Part shown: positions 1-41,644 of the stretch, piece after piece
Layout of the letters: every line of letters starts with the position of its first letter
Position numbering within the stretch: position 1 is the stretch's first letter
Origin: an uncultured Prevotellaceae bacterium
Lineage (GTDB): Bacteria > Bacteroidota > Bacteroidia > Bacteroidales > Muribaculaceae
Assembly (NCBI GenBank): GCA_900317325.1
Contig: ONGE01000024.1
Location: 1-41,644 of the forward strand
Direction: 5' to 3'
Length of the DNA stretch: 41,644 bases
The notes under the pieces: generated by a model
The model's input: the letters and a program-made list of their open reading frames with translations, nothing else
Told to the model about the DNA's origin: nothing
The model's database searches: none
Program-made: the position numbers and the translations under genes

Positions 1-23
1 TTTCCTCTTCAATCCTCAGAGGA

Positions 24-58
24 CAAAGGTAATACAATAATCCGAGCCAAGCATAAAG
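24..58 (-). promoter_or_regulatory. Possible promoter pointing out of the left edge
   Basis: On the minus strand a perfect TAnnTTTG element (TACCTTTG) lies at 31-24. The upstream -33 element is poor (TATG at the expected spacing). It would drive a gene left of the window, divergent from the first plus-strand gene. The rest of 1-185 is A+T-rich and shows no gene or clear motif. Confidence 0.35.
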
Positions 59-185
59 ATTGTTAAAAGTAAAGCAAAAACTTGGATTGCAACATAGAAA
101 GCTAAAGGTTGTTTTATTGAGCGAAATAGGCAGTAAAAAACTTTCAGGGTCAACTACTATATCGTTCCCAAAATCAAAATAAATT

Positions 186-217
186 TTGTTTTTCCGCTCG
201 GGTTGCATTACCTTTGC
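186..217 (+). promoter_or_regulatory. Bacteroidetes-type promoter
   Basis: TTTG at 186-189 and TACCTTTG at 210-217 are separated by 20 bp, matching the -33/-7 consensus of the primary sigma factor in Bacteroidetes. It lies upstream of the membrane protein gene starting near 257/284. Confidence 0.75.
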
Positions 218-283
218 ACTTCAGAACCATTATAACTATACCGAATAACTGCTAGGTTGGAAAGTTTGAAGAACAGATGGACG

Positions 284-1747
284 ATGCCAGGAATGCTGTT
301 GCGGCTGGTAGAGGTGATCGCAGTGGTTGTGCTCGCCGTAGTCGCGACGCGCCATTTCGGCTATGCCGATGGGGCGCGCATCACCGCCGCCTATCTCGTC
401 GCCTATCTTGTTCCCCTGACCGTTCTCAAGCGAGCCCGTGGCACCAGCCATGCGGCACATCTGGTGCTGCTGCTGATAGCTATTTTCCTGGCCTGGGTGT
501 CGTTTGACTCATTGATGCGATGGGTGAGACTTGAAGGCTACTCGTTGCAGCGTCCCAATCTGGACGGCGATGCGCGCCAGTATTACAAGTGGGCCTTGTA
601 TCATTTTGACGGCAGCGTGGAACCCACGCAGGTAGTCTTCTCGGGTTTCCCCTTAATGATGGTGGGACTGTGGAAAGTGCTGGGATTGAGTGTCGTATGG
701 CCTCAAGCCATGAACCAGATGTGCACATTGACATCGGTGGTGCTTACCGGCATGACCACGCGCCGCGTGCTGGCCGGCCGCGTCTCGCGCTCGCCCGAGG
801 GCTTGGTGCTGGGAGGCATGGCACTGATGCTCCTGCTGCCCTATTATCTCATGTCGGGCATCTGTATCCTGAAGGAAGGAGTCCTCTTCTTGTCGGTGGC
901 GATGGCCGGCTACTCGCTGGCGTCGATGGTTACCGACGATGAGAACCGTCATCACCTGTGGCGGGATATCGCCCTGTTTGTGCTGGCATGCCTGCTGATG
1001 ACCTTTGTTCGTACCACATTCCTGTATGTGCTGCTGCTGGGCGTGGTGGTCATGACGTTGCCTCACTGGCGTCGTGACTGGGTGCTGTCGTTGTGCCTGA
1101 TAGGCGTAATCTTCGTGTTGTTGATCGTGGGCAATCATTTTGCGTCATATTCCTTCGGCCGTCATGCCGAGATCGTGAGCGGCGGCTGGAATATGCAGCG
1201 CCTGTTCACCCGTAACACCGAAGCCATCTATAAACGCATCCTCGGCTATTATTTCCTGTACTCGCCCTGGCACAAGCTGGCGCTCTTGCCCATCACCATG
1301 TCGGTGCAGTTCATCCTGCCCTTGCCGTGGTTGCCCGCCTCGGCCGATCCCAACCTGCTGAGCATCTTCTGCCGCGTTTCCTACGGTTGGTATCTGGTTG
1401 GCGGCGTTTTCTGGTTCTACGTGCTGTTCATGAGTTGGCGCCGCCACGACAACATCGGCATGTGGGTGTGGTGGCCGGTGATTTACTACATGATTCTGGC
1501 CTATATCATGGGCGGGACGACGGTGCGTTATCTGTTGCCCGTCGAGACGATGATGATGCCCGCCGTGGTGTATGTGCTGTGCCGTGTGAGGGAAAGACGC
1601 TGGCGCCGTCCGTTCGTGTGGTGGATGTGTTGCCTGGTAGTGATAGTGGCGCTGGCGCTGCTGGTATGCCTTGAACTGCAGCGAGGTGTCGTGTCCTCGT
1701 TCCTGCATCTGCCTCCCTTATCCCACTATTTCCCCTCGTTGCCCTAA
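284..1747 (+). CDS. Polytopic membrane protein, GT-C-like, function unknown
   Basis: About 490 residues, mostly hydrophobic, with roughly ten to twelve predicted transmembrane helices and short charged loops. After the first three helices there is a soluble loop with a DGDARQYY motif, and an acidic residue in the first long loop is typical of membrane glycosyltransferases of the GT-C fold. Helices then alternate to a short C-terminal tail. I do not recognise a specific family; a dolichol/polyprenyl-sugar-using transferase or an oligosaccharide-repeat polymerase-like protein is an inference from topology only. The start is uncertain: an in-frame TTG at 257 would add nine residues with three basic ones, while ATG at 284 is the first ATG; both are downstream of the promoter. 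The gene stands alone and ends in a strong terminator. Confidence 0.8.
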   Translation: MPGMLLRLVEVIAVVVLAVVATRHFGYADGARITAAYLVAYLVPLTVLKRARGTSHAAHLVLLLIAIFLAWVSFDSLMRWVRLEGYSLQRPNLDGDARQYYKWALYHFDGSVEPTQVVFSGFPLMMVGLWKVLGLSVVWPQAMNQMCTLTSVVLTGMTTRRVLAGRVSRSPEGLVLGGMALMLLLPYYLMSGICILKEGVLFLSVAMAGYSLASMVTDDENRHHLWRDIALFVLACLLMTFVRTTFLYVLLLGVVVMTLPHWRRDWVLSLCLIGVIFVLLIVGNHFASYSFGRHAEIVSGGWNMQRLFTRNTEAIYKRILGYYFLYSPWHKLALLPITMSVQFILPLPWLPASADPNLLSIFCRVSYGWYLVGGVFWFYVLFMSWRRHDNIGMWVWWPVIYYMILAYIMGGTTVRYLLPVETMMMPAVVYVLCRVRERRWRRPFVWWMCCLVVIVALALLVCLELQRGVVSSFLHLPPLSHYFPSLP

Positions 1748-1776
1748 CGTTAGTTTTCAAGTATCAGATTGACAGG

Positions 1777-1813
1777 ACGATTGGTCGCCAACAAGGGCGG
1801 TTAGTCGTTTTTT
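1777..1813 (+). terminator. Rho-independent terminator
   Basis: A 13-bp stem (1777-1789 with 1796-1808, several G-U pairs in RNA) with a six-base loop is followed by a run of T. It sits 30 bp after the stop of the membrane protein gene. Confidence 0.75.
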
Positions 1814-1931
1814 GCAGGTCGTTTATCGGTGAGAACGGGCTGCTCATCGTTTATTCAAAACGGTAAGTTAAACTTCGGGGACGCGCTGTGTGTCTAAGAG
1901 TCAGAAAACAACTACTTAAAACACTACAACG

Positions 1932-2615
1932 ATGAAAAAGACGATTATCTTGAGCTTGATTTGCATGATGCTGGCATTGCCTGCGATTGCCCAACCCGGT
2001 CGATATTATGGCCGTAGCCCTCAGCCCCGCGTGCAGACCGTAGGCCGTCACGGTAACGAATACATTGCTTGGCACCGCTACTACTTCGGACTTCGCGTGG
2101 GCATGAATGCCTCTCACGTGAGCAGCGAGAGCCCACTGCTGGACGGCAGCAGTGTCAAGACAGGCCTGAACATCGGTCTTGCCGCCGGCACCCAGCTCAC
2201 CTACCGCGCTCCGCTATTCCTGGAAACCGGTCTCTATTACAGCCAGAAGGGTGGCAAGAGCGGCCGAGGCGCCGACAAATTCACCTACGACCTGAACTAT
2301 CTTGAAGTTCCCCTGCTCATCAAGTACAAGCATTTTGTGGGCAACCAGACGAGCATCCAGCCCTATGCGGGCGGTTATCTGGCCCTGGGGACCGACGGAA
2401 ACATCAAGAATTACGGAACACGAACAGCATTCAGCTCCTTTGACAACGGCTATTTCAACCGCTTTGACGGAGGCCTCAAGATCGGTTGCGGCGTAGGCTT
2501 CAACATGCTCTACCTGGATGCGAGCTACGATATAGGCTTGTCTAACATCGGGCAAGACAATTTCGACGACACTCACAATGGGTGCTTCACGTTAAACATA
2601 GGTGTGAACTTTTAG
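1932..2615 (+). CDS. Outer-membrane beta-barrel protein, PorT-like family
   Basis: A 227-residue exported protein. Residues 1-20 form a signal peptide (two Lys, hydrophobic core, AIA before Gln21). The mature part resembles the outer-membrane beta-barrel domain common in Bacteroidetes: GLRVGMNASH opening strand, ETGLYYSQKGGK second-strand motif, LEVPLLIKYK in the middle, and alternating aromatic strands ending in NIGVNF with a terminal Phe, as expected for BAM insertion. About eight strands fit the length. The cargo or partner cannot be read from the sequence. The gene lies between terminators at 1777-1813 and 2647-2685, so it is monocistronic. No convincing TAnnTTTG promoter was seen in the 180 bp upstream. 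Confidence 0.85.
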   Translation: MKKTIILSLICMMLALPAIAQPGRYYGRSPQPRVQTVGRHGNEYIAWHRYYFGLRVGMNASHVSSESPLLDGSSVKTGLNIGLAAGTQLTYRAPLFLETGLYYSQKGGKSGRGADKFTYDLNYLEVPLLIKYKHFVGNQTSIQPYAGGYLALGTDGNIKNYGTRTAFSSFDNGYFNRFDGGLKIGCGVGFNMLYLDASYDIGLSNIGQDNFDDTHNGCFTLNIGVNF

Positions 2616-2646
2616 GCTTTTTTGCCAATGACGTAATCTCTGGGCG

Positions 2647-2685
2647 GCGCGTGCCGTTAATTCACACCGATGGCACGCGCTTTTT
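2647..2685 (+). terminator. Rho-independent terminator
   Basis: Perfect 9-bp G+C-rich stem GCGCGTGCC/GGCACGCGC (2647-2655 and 2672-2680) followed by five T, 31 bp after the stop of the beta-barrel gene. Confidence 0.85.
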
Positions 2686-2719
2686 CTGGCAAAAATGTTA
2701 AAAATGCCGATTTTATCAT

Positions 2720-2727
2720 TACTTTTG
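2720..2727 (+). promoter_or_regulatory. Promoter -7 element
   Basis: TACTTTTG at 2720-2727 matches TAnnTTTG; the -33 region (near 2697-2700) is a poor match. It is 33 bp before the lipoprotein start codon. Confidence 0.55.
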
Positions 2728-2759
2728 CAACAAGATTAACAATTTAAAATTCACGCGCT

Positions 2760-3275
2760 ATGAAAAAGATTTACTACATGATGCTTTTAGCATTAGTGTC
2801 GATGACAATGACTTCATGTCACGACTGGGATTCTCCCTACTATGTTGACGATATCGTAGGCAGCTGGATTTCCTACTACGGACATGACATGTACGGCGAA
2901 TACGATATCATGGGTTACGACGCGGTGAGATACGATTTCTATGGCAACTACACTGGCCGTTACACCTACTATTCCTACTACGGTCTGGATTATGTTGACT
3001 TTGACTGGTCAACCTATGGTGACCGCCTGATCATCCACTACTATGATGGTGACAGCGAGTACCTGTACTACGGCTACGATCGCAACGGCGACCTGATCCT
3101 GTCGACCGACAGCCGCTTCTACCAGTACACAGCCTACCGTCCCGTCGGCTACTATGATCAAGCCAAGGCGCTGCCTGAGGTTGACAAAGCCGCCAAAGTG
3201 GAGAAAACGACAGCAGAGAAAATGACAGCAGTGAAATCCATCTCACGCGCCATCAAGGCAAGAGACAAGGAGTAA
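2760..3275 (+). CDS. Tyr-rich putative lipoprotein
   Basis: A 171-residue protein with a lipoprotein-type N-terminus: MKKIYYMMLLALVSMTMTSC, with Cys20 the probable lipidation site (Met at -3 is not the commonest lipobox residue). Asp22 and Trp23 follow. The mature part begins with an IVGSWISYYG motif like the GTW motif that opens small lipocalin-like domains of Bacteroidetes. It then carries an exceptional number of Tyr residues, alternating with Gly and Asp, up to about residue 130. The last 35 residues are a Lys/Ala-rich charged tail without Tyr. Function unknown; a small surface beta-barrel or sheet is the best inference. It has its own promoter element and a shared terminator with the convergent sdh operon. 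Confidence 0.8.
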   Translation: MKKIYYMMLLALVSMTMTSCHDWDSPYYVDDIVGSWISYYGHDMYGEYDIMGYDAVRYDFYGNYTGRYTYYSYYGLDYVDFDWSTYGDRLIIHYYDGDSEYLYYGYDRNGDLILSTDSRFYQYTAYRPVGYYDQAKALPEVDKAAKVEKTTAEKMTAVKSISRAIKARDKE

Positions 3276-3328
3276 ACAGGATAGCCAATCGCACCATTAC
3301 CGGTGTGAGCCAAACCGGCTAAAACAAT

Positions 3329-3361
3329 CAAGCCGCGGGAACGAAACTCCCGCGGCTTGTT
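3329..3361. terminator. Bidirectional terminator between convergent genes
   Basis: Perfect 12-bp stem (3329-3340 and 3348-3359) with a seven-base loop. T-rich sequence follows on both strands. It lies between the lipoprotein gene (+) and the end of sdhB (-), so it can serve both. Confidence 0.85.
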
Positions 3362-3386
3362 GTTGGATTGAGGTTGGTCTTGCCGT

Positions 3387-4142
3387 TTAATCGGCGCACT
3401 TGGCGCAGATGAACTCGCGGTTCAAGCGAGCGATGTTGCTCAGCTTGATGTTCTTGGGGCACTCGGCGGCACAGGCACCAGTGTTGGTGCAGTTACCGAA
3501 TCCCAGCTCGTCCATCTTGGCCAGCATGGCCTTCACGCGGCGCTTGGCCTCGGCACGTCCCTGGGGCAGCAGCGCGAACTGGCTGACCTTGGCGCTGAGG
3601 AACAGCATGGCCGAACCATTCTTGCAGGCAGCAACACAGGCACCGCAACCGATGCAGGTAGCGCTGTCCATAGCCTCGTCGGCGGCCTCCTTGCTGATGG
3701 GGATGGCGTTAGCATCCTGTGCACCGCCAGTCTGGAAGCTGACGTAACCACCGGCCTGCTGAATCTGGTCGAAGGCGTTGCGGTTGACCATCAAGTCCTT
3801 GATTACGGGGAAAGCAGCCGAGCGCCAGGGCTCCACCGTGATGGTGTCGCCATCCTTGAAGCGGCGCATGTAGAGCTGGCAAGTGGTAGCACCCGTTGCG
3901 GGACCGTGGGGATGACCGTTGACATAGAGTGAGCACATACCGCAGATACCCTCGCGGCAATCGTGGTCGAAGGTGACAGGCTCCTCGCCCTTCTCGATGA
4001 GTTGCTCGTTGAGGATGTCCATCATCTCGAGGAAGGAGGTGTCGGTGGGGATGTCGTGCATCTCGTAGGTCTCAAAGCGGCCTTTTTCATGAGCATTGGC
4101 CTGACGCCAAACCTTAAGTTTGAAGCTTATACTAGTATCCAT
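3387..4142 (-). CDS. sdhB: Succinate dehydrogenase/fumarate reductase iron-sulfur subunit
   Basis: A 251-residue electron-transfer subunit carrying electrons between the flavoprotein and the membrane cytochrome b. Three cluster sites are visible: Cys62, Cys67, Cys70 and Cys88 for [2Fe-2S]; Cys163, Cys166 and Cys169 starting the [4Fe-4S] site; and Cys173, Cys218, Cys224 and Cys228 for the remaining cluster ligands. The length is normal for the Bacteroidetes type. It is the last gene of sdhC-sdhA-sdhB, 28 bp after sdhA. In anaerobic Bacteroidales this complex usually works as a menaquinol:fumarate reductase making succinate, so frdB is an equally good name; the direction cannot be told from sequence. 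Confidence 0.96.
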
Positions 4143-4170
4143 TGTATTCGATGAATTTTAATGTGGTTGA

Positions 4171-6171
4171 TTATGACTTGTAGTTACGCGTCTGGACCTT
4201 GATGGCCTCGTAGTGGAGCGGCTCCTTGATGAGCGTGGGAGCAGTCTCATCGTCACCGTTGTACTTCCAGCAAGCGACATAGAAGAAGTTCTCGTCGTCG
4301 CGCTTGGCCTCACCTTCCTCGGTCTGATGCTCCTCGCGGAAGTGGCCACCGCAGCTCTCGTGGCGGTTCAAGGCATCATAGGCGATCAGCTCGCCCATGG
4401 TGATGAAGTCGCGCAGGCGGAAAGCCTTGTCAAGCTCGATGTTCATGCCCTCTTGGGTGCCGGGGATGAACAGGTTGGTCTCGAATTCCTTGCGCAGGTC
4501 TTTGAGTTTCTTCAATGCGGTCTCGAGGCTCTCCTTGGTGCGAGCCATGCCCACATAGTCCCACATCACGTTACCCAGCTCCTTGTGGATGCTGTCGACC
4601 GAACGTTTACCCTTGATGCTCATCAAGTGGTCGAGGTTGGCCTGTACCTTCTTCTCGGCAGCGTCGAACTCGGGCGTGTCGGTTGTGAAGTGAGGCACGG
4701 TGATCTGGTCACTCAGGTAGTTCTGGATGGTGTAGGGGAGAACGAAGTAACCGTCGGCCAGACCCTGCATCAGCGCCGAAGCACCGAGGCGGTTAGCACC
4801 GTGGTCACTGAAGTTGCACTCACCGATGGCGAACAGACCCTTGATGCTGGTCTGGAGTTCATAGTCAACCCAGATGCCGCCCATGGTGTAGTGGATGGCG
4901 GGATAGATCATCATGGGGTTGTAGTACTTCACGCCGTTGATCTCGTTGGCGAGCTCACCGGGATTCACGTCGGTGATTTCCTCATACATGTCGAACAGGT
5001 TGCCGTAGCGCTGACGAATCACGTCGATGCCCAGGCGGTTGATGGCCTCGCTGAAGTCGAGGAACACAGCCTTGCCGGTGTTGTTCACGCCGAAGCCCTT
5101 GTCGCAGCGCTCCTTGGCGGCACGGCTGGCCACGTCACGGGGCACGAGGTTACCGAAGGCCGGGTAGCGGCGCTCCAGGTAGTAGTCGCGCTCCTCCTCG
5201 GGGATGTCACTGCCCTTGATCTGACCTGCCTGCAGCTTCTTGGCGTCCTCGATGTTCTTGGGCACCCAGATGCGACCGTCGTTACGGAGCGACTCACTCA
5301 TCAGCGTCAGCTTGGACTGCTTGTCACCGTGAACGGGGATACAGGTGGGATGAATCTGCACGTAGGCGGGGTTAGCGAAGTAAGCGCCGTGGCGATAGCA
5401 AGCCATAGCAGCCGAGCAGTTGCAACCCATAGCGTTGGTGCTCAGGAAGTAGGTGTTACCATAACCACCGGTGGCGATTACCACAGCGTGGGCGGCAAAG
5501 CGCTCGAGCTTACCGGTTACCAGGTTCTTGGCGATGATACCGCGTGCACGGCCGTCGATGATGACCACGTCGTGCATCTCGTAGCGGTTGTAGCTCTTTA
5601 CCTTGCCGGCATGGATCATGCGGTTTAGGCTCGAGTAGGCACCGAGCAGCAGCTGCTGACCGGTCTGACCCTTGGCGTAGAACGTGCGGCTCACCTGAGC
5701 GCCACCGAATGAACGGTTGGCCAGCAGACCGCCGTACTCACGAGCGAAGGGAACACCCTGTGCCACGCACTGGTCGATGATATTGTTGGACACCTCGGCC
5801 AGGCGGTAAACGTTGGCCTCGCGAGCGCGATAGTCACCACCCTTAACGGTGTCGTAGAACAAGCGGTAAACCGAGTCACCGTCGTTCTGGTAGTTCTTGG
5901 CTGCGTTGATACCACCCTGTGCAGCAATCGAGTGAGCGCGGCGGGGCGAATCCTGGATGCAGAAGTTCAGCACGTTGAAGCCCATCTCGCCCAGCGTGGC
6001 GGCTGCCGACGCACCAGCCAGACCGGTACCCACGACGATGATGTCGAGGCGGCGCTTGTTGGCGGGGTTGACGAGTTTCTGATGAGCCTTATAGTTGGTC
6101 CACTTCTCAGCGATGGGTCCCTCGGGAATCTTGGAATCGATGGGCTGAGCGTTCATTTTGTTTTCTTCCAT
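4171..6171 (-). CDS. sdhA: Succinate dehydrogenase/fumarate reductase flavoprotein subunit
   Basis: A 666-residue catalytic subunit for succinate/fumarate interconversion at the inner face of the membrane. The N-terminal dinucleotide-binding motif is [12 protein letters not shown] (about residues 46-57). His80 in [11 protein letters not shown] is the expected covalent FAD attachment residue. The HPTCIP segment (from His274) and the later [16 protein letters not shown] segment belong to the active site region of the family. The MEENKMNAQ start is used here; Met6 is an alternative. It lies 36 bp after sdhC and 28 bp before sdhB, one transcription unit. The long open frame on the opposite strand is a coding shadow. 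Confidence 0.97.
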
Positions 6172-6207
6172 TTGTCTAACAAATTTTAAAGGGTTAATAC
6201 TCAGCGA

Positions 6208-6864
6208 TTAGATGGCAAAGAACCAGGTGAAGTAGCAAGCCTCTACAGCAAACAGGATAAACACGATTGAGGCCCACCACTTGGAGATGCACTGCCAGCG
6301 GGGGATCCACTTGTCGTTAGCGGTACCCAGGGTCTGGAAAGCGCTCCAGAAACCGTGGCTGATGTGGAACCACAGGGCAGCAAAGCCGATGAGGTAAACG
6401 GGCAGTACCCACAGCTGGCTAAAGGTGGCCTGCAGGTAGTGGGTGCCGTTCATCACATGGTCACCCATGAGCTCGGGCAACTGCATCTTGGCCCAGAACT
6501 GCACGAGGTGCAGAATGAGGAAGCAGCAAACGATAAGACCCAGCACGAGCATGTTTTGCGATGCCCACTCCACGTCCTTAGGTTTGGAGGTCACTTCATA
6601 GCGGTTATTGCCACGTGCCTTGCGGTTCTGCAGCGTGAGAATGAACGCATAGATGATGTGAATTACAAAGCCGCCCGCCAGGATCAACGTTCCCAGCACG
6701 GCATACCAATTAGCACCAAGGAATTCGCAGATGGCATCATAGTATTCAAACTTGATCATAGCCACTGCATTCATCAGCGCATGGAATGTGACGAATAGAA
6801 CGAGGAAGAGGCCGGTAACCGACATCACCACCTTGCGTCCTACAGATGAATTAGTTAACCACAT
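6208..6864 (-). CDS. sdhC: Succinate dehydrogenase/fumarate reductase cytochrome b subunit
   Basis: A 218-residue membrane anchor with five hydrophobic helices, the single-subunit di-haem form found in Bacteroidetes and epsilonproteobacteria. Several His residues lie inside helices (FHALMNAVAM, FVIHIIYAF, LILHLVQFW, WFHISHGFW) and are the likely haem ligands. It hands electrons between menaquinone and the iron-sulfur subunit. It is the first gene of the operon and has a -7 promoter element about 60 bp upstream. Confidence 0.95.
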   Translation of the reverse strand: MWLTNSSVGRKVVMSVTGLFLVLFVTFHALMNAVAMIKFEYYDAICEFLGANWYAVLGTLILAGGFVIHIIYAFILTLQNRKARGNNRYEVTSKPKDVEWASQNMLVLGLIVCCFLILHLVQFWAKMQLPELMGDHVMNGTHYLQATFSQLWVLPVYLIGFAALWFHISHGFWSAFQTLGTANDKWIPRWQCISKWWASIVFILFAVEACYFTWFFAI

Positions 6865-6925
6865 AAAATTGATGATTTTTTAGTTATTAATTGAATTGTT
6901 ATAATTTAGTCACACAATTATCCTG

Positions 6926-6933
6926 CAAAGATA
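6926..6933 (-). promoter_or_regulatory. Promoter -7 element of the sdhCAB operon
   Basis: TATCTTTG on the minus strand at 6933-6926, about 60 bp before the sdhC start codon. No good -33 match was found. Confidence 0.6.
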
Positions 6934-7034
6934 AGAAAAAAATTGAATATATTGATATTGAATTGCAAAGAATTAATTGTATCAGTATTCTTTCGCACAG
7001 TAAACATGAACTGAGTTATTGGTCATTGTATCAA

Positions 7035-8480
7035 TCAGAAGGCAAACAGATCATCAAGACAGACTTCTTGCAAGATGACGCCGCTGTACATATTGGGCTT
7101 GATGCCGAAGGTGGTAATCATTGTTGGTACAATTGATTTGCGAGTCTTGGAAGCTGACTTGAATGCCTCAACCTTGTTGCGCAGGTTGAGGGAATAATTC
7201 TTATCGATGGTGAATTCTCCAGAACAGAATTTTATCTCACACAGGTTGATAGCCCTGTCTCTGCGGTCTATGAGCAGATCAACCTGTGCACCATTCAGAC
7301 TCTCGGCTCCATCGTCAAGATTTCGCTTCTCCACAAACCAGCTGGATTGTTGACTTAGCACCGAACCGATGCCAAGTGCAGCCTTTACTTGCTTGATGTG
7401 CTCTTTGACCAATTGCTCAAAGCTATATCCCAGCCAGTTGTTTTTCTTAGGGTTATCTAGCATATGTGTCCAAAAATGTTCATCCTGTCCATAATTATCT
7501 TTAATGAAGCGGTAATAAAACAGGGTGTAGAAATCGGTCAGTTGAAAGATTTGTCCCTTGGTCTTGCGGCCAAAATACTGATAGTTCCTGACAAAGCCGC
7601 ATTTTATCAGGTTCTTGAGAGCCTGTGACGTGGAACCGTTGTCTGGCAACTTGGACACAGCAATGATTTCTTCTCGAGTCAGTCCCATCCGCTTGCTCAC
7701 CAAGGCTTCCACAATGCGTACATACACGTCGGAATTGAAAAACAGGGTGTCATACAGGTTGTCAAATTCATCCCAAAGTTTTCCGTTCATTCTAAAGAAA
7801 CAATTGTCGATGTTGTCGGCCAACGTGCGGCCAGGCTCCAGTTGCTTCAAATAATAAGGAATTCCGCCCATGACCATATAGATTTGAGCAATCTCAAATC
7901 GTTCTAGCAAAATCCCCTGGCTGGTTAAGTACTGCTCGGTCTCGGCTAGGGTGAACGGCCTAAGAAATATCTTGCTGTCGGCACGATTGTATAGACCGCC
8001 TTTCTGCTTGAACAATTTGTTGATAATCCAATTGGTGGCACTGCCACAGATGACAAGCAACAAATCAGACTGGCTGTTGCCCCAACTGTTCCAGAACCAT
8101 TCAAAAGCTTCCAAAAAATGACTGCCACGGGTGTCCATCCAGGGCAACTCATCAATGAACAACACGCGCTTGTGTCCGGTTTTGGTGTTTTTAAGGTATG
8201 TCTTGAGTTGGTCAAAGGCTTCCATCCAACTCGTTGGCAAAGTCCAGGAGTCATCGTTTGAGTATTCTCTCAAAGCCCTGACGAAATTATCGAGTTGAGT
8301 CACTAGACGGGCGTTATGTAACCCTGTCACCTTAAAGGCAAATTGTTCATCATTAAACGCATGATTGACGAGGTAGGTCTTTCCTACACGGCGGCGACCA
8401 TAGACCACAACCAATTCGGCTTCATCTGACGAATAAAGTCGTTTCAGCTCTTTTTGTTCCTGCTTGCGACCGATTAGCAT
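7035..8480 (-). CDS. AAA-type ATPase with C-terminal nuclease-like domain (ATPase_2/DUF234)
   Basis: A 481-residue protein. The N-terminal P-loop domain has Walker A GRRRVGKT (28-35), Walker B RVLFIDEL (105-112) and a GSATNWI sensor-like motif near 146-152. A helical/winged-helix region follows. The C-terminal DUF234 region carries Asp401, then Glu415-Ile-Lys417, a PD-(D/E)XK nuclease signature. This family is common in archaea and Bacteroidetes; its biological role is not settled. The frame is open upstream to 8612, but the promoter at 8509-8539 and the match of MLIGRKQEQKEL to family N-termini fix the start at 8480. Its base composition looks A+T-richer than its neighbours, consistent with acquisition by transfer. 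It separates sdh from queA and has no co-transcribed partner. Confidence 0.88.
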   Translation of the reverse strand: MLIGRKQEQKELKRLYSSDEAELVVVYGRRRVGKTYLVNHAFNDEQFAFKVTGLHNARLVTQLDNFVRALREYSNDDSWTLPTSWMEAFDQLKTYLKNTKTGHKRVLFIDELPWMDTRGSHFLEAFEWFWNSWGNSQSDLLLVICGSATNWIINKLFKQKGGLYNRADSKIFLRPFTLAETEQYLTSQGILLERFEIAQIYMVMGGIPYYLKQLEPGRTLADNIDNCFFRMNGKLWDEFDNLYDTLFFNSDVYVRIVEALVSKRMGLTREEIIAVSKLPDNGSTSQALKNLIKCGFVRNYQYFGRKTKGQIFQLTDFYTLFYYRFIKDNYGQDEHFWTHMLDNPKKNNWLGYSFEQLVKEHIKQVKAALGIGSVLSQQSSWFVEKRNLDDGAESLNGAQVDLLIDRRDRAINLCEIKFCSGEFTIDKNYSLNLRNKVEAFKSASKTRKSIVPTMITTFGIKPNMYSGVILQEVCLDDLFAF

Positions 8481-8508
8481 ATTGATTCTTGTGATTTGTT
8501 TTGTGTCA

Positions 8509-8539
8509 CAAAAGTAAGATAAATAATCGAATAGGCAAA
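8509..8539 (-). promoter_or_regulatory. Promoter of the ATPase gene
   Basis: Minus strand TTTG at 8539-8536, a 19-bp spacer and TACTTTTG at 8516-8509. Transcription would begin about 20-25 bases before the ATG at 8480, excluding the longer open frame. The left arm of palindrome 1 begins four bases upstream of the -33 element. Confidence 0.75.
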
Positions 8540-8542
8540 ACG

Positions 8543-8587
8543 AAAGTAGTCGGAATCTCACTTTTTTTTCGAGATTCCGACTACTTT
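8543..8587. repeat. Perfect palindrome 1 (17-bp arms)
   Basis: Arms 8543-8559 and 8571-8587 are perfectly complementary around an 11-base loop that is mostly T. The arms contain AGTCGGAATCTC and its complement. It lies just upstream of the ATPase promoter. It may be an operator, a terminator for a transcript from the right, or the footprint of a mobile element. Confidence 0.75.
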
Positions 8588-8708
8588 GAACTTGTTGTTC
8601 ATGTGAATTCAATGGGAAAACGCTATTTAATCACATGTTAAACAATGATTTATATGTTTTTTTCTTCTAAGGATTGCTTTGTGAATCTATCTTGAATTTA
8701 GCTTTGAA

Positions 8709-8749
8709 AATAGTCGGAATCGCCATAATAAATCGAGATTCCGACTATT
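8709..8749. repeat. Palindrome 2, related to palindrome 1 (13-bp arms)
   Basis: Arms 8709-8721 and 8737-8749 are perfectly complementary around a 15-base loop. Its right side, CGAGATTCCGACTA, is identical to the right side of palindrome 1; the left loop-proximal part has diverged. The 392-bp gap 8481-8872 therefore holds the ATPase promoter, two related palindromes and the queA terminator. The stretch 8588-8708 is A+T-rich and I see nothing in it. Confidence 0.7.
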
Positions 8750-8795
8750 ATTTATATAATTGTTCTGCTTAGAATGCCGTGGTTTTATTGAAGCA

Positions 8796-8842
8796 AAAAT
8801 TTAAGTCTCAAGAATTGCCAAATATTGCAATTCTTGAGACTT
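8796..8842 (-). terminator. Terminator of the queA operon
   Basis: Perfect 16-bp stem (8803-8818 and 8827-8842) with an eight-base loop. Read on the minus strand it is followed by AAATTTTTG. It begins about 30 bp after the queA stop codon. Confidence 0.75.
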
Positions 8843-8872
8843 TATGGTACTTACGATAAAGTGGGGGCTGCT

Positions 8873-9928
8873 CTAGTCGTTGAGGATGAGCATGGCGTCG
8901 CCGTAGGCGCCGAAGCGGTATTTCTCCTCGATGGCGACACGGTAGGCCTCCATGGTCTCGTCGTAACCGCCGAACGATGCCTGTGCCATGAGCATGATGG
9001 AGTAGGGCATGTGGAAGTTGGAAACCAGGGCGTCACATGTCGTGCAGACGTAGGGCGGGAAGAGGAACTTGTTGCTCCAGCCGCCGTAGGGCTTGATGTG
9101 GCCGTTCATTCCCACGCAGGTCTCGAAGGCGCGCAGCACCGATGTGCCGATGGCGCACACCTTGTTGCCACCGTCGCGCAGGGTGTTGACTTTCTGTGCC
9201 AGTTCGACGCTGACGTCCATCTCCTCGCTGTCCATGCGGTGCTTGCTGAGGTCCTCGACATCGATGTCGCGGTAACTGCCCAAGCTGATGTGCATGGTGA
9301 GGAAGTCGCTGTCGATGTCGCGGATTTCCATGCGGCGCAGCAGTTCGCGCGAGAAGTGCAGTCCGGCAGCGGGAGCCACCACGGCACCTTCCTTGCTGGC
9401 AAAGATGGTCTGATAGCGCTCGGCGTCTTCGGGTTCGGGATCACGAGGGATGTAATAGGGCAGCGGTGTGTTGCCCAGATTGTAGAGGTCCTTCTTGAAC
9501 TGGTCATGGTCTCCATCGTACAGGAAACGCAGCGTTCGGCCGCGCGACGTGGTGTTGTCGATGACCTCGGCCACCATTGAATCGTCAAGTCCGAAGTACA
9601 GTTTGTTGCCGATGCGGATCTTGCGTGCGGGCTCGACAAGCACGTCCCACAACTTGTTGTTGGGGTTGAGCTCGCGCAGCAGGAAGACCTCGATGCGTGC
9701 ACCTGTTTTCTCCTTGTTGCCGAACAACTTGGCCGGGAACACCTGTGTGTCGTTGAAGACGAACAAGTCGTGCGGGTTGAAGTAGTCAATGATTTCCTTG
9801 AACACCTTGTGCTCGATTTCGCGGCTCTTCTTGTGAAGCACCATCAGGCGCGATTCATCGCGCACGGGGCTGGGATAGGAGGCAATCAGCTCCTCGGGCA
9901 TGTGGGTGTTGAATTCTGAGAGTTTCAT
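8873..9928 (-). CDS. queA: tRNA preQ1(34) S-adenosylmethionine ribosyltransferase-isomerase
   Basis: A 351-residue enzyme that transfers and rearranges the ribosyl part of S-adenosylmethionine onto 7-aminomethyl-7-deazaguanine at the wobble base of tRNA, forming epoxyqueuosine. Family signatures are clear: MKLSEF start, PEELIASYPSPVRDESRLMV, FNDTQVFPAKLFG, PYYIPRD, TVFA-like YQTIFASKEGAVVAPAAGLHFS, and the VSNFHMPYSIMLMAQASFGG C-terminal block. Length is normal. It is the last gene of DUF3098-uppP-truB-queA and is separated from truB by an 85-bp spacer filled by six 9-bp repeats. Confidence 0.97.
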   Translation of the reverse strand: MKLSEFNTHMPEELIASYPSPVRDESRLMVLHKKSREIEHKVFKEIIDYFNPHDLFVFNDTQVFPAKLFGNKEKTGARIEVFLLRELNPNNKLWDVLVEPARKIRIGNKLYFGLDDSMVAEVIDNTTSRGRTLRFLYDGDHDQFKKDLYNLGNTPLPYYIPRDPEPEDAERYQTIFASKEGAVVAPAAGLHFSRELLRRMEIRDIDSDFLTMHISLGSYRDIDVEDLSKHRMDSEEMDVSVELAQKVNTLRDGGNKVCAIGTSVLRAFETCVGMNGHIKPYGGWSNKFLFPPYVCTTCDALVSNFHMPYSIMLMAQASFGGYDETMEAYRVAIEEKYRFGAYGDAMLILND

Positions 9929-9952
9929 AATCTATCAGTTTTTATGTTTTTA

Positions 9953-10006
9953 CTCTAGATGATCTAGATGTTCTAGAAACACTAGATGTTCTAGATGCTC
10001 TAGAAA
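9953..10006 (-). repeat. Tandem 9-bp repeat array A (six copies, CTAG core)
   Basis: Six contiguous 9-bp units occupy most of the truB-queA spacer. Read on the transcribed (minus) strand they are TTTCTAGAG, CATCTAGAA, CATCTAGTG, TTTCTAGAA, CATCTAGAT and CATCTAGAG. All keep CTAG at the same position and most contain the palindrome TCTAGA. No unit is lengthened or shortened. The array begins eight bases after the truB stop codon. Confidence 0.9.
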
Positions 10007-10013
10007 TTATTGT

Positions 10014-10868
10014 TCATTTAATCTGTGAGGTGCGCTTGGGCGGCGCGTCACAGCGTTGCTTGGCTTGCTTGCGGGCTGCGTGTTCGGCCTTTTGGCGTGC
10101 GGCGCGTTCGCGGTTCTCGATGCGCTCGCGTTCCAGCCGTTCGGCGGCAGCCTGTTCGGGCGAGACGTAGGTCTCGTTGTCGAGTTTGTCGACCAGGGCT
10201 TCCAGCGTGAGGCATTGATCGATGGTGATGTCGCCCACGCGAGTGCGGCGCAGGCCCGTCAGGTGCGCTCCACTGCCCAGTGCCACCCCGATGTCGCGTG
10301 CCAGGGCTCGGATGTAAGTGCCCTTGCTGCACACCACGCGCAGCTGCAGCGTGGGCTCGGCGGGTAGGCCGCATTGCAGCACTTCGATCTCGTCGATGAC
10401 CAGGGTCTTGGGCCTGATTTCCACCTCTTGACCCTTGCGAGCCATTTTATAGGCCGGCTTGCCGTCGATCTTGCAGGCCGAGAATGATGGCGGCACCTGC
10501 TCGATGCTGCCAGTGAACTGCTCTTGCAGGACGCGGTCGATGAGGTCGCGGTCGATGTGTTGCCACTCGAATGTGGCATCCACCTCGGTCTCCAGGTCAT
10601 AGCTGGGAGTGGTGGCGCCTAGCCTGAGGTCGGCGATGTATTCCTTGACGCCGGCCTGCAACTCGTCGATGCGCTTGGTGGCATGGCCGGTGCAGAGCAG
10701 TAGCACACCTGTTGCCAGCGGGTCGAGTGTGCCGGCATGGCCCACCTTGACCTGACGCGTGCCCAGATGGGTGCGCAAGACGGCACGCACTTTCTTGACC
10801 GCTGCAAATGAGGTCATCCTCAGCGGCTTGTCGATGCAGAATATTTCGCCTTCTATCGGGTTGAGCAT
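10014..10868 (-). CDS. truB: tRNA pseudouridine(55) synthase
   Basis: This enzyme makes pseudouridine 55 in the T loop of tRNAs. The catalytic Asp49 lies in GHAGTLDPLATGVLLLC, and the N-terminal CIDKPLRMTSF and central PPSFSACKIDGKPAY motifs are typical. The core ends near residue 235. The last 45-50 residues form an unusual Arg/Ala/Glu-rich, probably helical basic tail (ERLERERIENRERAARQ and onward) beyond the usual bacterial length. The frame could begin at a TTG at 10889 inside the uppP end, but ATG 10868, 13 bp after the uppP stop, gives the normal N-terminus MLNPIEGEIF. It is co-transcribed with uppP and queA. Confidence 0.95.
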   Translation of the reverse strand: MLNPIEGEIFCIDKPLRMTSFAAVKKVRAVLRTHLGTRQVKVGHAGTLDPLATGVLLLCTGHATKRIDELQAGVKEYIADLRLGATTPSYDLETEVDATFEWQHIDRDLIDRVLQEQFTGSIEQVPPSFSACKIDGKPAYKMARKGQEVEIRPKTLVIDEIEVLQCGLPAEPTLQLRVVCSKGTYIRALARDIGVALGSGAHLTGLRRTRVGDITIDQCLTLEALVDKLDNETYVSPEQAAAERLERERIENRERAARQKAEHAARKQAKQRCDAPPKRTSQIK

Positions 10869-10881
10869 TATTATATCTTTG

Positions 10882-11739
10882 TTAGTCAACCATCTGTAAC
10901 GATTGACCGCTTAACAGCAGGGCCAGAATGATGACTCCCACAACGATGCGGTACCAACCGAAGGCCTTAAAGCCGTACTTGGTCAAGAAATTCACAAACC
11001 ACTTCATGGCGAGCAGTGCCACGATGAACGCGACTACACACCCCACGACCAGGACAATGATGTTGTGGGTGGTTGCCCAATCGGCGTTCTCCTTGAACAA
11101 ATCCAGCAGGTCCAGCAACGTGGCGCCAGCCATGGTGGGAACAGCGAGGAAGAAGGAGAATTCAGCGGCCTTGCGTCGGGTGAGTTTCTGTGACATGCCT
11201 CCCACAATGGTGGCCATGCTCCTGCTCACACCGGGAATCACAGAGATACACTGGAACAGACCTATCTTGAAGGCCTTGGGCTCATCCAGCTTCACGTCCT
11301 CACTTCCCTTGTTGAAGATGCGGTCGCAGAAGAGCATGAACACACCTCCCAACACCAGCATGATGGCGACCACCAGAACGCTATCGAGCAGCCAGTCGAG
11401 TACGCCCGACTTCTTAGCTGCAAGACCGATGATGACGGCCGGCAGCACACCCACCAGCAACAGCCAGTAGAAGTACCACTTGTGCTTGAAACGCTGCCAG
11501 GGCGAAGCACCCTCGGGGGCCGGTGTGTGGTCAAGGCGGAAGAACTGTTTCCAGTAGAGCACCACTACCGACAGGATGGCTCCAAACTGGATGATGAATG
11601 TGAACGCATGCACAAAACTGTCACCTTGAGGAACGCCCAGCAGGTTCTGGGCGATGATCATGTGGCCAGTTGACGATACGGGAAGGAACTCGGTGAGTCC
11701 TTCCACGATGGCAATGATGATTGCTTGCAGCAGATCCAT
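10882..11739 (-). CDS. uppP: Undecaprenyl-diphosphate phosphatase
   Basis: A 285-residue inner-membrane enzyme (BacA/UppP family) that dephosphorylates undecaprenyl diphosphate to recycle the lipid carrier for peptidoglycan and other surface polymers; it can confer bacitracin tolerance. The conserved blocks are visible: EGLTEFLPVSSTGHMII, with Glu13, Glu17 and His26, and PGVSRSMATIVGGM with the catalytic-region Ser-Arg. About eight hydrophobic helices follow the family pattern. It lies 12 bp after the DUF3098 gene and just before truB. Confidence 0.97.
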   Translation of the reverse strand: MDLLQAIIIAIVEGLTEFLPVSSTGHMIIAQNLLGVPQGDSFVHAFTFIIQFGAILSVVVLYWKQFFRLDHTPAPEGASPWQRFKHKWYFYWLLLVGVLPAVIIGLAAKKSGVLDWLLDSVLVVAIMLVLGGVFMLFCDRIFNKGSEDVKLDEPKAFKIGLFQCISVIPGVSRSMATIVGGMSQKLTRRKAAEFSFFLAVPTMAGATLLDLLDLFKENADWATTHNIIVLVVGCVVAFIVALLAMKWFVNFLTKYGFKAFGWYRIVVGVIILALLLSGQSLQMVD

Positions 11740-11751
11740 GCTGATTAAAGC

Positions 11752-12054
11752 TTATTCTGATATCTCGGTGTTGTCGTCGGCGGGTTTGTTGTCTTTCTTG
11801 CGATAGATGATGGCGAAAGCCATAAGCACAAAGCCCAAGAAGGCCGTGATGGGGCCCACAGTGACGCGGCTGCTCTCGAACAGGTCCTTGTTGAAGGTGT
11901 CGCCGACGTTGGCGCTACCGGTCATCATCCAGAATCCTATAATGATGAGCAGCAGGCATATAGCCATGAGGATGAAATTTATCTTACCCAGGGGATAGGT
12001 CACTTTGCCGTTCGGCTTGTTCTCGACTTGAGTTTTCTTTTCTTGTTTTGCCAT
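11752..12054 (-). CDS. DUF3098 small membrane protein
   Basis: A 100-residue protein with two hydrophobic segments (about 26-46 and 66-83), a Lys-rich cytoplasmic N-terminus and an acidic C-terminal tail. YPLGKINFILM and the GFWMMTGS motif after the first helix are typical of DUF3098, a Bacteroidetes family normally found between ftsX and uppP. Its function is not known; the constant neighbourhood suggests envelope or division work. Here ftsX is absent upstream: instead the gene has its own promoter and a divergent AlgI-like gene. Confidence 0.9.
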   Translation of the reverse strand: MAKQEKKTQVENKPNGKVTYPLGKINFILMAICLLLIIIGFWMMTGSANVGDTFNKDLFESSRVTVGPITAFLGFVLMAFAIIYRKKDNKPADDNTEISE

Positions 12055-12132
12055 TATTCCAGTTTCTAATCCTAAATATTATTTTGTTTTGAAGGTGCCG
12101 AGCCCAAAGGGGCATACCACCTCAATTTGCTG

Positions 12133-12164
12133 CAAAATTACTACAATCGGAGGCCTTTGTCAAG
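12133..12164 (-). promoter_or_regulatory. Promoter of DUF3098-uppP-truB-queA
   Basis: Minus-strand CTTG at 12164-12161, a 20-bp spacer and TAATTTTG at 12140-12133, about 80 bp before the DUF3098 start codon. Confidence 0.65.
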
Positions 12165-12210
12165 ACTTTTGCCCCGTTTTTTTAAGATAACGGGTAAAGT
12201 ACCATGAAAT

Positions 12211-12241
12211 TTTGTGTCTGAGGCAAAAAATGCTACCTTTG
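12211..12241 (+). promoter_or_regulatory. Promoter of the MBOAT gene
   Basis: TTTG at 12211-12214, a 19-bp spacer and TACCTTTG at 12234-12241; the ATG follows 26 bp later. It is divergent from the DUF3098 promoter. Confidence 0.8.
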
Positions 12242-12266
12242 CAGTTTCATAGTCCCGAGAAGAGGT

Positions 12267-13664
12267 ATGCAATTCGACACTTACACTTACGCCCTGTTCC
12301 TTCCCCTGGTGTTCTTCATCTACTGGGGTTTGCGGCGTCATCTCAAGTGGCAGAACCTGTTTCTGCTAGTGGCCAGCTATGTGTTCTACGGCTGGTGGGA
12401 TTGGCGTATGTTGTGTCTGATTATCCTGACGTCGGTCACGACATGGGGCAGCGCGATGCTGATGCGCGGTGACCGTTCGCGGGCCGACAAGACGTGGGCA
12501 GCACTGAACATCGTGCTCAATCTGGGCATCCTGTGCATGTTCAAGTATCTGAACTTCCTGCGCGACAGCCTTGTACACTTCCTGGGCTTGTTCGGAGTCA
12601 ATCCCGACTGGCCCACGCTTTACATCCTGCTGCCGGTGGGCATCTCGTTCTACACGTTCCAGGCGATCAGCTACACGGTTGACGTGTATCGCGGCGAAAT
12701 CAAGCCCACGCGTGACGTGGTGGCGTTCGGGGTGTTCATCGCGTTTTTCCCGCAGCTGGTAGCCGGTCCCATCGAGCGTGCGACCAACCTGTTGCCTCAG
12801 TTCCTGCGCACCAAGACGTTTGACTACGAGACGGCAGTCGTGGGCATGCGCCAAATCCTGTGGGGTCTGGCCAAGAAACTGATCATTGCCGACGGGATGG
12901 GCCACTATGTGAACCAGTTGCTCGAGAATCCCTATTATTATTCGGCATCGAGCATGGTGTGGGCCGGCATATTGTTCGCTGTGCAGATCTATGCCGACTT
13001 CTCGGGTTACAGCGACATCGCCATCGGCTCGGCCCGATTGTTGAACATCAGGCTCAAACCCAACTTCCGTTACCCGTTCTTCTCTCGCAATATGAAGGAA
13101 TTGTGGCAGCGGTGGCACATCTCGCTGATGACCTGGTTCAGGCACTATGTGTATTTCCCGTTGGGCGGCTCCCGTCGTGGTCGCTGGCGCACGGCATTCA
13201 ACACAATGGTGGTGTTCTCGCTCTCAGGTTTGTGGCACGGAGCCGACTGGACGTTCGTGATATGGGGTACTGTCAACGGCCTGCTGCTGTTGCCTTTCAT
13301 CTTCATGCCGCGCCGTCAATTGAAGGACGATGCGACCTTGCGAGAGTTGCCGCGTTGCCTGTTGACGTTCCTGATATTTGCCGCCGTGTTCCTCGTGTTC
13401 AGGGCCGACGGAATCACCCATCTGGGCCAAATCTGCGACGTGATGATGCACGGGTCGTGGTTGGCGGTGCCGCAGTTCATCGAGGGCATCTACTATATCG
13501 TACCCTTCTTTGTCATCGAGTGGCTGGGACGTCATCAGGAGTTCCCGTTGGAGCAGATGCGCATGCCCCGTGTTGCCCGGTGGCTCATCTATTGGGGTCT
13601 GCTGGCAGGAATCGCTGTTGCAAGCCTTGACTACAGCACACAGTTCATCTATTTCCAGTTCTGA
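12267..13664 (+). CDS. MBOAT-family membrane O-acyltransferase, AlgI-like
   Basis: A 465-residue polytopic protein of the membrane-bound O-acyltransferase family. It shows the AlgI/DltB pattern: FFIYWGLRR near the N-terminus, LLPVGISFYTFQAISYTVDVYRG, FFPQLVAGPIERA, QIYADFSGYSDIAIG, then the ELWQRWHISL and LSGLWHGADWTFVIWG blocks, the latter with the conserved catalytic-region His. Such proteins carry acyl groups across the membrane for transfer to an exported polysaccharide, normally with a periplasmic partner (AlgJ/AlgX-like or SGNH hydrolase). No partner gene is next to it here, so the substrate is unknown. It has its own promoter and is followed by a noncoding region. Confidence 0.93.
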   Translation: MQFDTYTYALFLPLVFFIYWGLRRHLKWQNLFLLVASYVFYGWWDWRMLCLIILTSVTTWGSAMLMRGDRSRADKTWAALNIVLNLGILCMFKYLNFLRDSLVHFLGLFGVNPDWPTLYILLPVGISFYTFQAISYTVDVYRGEIKPTRDVVAFGVFIAFFPQLVAGPIERATNLLPQFLRTKTFDYETAVVGMRQILWGLAKKLIIADGMGHYVNQLLENPYYYSASSMVWAGILFAVQIYADFSGYSDIAIGSARLLNIRLKPNFRYPFFSRNMKELWQRWHISLMTWFRHYVYFPLGGSRRGRWRTAFNTMVVFSLSGLWHGADWTFVIWGTVNGLLLLPFIFMPRRQLKDDATLRELPRCLLTFLIFAAVFLVFRADGITHLGQICDVMMHGSWLAVPQFIEGIYYIVPFFVIEWLGRHQEFPLEQMRMPRVARWLIYWGLLAGIAVASLDYSTQFIYFQF

Positions 13665-13691
13665 TTTCCCGATCAAAATCATAATCAGGGG

Positions 13692-13737
13692 ACAAACCAG
13701 GAAGTTTGTTTAATGTGAATTTCGCTAATGAAGCGAA
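13692..13737 (+). terminator. Possible weak terminator after the MBOAT gene
   Basis: Two small adjoining hairpins: ACAAAC/GTTTGT (13692-13709), followed by TTAAT, and TTCGCT/AGCGAA (13721-13737). Neither has a long T run, so the call is tentative. Confidence 0.3.
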
Positions 13738-13764
13738 TTAGCCGATAGAAGTAAAACATTGACA

Positions 13765-13870
13765 CACAGCGTGTCGCCCCGATGGGGCTATTGATTATGT
13801 GTAACCCTTATTTACAGGGGTTCCGCTTCGCTTCACCCCTGCCTAAGCCCTGCCCAGCCCTAACGGGCTT
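13765..13870. repeat. REP-like interspersed repeat with nested hairpins
   Basis: A compact G+C-rich block unlike the A+T-rich sequence around it. It holds successive hairpins: GCCCC/GGGGC (13776-13788), AGGGGT/ACCCCT (13816-13840, with a GCTTCGCTTC loop) and AGCCC/GGGCT (13856-13869). This arrangement resembles REP-type palindromic intergenic repeats seen in many Bacteroidales. The small open frame at 13782-14024 runs through it and is not a gene. Together with the hairpins at 13692-13737 and the terminator at 13982 it accounts for the gap 13665-14045. Confidence 0.6.
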
Positions 13871-13981
13871 CTTAATGCAAAAACGTCATAATGGCATTGA
13901 TATAGAGGTGTTTATGGGATCTTTGGCTATTTCAGGACATCCTAATCGTTTATTTCATGCGAATCGATCGGAGTTCAATAA

Positions 13982-14013
13982 CAAGGGCGCGACTTTGCTG
14001 AGTCGCGCCCTTG
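13982..14013 (-). terminator. Terminator of the C10 peptidase gene
   Basis: Perfect 13-bp G+C-rich stem (13982-13994 and 14001-14013) with a six-base loop, 33 bp beyond the stop codon at 14046. The following minus-strand sequence is T-containing but not a pure T run. Confidence 0.7.
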
Positions 14014-14045
14014 CTATCATGTAATGTCTTGATTGTTACAGCTTA

Positions 14046-17000
14046 TCAGTTGTTTGCAATCAGGTAGTTGATGAGGGTCGAAACATCGGTGATGGTGATG
14101 GTTCCGTCGTTGTTGTAGTCGGCAGCATCCAGGTCGATGTCGTTCACTGAACTCAACAAGTAGCCGATGATCAGAGACACGTCGGTGATGTTGATATTAC
14201 CGTCGCGGTTCACGTCGCCGCGCAATACGGTGGCACCTTCCTCGGCAATCTCGTCGAGAGCAATCTGCAGCAGATTGGCGTTGCTGGCCATCACATCGTC
14301 GGCATAGGCCTCAAAGGCATTCACGTTGCCGGTTGCAGCCTTTACAAAGTGGCTGCCCTCGTTGTTCAGGAAGTAAGCATCCTGGATGGTCTTCTGAGCA
14401 AATTCACCCACGGTCATGTGATAGGTGCCGCTGGTGATAGCGCTGGGATTGGGCTTCACGGTCGCATTGTTGGCACTGAAGACGAAGGTCTTGCCGCGCA
14501 TGTCGGTACCGTTGGCACCGTCGTAGGGAGCCACGAAGTAGGGCACGTTGGCCTCGAGGGTGTTGCCCATGTATTCGGCCAGCAGCATGGCGTCGTCGGC
14601 CGTGTCCTCTTCCTCGTTGAAGTTGCAGACCCACAATCCCTTAGCATCGGTCTTGCTGTGCATCCAGTCGATGGCTGTGCCGTCGGCAGTCACACTGGTT
14701 GCGGTGAAGGGCAGCACCATGGTGCTCCATCCACCCTCTTGACCGGCGTGGCGGCCCTTGTTGAACTTGCGCTCATAGCTGATGGTCTCGGCCACGAAGC
14801 GGTGAGGCGTGAAGAAGTCATAACCGTGCTTGATCTCAATGCCACGAACGGCAACGTTATTCTGGATGACATTGCGTGCCTCAAGGCCAGCGGGGATGTA
14901 TTTGGCGGCGCTACCGATGAAGTACAATGTGTTGGGGTTGTCGTTGGGAATGAGCGAGGTGAGGTTCAATCCCTCGAGGCTGACAGCAGCAGCGTTCTCG
15001 GGAACGCGAATGCCGTTGTAGGGCTTGTAACCCAGTCGGTTGCCTTGGCCATCCCATACCACCATACCGCGGTCGATGGTGTAATACTTGGAACCACCGG
15101 GAGGCACGAGGTTCTTGGTCGAGTCGTTCTCGTTGCGGCCGTAGATGTTGAGCGCGTAGCGCGAGCCAACAGCCAGGTTGTCGAAGTCGAAGTAGAACGT
15201 CTGGGTAGCTCCAGCGGGGATGTTGACCGCCACGTTCTGGTAGCTGATCATCGTGCCGTGGTTATTCTCATCGACGATGAAGATGGGAGCCAGCAGATAA
15301 CGGGTGTAGTCACCGTTGGCGTGGTTGGTCACGTCGACCTTGAAGCGGATGAAGCTGTCGTAAACGATCATGTTCTCATCGGCGCCGATAGCGTTGATGT
15401 CAACAGTCAGGTTCATGGGTACCATCGCATTATCGGCGATGCTCACGGTGCCCGTTCCAGGAATGGTGGGGTTCCAGGTGTCGTAATAGGACGAGAGGTG
15501 TGCGCTCTTGGTGCCGGGGTTCTTCGGGGTGAAATTGAATGTCACCACCTTGGTGCCGCCAGCGGGAATCTCGGTCTCGACAACAGTCGTGTACTCGCTG
15601 TACTCGTCGAAGGCCTCATTGTCAACAAAGAGGTAGAGTTTGCCGCTGTAGCGGTCGGCGCTGTTGTTCTTGACGGTGACATGGCACTGCTCGGCCGTAC
15701 CCACCTTTTCGCCGCCGGTGAATTCAAACTTAGTGGACTGGAGGTTGATGACAGGGTGGTCGGCGAAGGTTACCCAATCGCCGTTGAAGGTGACCTCGGT
15801 GTAATAACGGTCGCTCTCGATCATGGGATCCCACACGTTGCTGGCAGGGAGTGAGCTGACGGGAACAATCTTGTAGGTTCCGCTGGTGATGTTCTTACCG
15901 AAGGGATAAGTTGTTGAGCCCTGTGCCTCGGGCCAGCTGTCGGTGACTGACAGATAGTTGGCTCCATAGTAAGTCTGGGCGATGATTTCCACGAAATTGT
16001 CGTTGCTGTCATAGAGTGCGATACCACGCAGGTACTTGGTGCCATCGTCGATGTGGTCCTCGGCCGTCACCTTGATGCGGCGGTTCTTGTTGAGCTTGAA
16101 GTTACCGTCGTCGCTGCGCTCGAAGGTGCGAGCTCCCGTGTAGTACATGTTCCATACGGTGAGTCGGTGATCCACTTCCTCGGGCACGCCACTGTAGCCG
16201 GGCTCAATGCCGATGATGGCCGTCTGGTCGATGTTGTAGCCTTCCATGCTGTGGGCTGCACCCACACCACCGGCATAGGGATTGAGCACCGACAGGACGA
16301 AGTAACCGTCACCGATGCCGCCCCATCCCCAGTTGATGTGGAAGAGGTCGCCGTAGGCATAACCGTCGCAAACGAAGGAGTGTCCACCACCCGAGCCGGC
16401 GCGGCCGTTGTAGATCATGGGACGTCCAGCCGCCAGTTCCTGGTAAATCATCTCTTCCCAGTCGGCCTGCTCGTAGTCGCTGCGGTAAACCAGCTTGGCG
16501 TCATAGTTGAAGTAATCGTTCAGTGCCGTGGGGATATAGGGATCGCTGGTGCTCGATGCGTTGATGCCGTACTGCATGTGTGCGGCGCAACCGGCGTAGA
16601 GCATAAGCCATGCCACAGCATCTTTCTCGGCCTGTGTCTCGGCTCCGGTATAACGGTCCTTCATGTTATCCCAATCAAAGTACATGGGGTACAAGGGATC
16701 GGTGTCAAAGATACCGTATTCCTCGTTCAGATAATACACTACTTGATAAGAGGGAATAGTCTGAGAACAAGCGATAGGATGCTTGTAGAAGTTCATGACT
16801 TGGGCCATGGCCGTGGCAACGCATCCGGTGTAGGCCAACTCGCCCACGGTGTCGCCATTCTCGTCGATGTCCATGAACTCGGGGCACTGTCCCCAATAGG
16901 GGTCGGCCTGATCCCAGTGTGTGGTAATCAACGGTGAAATGCTGTTGCGCGTGGGCTTGGGCGCGTTGATGGAATTGTACTCCTGGGTAACGCCCAGTCG

Positions 17001-17354
17001 GTCTAATGCCATGATTTGCTGTTCATAGTTCTCGAGCCACACCTTCATGTTGGCAGGCAGGTTGTCGGCATCGAAGTTGCCATGGTCGATGTAACCCAGG
17101 ACGGGAATCGTGCGGTCATCGCCCGACACGATCACATAACCATTACTGCCCGTAGTGTTGAAGATGTAGAATGCGGGATTCTGTGCATTGGAACAAATGC
17201 GACTGGTATTAGCCGGCATTTTTTGCAGTTGTACACCCGCTCGATGTTCTTGCATGAATTGATTTGCGGACTTCATAGCTTTTTCAGGCTGGACAGGCGC
17301 CGCCGCCATCGTGGCAGCGAAAAGTATCGCTGCTAACATTAAGAATTTTCTCAT
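14046..17354 (-). CDS. Secreted C10 (streptopain-like) cysteine protease with dockerin-like C-terminus
   Basis: A 1102-residue exported protease. Residues 1-19 are a signal peptide ending MAAA. A C10-type propeptide follows (about 20-138, with AFYIFN and GYVIVSGDDR motifs). The catalytic domain (about 139-385) has Cys178 in YTGCVATAMAQVMNFYKHP and His325 in GGGHSFVCDGYAYGDLFHI, with the HINWGWGG block after it. About 650 residues of beta-rich repeats follow, parts of which look like CARDB/Ig-type adhesion domains. Residues 1045-1102 form two dockerin-like calcium repeats (DVNRDGNINITDV and DYNNDGTITITDV). The family includes SpeB and interpain A and degrades host or dietary proteins. It is monocistronic, with promoter and terminator. 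Confidence 0.93.
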   Translation of the reverse strand: MRKFLMLAAILFAATMAAAPVQPEKAMKSANQFMQEHRAGVQLQKMPANTSRICSNAQNPAFYIFNTTGSNGYVIVSGDDRTIPVLGYIDHGNFDADNLPANMKVWLENYEQQIMALDRLGVTQEYNSINAPKPTRNSISPLITTHWDQADPYWGQCPEFMDIDENGDTVGELAYTGCVATAMAQVMNFYKHPIACSQTIPSYQVVYYLNEEYGIFDTDPLYPMYFDWDNMKDRYTGAETQAEKDAVAWLMLYAGCAAHMQYGINASSTSDPYIPTALNDYFNYDAKLVYRSDYEQADWEEMIYQELAAGRPMIYNGRAGSGGGHSFVCDGYAYGDLFHINWGWGGIGDGYFVLSVLNPYAGGVGAAHSMEGYNIDQTAIIGIEPGYSGVPEEVDHRLTVWNMYYTGARTFERSDDGNFKLNKNRRIKVTAEDHIDDGTKYLRGIALYDSNDNFVEIIAQTYYGANYLSVTDSWPEAQGSTTYPFGKNITSGTYKIVPVSSLPASNVWDPMIESDRYYTEVTFNGDWVTFADHPVINLQSTKFEFTGGEKVGTAEQCHVTVKNNSADRYSGKLYLFVDNEAFDEYSEYTTVVETEIPAGGTKVVTFNFTPKNPGTKSAHLSSYYDTWNPTIPGTGTVSIADNAMVPMNLTVDINAIGADENMIVYDSFIRFKVDVTNHANGDYTRYLLAPIFIVDENNHGTMISYQNVAVNIPAGATQTFYFDFDNLAVGSRYALNIYGRNENDSTKNLVPPGGSKYYTIDRGMVVWDGQGNRLGYKPYNGIRVPENAAAVSLEGLNLTSLIPNDNPNTLYFIGSAAKYIPAGLEARNVIQNNVAVRGIEIKHGYDFFTPHRFVAETISYERKFNKGRHAGQEGGWSTMVLPFTATSVTADGTAIDWMHSKTDAKGLWVCNFNEEEDTADDAMLLAEYMGNTLEANVPYFVAPYDGANGTDMRGKTFVFSANNATVKPNPSAITSGTYHMTVGEFAQKTIQDAYFLNNEGSHFVKAATGNVNAFEAYADDVMASNANLLQIALDEIAEEGATVLRGDVNRDGNINITDVSLIIGYLLSSVNDIDLDAADYNNDGTITITDVSTLINYLIANN

Positions 17355-17439
17355 TTTTCTTGGTTTAATGTTAATTAAAAGATTAATCAGATGCAGTCAT
17401 GCTTACTTCATTATTGACCATATTGAAGCGTAGCGATTG

Positions 17440-17471
17440 CAAAAATAATAATTAATTCAAAAATATGCAAT
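17440..17471 (-). promoter_or_regulatory. Promoter of the C10 peptidase gene
   Basis: Minus-strand ATTG at 17471-17468, a 20-bp spacer and TATTTTTG at 17447-17440, roughly 85 bp before the start codon. The -33 element touches the palindrome at 17471-17506. Confidence 0.55.
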
Positions 17472-17506
17472 TTTTGGGCGAGAAAAGTGAATCTCTCGCC
17501 CAAAAA
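17471..17506. terminator. Perfect palindrome between the YitT and C10 genes (terminator or operator)
   Basis: A 13-bp stem (17471-17483 and 17494-17506) with a ten-base loop and a G+C-rich core GGGCGAGA. It lies 48 bp after the YitT stop codon, fitting a terminator, but on the minus strand the hairpin is followed by only a broken T-rich stretch. It also abuts the C10 promoter, so an operator role is possible. Confidence 0.5.
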
Positions 17507-17554
17507 ATATCAGTTTTAAAGTAAAATGAGACTAAATGCTTAAAAGTTCTAATC

Positions 17555-18469
17555 TTATTTTGCGTCAGAATCTTGTGTTAGCGTCTTTTTGCTCGAAACG
17601 CGAACCTTCAACTCGTCGAATCCGAAGCCGTACACGCCGTTGACGTTGCTCTGGGTAATGATGGCCTCGCGGTCGGTTTCCTTGATGATACGGAAGATGT
17701 TCACACTCTCGTGCTTGCGGCACATGACCATGACGATCTTGACAGCGTCCTTGGTGTACCAGCCGATACCGTCAAGGATGGTGCATCCACGGTGGGCCAC
17801 ATTGTTGATATTGTCTGCTATCTGCTGCCACTTCTTGCTGATGATCATGAATTGCACGCTCTGTCGCGTGTTGTTGATGACACGGTCGGCAGCCACCGAG
17901 TAGATGACCATGTAGATGAGACCGTAGACAATCTTGTCGATCGAGTGGAACAGCAACCAAGAGGAGCAGATGATGAGCACGTCGCAGTACATCATCGTGC
18001 GTCCGAACGAAATGGTACTGTGCTTGGCGACCATCGCCGCGATGATGTCGGTGCCGCCGGTGCTGCCGCCATGGGTGAACACGACGCCCAGACCGAGTCC
18101 GCAAAGCACGGCACCCAGAATCACGTTCATGAACGTCTGCTGCTCGACGATGGGAGTCGGGAACATGGGTTGCAGCACGCCAATGAAGAACGTGGCGATA
18201 GATGCGCCGATGATGGTGCGCAACACGAACTGCTTGCCCACGCTGCGGAAAGCGATGCACAACAGGATGATGTTGATGGCATAGTAGGTGAGAGCCACGT
18301 TCCATCCCAACCAGAAGTGAATCAAAGAGGACAGACCGGTCACGCTACCAATCACGATTTTCTCGGGCAGGATAAAAGCGGTGAAACCGAAGGCATAGGT
18401 AAACAAACCCAAGGTAATCATCACATAGTCCTGAGCCAGTTTGAAGTATTTTCTCGTCTTGTCAGTCAT
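17555..18469 (-). CDS. YitT-family membrane protein (DUF161 and DUF2179)
   Basis: A 304-residue protein. Residues about 15-205 hold five to six hydrophobic helices with the family motifs LPEKIVIGSVTGLSSLIHF and GVVFTHGGSTGGTDIIAA. The soluble C-terminal part (about 210-295) matches DUF2179, with VMCRKHES and the ending block GVYGFGFDELKV. YitT proteins are widespread; their transport or regulatory role is not established. Start codon and length are normal. A TAATTTTG element stands 23 bp upstream, so the 5' leader would be very short. Confidence 0.92.
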   Translation of the reverse strand: MTDKTRKYFKLAQDYVMITLGLFTYAFGFTAFILPEKIVIGSVTGLSSLIHFWLGWNVALTYYAINIILLCIAFRSVGKQFVLRTIIGASIATFFIGVLQPMFPTPIVEQQTFMNVILGAVLCGLGLGVVFTHGGSTGGTDIIAAMVAKHSTISFGRTMMYCDVLIICSSWLLFHSIDKIVYGLIYMVIYSVAADRVINNTRQSVQFMIISKKWQQIADNINNVAHRGCTILDGIGWYTKDAVKIVMVMCRKHESVNIFRIIKETDREAIITQSNVNGVYGFGFDELKVRVSSKKTLTQDSDAK

Positions 18470-18491
18470 AGTTATATCGTATTTTGGGCCG

Positions 18492-18499
18492 CAAAATTA
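18492..18499 (-). promoter_or_regulatory. Promoter -7 element of the YitT gene
   Basis: TAATTTTG on the minus strand at 18499-18492. No good -33 match at the usual spacing. Confidence 0.5.
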
Positions 18500-18629
18500 C
18501 TGAAAAAATTCCGTAATTCTTAAATTTTGCCTGGTTTTTAGGTGTTTTTAGCAAAAATAACAGTAATTTTAGACGGCCAAATTGAAGGCATCTAGAATCG
18601 ACACATTAATTATAATATAATAGTGCACT

Positions 18630-18980
18630 ATGGTTACAAGGTTGATTATTTCGTCGCTTGCCGTGCTCATCACCGCCCTCACGCTTGACGGCGTGACTGT
18701 GGACCCCTGGTGGTGGGCTGTGATTATCGCCATCGTGCTTGGATTTGTCAATTCGTGTATCAGGCCGATTGTCAAATTCCTGGCACTCCCCATCAACTTG
18801 TTGACACTGGGTTTGTTCACCTTTGTCATCAACGCCTTGATGGTAATGCTATGCTCGTGGCTTGTGAGACCCCATTTCGAGGTAGATAGCCTGTGGTGGG
18901 CTATGGGCTTCAGCATCGTGCTCACGCTGGTGAGCTGGTTGCTGCACTTGTTTTTCCCGACCAAAAAGAAGAAAAAATAG
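18630..18980 (+). CDS. Small membrane protein of the holin-like PF04020 family
   Basis: A 116-residue protein with four hydrophobic helices. The motifs LGFVNSCIRPIVKFLALPIN and LLTLGLFTFVINALM are diagnostic of the family called phage holin 4_2 (YvlD-like). Despite the name these are mostly chromosomal membrane proteins of unknown role, and nothing phage-like is nearby. It ends with a poly-Lys tail (PTKKKKK). No TAnnTTTG promoter is visible in the A+T-rich upstream sequence. It converges with tdk, with only 24 bp between stop codons. Confidence 0.88.
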   Translation: MVTRLIISSLAVLITALTLDGVTVDPWWWAVIIAIVLGFVNSCIRPIVKFLALPINLLTLGLFTFVINALMVMLCSWLVRPHFEVDSLWWAMGFSIVLTLVSWLLHLFFPTKKKKK

Positions 18981-19004
18981 CTATTAGCATTTAGCTGATT
19001 GCTG

Positions 19005-19634
19005 CTATTCGTCTTCGAATTTGATGGCACCGCGTTGCGTGCTCTCGATGCTGCGGTTGCGCCAGCATCGGCGGCACAGTGACACGTACTTGTCGTCACC
19101 GCCGATTTCGACCTGATCGCCATCGGTGACGATGTTGCCGGTGCTGTCGATGCGCGCGTTGATGATGGTCTTGCGTCCGCAGGAACAGGTGGACTTGATT
19201 TCCTCGATGGTGTCGGCCAGCTCGAACAGGCGCTTCGAGCCTTCGAAAGCATGGGACTGGAAGTCGGTTCGCAGTCCGTAGCACACCACGTTCACTCCAT
19301 AGTCATCGACGATGCGTGCCAACTGGTCGATCTGCAAGGTGGAAAGGAACTGGCACTCGTCGATGAGAATCCAGTCCTTGACGTTCTGTGAGTTCTCGAA
19401 CATCTGCTTGAGCATGGCATACAGGTCGCTGTCGGGGTATATCCATGAGCACTTGCGCTCGATGCCGATGCGTGAGCGGATGACGTTATCGTTCTCGCGG
19501 TCATCGATGATGGGTTTCATGCACAGGTATTTCATGCCACGTTCCTCGAAGTTGTAAGCCTGGGTGAGGAGCATAGCCGTCTTGGCCGAACCCATCGTGC
19601 CGTACTTGAAGTATAGTTTACCTACTCTGTTCAT
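19005..19634 (-). CDS. tdk: Thymidine kinase, type II
   Basis: A 209-residue salvage enzyme that phosphorylates thymidine with ATP. The P-loop is GTMGSAKT (12-19), the catalytic Glu93 lies in the DECQFL motif, and the zinc-binding lasso uses Cys150, Cys152, Cys187 and Cys190. Length matches type II bacterial kinases. A TAACTTTG element lies about 75 bp upstream. It is convergent with the holin-like gene. Confidence 0.97.
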   Translation of the reverse strand: MNRVGKLYFKYGTMGSAKTAMLLTQAYNFEERGMKYLCMKPIIDDRENDNVIRSRIGIERKCSWIYPDSDLYAMLKQMFENSQNVKDWILIDECQFLSTLQIDQLARIVDDYGVNVVCYGLRTDFQSHAFEGSKRLFELADTIEEIKSTCSCGRKTIINARIDSTGNIVTDGDQVEIGGDDKYVSLCRRCWRNRSIESTQRGAIKFEDE

Positions 19635-19707
19635 ATATCGTTCTTGAGGCAGTGCCTTTGTTAACTGGTTAATGTGTCGTGGGAACTTGTTAAGTTTTGA
19701 GCGACAA

Positions 19708-19715
19708 CAAAGTTA
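19708..19715 (-). promoter_or_regulatory. Promoter -7 element of tdk
   Basis: TAACTTTG on the minus strand at 19715-19708. The expected -33 position has no good TTTG match. Confidence 0.55.
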
Positions 19716-19784
19716 ATGCTTTCCCGCAACATCGGCGCGTTTTTCACCTTAAAAAGTTATTAACACGACCCCCGGCAACGGTCA

Positions 19785-19855
19785 CTGTCCTGCCAACCAT
19801 GCCATGCGTCGAGACGCTAAAGCACGGTAGGCTGGATAGCGGCAGGCAAGGACAG
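19785..19855 (-). other. G+C-rich structured element downstream of the aldo/keto reductase gene
   Basis: Arms 19785-19794 and 19845-19855 (CTGTCC-TGCC and GGCAAGGACAG) pair over ten bases with one bulge. They enclose about 50 bases that include the perfect hairpin GCGTC-GA-GACGC (19806-19817). It follows the reductase stop codon by about 20 bp. It could be a 3'-end structure, a terminator or a degenerate REP-type repeat; no T run follows. Confidence 0.45.
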
Positions 19856-19876
19856 CCCATTGAGCGGCGGGCCGGC

Positions 19877-20989
19877 CTATTGCTCGAAGGTCTCGGCGAC
19901 AAGTTTCAGGTTGTCGATGATGTCGATGTGCTGGGGGCATTGGGCCTCACACTGGCCGCACTCCAAGCACTCGCTGGCACGGCCGTGGCTCTTGGCAACC
20001 AGGTCGTAGTAGAGTTTGCTGTTGCTCTTGAGTTCAGGGAACTGCTGCGTCGTGTTGTAGAGGTTGAAATAGGCCGGGATGGCAATCTGCTGGGGGCATC
20101 CGTCACAGCAATACCGGCAGGCGGTGCAGGGAATGGCGATGGCATCGCGGATGGTCTGGGTGACTTGGGCGATGATTGCTTGCTCCTCGTCGTTGAGGGG
20201 CTGGAAGTCCTGCATGTAGGCGGTGTTGTCGTCGATCTGCTCGATGTTGCTCATGCCGCTCAATACCGTTAACACATTGGGCAGCGAGGCGCAGTAGCGA
20301 ATGGCCCAGGATGCAGGGCTTGCCTCGGGGTTATACTCCTTGAACAGGCGATCGATAGCCTCGGGGACGCGGGCCAGTGAACCGCCCTTGACGGGTTCCA
20401 TGACGATGACGGGTTTGCCATGCTTCTCACAGAGTTCATAGCACACCCTGGACTCGATGGCAGGGCTGTCCCAGTCCAGGTAGTTGATCTGCAACTGCAC
20501 ATATTCCATCTCGGGATGCTTGTCCAGAATCACGGCCAGCAGTGTTGATTCATCGTGGAACGAGAATCCGATGTGGCGGATTTTGCCCTCGTCGCGCTTG
20601 CGTGCGATGAAGCCCCATCCATCAACACTGTCGAGGGTGACGACGCGCTCACGGTTGAGGGCATGGAGCCAGTAGTAGTCGAAATAGTCCACACCGCACC
20701 GCTCCAGCTGCTCGTTGAAGATGCGTTCCATGTCGGCCTCCTCCTTGATGGCCCACACGGGCATCTTGCTGGTGACGGTGAATGACTCGCGGGGATAGCG
20801 CTTGACGACAGCCTCGCGCAAGGCTTCTTCACTCTTGCCGCCGTGATAGGGATAGGCGGTGTCGAAGTAGGTGAAGCCGCGCTCGATGAACATGTCGGCC
20901 ATCTCCTTAAATTTCTCGATGTCGATGCTCGTCTGATCGTCGGGGTTGACCAGGGGCAGTCGCATCAGTCCAAATCCAAGCTTTCTCAT
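19877..20989 (-). CDS. Aldo/keto reductase fused to a 4Fe-4S ferredoxin domain
   Basis: A 370-residue protein. Residues 1-260 form an aldo/keto reductase barrel with the usual tetrad: Asp43 and Tyr48 in FDTAYPYHGG, Lys75 in VTSK and His109 in WLHAL. The C-terminal part (about 285-355) has two ferredoxin-type cysteine clusters, CTACRYCCDGCP and CLECGQCEAQCP, each followed by Pro. This fused form is common in anaerobes; its substrate is unknown, and electron exchange between NADPH-linked reduction and the clusters is inferred. It lies downstream of GT2, separated by the 9-bp repeat array B, and may be co-transcribed with rnr-mtaB-GT2. Confidence 0.93.
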   Translation of the reverse strand: MRKLGFGLMRLPLVNPDDQTSIDIEKFKEMADMFIERGFTYFDTAYPYHGGKSEEALREAVVKRYPRESFTVTSKMPVWAIKEEADMERIFNEQLERCGVDYFDYYWLHALNRERVVTLDSVDGWGFIARKRDEGKIRHIGFSFHDESTLLAVILDKHPEMEYVQLQINYLDWDSPAIESRVCYELCEKHGKPVIVMEPVKGGSLARVPEAIDRLFKEYNPEASPASWAIRYCASLPNVLTVLSGMSNIEQIDDNTAYMQDFQPLNDEEQAIIAQVTQTIRDAIAIPCTACRYCCDGCPQQIAIPAYFNLYNTTQQFPELKSNSKLYYDLVAKSHGRASECLECGQCEAQCPQHIDIIDNLKLVAETFEQ

Positions 20990-21007
20990 TGTCGTTTATT
21001 TTTTGGG

Positions 21008-21079
21008 TTTCTAGGGTCCTTAGGGTCCTTAAGGTCTTTAGGGTCATTAAAGACTTTAAGGTCATTAAAGACTTTAGGG
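21008..21079 (-). repeat. Tandem 9-bp repeat array B (eight copies, TTAA/CTAA core)
   Basis: Eight contiguous 9-bp units fill the GT2-reductase spacer. On the transcribed strand they are CCCTAAAGT, CTTTAATGA, CCTTAAAGT, CTTTAATGA, CCCTAAAGA, CCTTAAGGA, CCCTAAGGA and CCCTAGAAA. Phase is perfect with no indel, and units are near-palindromic (CCTTAAGG is a true palindrome). Copy number and consensus match array C at 23428-23499. Confidence 0.92.
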
Positions 21080-21090
21080 AGGTGGGAACC

Positions 21091-22113
21091 TTAGTAGTTG
21101 ATTTTCAGGTCGGGGAAGCGTTTCACACCGCGCAGGTAGTGGGCGGTGATGATGTTGACGCGCTCCTCGGGCAGCGCCTTGAGCAGATTGACCGAGGGCT
21201 GCGATTTGTAGTTCTTCCTCTTCTCGCGGAAGTCGCGGTGGGCCCTCACGATGGCCCAGGCGTCCCTGAAGTGGAATTTGCCCAGTGCCATGCCGAATGC
21301 CAAGGTGTCCATCAGGCGTCGCACAAATAGCAGACGCTTGCCCTCGTCGTGAGGCAGGTTCTTGTGCAGCAGCAACAGATTGTTGCGGAAGTTGAGATAG
21401 GTCTTGCGGGGATTGCCCTGCGGCAGACTGCCGCCTCCCAGGTGATAGACGTGGCTGGTGGGCACCATCATCAGATCGTTGCCCGCCAGGCGGATGCGCC
21501 AGCACAGGTCAATCTCCTCCATGTGGGCGAAGAAATCCTTGTCGAGTCCGCCCACATCTTGATACAACTGGCTGCGCACCATCAGGCAAGCCCCCGTTGC
21601 CCAGAAGACGCTCTTGGGGCCGTCGTCATACTGCCCCTTGTCCTCTTCCAGGTATTCAAAGATGCGTCCCCTGCAATAGGGATAGCCGTGGCAGTCGATA
21701 TAGCCGCCAGCAGCGCCGGCATATTCAAACATCTGCTTGCCGTCGTCGCGGTCGTGCAGCAGTTTGGGCATCACGGCGCCCACGTCGGGATGGTCCTCCA
21801 TGTATTCCAGCAGCGGGTTGAGCCATCCTTGCGGCGTGCGCACATCGCTGTTGAGCAGGACGGTATAAGGGTACATGGTCTGACGGATGGCCAAGTTGTA
21901 ACCCTCGGCGAATCCGTAGTTGACGTCAAATTTCAGTACTTTGACTTGCGGGAACTCCTGTTGGAGCACCTGCAAGCTGTCGTCGGAGCTGCCGTTGTCG
22001 GCGACGATGACGTCGGCAATCGCGTCATCGGTGCCCGCAATCACTGTGGGCAGGTAGTGTCGCAGCAGCTTGGCTCCGTTCCAGTTCAATATGATAACAG
22101 CTACTTTTTTCAT
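21091..22113 (-). CDS. Glycosyltransferase family 2, rhamnosyltransferase-like
   Basis: A 340-residue cytoplasmic glycosyltransferase with a GT-A fold at its N-terminus: VAVIILNWNG opening strand, VADNGSSDDS, NYGFAEGYN, LLNSDV (the DxD-equivalent metal site) and the acceptor-side blocks FWATGACLMVR and MEEIDLCWRIRLAG. These match the wbbL/rhamnosyltransferase-like subgroup, which builds surface polysaccharides. The C-terminal 80 residues are amphipathic and basic, suiting membrane association. Its ATG overlaps the mtaB stop codon by four bases, so the two are translationally coupled. The sugar is not predictable. Confidence 0.92.
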   Translation of the reverse strand: MKKVAVIILNWNGAKLLRHYLPTVIAGTDDAIADVIVADNGSSDDSLQVLQQEFPQVKVLKFDVNYGFAEGYNLAIRQTMYPYTVLLNSDVRTPQGWLNPLLEYMEDHPDVGAVMPKLLHDRDDGKQMFEYAGAAGGYIDCHGYPYCRGRIFEYLEEDKGQYDDGPKSVFWATGACLMVRSQLYQDVGGLDKDFFAHMEEIDLCWRIRLAGNDLMMVPTSHVYHLGGGSLPQGNPRKTYLNFRNNLLLLHKNLPHDEGKRLLFVRRLMDTLAFGMALGKFHFRDAWAIVRAHRDFREKRKNYKSQPSVNLLKALPEERVNIITAHYLRGVKRFPDLKINY

Positions 22114-23420
22114 TCGGTTATGACTTGGGCATTGACGCTCAGGTCGTCGTTAAGGGTAAGAAGTTTCACATTCACGATTTGATTGGCGAGACTCATGTCG
22201 GGCTCGACATTGACACGGATGTAGTTGTCGGTAAAGCCGTGCATCATGCCCTTGCCGCGGCCATGTTCCAGCAAGACGGGGCGCACCGTGCCCAGGTAGC
22301 GGCGAGTGAAGTCGGCCTGTTTCTCGTCGCTCAGGGCAATCATGCGTGCAGCGCGTGCCTGCTTGTCCTGCTGTGTGACGATATAGGGGATGCGCAGCGC
22401 CATCGTTCCCGGTCGCTCGCTGTAGGGGAACACGTGCAGGTGTTGCACGTTCAGCCCCTTGATGAACTCATAGCTGTCCTCGAACAGGTCGGGCGTCTCG
22501 CCTCGGGTGCCCACCATCACGTCCACACCGATGAAGCAGTCGGGCATCAGCTCACGACAGCGTTGCACCTTGTCGGCGAACAGCTGACGGTCGTAGTGGC
22601 GGCGCATGAGTTTGAGGATGGGGTCGCTGCCGCTTTGCAAGGGGATGTGGAAATGCGGCATGAACGCCCTTGACCGGGCACACCAGTCGATGATGTCATC
22701 GGTGAGCAGGTCGGGCTCGATCGACGAGATGCGGTATCGCTCGATGCCCTCGATGTCGTCGAGCGCCTTGAGCAGGTCGAGGAAATCCTCGCCCGTGTTC
22801 TTGCCGAAGTCGCCGATGTTCACGCCCGTGATGACAATTTCCTTGCCGCCCTCGGCAGCCACCTCGCGGGCTTGGGCCGTGAGGTCGGCAATCGTGCCGC
22901 TGCGGCTGCGTCCACGAGCGGCAGGGATGGTGCAGTAGCTGCACCAGTAATCGCAGCCATCCTGCACCTTGAGCCAGTAGCGCGTGCGGTCGCCATGGTC
23001 ACATGAGGGCGAGAACGTGTGTATGTCGAGCGAGGGGGTCACCTCGGTGCGCTGCTTGCGGTCCTTGAACCATTGCAGCACATACTGTGCGATCTCGGCC
23101 TTGTGCTCACTGCCCAAGACGATGTCCACCCCGGGAATCTCGGCGATTTCCTTGCCCTTGAGTTGGGCATAGCAGCCCGTTACCACCATCAGGGTGTCGG
23201 GGTATTGACGGATGAGGTGGCGAATGTGCTGCCGGCACTTGCTGTCGGCAAGGGCCGTCACGCTGCAGGTGTTGACCACGCACACGTCAGGAGTCTCGCC
23301 CCTGGCGGCGGGCACAATGCCGTGCCGGGCGAGCAATGACTGCATCGTCGCGGTCTCAGAGAAGTTGAGCTTGCAGCCCAGGGTCTCGAGTTTTACAGTA
23401 TATTGATGTTCAGCGTTCAA
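22110..23420 (-). CDS. mtaB: tRNA (N6-threonylcarbamoyladenosine(37)-C2)-methylthiotransferase
   Basis: A 436-residue radical SAM methylthiotransferase that converts t6A37 to ms2t6A in tRNA. The N-terminal cluster Cys residues are in LGCKLNFSE, NTCSVTALAD and VTGCYAQLKG. The radical SAM motif is CDYWCSYCTIPAARGRSRS, and the RISSIEPDLL and HIPLQSGSDPILKLMRR blocks follow. A TRAM-like tail closes the protein. The LGCKLN start and the central motifs separate it from MiaB (LETYGCQMN), which is also in this window. It is preceded by repeat array C and overlaps the GT2 gene by four bases. Confidence 0.95.
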   Translation of the reverse strand: MNAEHQYTVKLETLGCKLNFSETATMQSLLARHGIVPAARGETPDVCVVNTCSVTALADSKCRQHIRHLIRQYPDTLMVVTGCYAQLKGKEIAEIPGVDIVLGSEHKAEIAQYVLQWFKDRKQRTEVTPSLDIHTFSPSCDHGDRTRYWLKVQDGCDYWCSYCTIPAARGRSRSGTIADLTAQAREVAAEGGKEIVITGVNIGDFGKNTGEDFLDLLKALDDIEGIERYRISSIEPDLLTDDIIDWCARSRAFMPHFHIPLQSGSDPILKLMRRHYDRQLFADKVQRCRELMPDCFIGVDVMVGTRGETPDLFEDSYEFIKGLNVQHLHVFPYSERPGTMALRIPYIVTQQDKQARAARMIALSDEKQADFTRRYLGTVRPVLLEHGRGKGMMHGFTDNYIRVNVEPDMSLANQIVNVKLLTLNDDLSVNAQVITE

Positions 23421-23427
23421 TTTTAAT

Positions 23428-23499
23428 CGTTGAGGGGTTTTAAGGGCCTTAGGGTCTTTAAGGACTTTAAGGACATTAAGGTCTTGAGGGACTTTAGGG
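23428..23499 (-). repeat. Tandem 9-bp repeat array C (eight copies, TTAA/CTAA core)
   Basis: Eight contiguous 9-bp units occupy the rnr-mtaB spacer. On the transcribed strand they are CCCTAAAGT, CCCTCAAGA, CCTTAATGT, CCTTAAAGT, CCTTAAAGA, CCCTAAGGC, CCTTAAAAC and CCCTCAACG. The first unit begins one base after the rnr stop codon. Phase is exact, and the register, consensus and copy number match array B. Confidence 0.92.
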
Positions 23500-23500
23500 G

Positions 23501-25894
23501 CTATCTTTTGCGGCCGCGGGGCTTGCCTGAGCGGCTGGACTTCCGGCCTAATTTCCCGACTTTGTTGTCACGAACCTGACGGCGGGTGCTGTTGCCGCGA
23601 TTGCCGCGTTGCTGGCGGCGTGATGCGCTGCCGCCCTCGTACTGCATGCGCTGGCGCTCGTCGCGCGAGAGACGTCCGCTGGTGCTGCGGCTGTTCTGCT
23701 CGGTGATGGGTTCCTTGTCGATGCGATGGCTGTCGGCTGGATTCTCCTTATCGACGAGCACAAAGTCGAGCTGTTTCTTGATGAGGTCGGCGCGTGCCAC
23801 CTGGATGGTGATGGGGTCACCCAGGCGATAGACGCGGTTGCGGCGACGGCCGCGAATGCAATAGTTCTTCTCGTCGAACTCATAGAAGTCGTCGTCCAAG
23901 CCACGGATACCTACCAGACCCTCGCAATGGGTCTCCTCGAGTTCCACATACAGGCCCCACTCGGTCACGCCCGAGATGTGCCCCTTGAACACACCGCCCA
24001 AGCGCTGTCCCATGAACTCGACCTCCTTATACTTGATGGAGGCGCGCTCGGCGTTGGCGGCGAGTTGCTCTTGTGCGCTCATGTGCTTGCACTGGTCTTC
24101 CAATTTCACGGGATCCACGCTCTTGCCTCCTGCAGCATACAGGTCCAGCAAGCGGTGAACCATCAAGTCGGGGTAACGACGGATGGGTGAGGTGAAATGG
24201 GTATAGAAGTCGAATGCCAGTCCGTAGTGGCCGATGTTGGTGGCGCTGTATATTGCCTTTGCCATCGAACGGATGGCGAGGATGGAGAGCATTTCCTCCT
24301 CGGGTTTGCCCTTGGCCTGTTCCAGCATCTTGTTGATGGATTTGTTGATGTCGCGGCCCGAGCCCTTGGTGCGCACCTTGTAGCCGAAGTGTGCGGCGAT
24401 GTCGGCGAAGTTCTGGAGCTTGTCCAGATCAGGCTGGTCGTGCACGCGATAGACAAAGGACTTGGCGTTCCTGTTCTTGGGCACCTTGCCGATGTGCTCG
24501 GCCACCTTGCAGTTGGCCAGGAGCATGAACTCCTCGATGAGCTTGTTGGCATCCTGGGCCACGTGGACGTGGACAGCGGTGGGCTTGCCCTGCTCGTCGA
24601 TTTCAAACTTGATTTCCTCGCGGTTGAACGATACCGAGCCGCCCTCGTCGAAGCGGCGTTTCCTCAACTGCTTCGCCATCTCGTTGAGCACGGCGAGTTC
24701 TTCGGCCAGGTCACCCTTGCCGGTCTCCAGGATGTGCTGGGCTTCCTCGTAGGAGAAGCGCCTGTCACTGTTGGTGACGGTGTGGCAGATGGTGTATTTC
24801 TTCACTCTGGCCTCGGCGTCCATCTCCATGATGACCGAGTGGGTGAGTTTATCCTCGTGGGGGCGCAGCGAGCAAATAAAATTGCAGAGTTTCTCGGGCA
24901 GCATGGGCACGGTGCGGTCCACCAGATAGACCGATGTGGCGCGCTCATAGGCCTCCTTGTCGATGATGGAGCCCGGCGTCACATAGTGGCTCACGTCGGC
25001 GATGTGCACGCCGATTTCCCAGTTGCCGTTCTTGAGTTTCTCGATCGACAGCGCGTCGTCAAAGTCCTTGGCGTCGGCCGGGTCGATGGTGAAAGTCGTC
25101 ACACCGCGCATGTCGCGCCGCTTGGCGATTTCCTCGGGCGTGATGCCGGGCTCCAGGGCCTCGGCAGCCTGGGTGACATTCTCGGGATACTTGTAAGGTA
25201 AGCCGAACTCGGCAAGGATGGCATGGATCTCGGCATTGTTCTCACCTGCCAAGCCCAGCACGTCAATCACTTCGCCGATGGGCGAGTTGGCGTCCTCGGG
25301 CCAGTCCACGATTTTCGCCACCACCTTGTCGCCGGTCTTGCCGCCGGCGAGCTTGTCCAGCGGGATGAAGATATCAGTAGCCAGGAACTTGCTGTCGGTG
25401 GCCAGTTGTGCGAAGTATTTCAGCACCTGCAGCGTACCCACGAACACCTGCTCCTTGCGTTCCAGGATTTTCACGACCTCGGCCTCGGGTTCCAGCCCGT
25501 GTCGGGCGGCACGAATGTGCACCAACACACGGTCCCCGTTGAGCGCATGCATCGAGTTGCGCTCGGCGACCATGATGGGCAGTCCGTCATCGCTGGCGGT
25601 GTCCACGCTGTTCTTGCCGTTGCTGCGACGGATGAAGATGCCCTCGGCAACCGAAGACCGGTTCATGGCCTTGAAACTGCCGGGTCCCACCTGTGCCAGG
25701 AAGCCGTCCACAGCCAGTTGTTCCAGAATCTCGACGATGAGTGTGCGCCGTTTGGGCGTGTTGGCCCCGACGGCAGCCGACACCTGCTTGTAATTGACGG
25801 GAGCCTCTCCCTGCTCATTAAAGAAGTTGATGACGCGGTCGTGGAATTCACGCCGTTCCTGTTTCAACGATTGCAATCCGCTTTTTCTTGCCAT
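23501..25894 (-). CDS. rnr: Ribonuclease R
   Basis: A 797-residue processive 3'-5' exoribonuclease that degrades structured RNA. The N-terminal helix-turn-helix-like and cold-shock domains come first; the RNB catalytic domain follows with DPADAKDFDDALS (about 272-284) carrying the metal-binding Asp residues, and YERATSVYLVDRTVPMLPEKL and HFTSPIRRYPDLMVHR further on. An S1 domain lies near 640-725. The last 70 residues are a Gly/Arg/Lys/Ser-rich basic tail, as in many RNase R proteins. It has a clear promoter and is the first gene of the possible unit rnr-mtaB-GT2-reductase. Confidence 0.96.
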   Translation of the reverse strand: MARKSGLQSLKQERREFHDRVINFFNEQGEAPVNYKQVSAAVGANTPKRRTLIVEILEQLAVDGFLAQVGPGSFKAMNRSSVAEGIFIRRSNGKNSVDTASDDGLPIMVAERNSMHALNGDRVLVHIRAARHGLEPEAEVVKILERKEQVFVGTLQVLKYFAQLATDSKFLATDIFIPLDKLAGGKTGDKVVAKIVDWPEDANSPIGEVIDVLGLAGENNAEIHAILAEFGLPYKYPENVTQAAEALEPGITPEEIAKRRDMRGVTTFTIDPADAKDFDDALSIEKLKNGNWEIGVHIADVSHYVTPGSIIDKEAYERATSVYLVDRTVPMLPEKLCNFICSLRPHEDKLTHSVIMEMDAEARVKKYTICHTVTNSDRRFSYEEAQHILETGKGDLAEELAVLNEMAKQLRKRRFDEGGSVSFNREEIKFEIDEQGKPTAVHVHVAQDANKLIEEFMLLANCKVAEHIGKVPKNRNAKSFVYRVHDQPDLDKLQNFADIAAHFGYKVRTKGSGRDINKSINKMLEQAKGKPEEEMLSILAIRSMAKAIYSATNIGHYGLAFDFYTHFTSPIRRYPDLMVHRLLDLYAAGGKSVDPVKLEDQCKHMSAQEQLAANAERASIKYKEVEFMGQRLGGVFKGHISGVTEWGLYVELEETHCEGLVGIRGLDDDFYEFDEKNYCIRGRRRNRVYRLGDPITIQVARADLIKKQLDFVLVDKENPADSHRIDKEPITEQNSRSTSGRLSRDERQRMQYEGGSASRRQQRGNRGNSTRRQVRDNKVGKLGRKSSRSGKPRGRKR

Positions 25895-25944
25895 ATATGG
25901 TTCGGTTTTGTAACGTAGTGGTTATTGTCTCTTGTTAAACCCTA

Positions 25945-25976
25945 CAAAGATAGTGCAAGTCGGGCACAACGGCAAG
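25945..25976 (-). promoter_or_regulatory. Promoter of rnr
   Basis: Minus-strand CTTG at 25976-25973, a 20-bp spacer and TATCTTTG at 25952-25945, about 50 bp before the rnr start. It is divergent from the GH25 promoter. Confidence 0.65.
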
Positions 25977-25994
25977 AAAAAAAGTATTTTTTAC

Positions 25995-26025
25995 TTGGCA
26001 TTTCGCTTGACATGCACTATCTTTG
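25995..26025 (+). promoter_or_regulatory. Promoter of the GH25 gene pair
   Basis: TTGG at 25995-25998, a 19-bp spacer and TATCTTTG at 26018-26025. An open frame that appears to begin at TTG 26023 starts inside this element, so the real start codon must be downstream (26059 or 26074). Confidence 0.7.
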
Positions 26026-26058
26026 CAGCCACCTTTTACTCTGACGATAGCAATAGCA

Positions 26059-27627
26059 ATGGTTTTTACACGCATGTACAAGACGATACTATATTCCATT
26101 TTAGCGTTCCTTATTTTGCTTCTGCCTCAGGCCGGAGCAGCTTCACCGCAGCAGGCTGACATCAACAAGCCTACCCGTGAGCGCGTCAAGAAAGACAGCA
26201 AGAAGGCCGACGACAAGAAAGAGGCCAACAAGGATACCAAAAAAGATACCAAGAAGGATGAAGCCGTCAAGAAGGCTCAGCCTAAGGCCGATGTAGTGTC
26301 ACAGCCTGTCAAAAAGGAAGTGAAGAAAGACGAAGGCGACAAGAAGAATGCCGATGTCAAGAAAGATGACGTCAAAAAGGACGGGGTCGTTGAAGAGAAG
26401 AAGGAGCAAAAGTCTGCTCCTCCCGCACTCACGCCGGCCAGTGTCGTGTATGACGGTATAGACGTGTCGAAACATCAGGGCAAAATCAATTGGGATGCCA
26501 TCAAGAAGAATTCCCGTATCAAGTATGTCTATATCAAGGCTACCGAAGGCAGCGACCTGGTTGACGAGTGCTATCAGAGGAACATTCGTGAGGCCCGTCA
26601 TGCCGGTTTGAAAGTGGGCAGCTACCATTACTTGAGCAACAGGTCGAGCGTGACGACCCAGTTCAAGAACTTTGCCTCCACCGCCAACCGCGACGAGCAG
26701 GATCTCATTCCCGTCATCGATGTCGAGGTGTGCAAGCAGTGGAGCGCTCAGCAGCTCAGGGACAGCCTGATGGTGTTTGCCCGCATGGTCGAGGACTACT
26801 ATGGCTGCAAGCCCATTATCTACACCTATGAGACCTTTTTCAAGTCATATCTGGGAAAGGCGTTTGCCCATTATCCCATCTTTATCGCCAAGTATCCCAA
26901 GAATCCTGACGACAAGCCCAACATCAACGGCGTGAAGTGGTTGATTTGGCAATTCTCGGAGACCGGCCGCATCAACGGCATCAACGGGTATGTCGATATG
27001 GGCAGGTTCAACACCGGAGTCTCAATCAATGATATCCTGTATCGTCCCCCCAAGGGTAAGCCCAAGATCAGCGTCAAGGATGCCGTGGACCGCAATAAGC
27101 CCAAACCCACGACCATCAACATGAAGGAGGAAGCCAAACCGAAGGAAACTCCTGCATCGACCGCCAAGCAGAAAGAGGACGCCAACAAGAAGGCCGAGAT
27201 AGAAAAGAGGAAAGCAGAATCCGATAAGAAGAAAGCTCAGGCCGAAGCCGAAGCCAAGGCGAAAGCCGAAGCCAAGAACAAGGCCAAGGCCGAAGCCAAA
27301 GCCAGGGCTGACGCCAAGGCCAAAGCCGAAGCTGATGCCAAAGCAAAAGCCAAAGCTAAGGCCGAAGCCGAAGCTAAAGCGCGCGCCAAAGCCAAGGCCG
27401 AAGCTGACGCCAAGGCTAAAGCCGAAGCCGAAGCCAAAGCCAAGCGCAAAGCCGAAGCCAAGAAAAACCGTGAGGCCCAGGCCAAGCAATCCAAGAAGAA
27501 GTCAAATTCGGCTGTGAACTTGTTCAGCGGCTCGCGAGGCATCTCGCAGACGCAGCGCAACGACAGCATCCGTTCTGCTAAAACCCAAGGCCGTAAAACA
27601 AATAAAAGTTCGGCCGACAATGATTAA
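26059..27627 (+). CDS. Exported GH25 lysozyme with Lys-rich linker and Ala/Lys tail
   Basis: About 522 residues. A signal peptide (hydrophobic 8-24, then QAGAA) is followed by a Lys/Asp-rich low-complexity region (about 40-120). A GH25 muramidase domain (about 129-330) has Asp135 in YDGIDVSKHQG and Asp221/Glu223 in LIPVIDVEV, the family's active-site residues; it cleaves the MurNAc-GlcNAc bond of peptidoglycan. Then come a Pro/Lys linker and about 110 residues of Ala-Lys-Glu repeats (AEAEAKAKAEAK-like), predicted as one long charged helix similar to TolA domain II. The start at 26059 is set by the promoter; Met at 26074 is the alternative. Its end overlaps the next GH25 gene by eight bases. 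Confidence 0.9.
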   Translation: MVFTRMYKTILYSILAFLILLLPQAGAASPQQADINKPTRERVKKDSKKADDKKEANKDTKKDTKKDEAVKKAQPKADVVSQPVKKEVKKDEGDKKNADVKKDDVKKDGVVEEKKEQKSAPPALTPASVVYDGIDVSKHQGKINWDAIKKNSRIKYVYIKATEGSDLVDECYQRNIREARHAGLKVGSYHYLSNRSSVTTQFKNFASTANRDEQDLIPVIDVEVCKQWSAQQLRDSLMVFARMVEDYYGCKPIIYTYETFFKSYLGKAFAHYPIFIAKYPKNPDDKPNINGVKWLIWQFSETGRINGINGYVDMGRFNTGVSINDILYRPPKGKPKISVKDAVDRNKPKPTTINMKEEAKPKETPASTAKQKEDANKKAEIEKRKAESDKKKAQAEAEAKAKAEAKNKAKAEAKARADAKAKAEADAKAKAKAKAEAEAKARAKAKAEADAKAKAEAEAKAKRKAEAKKNREAQAKQSKKKSNSAVNLFSGSRGISQTQRNDSIRSAKTQGRKTNKSSADND

Positions 27628-28372
27628 ACGAGACTGTTACATTCACCCGACCTGGTCATTGCAAGCCCTGCTGCTGGCAATGGCCTTGTTGTGTGCATGC
27701 AACGGAAATGTGAGCAAGACACCTGCTGCGCGACATGTCGAGCCCCGCAACCAGGATGCCGTGTATGACGGTATCGATATCTCGAGCTATCAAGGCTACA
27801 TCGACTGGGAGAAGGTGAGCAGCGACAAGAACATCCGTTTTGTCTATATCAAGGCCACCGAGGGCGCGACCTACCGTTCGCCACACTATGCCCACAACAT
27901 CACTCAGGCCCGCCGTCACGGCATGCTCGTGGGCAGCTATCATTACCTGACCTCGACCTCGACCATCGACGAACAATTCGAGAACTTCTCCAAGTTTGCA
28001 CTCAAGCAGGTTCAGGACCTTATCCCGATGCTTGACATCGAGACGCGTGGTGACTGGTCGAGAAGCCAGCTGCAGGACAGCGTGGACAAGTTCTGTACAC
28101 TTGCTGAAAAGGTGTACGGTGTTCAACCCATGATTTACAGCACTATGGGATTCTACAACAAGAACCTGGCGCCCCGCTTCAACAAGCATCGCCTGTACAT
28201 CGGCCGCTATTCCAATTCCGAGCCCGAAATCAACTGGGAGGGAGAATACACCATCTGGCAATACAGCGAGACGGGCATCATTCCCGGCATTGACGCTTAT
28301 GTGGACCTGTGCCGCTACCGTAAAGACGGCTGGATAAACGAAATCCTGTTGCCGCCAACCGAAGAAGAATAA
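27620..28372 (+). CDS. GH25 lysozyme, probable lipoprotein
   Basis: A 250-residue second GH25 muramidase without the low-complexity regions of its neighbour. The N-terminus has a hydrophobic stretch and Cys27 in ALLCACNGN, an imperfect lipobox (Cys at -2), so lipidation is likely but not certain. Asp53 in YDGIDISSYQG and Asp139/Glu141 in LIPMLDIETRG are the catalytic residues. Domain similarity to the upstream gene suggests a tandem duplication followed by loss or gain of tails. The eight-base overlap implies translational coupling. Confidence 0.92.
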   Translation: MIKRDCYIHPTWSLQALLLAMALLCACNGNVSKTPAARHVEPRNQDAVYDGIDISSYQGYIDWEKVSSDKNIRFVYIKATEGATYRSPHYAHNITQARRHGMLVGSYHYLTSTSTIDEQFENFSKFALKQVQDLIPMLDIETRGDWSRSQLQDSVDKFCTLAEKVYGVQPMIYSTMGFYNKNLAPRFNKHRLYIGRYSNSEPEINWEGEYTIWQYSETGIIPGIDAYVDLCRYRKDGWINEILLPPTEEE

Positions 28373-28390
28373 CCGAAACAAGATACAATC

Positions 28391-28957
28391 ATGACTATCA
28401 TTGACGCCATTATCATCCTGATTGTGCTGGGTGGACTGGTACTGGGATACCGTAAGGGCCTAATCGGGCAGCTGTCGTCGCTCATCTCGTGGGTGGTGGC
28501 TATCGTGTTGTGCTATAAATGCGGCGACCTGGTCAAGGACATCTTCTTGTCCATCGTGCCCAGTGCCGCGCAATGGCCGTTGTCGAGCATTACGGTCAAA
28601 ACCGTGTCGCTGGCCTTTGCGTTTCTCATCGTGATGGTGATCATCAGGCTGGCGATGCGCCTGTTCAAGGGAGCACTCGACAGCGTGAAGCTGGGATTTG
28701 TCGACAAGATGGGCGGCTCGTTGCTGTTCATGTTCAAGTATGCGTTTGTCTTGAGCATCATCCTCAACCTGCTGTATGCCATCAACCCCGACATGGAGAC
28801 CTTCGGCACCCGTCACATGCTGGACAACAAGCCCTACGAGCTCACGCTCGACCTGATGCCCATCGTGCTGGGCAGCGAGCAGATGCCCAGTGATTCCCTG
28901 AAGCTCTACCGCGACCTCATCGAGCCCGTCCCCGTGGATACCACCTCCTTTGACTAA
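28391..28957 (+). CDS. CvpA-family membrane protein
   Basis: A 188-residue inner-membrane protein with four hydrophobic helices. The opening MTIIDAIIILIVLGGLVLGYRKGLI matches the CvpA family, as do the following LISWVVAIVL helix and the central LVK/VKTV region. Family members are named after colicin V production and are implicated in envelope stress; the molecular role is unclear. It lies 18 bp after the second GH25 gene and 42 bp before aroA, in the same unit. Confidence 0.9.
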   Translation: MTIIDAIIILIVLGGLVLGYRKGLIGQLSSLISWVVAIVLCYKCGDLVKDIFLSIVPSAAQWPLSSITVKTVSLAFAFLIVMVIIRLAMRLFKGALDSVKLGFVDKMGGSLLFMFKYAFVLSIILNLLYAINPDMETFGTRHMLDNKPYELTLDLMPIVLGSEQMPSDSLKLYRDLIEPVPVDTTSFD

Positions 28958-28999
28958 GGGATGCAGGGCCAGTACATCCATGTAAACCCCTTAGCCGTC

Positions 29000-30235
29000 A
29001 TGAAAATCAAGCTCACTGCGCCACCTCGAGTGGATGCCACGATAGCGATGCCCACCTCAAAGAGCATCTCTAATCGCGCATTGCTCATATCGGCCTTGTG
29101 CGGCGGCGAGTTCCAGGTGATGCATCCCGCCTTGTGCGACGATACCGCTGTCATGATCGAGGCCTTGTCGCATCAAGACCGAGACGTCATCGATGTGGGA
29201 GAGGCGGGCACCGCGATGCGTTTTCTCACGGCTTACTTCGCGACACGCGAGGGAAGCGTTACACTTGACGGTGCCGGTCGCATGCGTCAGCGTCCCATCG
29301 GCGTGCTGGTCGATGCCCTGCGCACGTTGGGCGCCCGTATCGACTACCTGGGTGAAGAAGGTTTTCCGCCGTTGCGCATCCACGGCACTGCCTTGCATGG
29401 CGGTGACATCGAGATGCCGGGAGGTGTGAGTTCGCAGTTCATTTCGGCTGTGATGATGATTCTGCCGGCCATCGGTGGCGGTAGCATCACCCTCACGGGT
29501 GACATCGTCTCGGCGCCTTACATCCACATGACTGCTGCCGTGATGCGCGGCATGGGTGCAGACGTGGACATTGCCGGTAATCGGATAGGCATCGGTACCG
29601 ATTACAGGGGCGGTGACTACCTTGTCGAGGCCGACTGGAGCGCCGCGGCACCATGGTATGCCCTTGCAGCCCTGTTGCCCGACTCGTCGTTGATTCTTCA
29701 AGGACTGAATGCTGACAGCATCCAGGGTGATGCGCGGCTTGTTGAGTTGGGCAGGAAACTGGGTTTGGAAACGCGGTTTGACTCCCGAGGCGCGACCGTG
29801 GACAACAGCCATTTCATCGGTTGCTGTTGTTCGGCCTTTGCCGACATGACCGCTACGCCCGACCTCGTGCCCTCGTGGGTTGTGCTGCTGTGCCTGCTGG
29901 AACGCTCCTTCCGCATGACTGGCGTGAGGACGTTGCGCCTGAAGGAGAGCGACCGCATCGAGGCCTTGCGCGAGGAACTGCTCAAGTTGGGTTATGTGTT
30001 GAAGATCGAGAGTGATGATGCCATCTCGTGGTATGGCGAACGTGTCAAGACCGCGCCTGAGGCTCCCGTCATCGACCCGCACGGCGATCATCGTCTGGCC
30101 ATGGCGTTTGCTCCCGCCGCTGTCCGTTTCCCCGGTCTCATCATCGCCGACGCCCCCGTGGTGTCGAAGTCTTACCCTGCCTATTGGCGTCATCTTGAGC
30201 AGGTTGGCTTTGAAATTGAACAATTGGCACAATAA
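29000..30235 (+). CDS. aroA: 3-phosphoshikimate 1-carboxyvinyltransferase (EPSP synthase)
   Basis: A 411-residue shikimate-pathway enzyme that joins phosphoenolpyruvate to shikimate 3-phosphate. Visible signatures are PTSKSISNRALL at the N-terminus, GEAGTAMRFLTAYFA, RPIGVLVDALRTLGARI, the GGVSSQFISAVMMILP block and LRLKESDRIEALREEL with DPHGDHRLAMAFA at the C-terminus. The frame is open from an ATG at 28961, but MKIKLTAPP at 29000 is the family-like start. Length is typical for Bacteroidetes. It stands next to cvpA and the phosphoesterase. Confidence 0.96.
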   Translation: MKIKLTAPPRVDATIAMPTSKSISNRALLISALCGGEFQVMHPALCDDTAVMIEALSHQDRDVIDVGEAGTAMRFLTAYFATREGSVTLDGAGRMRQRPIGVLVDALRTLGARIDYLGEEGFPPLRIHGTALHGGDIEMPGGVSSQFISAVMMILPAIGGGSITLTGDIVSAPYIHMTAAVMRGMGADVDIAGNRIGIGTDYRGGDYLVEADWSAAAPWYALAALLPDSSLILQGLNADSIQGDARLVELGRKLGLETRFDSRGATVDNSHFIGCCCSAFADMTATPDLVPSWVVLLCLLERSFRMTGVRTLRLKESDRIEALREELLKLGYVLKIESDDAISWYGERVKTAPEAPVIDPHGDHRLAMAFAPAAVRFPGLIIADAPVVSKSYPAYWRHLEQVGFEIEQLAQ

Positions 30236-30256
30236 ATGCAATACGTGGAAATGATT

Positions 30257-31726
30257 ATGAAAACAAGACTTTTTATCATCATAATGGCAATATCAACACT
30301 GTTTGCATTGGATATGTCGGCGCGCGCTGCCCGCAACCGCATAGTCGTTATCAGCGATGTGCACTTGCTGAGTCCTGAACTGGTGACGCCCGGCACCGCC
30401 ATTGACCGTGCCGATGCCGTCGAAAGCAAGATGATGGCGATGAGCGACGAGATCATGGCTACGCTCACCGACAGCATCATCGATCTGGATCCGGCCATGG
30501 TGCTGGTCACCGGCGACCTGACGCACAACGGCGAACGATTGAGCCATGAGCGCATGGCCTGGCACTTGAACCGCCTGAAACAGAAGGGCATTCAACCGCT
30601 GGTCATCCCCGGTAATCACGACTGCAACAATCCCAACGCGAGACGATTTGACGGCGACCAGACGTTACCTGCCGCTACCGTCACACGCGAGGAGTTCGCG
30701 CAAATCTACCGTGACTTCGGCTACGGAGAATCATCCCTGCGCGACACGGCGTCGCTCAGCTATTGCTGCGAGCCGTTAAAGGGCATCGTTGTCATCGGCA
30801 TCGACAGCAACATGGATGAGTTGAACACGCTCACCTGCCGCGGCGACAGTGCCGACACCTACCACAATGCCGGCAGTATCAAGCCCGAGACCCTGCAGTG
30901 GGTCGTTGACCGTGCCAGCGAGGCCAGGAAACAGGGCAAACAAGTCATTGCCATGATGCATCACCACCTGGTGCCCCATTTTGACAACGAGGACCGTCTG
31001 CTGACCAACTACATCGTCAAACGCCATGACGAGGTCGCAAAACAGTTGCTGCAAGCAGGCATCCACACCCTGTTCACCGGTCATCTCCATGTGACCGACG
31101 TCGCCCAGTTATATGCCGATGACCGCACTGACAGCATTGTGGAAATCGCCACCGGATCGGCCATCTGCTACCCCTTTGCCCTGCGCACCGCTACCATCAA
31201 TTACAAGAAAAAGACCCTTGACGTGGATACCCGTTGGCTCACGGCCACTGCGGCATGTCCCGACTTGCGTGAATTGGGTCGTCAACGCATCATCAATTCC
31301 ACCCCCGGCATGGCCGCGATGCTCTCAGGAAAAGCGTGGGACAAGTTGGGTGGCCGCATCAATCAACTCAAGAAGATGCTTGAGATGGGTGGCGGCAAGG
31401 CCAATCTGCCCGAGACGCCCCAGCAGGCGACACAACTGGCGCTGAGGCACTTGCGCGAGGTGCTGTCCCGTACCGTCCTTGCTGTTGTCGAGTCCAATGA
31501 CAGCGAAGCCGATATCGAGGACATCATCAACGAGGGCAAGCAGGGCATACACGCCATGATCGAGGAAGTCGTTCCCGATCAGGCCGACAACCTGTGGGAG
31601 TTTTTCCTCAACGATGTCTATCCCAGGCTGGAACCCTTGGTGCGCAGCGTCCTGGGTGACGTCAACGCAGCGGGCACCGATGCCGAATCCCGTACCGATG
31701 ACCTGCGTCTTACCGTGAAGTTGTAA
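30257..31726 (+). CDS. Exported calcineurin-like metallophosphoesterase
   Basis: About 489 residues with an N-terminal signal peptide (MKTRLFIIIMAIS and on, to about residue 24). The metal-binding blocks of the calcineurin-like family are in order: DVHL (Asp34, His36), GDLTHNGE, PGNHDCNN, MMHHHLVPH and TGHLHVTD. A two-metal phosphoesterase site in the periplasm is inferred; the substrate is unknown. The C-terminal 180 residues are helical and not recognised. Alternative in-frame starts exist at 30236 and 30251; 30257 gives the cleanest signal peptide. It directly follows the aroA stop codon. Confidence 0.88.
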   Translation: MKTRLFIIIMAISTLFALDMSARAARNRIVVISDVHLLSPELVTPGTAIDRADAVESKMMAMSDEIMATLTDSIIDLDPAMVLVTGDLTHNGERLSHERMAWHLNRLKQKGIQPLVIPGNHDCNNPNARRFDGDQTLPAATVTREEFAQIYRDFGYGESSLRDTASLSYCCEPLKGIVVIGIDSNMDELNTLTCRGDSADTYHNAGSIKPETLQWVVDRASEARKQGKQVIAMMHHHLVPHFDNEDRLLTNYIVKRHDEVAKQLLQAGIHTLFTGHLHVTDVAQLYADDRTDSIVEIATGSAICYPFALRTATINYKKKTLDVDTRWLTATAACPDLRELGRQRIINSTPGMAAMLSGKAWDKLGGRINQLKKMLEMGGGKANLPETPQQATQLALRHLREVLSRTVLAVVESNDSEADIEDIINEGKQGIHAMIEEVVPDQADNLWEFFLNDVYPRLEPLVRSVLGDVNAAGTDAESRTDDLRLTVKL

Positions 31727-31774
31727 AAGGTGCACTTTTTTGGCCTCAGCAGTCATTGATAGGCAAAAAAGCGC

Positions 31775-31782
31775 TATATTTG
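31775..31782 (+). promoter_or_regulatory. Promoter -7 element of the GH27 gene
   Basis: TATATTTG at 31775-31782, 42 bp before the ATG at 31824. The -33 region is weak. It lies inside the longer open frame, which supports the downstream start. Confidence 0.5.
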
Positions 31783-31823
31783 TGGTCGCTGAATCATTAA
31801 CCTCTAGAATCGTGACCATAATC

Positions 31824-33395
31824 ATGAACAGACTATCGATTATCCTTATTGCGCTGGCAATGGCCTTGCCGGCAGCAGCTCAGCGCACCCCCACCATGGG
31901 TTGGAGCTCATGGAACACCTTTGCCCTCAACATCAACGAGGACCTCATCCGCCAGCAGGCCGATGCCATGCACAACAGCGGTCTGCAAGAGGCCGGATAC
32001 CGCTACATCAACATCGATGACGGCTACTGGCTGGGGCGTGGCGACGATGGCCGCTTGAAACTGAACCCGATGCGTTTCCCCGGTGGGATGCGGGCCCTCG
32101 TGGACTACATCCACTCGCTTGGCCTGAAAGCGGGCATCTACAGCGATGCCGGTGACAACACCTGCGGCTCGGGCAACCGACAGGCGTGGGGCCTCGGCGT
32201 GGGATTTGTCGGACACGAGGAGCAGGATTGCCAGCTCTACTTCGGTGACTGTGACTTTGATTTCATCAAGGTGGACTGGTGTGGCGGCCGCCATCTGGGC
32301 CTCAATGAGCGGGAGCAATATACCAAGATTTCCAATGCCATACGCAACTGCGGCAAACAGGACATCGTGTTCAACATCTGCCGCTGGGCCTATCCCGGCA
32401 ACTGGGTCGCCGATGTCGCCGACTCCTGGCGCACGACGGGTGACATCTACGACAACTGGAAATCGGTCAAGGAAATCCTTGCCGAGAACCTTTGCCTGAG
32501 TGCCTACTGCCACGACGGCCACTATAACGACATGGATATGCTCGAGGTGGGACGCTCCATGTCCCAGACCGAGGACGAGACCCACTTCGGGATGTGGTGC
32601 ATCATGGCCTCGCCGCTGCTCATCGGCTGCGACATGGCCAAGATCAAGCCGACGGCACTCAAATTGCTCACCAACCGCGACCTCATCGCCCTCAACCAGG
32701 ACCCCTTGCACCTGCAGGCCTACCTGGCCGCCAAGCAGAGCGAGTGCTTCATCATGGTCAAGGACATCAAGCAGCTCTACGGCAATGAACGCGCCTTTGC
32801 GGTCTATAACCCCAGCGACAACGACCAAACCGTCAAGCTTGATTTCAAGACCATTGACCTGGGCGGCAAGGTTGAACTCTATGACTGCTTTGCACAGAAG
32901 GACGCCGGCACGGCCACGGGCAAGATGGTCATCAACGTCCCCGCCCATGGCACCAAAATCTACCGGGCAAAGGCGCAGAAACGCCTCGAGCGCAAGGTCT
33001 ATGAAGCCGAGAGCGCTTATTTGAGCCAATACCAGGAACTGCAGTGGAACTACGACTTGTGCACTGCGGTTTATATTCCCAACGCGGCAGCCTCGGGTGG
33101 TTACACCGCCTGCTACTTGGGCTACCGTCCCGGCAACGACATCCAGTGGCAGAACGTCCGCGTGGATAAGGCCGGACGCCGCACCATGACACTACATTTC
33201 TTTGTCGGTGAATGGCGCGAAATACGTGTTGAGGTCAACGGCAAGCAACTCGGGGCCTATCCCGTCGGTGGCAGGGACGGGTCTAAGCCTCAGACCATAA
33301 AAGTGGATATCGACCTCCAGGAGGGCAACAACGTCATCCGCCTGTGGAACGATGGCGTGTGGCTCCCTGACATCGACAAGATGGAACTGGACTGA
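31824..33395 (+). CDS. Exported GH27 alpha-galactosidase with C-terminal carbohydrate-binding-like domain
   Basis: A 523-residue glycosidase. Residues 1-20 are a signal peptide ending AAAQ. The GH27 barrel opens with TPTMGWSSWNTF; Asp151 in FIKVDWCGG is the expected nucleophile and Asp238 in HYNDMDMLEVG the acid/base. A beta domain follows (about 290-395). The last 125 residues, beginning KVYEAESAYLSQ, resemble a CBM35/galactose-binding jelly-roll. It would remove terminal alpha-galactose from plant oligosaccharides or galactomannan; other GH27 activities are possible. The frame is open back to 31740 but the promoter and signal peptide set the start at 31824. It is not inside an obvious polysaccharide-utilisation locus. 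Confidence 0.93.
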   Translation: MNRLSIILIALAMALPAAAQRTPTMGWSSWNTFALNINEDLIRQQADAMHNSGLQEAGYRYINIDDGYWLGRGDDGRLKLNPMRFPGGMRALVDYIHSLGLKAGIYSDAGDNTCGSGNRQAWGLGVGFVGHEEQDCQLYFGDCDFDFIKVDWCGGRHLGLNEREQYTKISNAIRNCGKQDIVFNICRWAYPGNWVADVADSWRTTGDIYDNWKSVKEILAENLCLSAYCHDGHYNDMDMLEVGRSMSQTEDETHFGMWCIMASPLLIGCDMAKIKPTALKLLTNRDLIALNQDPLHLQAYLAAKQSECFIMVKDIKQLYGNERAFAVYNPSDNDQTVKLDFKTIDLGGKVELYDCFAQKDAGTATGKMVINVPAHGTKIYRAKAQKRLERKVYEAESAYLSQYQELQWNYDLCTAVYIPNAAASGGYTACYLGYRPGNDIQWQNVRVDKAGRRTMTLHFFVGEWREIRVEVNGKQLGAYPVGGRDGSKPQTIKVDIDLQEGNNVIRLWNDGVWLPDIDKMELD

Positions 33396-33435
33396 GTGAG
33401 CGAGTGACGCGGTACGGCACGAATCGGCCCTCGTT

Positions 33436-33467
33436 GTTGCGGGAGTGTGGGAAAATGTGTACCTTTG
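33436..33467 (+). promoter_or_regulatory. Promoter of miaB
   Basis: GTTG at 33436-33439, a 20-bp spacer and TACCTTTG at 33460-33467. The ATG at 33496 is 28 bp downstream; the apparent earlier start at 33445 lies inside the promoter and is excluded. Confidence 0.7.
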
Positions 33468-33495
33468 CCAGTCAAAATCTGAAATAGCGATATTC

Positions 33496-34869
33496 ATGCC
33501 CATGAATTTGAAATATGATGCCCAGGGTGACGCTGCCAAGCGCTTGCTGCTGGAGACTTACGGCTGCCAGATGAACGTGGCCGACAGCGAGGTCGTCGCC
33601 ACCGTGATGAAGATGGCCGGATACGAGACCTGTGAGGAACTGGACCAAGCCGATGCGATTTTCATCAACACCTGCTCGGTGCGCGACAACGCCGAGCAAA
33701 GAATCTTCTCGCGCCTGAACCAGTTGAACGCATATCGTCACAAGCGCCAGCGCCGATTGATCATCGGCATCATCGGCTGCATGGCCGAGCGCATGAAGGA
33801 AGTGCTCATCAACGAGCACGGCGTGGATGTGGTCGCCGGCCCTGATGCCTATCTGGAATTGCCGTCACTCATCGGCCTTGCCGAGCGCGGCGAGAAAGCC
33901 ATCAACACCGAGTTGTCCACTACCGAGACCTATCGTGACATTATCCCGTCGCGTGTGGCCGGCAGCAAGGTGAGCGGTTTCATCAGCATCATGAGAGGCT
34001 GCAACAACTTCTGCACCTACTGCATCGTGCCATATACCCGTGGCCGTGAGCGCAGCCGCGAGCCCAAGAGCATCCTCAACGAGCTGGCCGACCTGCGTGA
34101 ACGCGGCTTCAAGGAGGTGACCCTGCTGGGACAGAACGTCAATTCCTATCTCTATAAGCCCATTGACGGCAGTGAGCCCGTTGACCTGGCGCGTCTGTTG
34201 GCGATGGTTGCCGAGGCCGCTCCCGAGATGCGCGTGCGCTTCACGACGAGCAACCCCGAGGACCTGAGCGATGCCATCATCGACACGATGGCAAGCCACG
34301 ACAACATCTGCAACCACATCCACCTGCCCGTGCAGAGCGGCAGCAACAAGGTGTTGAAACTGATGAACCGCAAATACACCCGCGAGTGGTATCTGGACCG
34401 CATTGCCCGCATTCGTGCCGCCATGCCCGACTGCGGCATCTCGACCGACATGTTCACGGGCTTCCACGACGAGACCGAGGAGGACTTCCAGGAGACCTTG
34501 TCGCTGATGCGTGAGGTGGGCTTTGACTCATCCTTCATGTTCAAGTACAGTGAGCGTCCCGGAACTTTCGCGGCCAAGAATCTGCCCGACAATGTCCCCG
34601 AGGACGTGAAGATTGACCGCCTCAACCGCATGATTGCCCTGCAGAATGAATTGTCGCTCTGCAGCAACCGCAAGGATGTGGGCAAGACATTTGAGGTACT
34701 GGTCGAGGGTTACAGCAAGCGCAGCCGCGACGATATGTTCGGCCGCACGCAGCAGAACAAGGTCATTGTCTTCCCTGCTCACGGCGAGAAGCCCGGCGAC
34801 AAGGTGATGTGCCGTGTGTTGAGTGCCTCGAGCGCGACCCTCAAGGGAGAGCGAGTAGCTGATTATTAA
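33496..34869 (+). CDS. miaB: tRNA-2-methylthio-N6-dimethylallyladenosine synthase
   Basis: A 457-residue radical SAM methylthiotransferase that makes ms2i6A37 in tRNAs reading U-initial codons. The N-terminal auxiliary cluster Cys residues are in LETYGCQMNVADSE, NTCSVRDNAEQRI and IGCMAERM. The radical SAM motif is CNNFCTYCIVPYTRGRERSR. HIHLPVQSGSNKVLKLMNR and the TRAM domain at the C-terminus (VLVEGYSKRS, then FPAHGEKPGD) complete the family pattern. Start ATG 33496 is set by the promoter; ATG 33502 is also possible. DUF4254 follows after 18 bp. Confidence 0.96.
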   Translation: MPMNLKYDAQGDAAKRLLLETYGCQMNVADSEVVATVMKMAGYETCEELDQADAIFINTCSVRDNAEQRIFSRLNQLNAYRHKRQRRLIIGIIGCMAERMKEVLINEHGVDVVAGPDAYLELPSLIGLAERGEKAINTELSTTETYRDIIPSRVAGSKVSGFISIMRGCNNFCTYCIVPYTRGRERSREPKSILNELADLRERGFKEVTLLGQNVNSYLYKPIDGSEPVDLARLLAMVAEAAPEMRVRFTTSNPEDLSDAIIDTMASHDNICNHIHLPVQSGSNKVLKLMNRKYTREWYLDRIARIRAAMPDCGISTDMFTGFHDETEEDFQETLSLMREVGFDSSFMFKYSERPGTFAAKNLPDNVPEDVKIDRLNRMIALQNELSLCSNRKDVGKTFEVLVEGYSKRSRDDMFGRTQQNKVIVFPAHGEKPGDKVMCRVLSASSATLKGERVADY

Positions 34870-34887
34870 CCGATTAACAGATAATCG

Positions 34888-35496
34888 ATGATGGAATTTG
34901 CCAATAAGTGCAACGAGATATTTGATCAGACCGTCAAAATCTATCACGTTACCGACGACGTGGATGCTGTGTTCAATAACCCGTTTGACGAAGGGACGAT
35001 TGAAAACAGTCTTGCCCGCAAGTGCTGGATTGATGCTGTTCAATGGCACCTCGAGGACATCATCCGTGACGAGTCGATAGATCCCGTCAAGGCCCTGGCC
35101 TTGAAACGCCGCATCGACCACAGCAACCAGGATCGTACCGACCTCGTGGAGGAAATCGACGCCTACTTCTACCGTCAATATGCCGATGTGGTCGTTGCAC
35201 CTGATGCCACCATCAACACCGAGAGCCCAGCCTGGGCAGTGGACCGTCTGTCGATTCTGGCACTTAAAATCTGGCATATGCGTGAGCAGGCCGAGCGTGC
35301 CGATGCCGATGCCGACCACATCGCCAAGTGCCAGGCAAAACTCGATGTGCTGCTCGAGCAGCGCGTTGATCTCACGGCAGCCATCGACCAATTGCTCAAC
35401 GATATCGCGGCAGGCCGTAAGTTCATGAAGGTGTACAAGCAGATGAAGATGTACAACGATCCTGACACCAACCCCATACTGTATGCCAAAAAGTGA
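34888..35496 (+). CDS. DUF4254 protein
   Basis: A 202-residue soluble, mainly helical protein with no signal peptide. Family-like motifs are NSLARKCWIDAVQWHLEDIIRDE, IDHSNQDRTDLVEEID and TESPAWAVDRLSILALKIWHM; the conserved His, Asn and Asp residues look like a possible active site, but no activity is established. It overlaps the first GT9 gene by 14 bases. That tight link to heptosyltransferase-like genes is usual in Bacteroidetes and suggests a role in LPS or glycan building. Two ATG codons stand at the start (34888 and 34891). Confidence 0.88.
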   Translation: MMEFANKCNEIFDQTVKIYHVTDDVDAVFNNPFDEGTIENSLARKCWIDAVQWHLEDIIRDESIDPVKALALKRRIDHSNQDRTDLVEEIDAYFYRQYADVVVAPDATINTESPAWAVDRLSILALKIWHMREQAERADADADHIAKCQAKLDVLLEQRVDLTAAIDQLLNDIAAGRKFMKVYKQMKMYNDPDTNPILYAKK

Positions 35497-36532
35497 GGCA
35501 ACACCGCGCAACGTCCTCGTCATACGCCTCTCGGCGCTGGGAGACGTAGCGATGACCATCCCCGTGTTGTATCCGGTTTGCCGTGCCAACCCGGGTACGC
35601 GCTTCGTCATGCTCACCAAGAAGTGGCCCGCCTCGATGTTCCACGACCGTCCCGATAACCTGATGGTTGTGGGCATCGACACCAAGGACTATAAGGGCCT
35701 CTTCGGCCTGATGAAACTTGCCGGTGGACTGCGTCGCCAATATGCTATTGATGCTGTTGCCGACCTGCACAATGTGTTGCGGTCACGAATCATCGGTGCG
35801 GCACTCAAGATGCGCGGCATTCCAGAAGTGCATCTCGATAAGGAGCGTTCCCGCCGCAAGGCCCTCATCAGCCATCGCAGTGACCAGCCCGTCTCACCCA
35901 CCATCGACCGCTATCGCGCAGTGTTCACGCAACTGGGGCTGTCGGCACCCGATGATTTCACCCGCTTGTATGACGGTAAAGAGGCACCCGTCAGTCCTCT
36001 CATCCTGGACAAGAAGCCCGGGCAGCGCTGGATAGCAGTTTCGCCGTTTTCGGCACATGAGGGCAAGGTCTATCCCCTGGACCTGATGAGACAGGTGGTT
36101 GCGAGATTGAGTCGCGAGGAGAATTACTGGATTTTCCTCATGGGTGGCGGCAAGGACGAGAAAGTGGCGTTGCGCAAGATCGCCCGCGAAAACAAGAATG
36201 TCATTTCAATGGCCGAGATCAAGCACGGCTTTGTTGACGAATATGCCCTGCTGGCCAAGTGCGACCTGATGCTCACGATGGACTCGGCCAACATGCATCT
36301 GGCATCGCTCATGGGGGTGAAGACGGTCACCATTTGGGGCGCCACCGCGCCCGAGTGCGGTTTTCAAGGTTACGGACAGCGTTCGGACTGCGATGTCCAG
36401 CTCGATTTGCCGTGCCGCCCATGTTCCATCTACGGCGAGCGGGAATGCGCGTACGGCGACTACCGATGCTTGACAAGAATCACTCCCGAAATGGTAATAA
36501 ATCAAGTGTTTGACGTTCTAAAGCACAAATAA
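35483..36532 (+). CDS. Glycosyltransferase family 9, heptosyltransferase-like (copy 1)
   Basis: A 349-residue GT-B glycosyltransferase of the ADP-heptose:LPS heptosyltransferase family. The N-terminal NVLVIRLSALGDVAMTIPVLYP carries Asp21 at the position of the proposed catalytic base of WaaC. The C-terminal donor domain has LTMDSANMHLASLMGVKTVTIWGAT with the conserved Asp-Ser-x-x-x-His motif. It is about 60-65 percent identical by eye to the following gene, a tandem duplication. It probably adds a sugar to the LPS core. It starts inside the end of the DUF4254 gene. Confidence 0.93.
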   Translation: MPKSEATPRNVLVIRLSALGDVAMTIPVLYPVCRANPGTRFVMLTKKWPASMFHDRPDNLMVVGIDTKDYKGLFGLMKLAGGLRRQYAIDAVADLHNVLRSRIIGAALKMRGIPEVHLDKERSRRKALISHRSDQPVSPTIDRYRAVFTQLGLSAPDDFTRLYDGKEAPVSPLILDKKPGQRWIAVSPFSAHEGKVYPLDLMRQVVARLSREENYWIFLMGGGKDEKVALRKIARENKNVISMAEIKHGFVDEYALLAKCDLMLTMDSANMHLASLMGVKTVTIWGATAPECGFQGYGQRSDCDVQLDLPCRPCSIYGERECAYGDYRCLTRITPEMVINQVFDVLKHK

Positions 36533-36542
36533 TCGATTAATT

Positions 36543-36574
36543 GTTGCATATCTTGCCTTTATTGTTTAACTTTG
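36543..36574 (+). promoter_or_regulatory. Promoter before the second GT9 gene
   Basis: GTTG at 36543-36546, a 20-bp spacer and TAACTTTG at 36567-36574, 28 bp before the ATG at 36603. The second copy can therefore be expressed apart from the first. Confidence 0.7.
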
Positions 36575-36602
36575 CCATTGAAATCAAATAATCCTGTGCT
36601 TT

Positions 36603-37730
36603 ATGGCAGAGAATAAACGACCCTTCCGCAACGTGCTCGTCATGCGTCTTTCGGTGCTGGGCAATGTGGCGATGACAATTCCCGTGTTATATCCCGTGTG
36701 CAAGGCTAACCCTGACACGCGCTTCATCATGCTTACCAAGAAGTGGCCCGCTTCGATGTTTCATGACCGTCCCGCCAACCTGAAAGTGGTGGACTTTGAC
36801 GTCAACGAGAATCACAGCGGCCTGTTCGGATTGCTCAAGCTCGCTGCGCAACTGTACAAGCTCTATGACATCGACGCAGTAGCCGACTTGCACAACGTGT
36901 CAGGAACGTGGATCATCGATGCTTACCTGAAATTGCGTGGTGCAAAGGTGGCCCGCATGAACCGTGAGAAATCTAAACGCAGGGCACTTGTCAACCACAG
37001 GACCAATGAACCCGTGACACCCATCCATGAGCGTTACCGCTGGGTGTTCAGGGAACTGGGTTTTGAAACGCCCGATAACTTCACTCATCTGTATGAGGGC
37101 CGCGAGATGCCCGACAGTCCCATCGTTCCCAAGAAGGAGCCGGGACAGCGCTGGATTGCCATTTCGCCTTTCTCGTCCCACCGCCAGAAGGCTTACCCCC
37201 TGGAACAGATGGAAAAGGTCATCGCCGAACTCGTCAAGCAGGATAACTACTGGGTTTTCCTCATGGGTGGCGGCAAATCCGAGAAAATCGCCTTGCGCTC
37301 CATCGCCCGCAAGTACAAGAATGTCGTTTCGATGGCCGAGGTCAAGCACCGGTTCATCGACGAGTATGCCTTGCTGGGCAAGTGTGACCTGATGCTCACG
37401 ATGGAGTCGGCCAATATGCACCTGGCGTCGCTGGTGGATCTACAGGCAATGACGATTTGGGGCCCGACATCGCCCGCTTGCGGTTATCTGGGTTACAATC
37501 AAGTGGTGGAAGACGACATCCAGCTTGACATGGACTGCCGGCCGTGTTCCATCACCGGTGACAAGCCGTGCAAGTATGGTGACTTCCCCTGCTTGAAGAA
37601 CATCAAGCCCGAGTATATCGCCCAGCATGTCATCAAGGCAGTGGAGTACAACGTCGAGCATAATACCAAGTTGACCAAACTGGCCATGGAGCGGAGAAAA
37701 GACAATCAATCACTTGATACCAAAGAATGA
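36603..37730 (+). CDS. Glycosyltransferase family 9, heptosyltransferase-like (copy 2, altered acidic residues)
   Basis: A 375-residue paralogue of the preceding gene with the same domain order. Two positions differ at sites that are normally acidic: LSVLGNVAMTIP has Asn21 where copy 1 has Asp21, and LTMESANMHLAS has Glu for Asp in the donor-site motif. The N-terminal Asp is the proposed catalytic base in WaaC-type enzymes, so copy 2 may have lost or changed activity, or use another mechanism. It has a 25-residue charged C-terminal extension absent from copy 1. It has its own promoter and overlaps the epimerase gene by four bases. Confidence 0.92.
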   Translation: MAENKRPFRNVLVMRLSVLGNVAMTIPVLYPVCKANPDTRFIMLTKKWPASMFHDRPANLKVVDFDVNENHSGLFGLLKLAAQLYKLYDIDAVADLHNVSGTWIIDAYLKLRGAKVARMNREKSKRRALVNHRTNEPVTPIHERYRWVFRELGFETPDNFTHLYEGREMPDSPIVPKKEPGQRWIAISPFSSHRQKAYPLEQMEKVIAELVKQDNYWVFLMGGGKSEKIALRSIARKYKNVVSMAEVKHRFIDEYALLGKCDLMLTMESANMHLASLVDLQAMTIWGPTSPACGYLGYNQVVEDDIQLDMDCRPCSITGDKPCKYGDFPCLKNIKPEYIAQHVIKAVEYNVEHNTKLTKLAMERRKDNQSLDTKE

Positions 37731-38737
37731 AGAAGAGCATACTTATCACCGGAGCCGGTGGCTTTATAGGCGGTTTCCTGGTTGAGGCGGCGCTCGAGCG
37801 TGGCTATGACACCTGGGCGGCTGTGCGTTCTACCACAAGCCGTGAATTCCTGCAAGACGAACGCATCCATTTCATCGAATTGGATTATACCGACCAAGAC
37901 CGGTTGGAGGATACCCTGCGTGACCACATGGGCGAGTGGGGCAGGTGGGATTACATCGTCCACAATCTGGGCGTTACCAAGAGCACCAACTACCTTGACT
38001 TTGAGTCGGTCAACTACGGTTACCTGCGCACACTGGTCGATGCCCTGCGGGAGACCGAGATGACCCCTGACGTGTTCCTGATGATGAGCAGCCTCAGTGT
38101 CATGGGACCTGGCGACGAGAAGACCTATAAGCCTATCAAATCGACCGATATTCCTTTACCCAACACTTTCTACGGCGTGTCGAAACTCAAGGGTGAGACC
38201 TATCTGCAGAGTGTCGAGGGCTTCCCCTATACCATTTTCCGCTGCACGGGAGTATATGGCCCGCACGAGCGTGATTATTACCTGATGATCAAGAGCATCA
38301 AACGCGGTTTCGACTTCAGTGTGGGCTTTAAAAAGCAGATGCTTACCTTCATCTATGTCAAGGACCTGGTGACGGGTGTGATGGATGCATTGGAGAAGGG
38401 CCCGCTGCGCAAAGCCTATTTCATCAGCGAAGACAAGGCGTACACACAGCAGGAGTTCCGCAAAATCGTGTGTGAGGAACTCGGCAAGAAATTCGTCATT
38501 CCGGTGACCTGTCCGTTGTGGCTGGTTAAGATTGTGTGCCATGTGGCCGAGTTCGTGGGCAAGGTGACGATGAAAGCGAGCACCCTGAACCGCGACAAAT
38601 TCAAGATCCTGAAACAGCGCAACTGGCAGTGCGACACCAGCGACGCGCAGCGCGACTTCGATTTCCGTCCCAAGTACTCGTTGCGCGAAGGCATTCATGA
38701 GGCTATTGCATGGTACCGCGAGGCGGGATGGCTATGA
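37727..38737 (+). CDS. NAD-dependent epimerase/dehydratase (extended SDR)
   Basis: A 336-residue extended short-chain dehydrogenase/reductase. The cofactor motif is GAGGFIGG (9-16), followed by LDYTD for adenine binding; the catalytic pair is in TFYGVSKLKGE (Tyr-x-x-x-Lys), with Ser in the SSLSVMG strand. FRCTGVYGP and the C-terminal substrate region FIYVKDLV follow. It is likely to act on a nucleotide sugar or a related polyol substrate; which one is unknown. It overlaps both neighbours by four bases (ATGA), so GT9-epimerase-aroK are translationally coupled. Confidence 0.93.
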   Translation: MKKSILITGAGGFIGGFLVEAALERGYDTWAAVRSTTSREFLQDERIHFIELDYTDQDRLEDTLRDHMGEWGRWDYIVHNLGVTKSTNYLDFESVNYGYLRTLVDALRETEMTPDVFLMMSSLSVMGPGDEKTYKPIKSTDIPLPNTFYGVSKLKGETYLQSVEGFPYTIFRCTGVYGPHERDYYLMIKSIKRGFDFSVGFKKQMLTFIYVKDLVTGVMDALEKGPLRKAYFISEDKAYTQQEFRKIVCEELGKKFVIPVTCPLWLVKIVCHVAEFVGKVTMKASTLNRDKFKILKQRNWQCDTSDAQRDFDFRPKYSLREGIHEAIAWYREAGWL

Positions 38738-39267
38738 AACCTGTTTTTCTCATCGGCTATATGGGCTGCGGCAAGACCACGCTGGGCGAGGTGCTTGCCC
38801 GGCAGATGGGTATGCGCTATATCGACCTCGATGAGTTGATTGAGACTCGTCAAGGCATGTCAACCGTCAGAATCTTTGAGGAATTGGGCGAGCCCCGTTT
38901 CAGGGAACTGGAAATCCAGGCACTGCAAGACTCGGCCGCGATGACCGATGTCATCATCGGCACCGGTGGCGGCACCCCCTGCCACGGGGAGAACATGGCG
39001 TTGATGAATCGGGCCGGCATCACCGTATGGCTCACTACCAGTCCCGAGCGCATCACCGCCCGTCTTCTCCTGCCCGAGCAGAAGTGCAAACGTCCCAAGA
39101 TATGCCATCTGCCCGATGAGGCTTTGTTGCCCATGGTTGAGGCCGAACTGCAGGCGCGCACACCGTATTACGATCAGGCTCAGATGCAATTCGACTCCAC
39201 CGACATCGAGACTGCCGAAGCCACCGAACGCACCGCCCGTCGCCTGGCGGCGCTGTTGCTGGAGTAG
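38734..39267 (+). CDS. aroK: Shikimate kinase
   Basis: A 177-residue kinase phosphorylating shikimate at O3 with ATP. The P-loop is GYMGCGKTT (8-16), the metal-binding Asp pair is in YIDLDELIE (31-33), and the GTGGGTPC shikimate-binding and LLLPEQKCKRP lid motifs follow. The frame is open from 38710 but the ATG at 38734 overlaps the epimerase stop codon (ATGA) and gives the normal MKPVFLIGYMG start. It is an unusual partner for glycosyltransferase genes; no other aro gene is adjacent (aroA lies 9 kb upstream). Confidence 0.95.
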   Translation: MKPVFLIGYMGCGKTTLGEVLARQMGMRYIDLDELIETRQGMSTVRIFEELGEPRFRELEIQALQDSAAMTDVIIGTGGGTPCHGENMALMNRAGITVWLTTSPERITARLLLPEQKCKRPKICHLPDEALLPMVEAELQARTPYYDQAQMQFDSTDIETAEATERTARRLAALLLE

Positions 39268-39304
39268 TGGTCGCAGGCCACCACACGTCCAGTAAATCCC
39301 CGGA

Positions 39305-39336
39305 TTTGCCGTTTTCAGAAATTTGATGTAATTTTG
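39305..39336 (+). promoter_or_regulatory. Promoter of the RNase H gene
   Basis: TTTG at 39305-39308, a 20-bp spacer and TAATTTTG at 39329-39336, 31 bp before the ATG at 39368. Confidence 0.75.
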
Positions 39337-39367
39337 TCGTTTCAAGCAACCTGTAGAAAAAGGATTC

Positions 39368-40012
39368 ATGGCAAGCGATAAGCACAAGTGGTATGTGGTA
39401 TGGCAGGGAACCGAACCTGGCATCTGTGACTCGTGGGCCGAATGCGAGTTGCGAGTCAAGGGGTTTCCCGGTGCCCGCTACAAGGGATTCAACACCCAGG
39501 AGGAGGCTGTCGAGGCTTTCCGCAACGACCCTGGGGAAATGGACATCCTGCGTGCCATTGCCCGTGCACCGCGTGAGTTCGTGAACTATGACGCCATTCC
39601 CGGTGTGGTTCACGACAGTATCGCTGTTGACGGCGCTTGCTCGGGTAATCCCGGCATCATGGAGTACCGTGGTGTGGACGTGCCTACCGGGGCCGAACTC
39701 TTCAGGCAGGGGCCGTTCCCCGATGCGACCAACAACATCGGCGAATTTCTGGCCATTGTCCATGCCCTCGCCTTGTTCCATAACCAGCAGAATGACCACA
39801 CGGCCATCTACAGTGACAGCAAGACGGCATTGTCATGGATCAGGGCAAAGCAGTGCCGCACCAAGTTGGCTCGCACCGATGCCAATGCCCGGTTGTTTGA
39901 AATCATTGGACGTGCCGAACGCTGGTTGGCCACCCACACATGGCCCAACGCACTGCTCAAGTGGAATACCGCCGAGTGGGGTGAGATCCCGGCCGACTTC
40001 GGGCGCAAATGA
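39368..40012 (+). CDS. Ribonuclease H with N-terminal viroplasmin-like domain
   Basis: A 214-residue RNase H1-type enzyme that cuts RNA in RNA-DNA hybrids. The N-terminal domain (about 6-52, KWYVVWQG through YKGFNTQEEAVEAF) is the viroplasmin/caulimovirus-like hybrid-binding domain. The catalytic residues are Asp88 (AVDGACSGNPG), Glu126 (NNIGEFLAI) and Asp150 (AIYSDSKTAL), with Asp in RTDANARL as the fourth. The insertion between the first two strands is short. Its stop codon overlaps the next ATG by four bases. Confidence 0.94.
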   Translation: MASDKHKWYVVWQGTEPGICDSWAECELRVKGFPGARYKGFNTQEEAVEAFRNDPGEMDILRAIARAPREFVNYDAIPGVVHDSIAVDGACSGNPGIMEYRGVDVPTGAELFRQGPFPDATNNIGEFLAIVHALALFHNQQNDHTAIYSDSKTALSWIRAKQCRTKLARTDANARLFEIIGRAERWLATHTWPNALLKWNTAEWGEIPADFGRK

Positions 40013-40560
40013 CGATTAAAGCGATGAAGGATAAACCGATTGTAATGAAATATCGTGATGAACTGGACAGGTGCTACGGCGCAGCCGGAATGGCGCTTGG
40101 TCTGTCAGTGTTTGATGCCGAGGACCTGTTTACGGCAGTGTCGCTCGACACCGGTGGTCCGGGATGTATCCAATTCACTCCCGAGTTCTTCTTTGCCGGC
40201 AATCCGCGTCTGTCGCCTCGTGGGGCATGGCAGTATATCTTGAGCCATTATCGTATCTCGGTGGGACTGGCTGTGGCTAACGCCCTGTGCCGCCGCATGA
40301 TACTTGACAACGAGGCCGTTGACAACGAGTTGCGTGACGAGCTGTTCAATGCCGCCTTTGAGGACGGACGTGTCTTCTGTCAGCTCGAGCGTGATGAGGT
40401 CGAGCCCATCTTTGACGAGGCGTTCAACAACATGTCGCGCCTGTTTGCTGATTCCCGGGTGCGCAAGGCGATGGACACCTTCGCCGACATGCTGCAGCAG
40501 CGTCGCACCTTGTCTCATATCGATGTCAACGACATCCTTCAACAGCTGAATTTAGCCTGA
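40009..40560 (+). CDS. Hypothetical protein coupled to RNase H
   Basis: A 183-residue acidic soluble protein that I do not recognise. It is mostly helical by appearance, with Asp/Glu-rich stretches (VDNELRDELFNAAFEDG, RDEVEPIFDEAFNN) and no signal peptide or membrane segment. GGPGCIQFTPEFFFAGNP near residue 50 is the most distinctive motif. Its ATG overlaps the RNase H stop (ATGA), so the two are translationally coupled, which suggests a linked role. A second in-frame ATG lies at 40024. The A+T-rich 80 bp after it contain no clear terminator. Confidence 0.75.
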   Translation: MTIKAMKDKPIVMKYRDELDRCYGAAGMALGLSVFDAEDLFTAVSLDTGGPGCIQFTPEFFFAGNPRLSPRGAWQYILSHYRISVGLAVANALCRRMILDNEAVDNELRDELFNAAFEDGRVFCQLERDEVEPIFDEAFNNMSRLFADSRVRKAMDTFADMLQQRRTLSHIDVNDILQQLNLA

Positions 40561-40612
40561 TTTTCCATTTTTTATATTATATATAATGTGTAGTGGCCAT
40601 CAGCCATGTCAC

Positions 40613-40633
40613 TAAAACTTAAAACTTAAAACT
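40613..40633 (+). repeat. Three tandem TAAAACT heptamers
   Basis: Three exact copies of TAAAACT run from 40613 to 40633, ending 7 bp before the radical SAM start codon. An A-rich tract at this place may help ribosome binding, as Bacteroidetes leaders rarely use Shine-Dalgarno sites. Confidence 0.7.
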
Positions 40634-40640
40634 GAATAAC

Positions 40641-41420
40641 ATGCAGACAGTACTTTTCCACTCAACGATATACGGACCCATCCACAGCCGCAGGTTGGGA
40701 ATGTCGCTCGGTATCAACCTCATGCCCAACGATGGCAAGATTTGTTCGTTTGATTGCCTCTACTGTGAGGCTGGTTTCAATGCCCAGGGGCCGGGCAAGG
40801 ACGGCATTCCCTCGAGAGAAGCCGTCAAGAAGCAGCTGCGTCGCAAACTCGAGGAAATGAAAGCCAACGGTCAGACGCTTGACGTCATCACCTTCTCGGG
40901 TAACGGTGAGCCCACCCTGCATCCCGAGTTCAAGAAGGTGGTGGAGGACGTGTTGCGGTTGCGCACCGAGTTCTTCCCCGATGCCAAGGTGTCGGTGCTG
41001 AGCAATTCGACCATGGCGGGAAAAGCCGAGGTGGCCGATGCCTTGCTCAAGGTGGACAACAACATCCTGAAGCTTGACAGCGCCATCCCGCACACCTTCA
41101 TTGCCATCAATCGTCCCACTTCGCCCAACTGCATCCCCGAGGGCGTCATTGCCGACCTCAAGAAATTCAACGGGAGGTGTATCGTGCAGACCATCATGCT
41201 CAGGGGAGAATATGAGGGCAAGCATTTCGACAACACTACCGACGAAGAATTGGATGCCCTGTTGAGTGCTTATAAGCAGATCCAACCGCGCGAGGTGATG
41301 CTCTACAGCATCGACCGCAAGACGCCAGCCGAGGATCTTGAGAAGGTTTCCAAGGAAGAACTTGAGCGTATCGCTCAACGATTCCGCGATGCCGGCATCA
41401 AAGTTCAGGTGAACGCCTGA
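40641..41420 (+). CDS. Radical SAM protein, COG0731/wyosine-like family
   Basis: A 259-residue radical SAM enzyme. The cluster motif is CSFDCLYC with Cys35, Cys39 and Cys42, and the FSGNGEPTLHPEF block (SAM-binding GE-type motif) and RPTSPNCIPEGV follow. This matches the COG0731 family related to wyosine-synthesis radical SAM proteins; in bacteria its substrate is not established. No partner subunit is visible. It is preceded by the TAAAACT repeats and followed by a terminator. Confidence 0.9.
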   Translation: MQTVLFHSTIYGPIHSRRLGMSLGINLMPNDGKICSFDCLYCEAGFNAQGPGKDGIPSREAVKKQLRRKLEEMKANGQTLDVITFSGNGEPTLHPEFKKVVEDVLRLRTEFFPDAKVSVLSNSTMAGKAEVADALLKVDNNILKLDSAIPHTFIAINRPTSPNCIPEGVIADLKKFNGRCIVQTIMLRGEYEGKHFDNTTDEELDALLSAYKQIQPREVMLYSIDRKTPAEDLEKVSKEELERIAQRFRDAGIKVQVNA

Positions 41421-41446
41421 CAGCAGATATAAAAAATAACCGAAAA

Positions 41447-41493
41447 TGGCGGTGTTTTATTGTTTATCGATAAAATACCGCCATAAATTTGTT
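41447..41493 (+). terminator. Terminator after the radical SAM gene
   Basis: A 15-bp stem (41447-41461 and 41471-41485, one G-U pair) with a nine-base loop, followed by AAATTTGTT. Confidence 0.65.
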
Positions 41494-41530
41494 AACGGAT
41501 GTTATTTATAAGATTTTCTTGCTGAAATGT

Positions 41531-41561
41531 TTTGCCGGTTTGCGTGACGGCTGTAATTTTG
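41531..41561 (+). promoter_or_regulatory. Promoter near the right edge
   Basis: TTTG at 41531-41534, a 19-bp spacer and TAATTTTG at 41554-41561. It points to a gene beyond the right edge, or to the short RNA ending at 41612. Confidence 0.75.
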
Positions 41562-41573
41562 CATCGCTTTTCG

Positions 41574-41612
41574 GCTCACGAGACTCATGCGATTGAGTGA
41601 GCGGTTTTTTTT
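41574..41612 (+). terminator. Hairpin with T8 run just after a promoter (attenuator or small-RNA end)
   Basis: Outer stem GCTC/GAGC (41574-41577, 41599-41602) and inner stem ACTCA/TGAGT (41583-41587, 41594-41598) with a five-base bulge, followed by GG and eight T (41605-41612). It begins about six bases after the predicted transcription start, so transcription would stop after roughly 45 bases. The remaining 30 bases of the window show no gene. Confidence 0.65.
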
Positions 41613-41644
41613 GACGCCTTGTCTGAAGGGGCCGCGGTCGGGAA

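What the first reader, a model, noticed from the sequence alone, without database searches (positions are those of the whole stretch)
23428..23499. Eight-copy 9-bp repeat array fills the rnr-mtaB spacer
The whole spacer after the rnr stop codon is eight 9-bp units in exact phase on the consensus CCYTAARNN. Units differ in sequence but never in length. Random drift or slippage would be expected to break the phase, so a constraint on spacing or recent growth by slippage with mutation is implied. The units are near-palindromic and could pair with each other in RNA. I know of no named element of this kind.
Basis: seen in the sequence. Interest (0 to 1): 0.75.

Follow-up and report, generated by a model that had tools for sequence, protein, structure and literature searches.

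The report
Shifting 9-base repeats between operon genes
The gap between two genes of a gut bacterium is filled by eight copies of a 9-letter DNA unit, one of many short repeat arrays in this genome's gene-to-gene gaps that can change length by whole units and swap type between related species, which makes it a striking local version of a known but unexplained kind of bacterial repeat.

Summary
Eight 9-bp units occupy 23428-23499 (minus strand CCYTAARNN; 5 of 8 strict), 72 of the 80 bp between rnr and mtaB. It is not a lone element. In 537 kb of the genome not chosen for arrays, 38 of 73 intergenic tandem-repeat rows have period 7 (21; shuffles 0.15) or 9 (17; shuffles 1.0). The closest relative found has the same array with four more units; the next species has a different 9-mer array in that spacer. 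CCYTAAR arrays occur in 39 of 247 sampled genomes of the family and in none of 295 sampled outside it. Arrays are depleted between divergent genes. In TCTAGANNN arrays the 6-bp core is held while the linker is nearly random, so neutral slippage alone does not suffice. Best reading: slippage-grown intercistronic arrays with constrained cores, probably acting in polycistronic mRNA; that last step is inferred. The kind is known (long simple sequence repeats, intergenic heptamers), its function open. New here, as far as searched: the 9-bp core/linker grammar and swapping of families at one spacer.

The parts
23428..23499 (-). eight-unit 9-bp array, consensus CCYTAARNN (family C9)
23421..23500 (-). 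whole rnr-mtaB spacer (80 bp)
23501..25894 (-). rnr, ribonuclease R, upstream gene; stop TAG one base before the array
   Evidence: TIGR02063, E 1.2e-227, above cut-off
22110..23420 (-). mtaB, tRNA methylthiotransferase, downstream gene; TTG start as listed
   Evidence: TIGR01579, 390.1 bits, above cut-off
21008..21079 (-). second C9 array, eight 9-mers in phase, the last one degenerate, in the spacer after the glycosyltransferase-like gene
   Evidence: the sister lacks 18 bp there as two 9-bp gaps
21091..22113 (-). glycosyltransferase-like gene upstream of the second array
   Evidence: matches below family cut-offs
19877..20989 (-). oxidoreductase-like gene downstream of the second array (weak matches only)
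   Evidence: below cut-offs
9953..10006 (-). 9-bp array of the TCTAGANNN family between truB and queA
10014..10889 (-). truB, upstream of the TCTAGANNN array
   Evidence: TIGR00431, above cut-off
8873..9928 (-). queA, downstream of the TCTAGANNN array
   Evidence: NF001140, above cut-off
40613..40633 (+). 7-bp array (TAAAACT)x3, 7 bp before a start codon

Best explanation
The array is one copy of a genome-wide set of short-period (7 and 9 bp) intercistronic tandem arrays. Shown here: exact period; several families with shared cores at unrelated loci; whole-unit copy-number change between sister species in many, not all, compared arrays; one family standing where another stands in a related species; depletion between divergent genes; conserved core with a near-random linker in the TCTAGANNN family; orientation and position bias for two heptamer families. 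Inferred: arrays grow and shrink by replication slippage or unequal exchange of whole units; purifying selection keeps the core of each family; the arrays act in the polycistronic mRNA as spacer modules between a stop codon and the next start codon, setting distance, structure and base make-up there. For the C9 nonamer the most likely local role is a tolerated and perhaps useful spacer that separates translation of rnr from mtaB, not a switch.
For:: 27 stretches not chosen for arrays (537,324 bp): intergenic TRF rows of period 7 = 21 (shuffle 0.15) and 9 = 17 (shuffle 1.0); 22 of 178 co-directional spacers of 25-300 bp carry a 7- or 9-bp array; in own-genome stretches two C9 units with gap 9 occur 25 times, with any other gap of 5-13 at most once; free middle units of TCTAGANNN have 1.53-1.82 bit per core position and 0.06-0.25 per linker position (38 triplets); in 6 of 10 C9 spacers compared with the sister species there are gaps of exactly 9n: window|17 (2 x 9), window|19 (36), L010|3, L012|5, L020|5 and L012|7 (9 each). 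C9 in window and L059, a WTCCGTTNN array in L060, their nearest neighbour on the tree; 93 co-directional, 16 convergent, 11 divergent arrays against 87,919, 26,426 and 38,094 bp (divergent depletion p = 9e-6, arrays not independent); ACTARRR 18 of 22 sense, 15 of those 18 ending within 12 nt of a start codon; TTAGRAR 14 of 16 sense, 10 of those 14 starting within 10 nt of a stop codon; identical adjacent TCTAGANNN linkers 7 of 66, expected 2.07, p = 0.005.
Against: C9 itself has no significant strand preference (21 of 32 sense, p = 0.11) and its sense RNA is not specially folded at the window locus (z -1.33), so the mRNA role is weakest for the very array in question. ACTARRR spacers are more folded than controls (median sense z -2.30, 12 spacers), against a simple unstructured leader. 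In 16 of 38 same-genus loci rnr and mtaB have no such spacer, so the array is dispensable there. Of the 10 C9 pairs, L013|7 and L021|6 do not align in clean units, L017|8 has no unit change, and L183|1 has an array in the sister only. No expression data were seen. Gene calls are greedy longest-ORF calls, not those of a trained caller.
Confidence: 0.5

Rival explanations
1. Neutral long simple sequence repeats: slippage with mutation, no function; found in spacers only because genes do not tolerate them.
For: Whole-unit length changes; adjacent linker duplication; arrays absent at the orthologous site in 16 of 38 loci; precedent of intergenic heptamers without a known role (PMC6344855 passages; PMC4692102 discussion). 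Period 9 is also common inside called genes (28 rows against none for period 7), as length alone would allow.
Against: TCTAGA core held at about 95% (216 of 228 positions) in free middle units while linkers approach random; the same consensus at unrelated loci and across species; sense orientation and stop/start positioning of two heptamer families, with A-rich units next to the start codon.
Confidence: 0.25
2. Multivalent binding platform: a sequence-specific DNA- or RNA-binding protein (for example a ribbon-helix-helix-type DNA binder, an analogy from memory) occupies successive cores at 7- or 9-bp spacing, and its site is what is conserved.
For: Core conserved, linker free, exact period; palindromic core in TCTAGANNN and near-palindromic CCTTAAGGW; TCTAGA arrays in 47 of 61 own-genus genomes but 3 of 221 genomes of other genera in the family, as a lineage-specific binder would give.
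Against: No candidate protein was sought; arrays are depleted in divergent, promoter-bearing spacers; several unrelated cores would need several binders.
Confidence: 0.17
3. mRNA hairpin: the array folds in the transcript and acts as a terminator, attenuator or decay barrier.
For: Sense z about -4.2 for the two other window arrays; median sense z -3.00 for 21 C9 spacers and -4.06 for 10 TCTAGA spacers against -0.23 for 60 sampled of 360 control spacers.
Against: The window's own array: sense z -1.33, antisense -4.75; sense more stable than antisense in only 8 of 21 C9 spacers (8 of 10 for TCTAGA), as plain self-complementary repeats could give; by eye no T-run follows the array on the sense strand.
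Confidence: 0.15
4. Tandem stop codons: each unit carries TAA/TAG so that stray translation is caught between genes.
For: C9, TCTAGA, ACTARRR and TTAGRAR units contain TAA or TAG; a 7-bp period puts stops in all three frames (seen in sequence).
Against: 9-mer stops show no clear frame preference relative to the upstream gene: C9 5/6/4 (15 arrays) and TCTAGA 5/2/4 (11 arrays) for frames 0/1/2; WTCCGTTNN arrays carry no stop in their core.
Confidence: 0.04
5. Mobile element (MITE- or REP-like) that inserts as an array.
For: Family replacement in one spacer (also L012|6 and L021|10, where the sister has other sequence); recurrent composite spacers with a short hairpin.
Against: By eye no terminal inverted repeats, target duplication or fixed element length at the sites compared; many lengths change by whole units instead.
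Confidence: 0.05

Closest known systems
Intergenic TAACTGA heptamer direct repeats (MacGregor 2015, PMC4679880: abstract, introduction, sections 10 and 23 read)
   Same: Intergenic short-unit arrays; many just upstream of start codons; patchy among relatives; two near-identical strains differ mostly by 7-nt indels; relatives can have shorter intergenic regions without repeats; some Bacteroidetes examples.
   Different: One heptamer there; here several families of period 7 and 9 in one genome, with a core/linker split and different families in one orthologous spacer.
GGGNATC heptamer repeats of Xanthomonas and Nostoc (Rehm 2015, PMC4692102: abstract, introduction, discussion read)
   Same: Between aligned ORFs, under-represented between divergent ORFs, near gene ends, mostly between the same genes in related species with varied length and sequence.
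   Different: G-quadruplex-forming 7-mer with a preference for four units; here 9-mers rich in TTAA or CTAG.
Long simple sequence repeats, LSSR (Mrazek 2007; not read, known only as cited in PMC4679880 and PMC4692102) and the SPADE survey (PMC6344855, two passages seen)
   Same: Units of 1-11 nt; heptamers the most abundant intergenic tandem repeats over many prokaryotes, function unknown.
   Different: Here 9-mers are about as frequent as 7-mers (17 and 21 rows), and per-position constraint is measured.
Cyanobacterial STRR heptanucleotides (recalled; Calothrix heptanucleotides are mentioned in PMC4692102)
   Same: Short tandem units in many copies (recalled).
   Different: Other unit sequence and lineage; not compared further.
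Tandem repeats of archaeal Borg elements (PMC9879509, start of abstract in the search listing only)
   Same: Rapidly evolving, recently formed tandem repeats.
   Different: Extrachromosomal archaeal elements; not compared further.

Membership tests
Intergenic long simple sequence repeat (unit 5-11 nt) | Head-to-tail units of constant length beyond chance | tested here: met
Intergenic long simple sequence repeat (unit 5-11 nt) | Mostly intergenic, between aligned ORFs, rare between divergent ORFs | tested here: met
   pooled over six families; gene calls are ORF-based; 20 matches (12 of them C9) fell inside called ORFs and 5 at edges or in long gaps, and were not counted
Intergenic long simple sequence repeat (unit 5-11 nt) | Length differs between close relatives by whole units | tested here: met
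   6 of 10 C9 spacers have gaps of exactly 9n, among them window|19 (36) and window|17 (2 x 9)
[quoted passage not shown]
   9-bp unit, different sequence; 1 of 21 sense C9 arrays ends within 12 nt of a start codon. ACTARRR heptamers of the same genomes meet the position part (15 of 18) but not the sequence
G-quadruplex heptamers (GGGNATC) | A G-tract of three or more in every unit | tested here: not met
   In the window array only some units have GGG on the plus strand (read by eye)
REP / MITE (including BrickBuilt, PMC4596501, search listing only) | Defined element ends, terminal inverted repeats or a linked transposase | tested here: inconclusive
   None seen by eye in the sister alignments; no search for a transposase was made
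Neutral microsatellite | All unit positions vary alike | tested here: not met
   clear for TCTAGANNN; for C9 (90 triplets) positions 3, 7 and 9 vary most, 2 less, while 1, 4, 5 and 8 are nearly fixed. Near-copies from the sister species are not fully removed

The most novel reading that the evidence does not exclude
These arrays are a lineage-specific punctuation system of polycistronic mRNA (or of operon DNA): several interchangeable 7- and 9-bp words, each with a fixed core and a free linker read at exact spacing by an undescribed multivalent binding factor, placed after stop codons and before start codons, expandable in whole units and exchangeable between families during evolution.
Probability: 0.22. 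Interest if true: 0.85.

Novelty: new variant of a known kind. Interest (0 to 1): 0.5.

Why it matters
Heptamer arrays are reported as the most abundant intergenic tandem repeats over a wide range of prokaryotes, with 'no clear clue' to function (PMC6344855, passages). This genus carries several families at once, patchily, with 61 species sampled. That allows the comparisons that can separate mutation bias from selection: core against linker, position against start and stop codons, and gain, loss and swapping at one orthologous spacer.

Tried and rejected
Stop-codon barrier for 9-mers: no clear frame preference. Sense-strand hairpin as the general rule for C9: not supported. A GGCGGATGCC hairpin as a repeat family of its own: 3 intergenic and 2 coding exact copies (both orientations) in about 24% of the genome, so not pursued. 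Reverse-complement linkers, as fold-back copying would give: 0 of 66 adjacent pairs, 2.35 expected. Assembly artefact: unlikely, since the array is in two separate assemblies (window and L059) with conserved ends and a different middle.

Error made and corrected: and the first tree used the wrong rnr frame for L060, L064, L067, L068 and L071, which made L060 look spacer-less. re-read all 38 spacers and one search repeated the tree; only searches are used for spacer states. The notebook entries that rest and one search are superseded. In one search the automatic family labels are crude: L090 is scored 'other' though it has TCCGTT units by eye, and L069, L071, L084, L085 and L092, labelled by a heptamer family, also have TCCGTT or TCCAT units by eye.

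Counting choices: 20 matches inside called ORFs and 5 at stretch edges or in long gaps were left out of the position counts; the stretches were picked around known C9, TCTAGANNN and other array places, and sister-species copies are only removed when their sequence context is identical. The sister comparison covers 83 of 567 spacers, those with both anchors found. In 'other' was counted as not array for the array/none changes. Literature searches: no title or abstract start in the listings described this 9-mer family. Searches looked up passages only.

Full report
Observation. The minus strand between rnr and mtaB reads TAG (rnr stop), one C, then eight 9-mers at 23499-23428, then seven bases and the listed TTG of mtaB. 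Lag-9 identity is 47 of 71 against 19.1 in 2000 dinucleotide shuffles (maximum 32), and 0 of 2000 shuffles reach the observed periodicity at any lag 3-19. The flanking genes are ribonuclease R and tRNA methylthiotransferase MtaB, both above family cut-offs. Five of 8 units fit CCYTAARNN strictly.

Not alone. The window holds a second array of the same family at 21008-21079 and one of TCTAGANNN at 9953-10006, both between co-directional genes. In the whole genome (3.47 Mb), two adjacent strict units match 34 times against 1 for the reversed pattern. In 27 stretches not chosen for arrays (537,324 bp, 64,005 bp intergenic) TRF gives 73 intergenic rows, of which 21 have period 7 and 17 period 9, against 0.15 and 1.0 in shuffled spacers; periods 8 and 10-13 together give 14 against 4.65. 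In called genes the same search gives 28 rows of period 9 and none of period 7. In the same stretches 22 of 178 co-directional, 6 of 37 convergent and 2 of 33 divergent spacers of 25-300 bp carry a 7- or 9-bp array. Families seen by eye include the 7-mers TTAGRAR, ACTARRR, GGTTAAA and CTCTAAA, and the 9-mers CCYTAARGN (C9), TCTAGANNN, CTCYGAGAN, AACGGATNN (= WTCCGTTNN) and CCAATTGGA.

Distribution. The relatives found by mtaB are records titled Muribaculaceae, Prevotellaceae, Porphyromonadaceae or Bacteroidales, many from rumen or gut; the closest is RGIG2290 from goat duodenum (L059). In 61 genomes of the same genus, the window's own included: C9 x3 in 14 (reversed control in 4), ACTARRR x4 in 31 (control 0), TTAGRAR x3 in 27 (control 2), TCTAGANNN x3 in 47 (control 1), WTCCGTTNN x3 in 8 (control 0). 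In 247 genomes of the family: TCTAGANNN in 18 of 26 own-genus and 3 of 221 other genomes (control in 2 of 247); C9 in 8 of 26 own-genus and 31 of 221 others, 12 of 30 genera (control in 6 of 247, with 8 and 12 control hits in two genomes of one genus). In 296 genomes of the phylum only the window's own has C9 x3; none of the other 295 does (control in 1). That sample holds no other member of the family.

Dynamics. The sister species G061 (the genome of L059) is 92.9% identical in aligned DNA (alignments of 800 bp or more). Of 83 orthologous spacers compared (of 567), 61 have no 7/9 array, 14 have one in both, 5 only here, 3 only in the sister. At rnr-mtaB the sister has 116 bp against 80, a clean 36-bp (four-unit) gap, with both array ends kept. 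At the second window array the sister lacks 18 bp as two 9-bp gaps and has one extra base elsewhere. Four other C9 spacers show a single 9-bp gap (L010|3, L012|5, L020|5, L012|7, some with 1-7 further bases). Of the remaining four C9 pairs, L017|8 has no unit change, L013|7 and L021|6 do not align in clean units, and L183|1 has an array in the sister only. Heptamer spacers show 14-bp gaps (L012|12 twice, L017|11) and a 7-bp gap (L020|5), but also a 13-bp gap (L013|1). In L012|6 an ACTARRR array stands where the sister has other sequence with AATTCGT repeats; L021|10 likewise has no array in the sister.

One spacer over the genus. After correction of a frame error, the rnr-mtaB spacer in 38 loci is labelled C9 in 2, WTCCGTTNN in 10 (one of them also TTTAGG-type), TTTAGG-type in 4 counting that one, GGAGT-type in 4, unclassified in 3 and absent (0-17 bp or overlap) in 16. 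On the mtaB DNA tree window + L059 (support 100/100) join L060 (98/84), which has a WTCCGTTNN spacer. So one 9-mer family replaced another in the same place. Array against none needs at least 9 changes; the backbone is poorly resolved, so this number is rough.

Core and linker. Where the units on both sides match the family and the middle unit is left free (own, sister, named and small pattern loci): TCTAGANNN (38 triplets) has 1.53-1.82 bits at each core position and 0.06-0.25 at the linker; C9 (90 triplets) is nearly fixed at positions 1, 4, 5 and 8, varies most at 3, 7 and 9 and less at 2; ACTARRR (140) is nearly fixed at ACTA and mostly A or G at RRR. In the own-genome stretches two matching units occur at the exact period 40 (ACTARRR), 24 (TTAGRAR), 26 (TCTAGANNN) and 25 (C9) times, and at the other gaps tested 0-2 times; WTCCGTTNN gives only 1 and 1, too few to tell. 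Linkers in one array differ from each other, yet identical neighbours occur 7 times in 66 against 2.07 expected, p = 0.005 (21 arrays). This fits local unit duplication plus constraint on the core; neutral decay would hit the core too.

Position. Pooling own, sister, eight other genomes of the genus and 36 named loci (tests): 93 arrays between co-directional, 16 between convergent, 11 between divergent genes, against 87,919, 26,426 and 38,094 bp. ACTARRR is sense in 18 of 22 and ends within 12 nt of a start codon in 15 of the 18; in the 16 sense arrays within 20 nt of a start codon the two units next to the start are A-rich (27-31% G in RRR) and the others G-rich (61-73%). TTAGRAR is sense in 14 of 16 and starts within 10 nt of a stop codon in 10 of the 14. 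WTCCGTTNN is sense in 6 of 6. C9 is sense in 21 of 32 (p = 0.11). The arrays are not independent. In Bacteroidetes, initiation lacks Shine-Dalgarno sequences and is tuned by mRNA structure and by nucleotides upstream of the start, including A at -3 (PMC6847099, abstract), which would fit A-rich units there. This bears on the heptamers, and only by analogy on C9.

Structure. The window array folds poorly in the sense strand (z -1.33) and well in the other (z -4.75); the two other window arrays give sense z about -4.2. Over 21 C9 spacers the median z is -3.00 sense and -3.53 antisense, sense being the more stable in 8 of 21; over 10 TCTAGA spacers -4.06 and -2.85 (sense more stable in 8 of 10); ACTARRR spacers give -2.30 sense (12) and TTAGRAR -1.10 (8); 60 sampled of 360 control spacers give -0.23. 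Self-pairing is a property of the palindromic repeats, not clearly of the transcript.

Known work. Intergenic heptamer arrays with similar habits are in print: TAACTGA in Beggiatoaceae, Cyanobacteria and some Bacteroidetes (PMC4679880; sections read), GGGNATC in Xanthomonas and Nostoc (PMC4692102; sections read), and a survey in which heptamers are the most abundant intergenic tandem repeats without known function (PMC6344855; passages). The window array belongs to that kind by unit size, location and unit-step variation, but has a 9-bp unit, no TAACTGA and no G-tract in each unit. My searches listed no description of these 9-mer families in titles or abstract starts; most subscription papers are not held.

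Verdict. It is a member of a multi-family array system of this genus and family. Slippage growth and core constraint are supported; the function is inferred and least certain for C9 itself.

Noticed in passing
L175 432-537 and L015 7270-7340 (own-genome stretches); in part L012 17732-17756 and L185 13871-13943: Composite operon spacers: stop codon, TTAGGAR-type repeats (other or unclear repeats in L012 and L185), a short hairpin such as TTGGCGGATGCCAA, then ACTARRR heptamers ending near the next start codon.
   Followed up: partly
ACTARRR arrays next to start codons (pooled loci): The two heptamers next to the start codon are A-rich and the farther ones G-rich, a gradient along the array (16 arrays).
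   Followed up: partly
L179 1019-1094, L022 14024-14046, L171 17811-17832: Nine-bp families AACGGATNN and ACAATAART; in L179 and L022 an inverted second arm follows, so that the array could form a long hairpin (by eye).
   Followed up: no
L021 16392-16507: An ACTARRR array with a 42-bp block of six units repeated in tandem, a sign of recent multi-unit duplication.
   Followed up: no
G073 and G116 (one other genus of the family): The reversed control pattern of C9 gives 8 and 12 hits there, which suggests yet another 9-bp array family in that genus.
   Followed up: no
window 27239-27461: In-gene 6/18/30-bp repeats (GCCAAA-rich) in an ORF at 26023-27627 with TolA-like matches below the family cut-offs.
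   Followed up: no
G027: A same-genus genome whose listed TTAGRAR arrays are mostly uniform TTAGGAA, unlike the mixed arrays of most other listed genomes.
   Followed up: no
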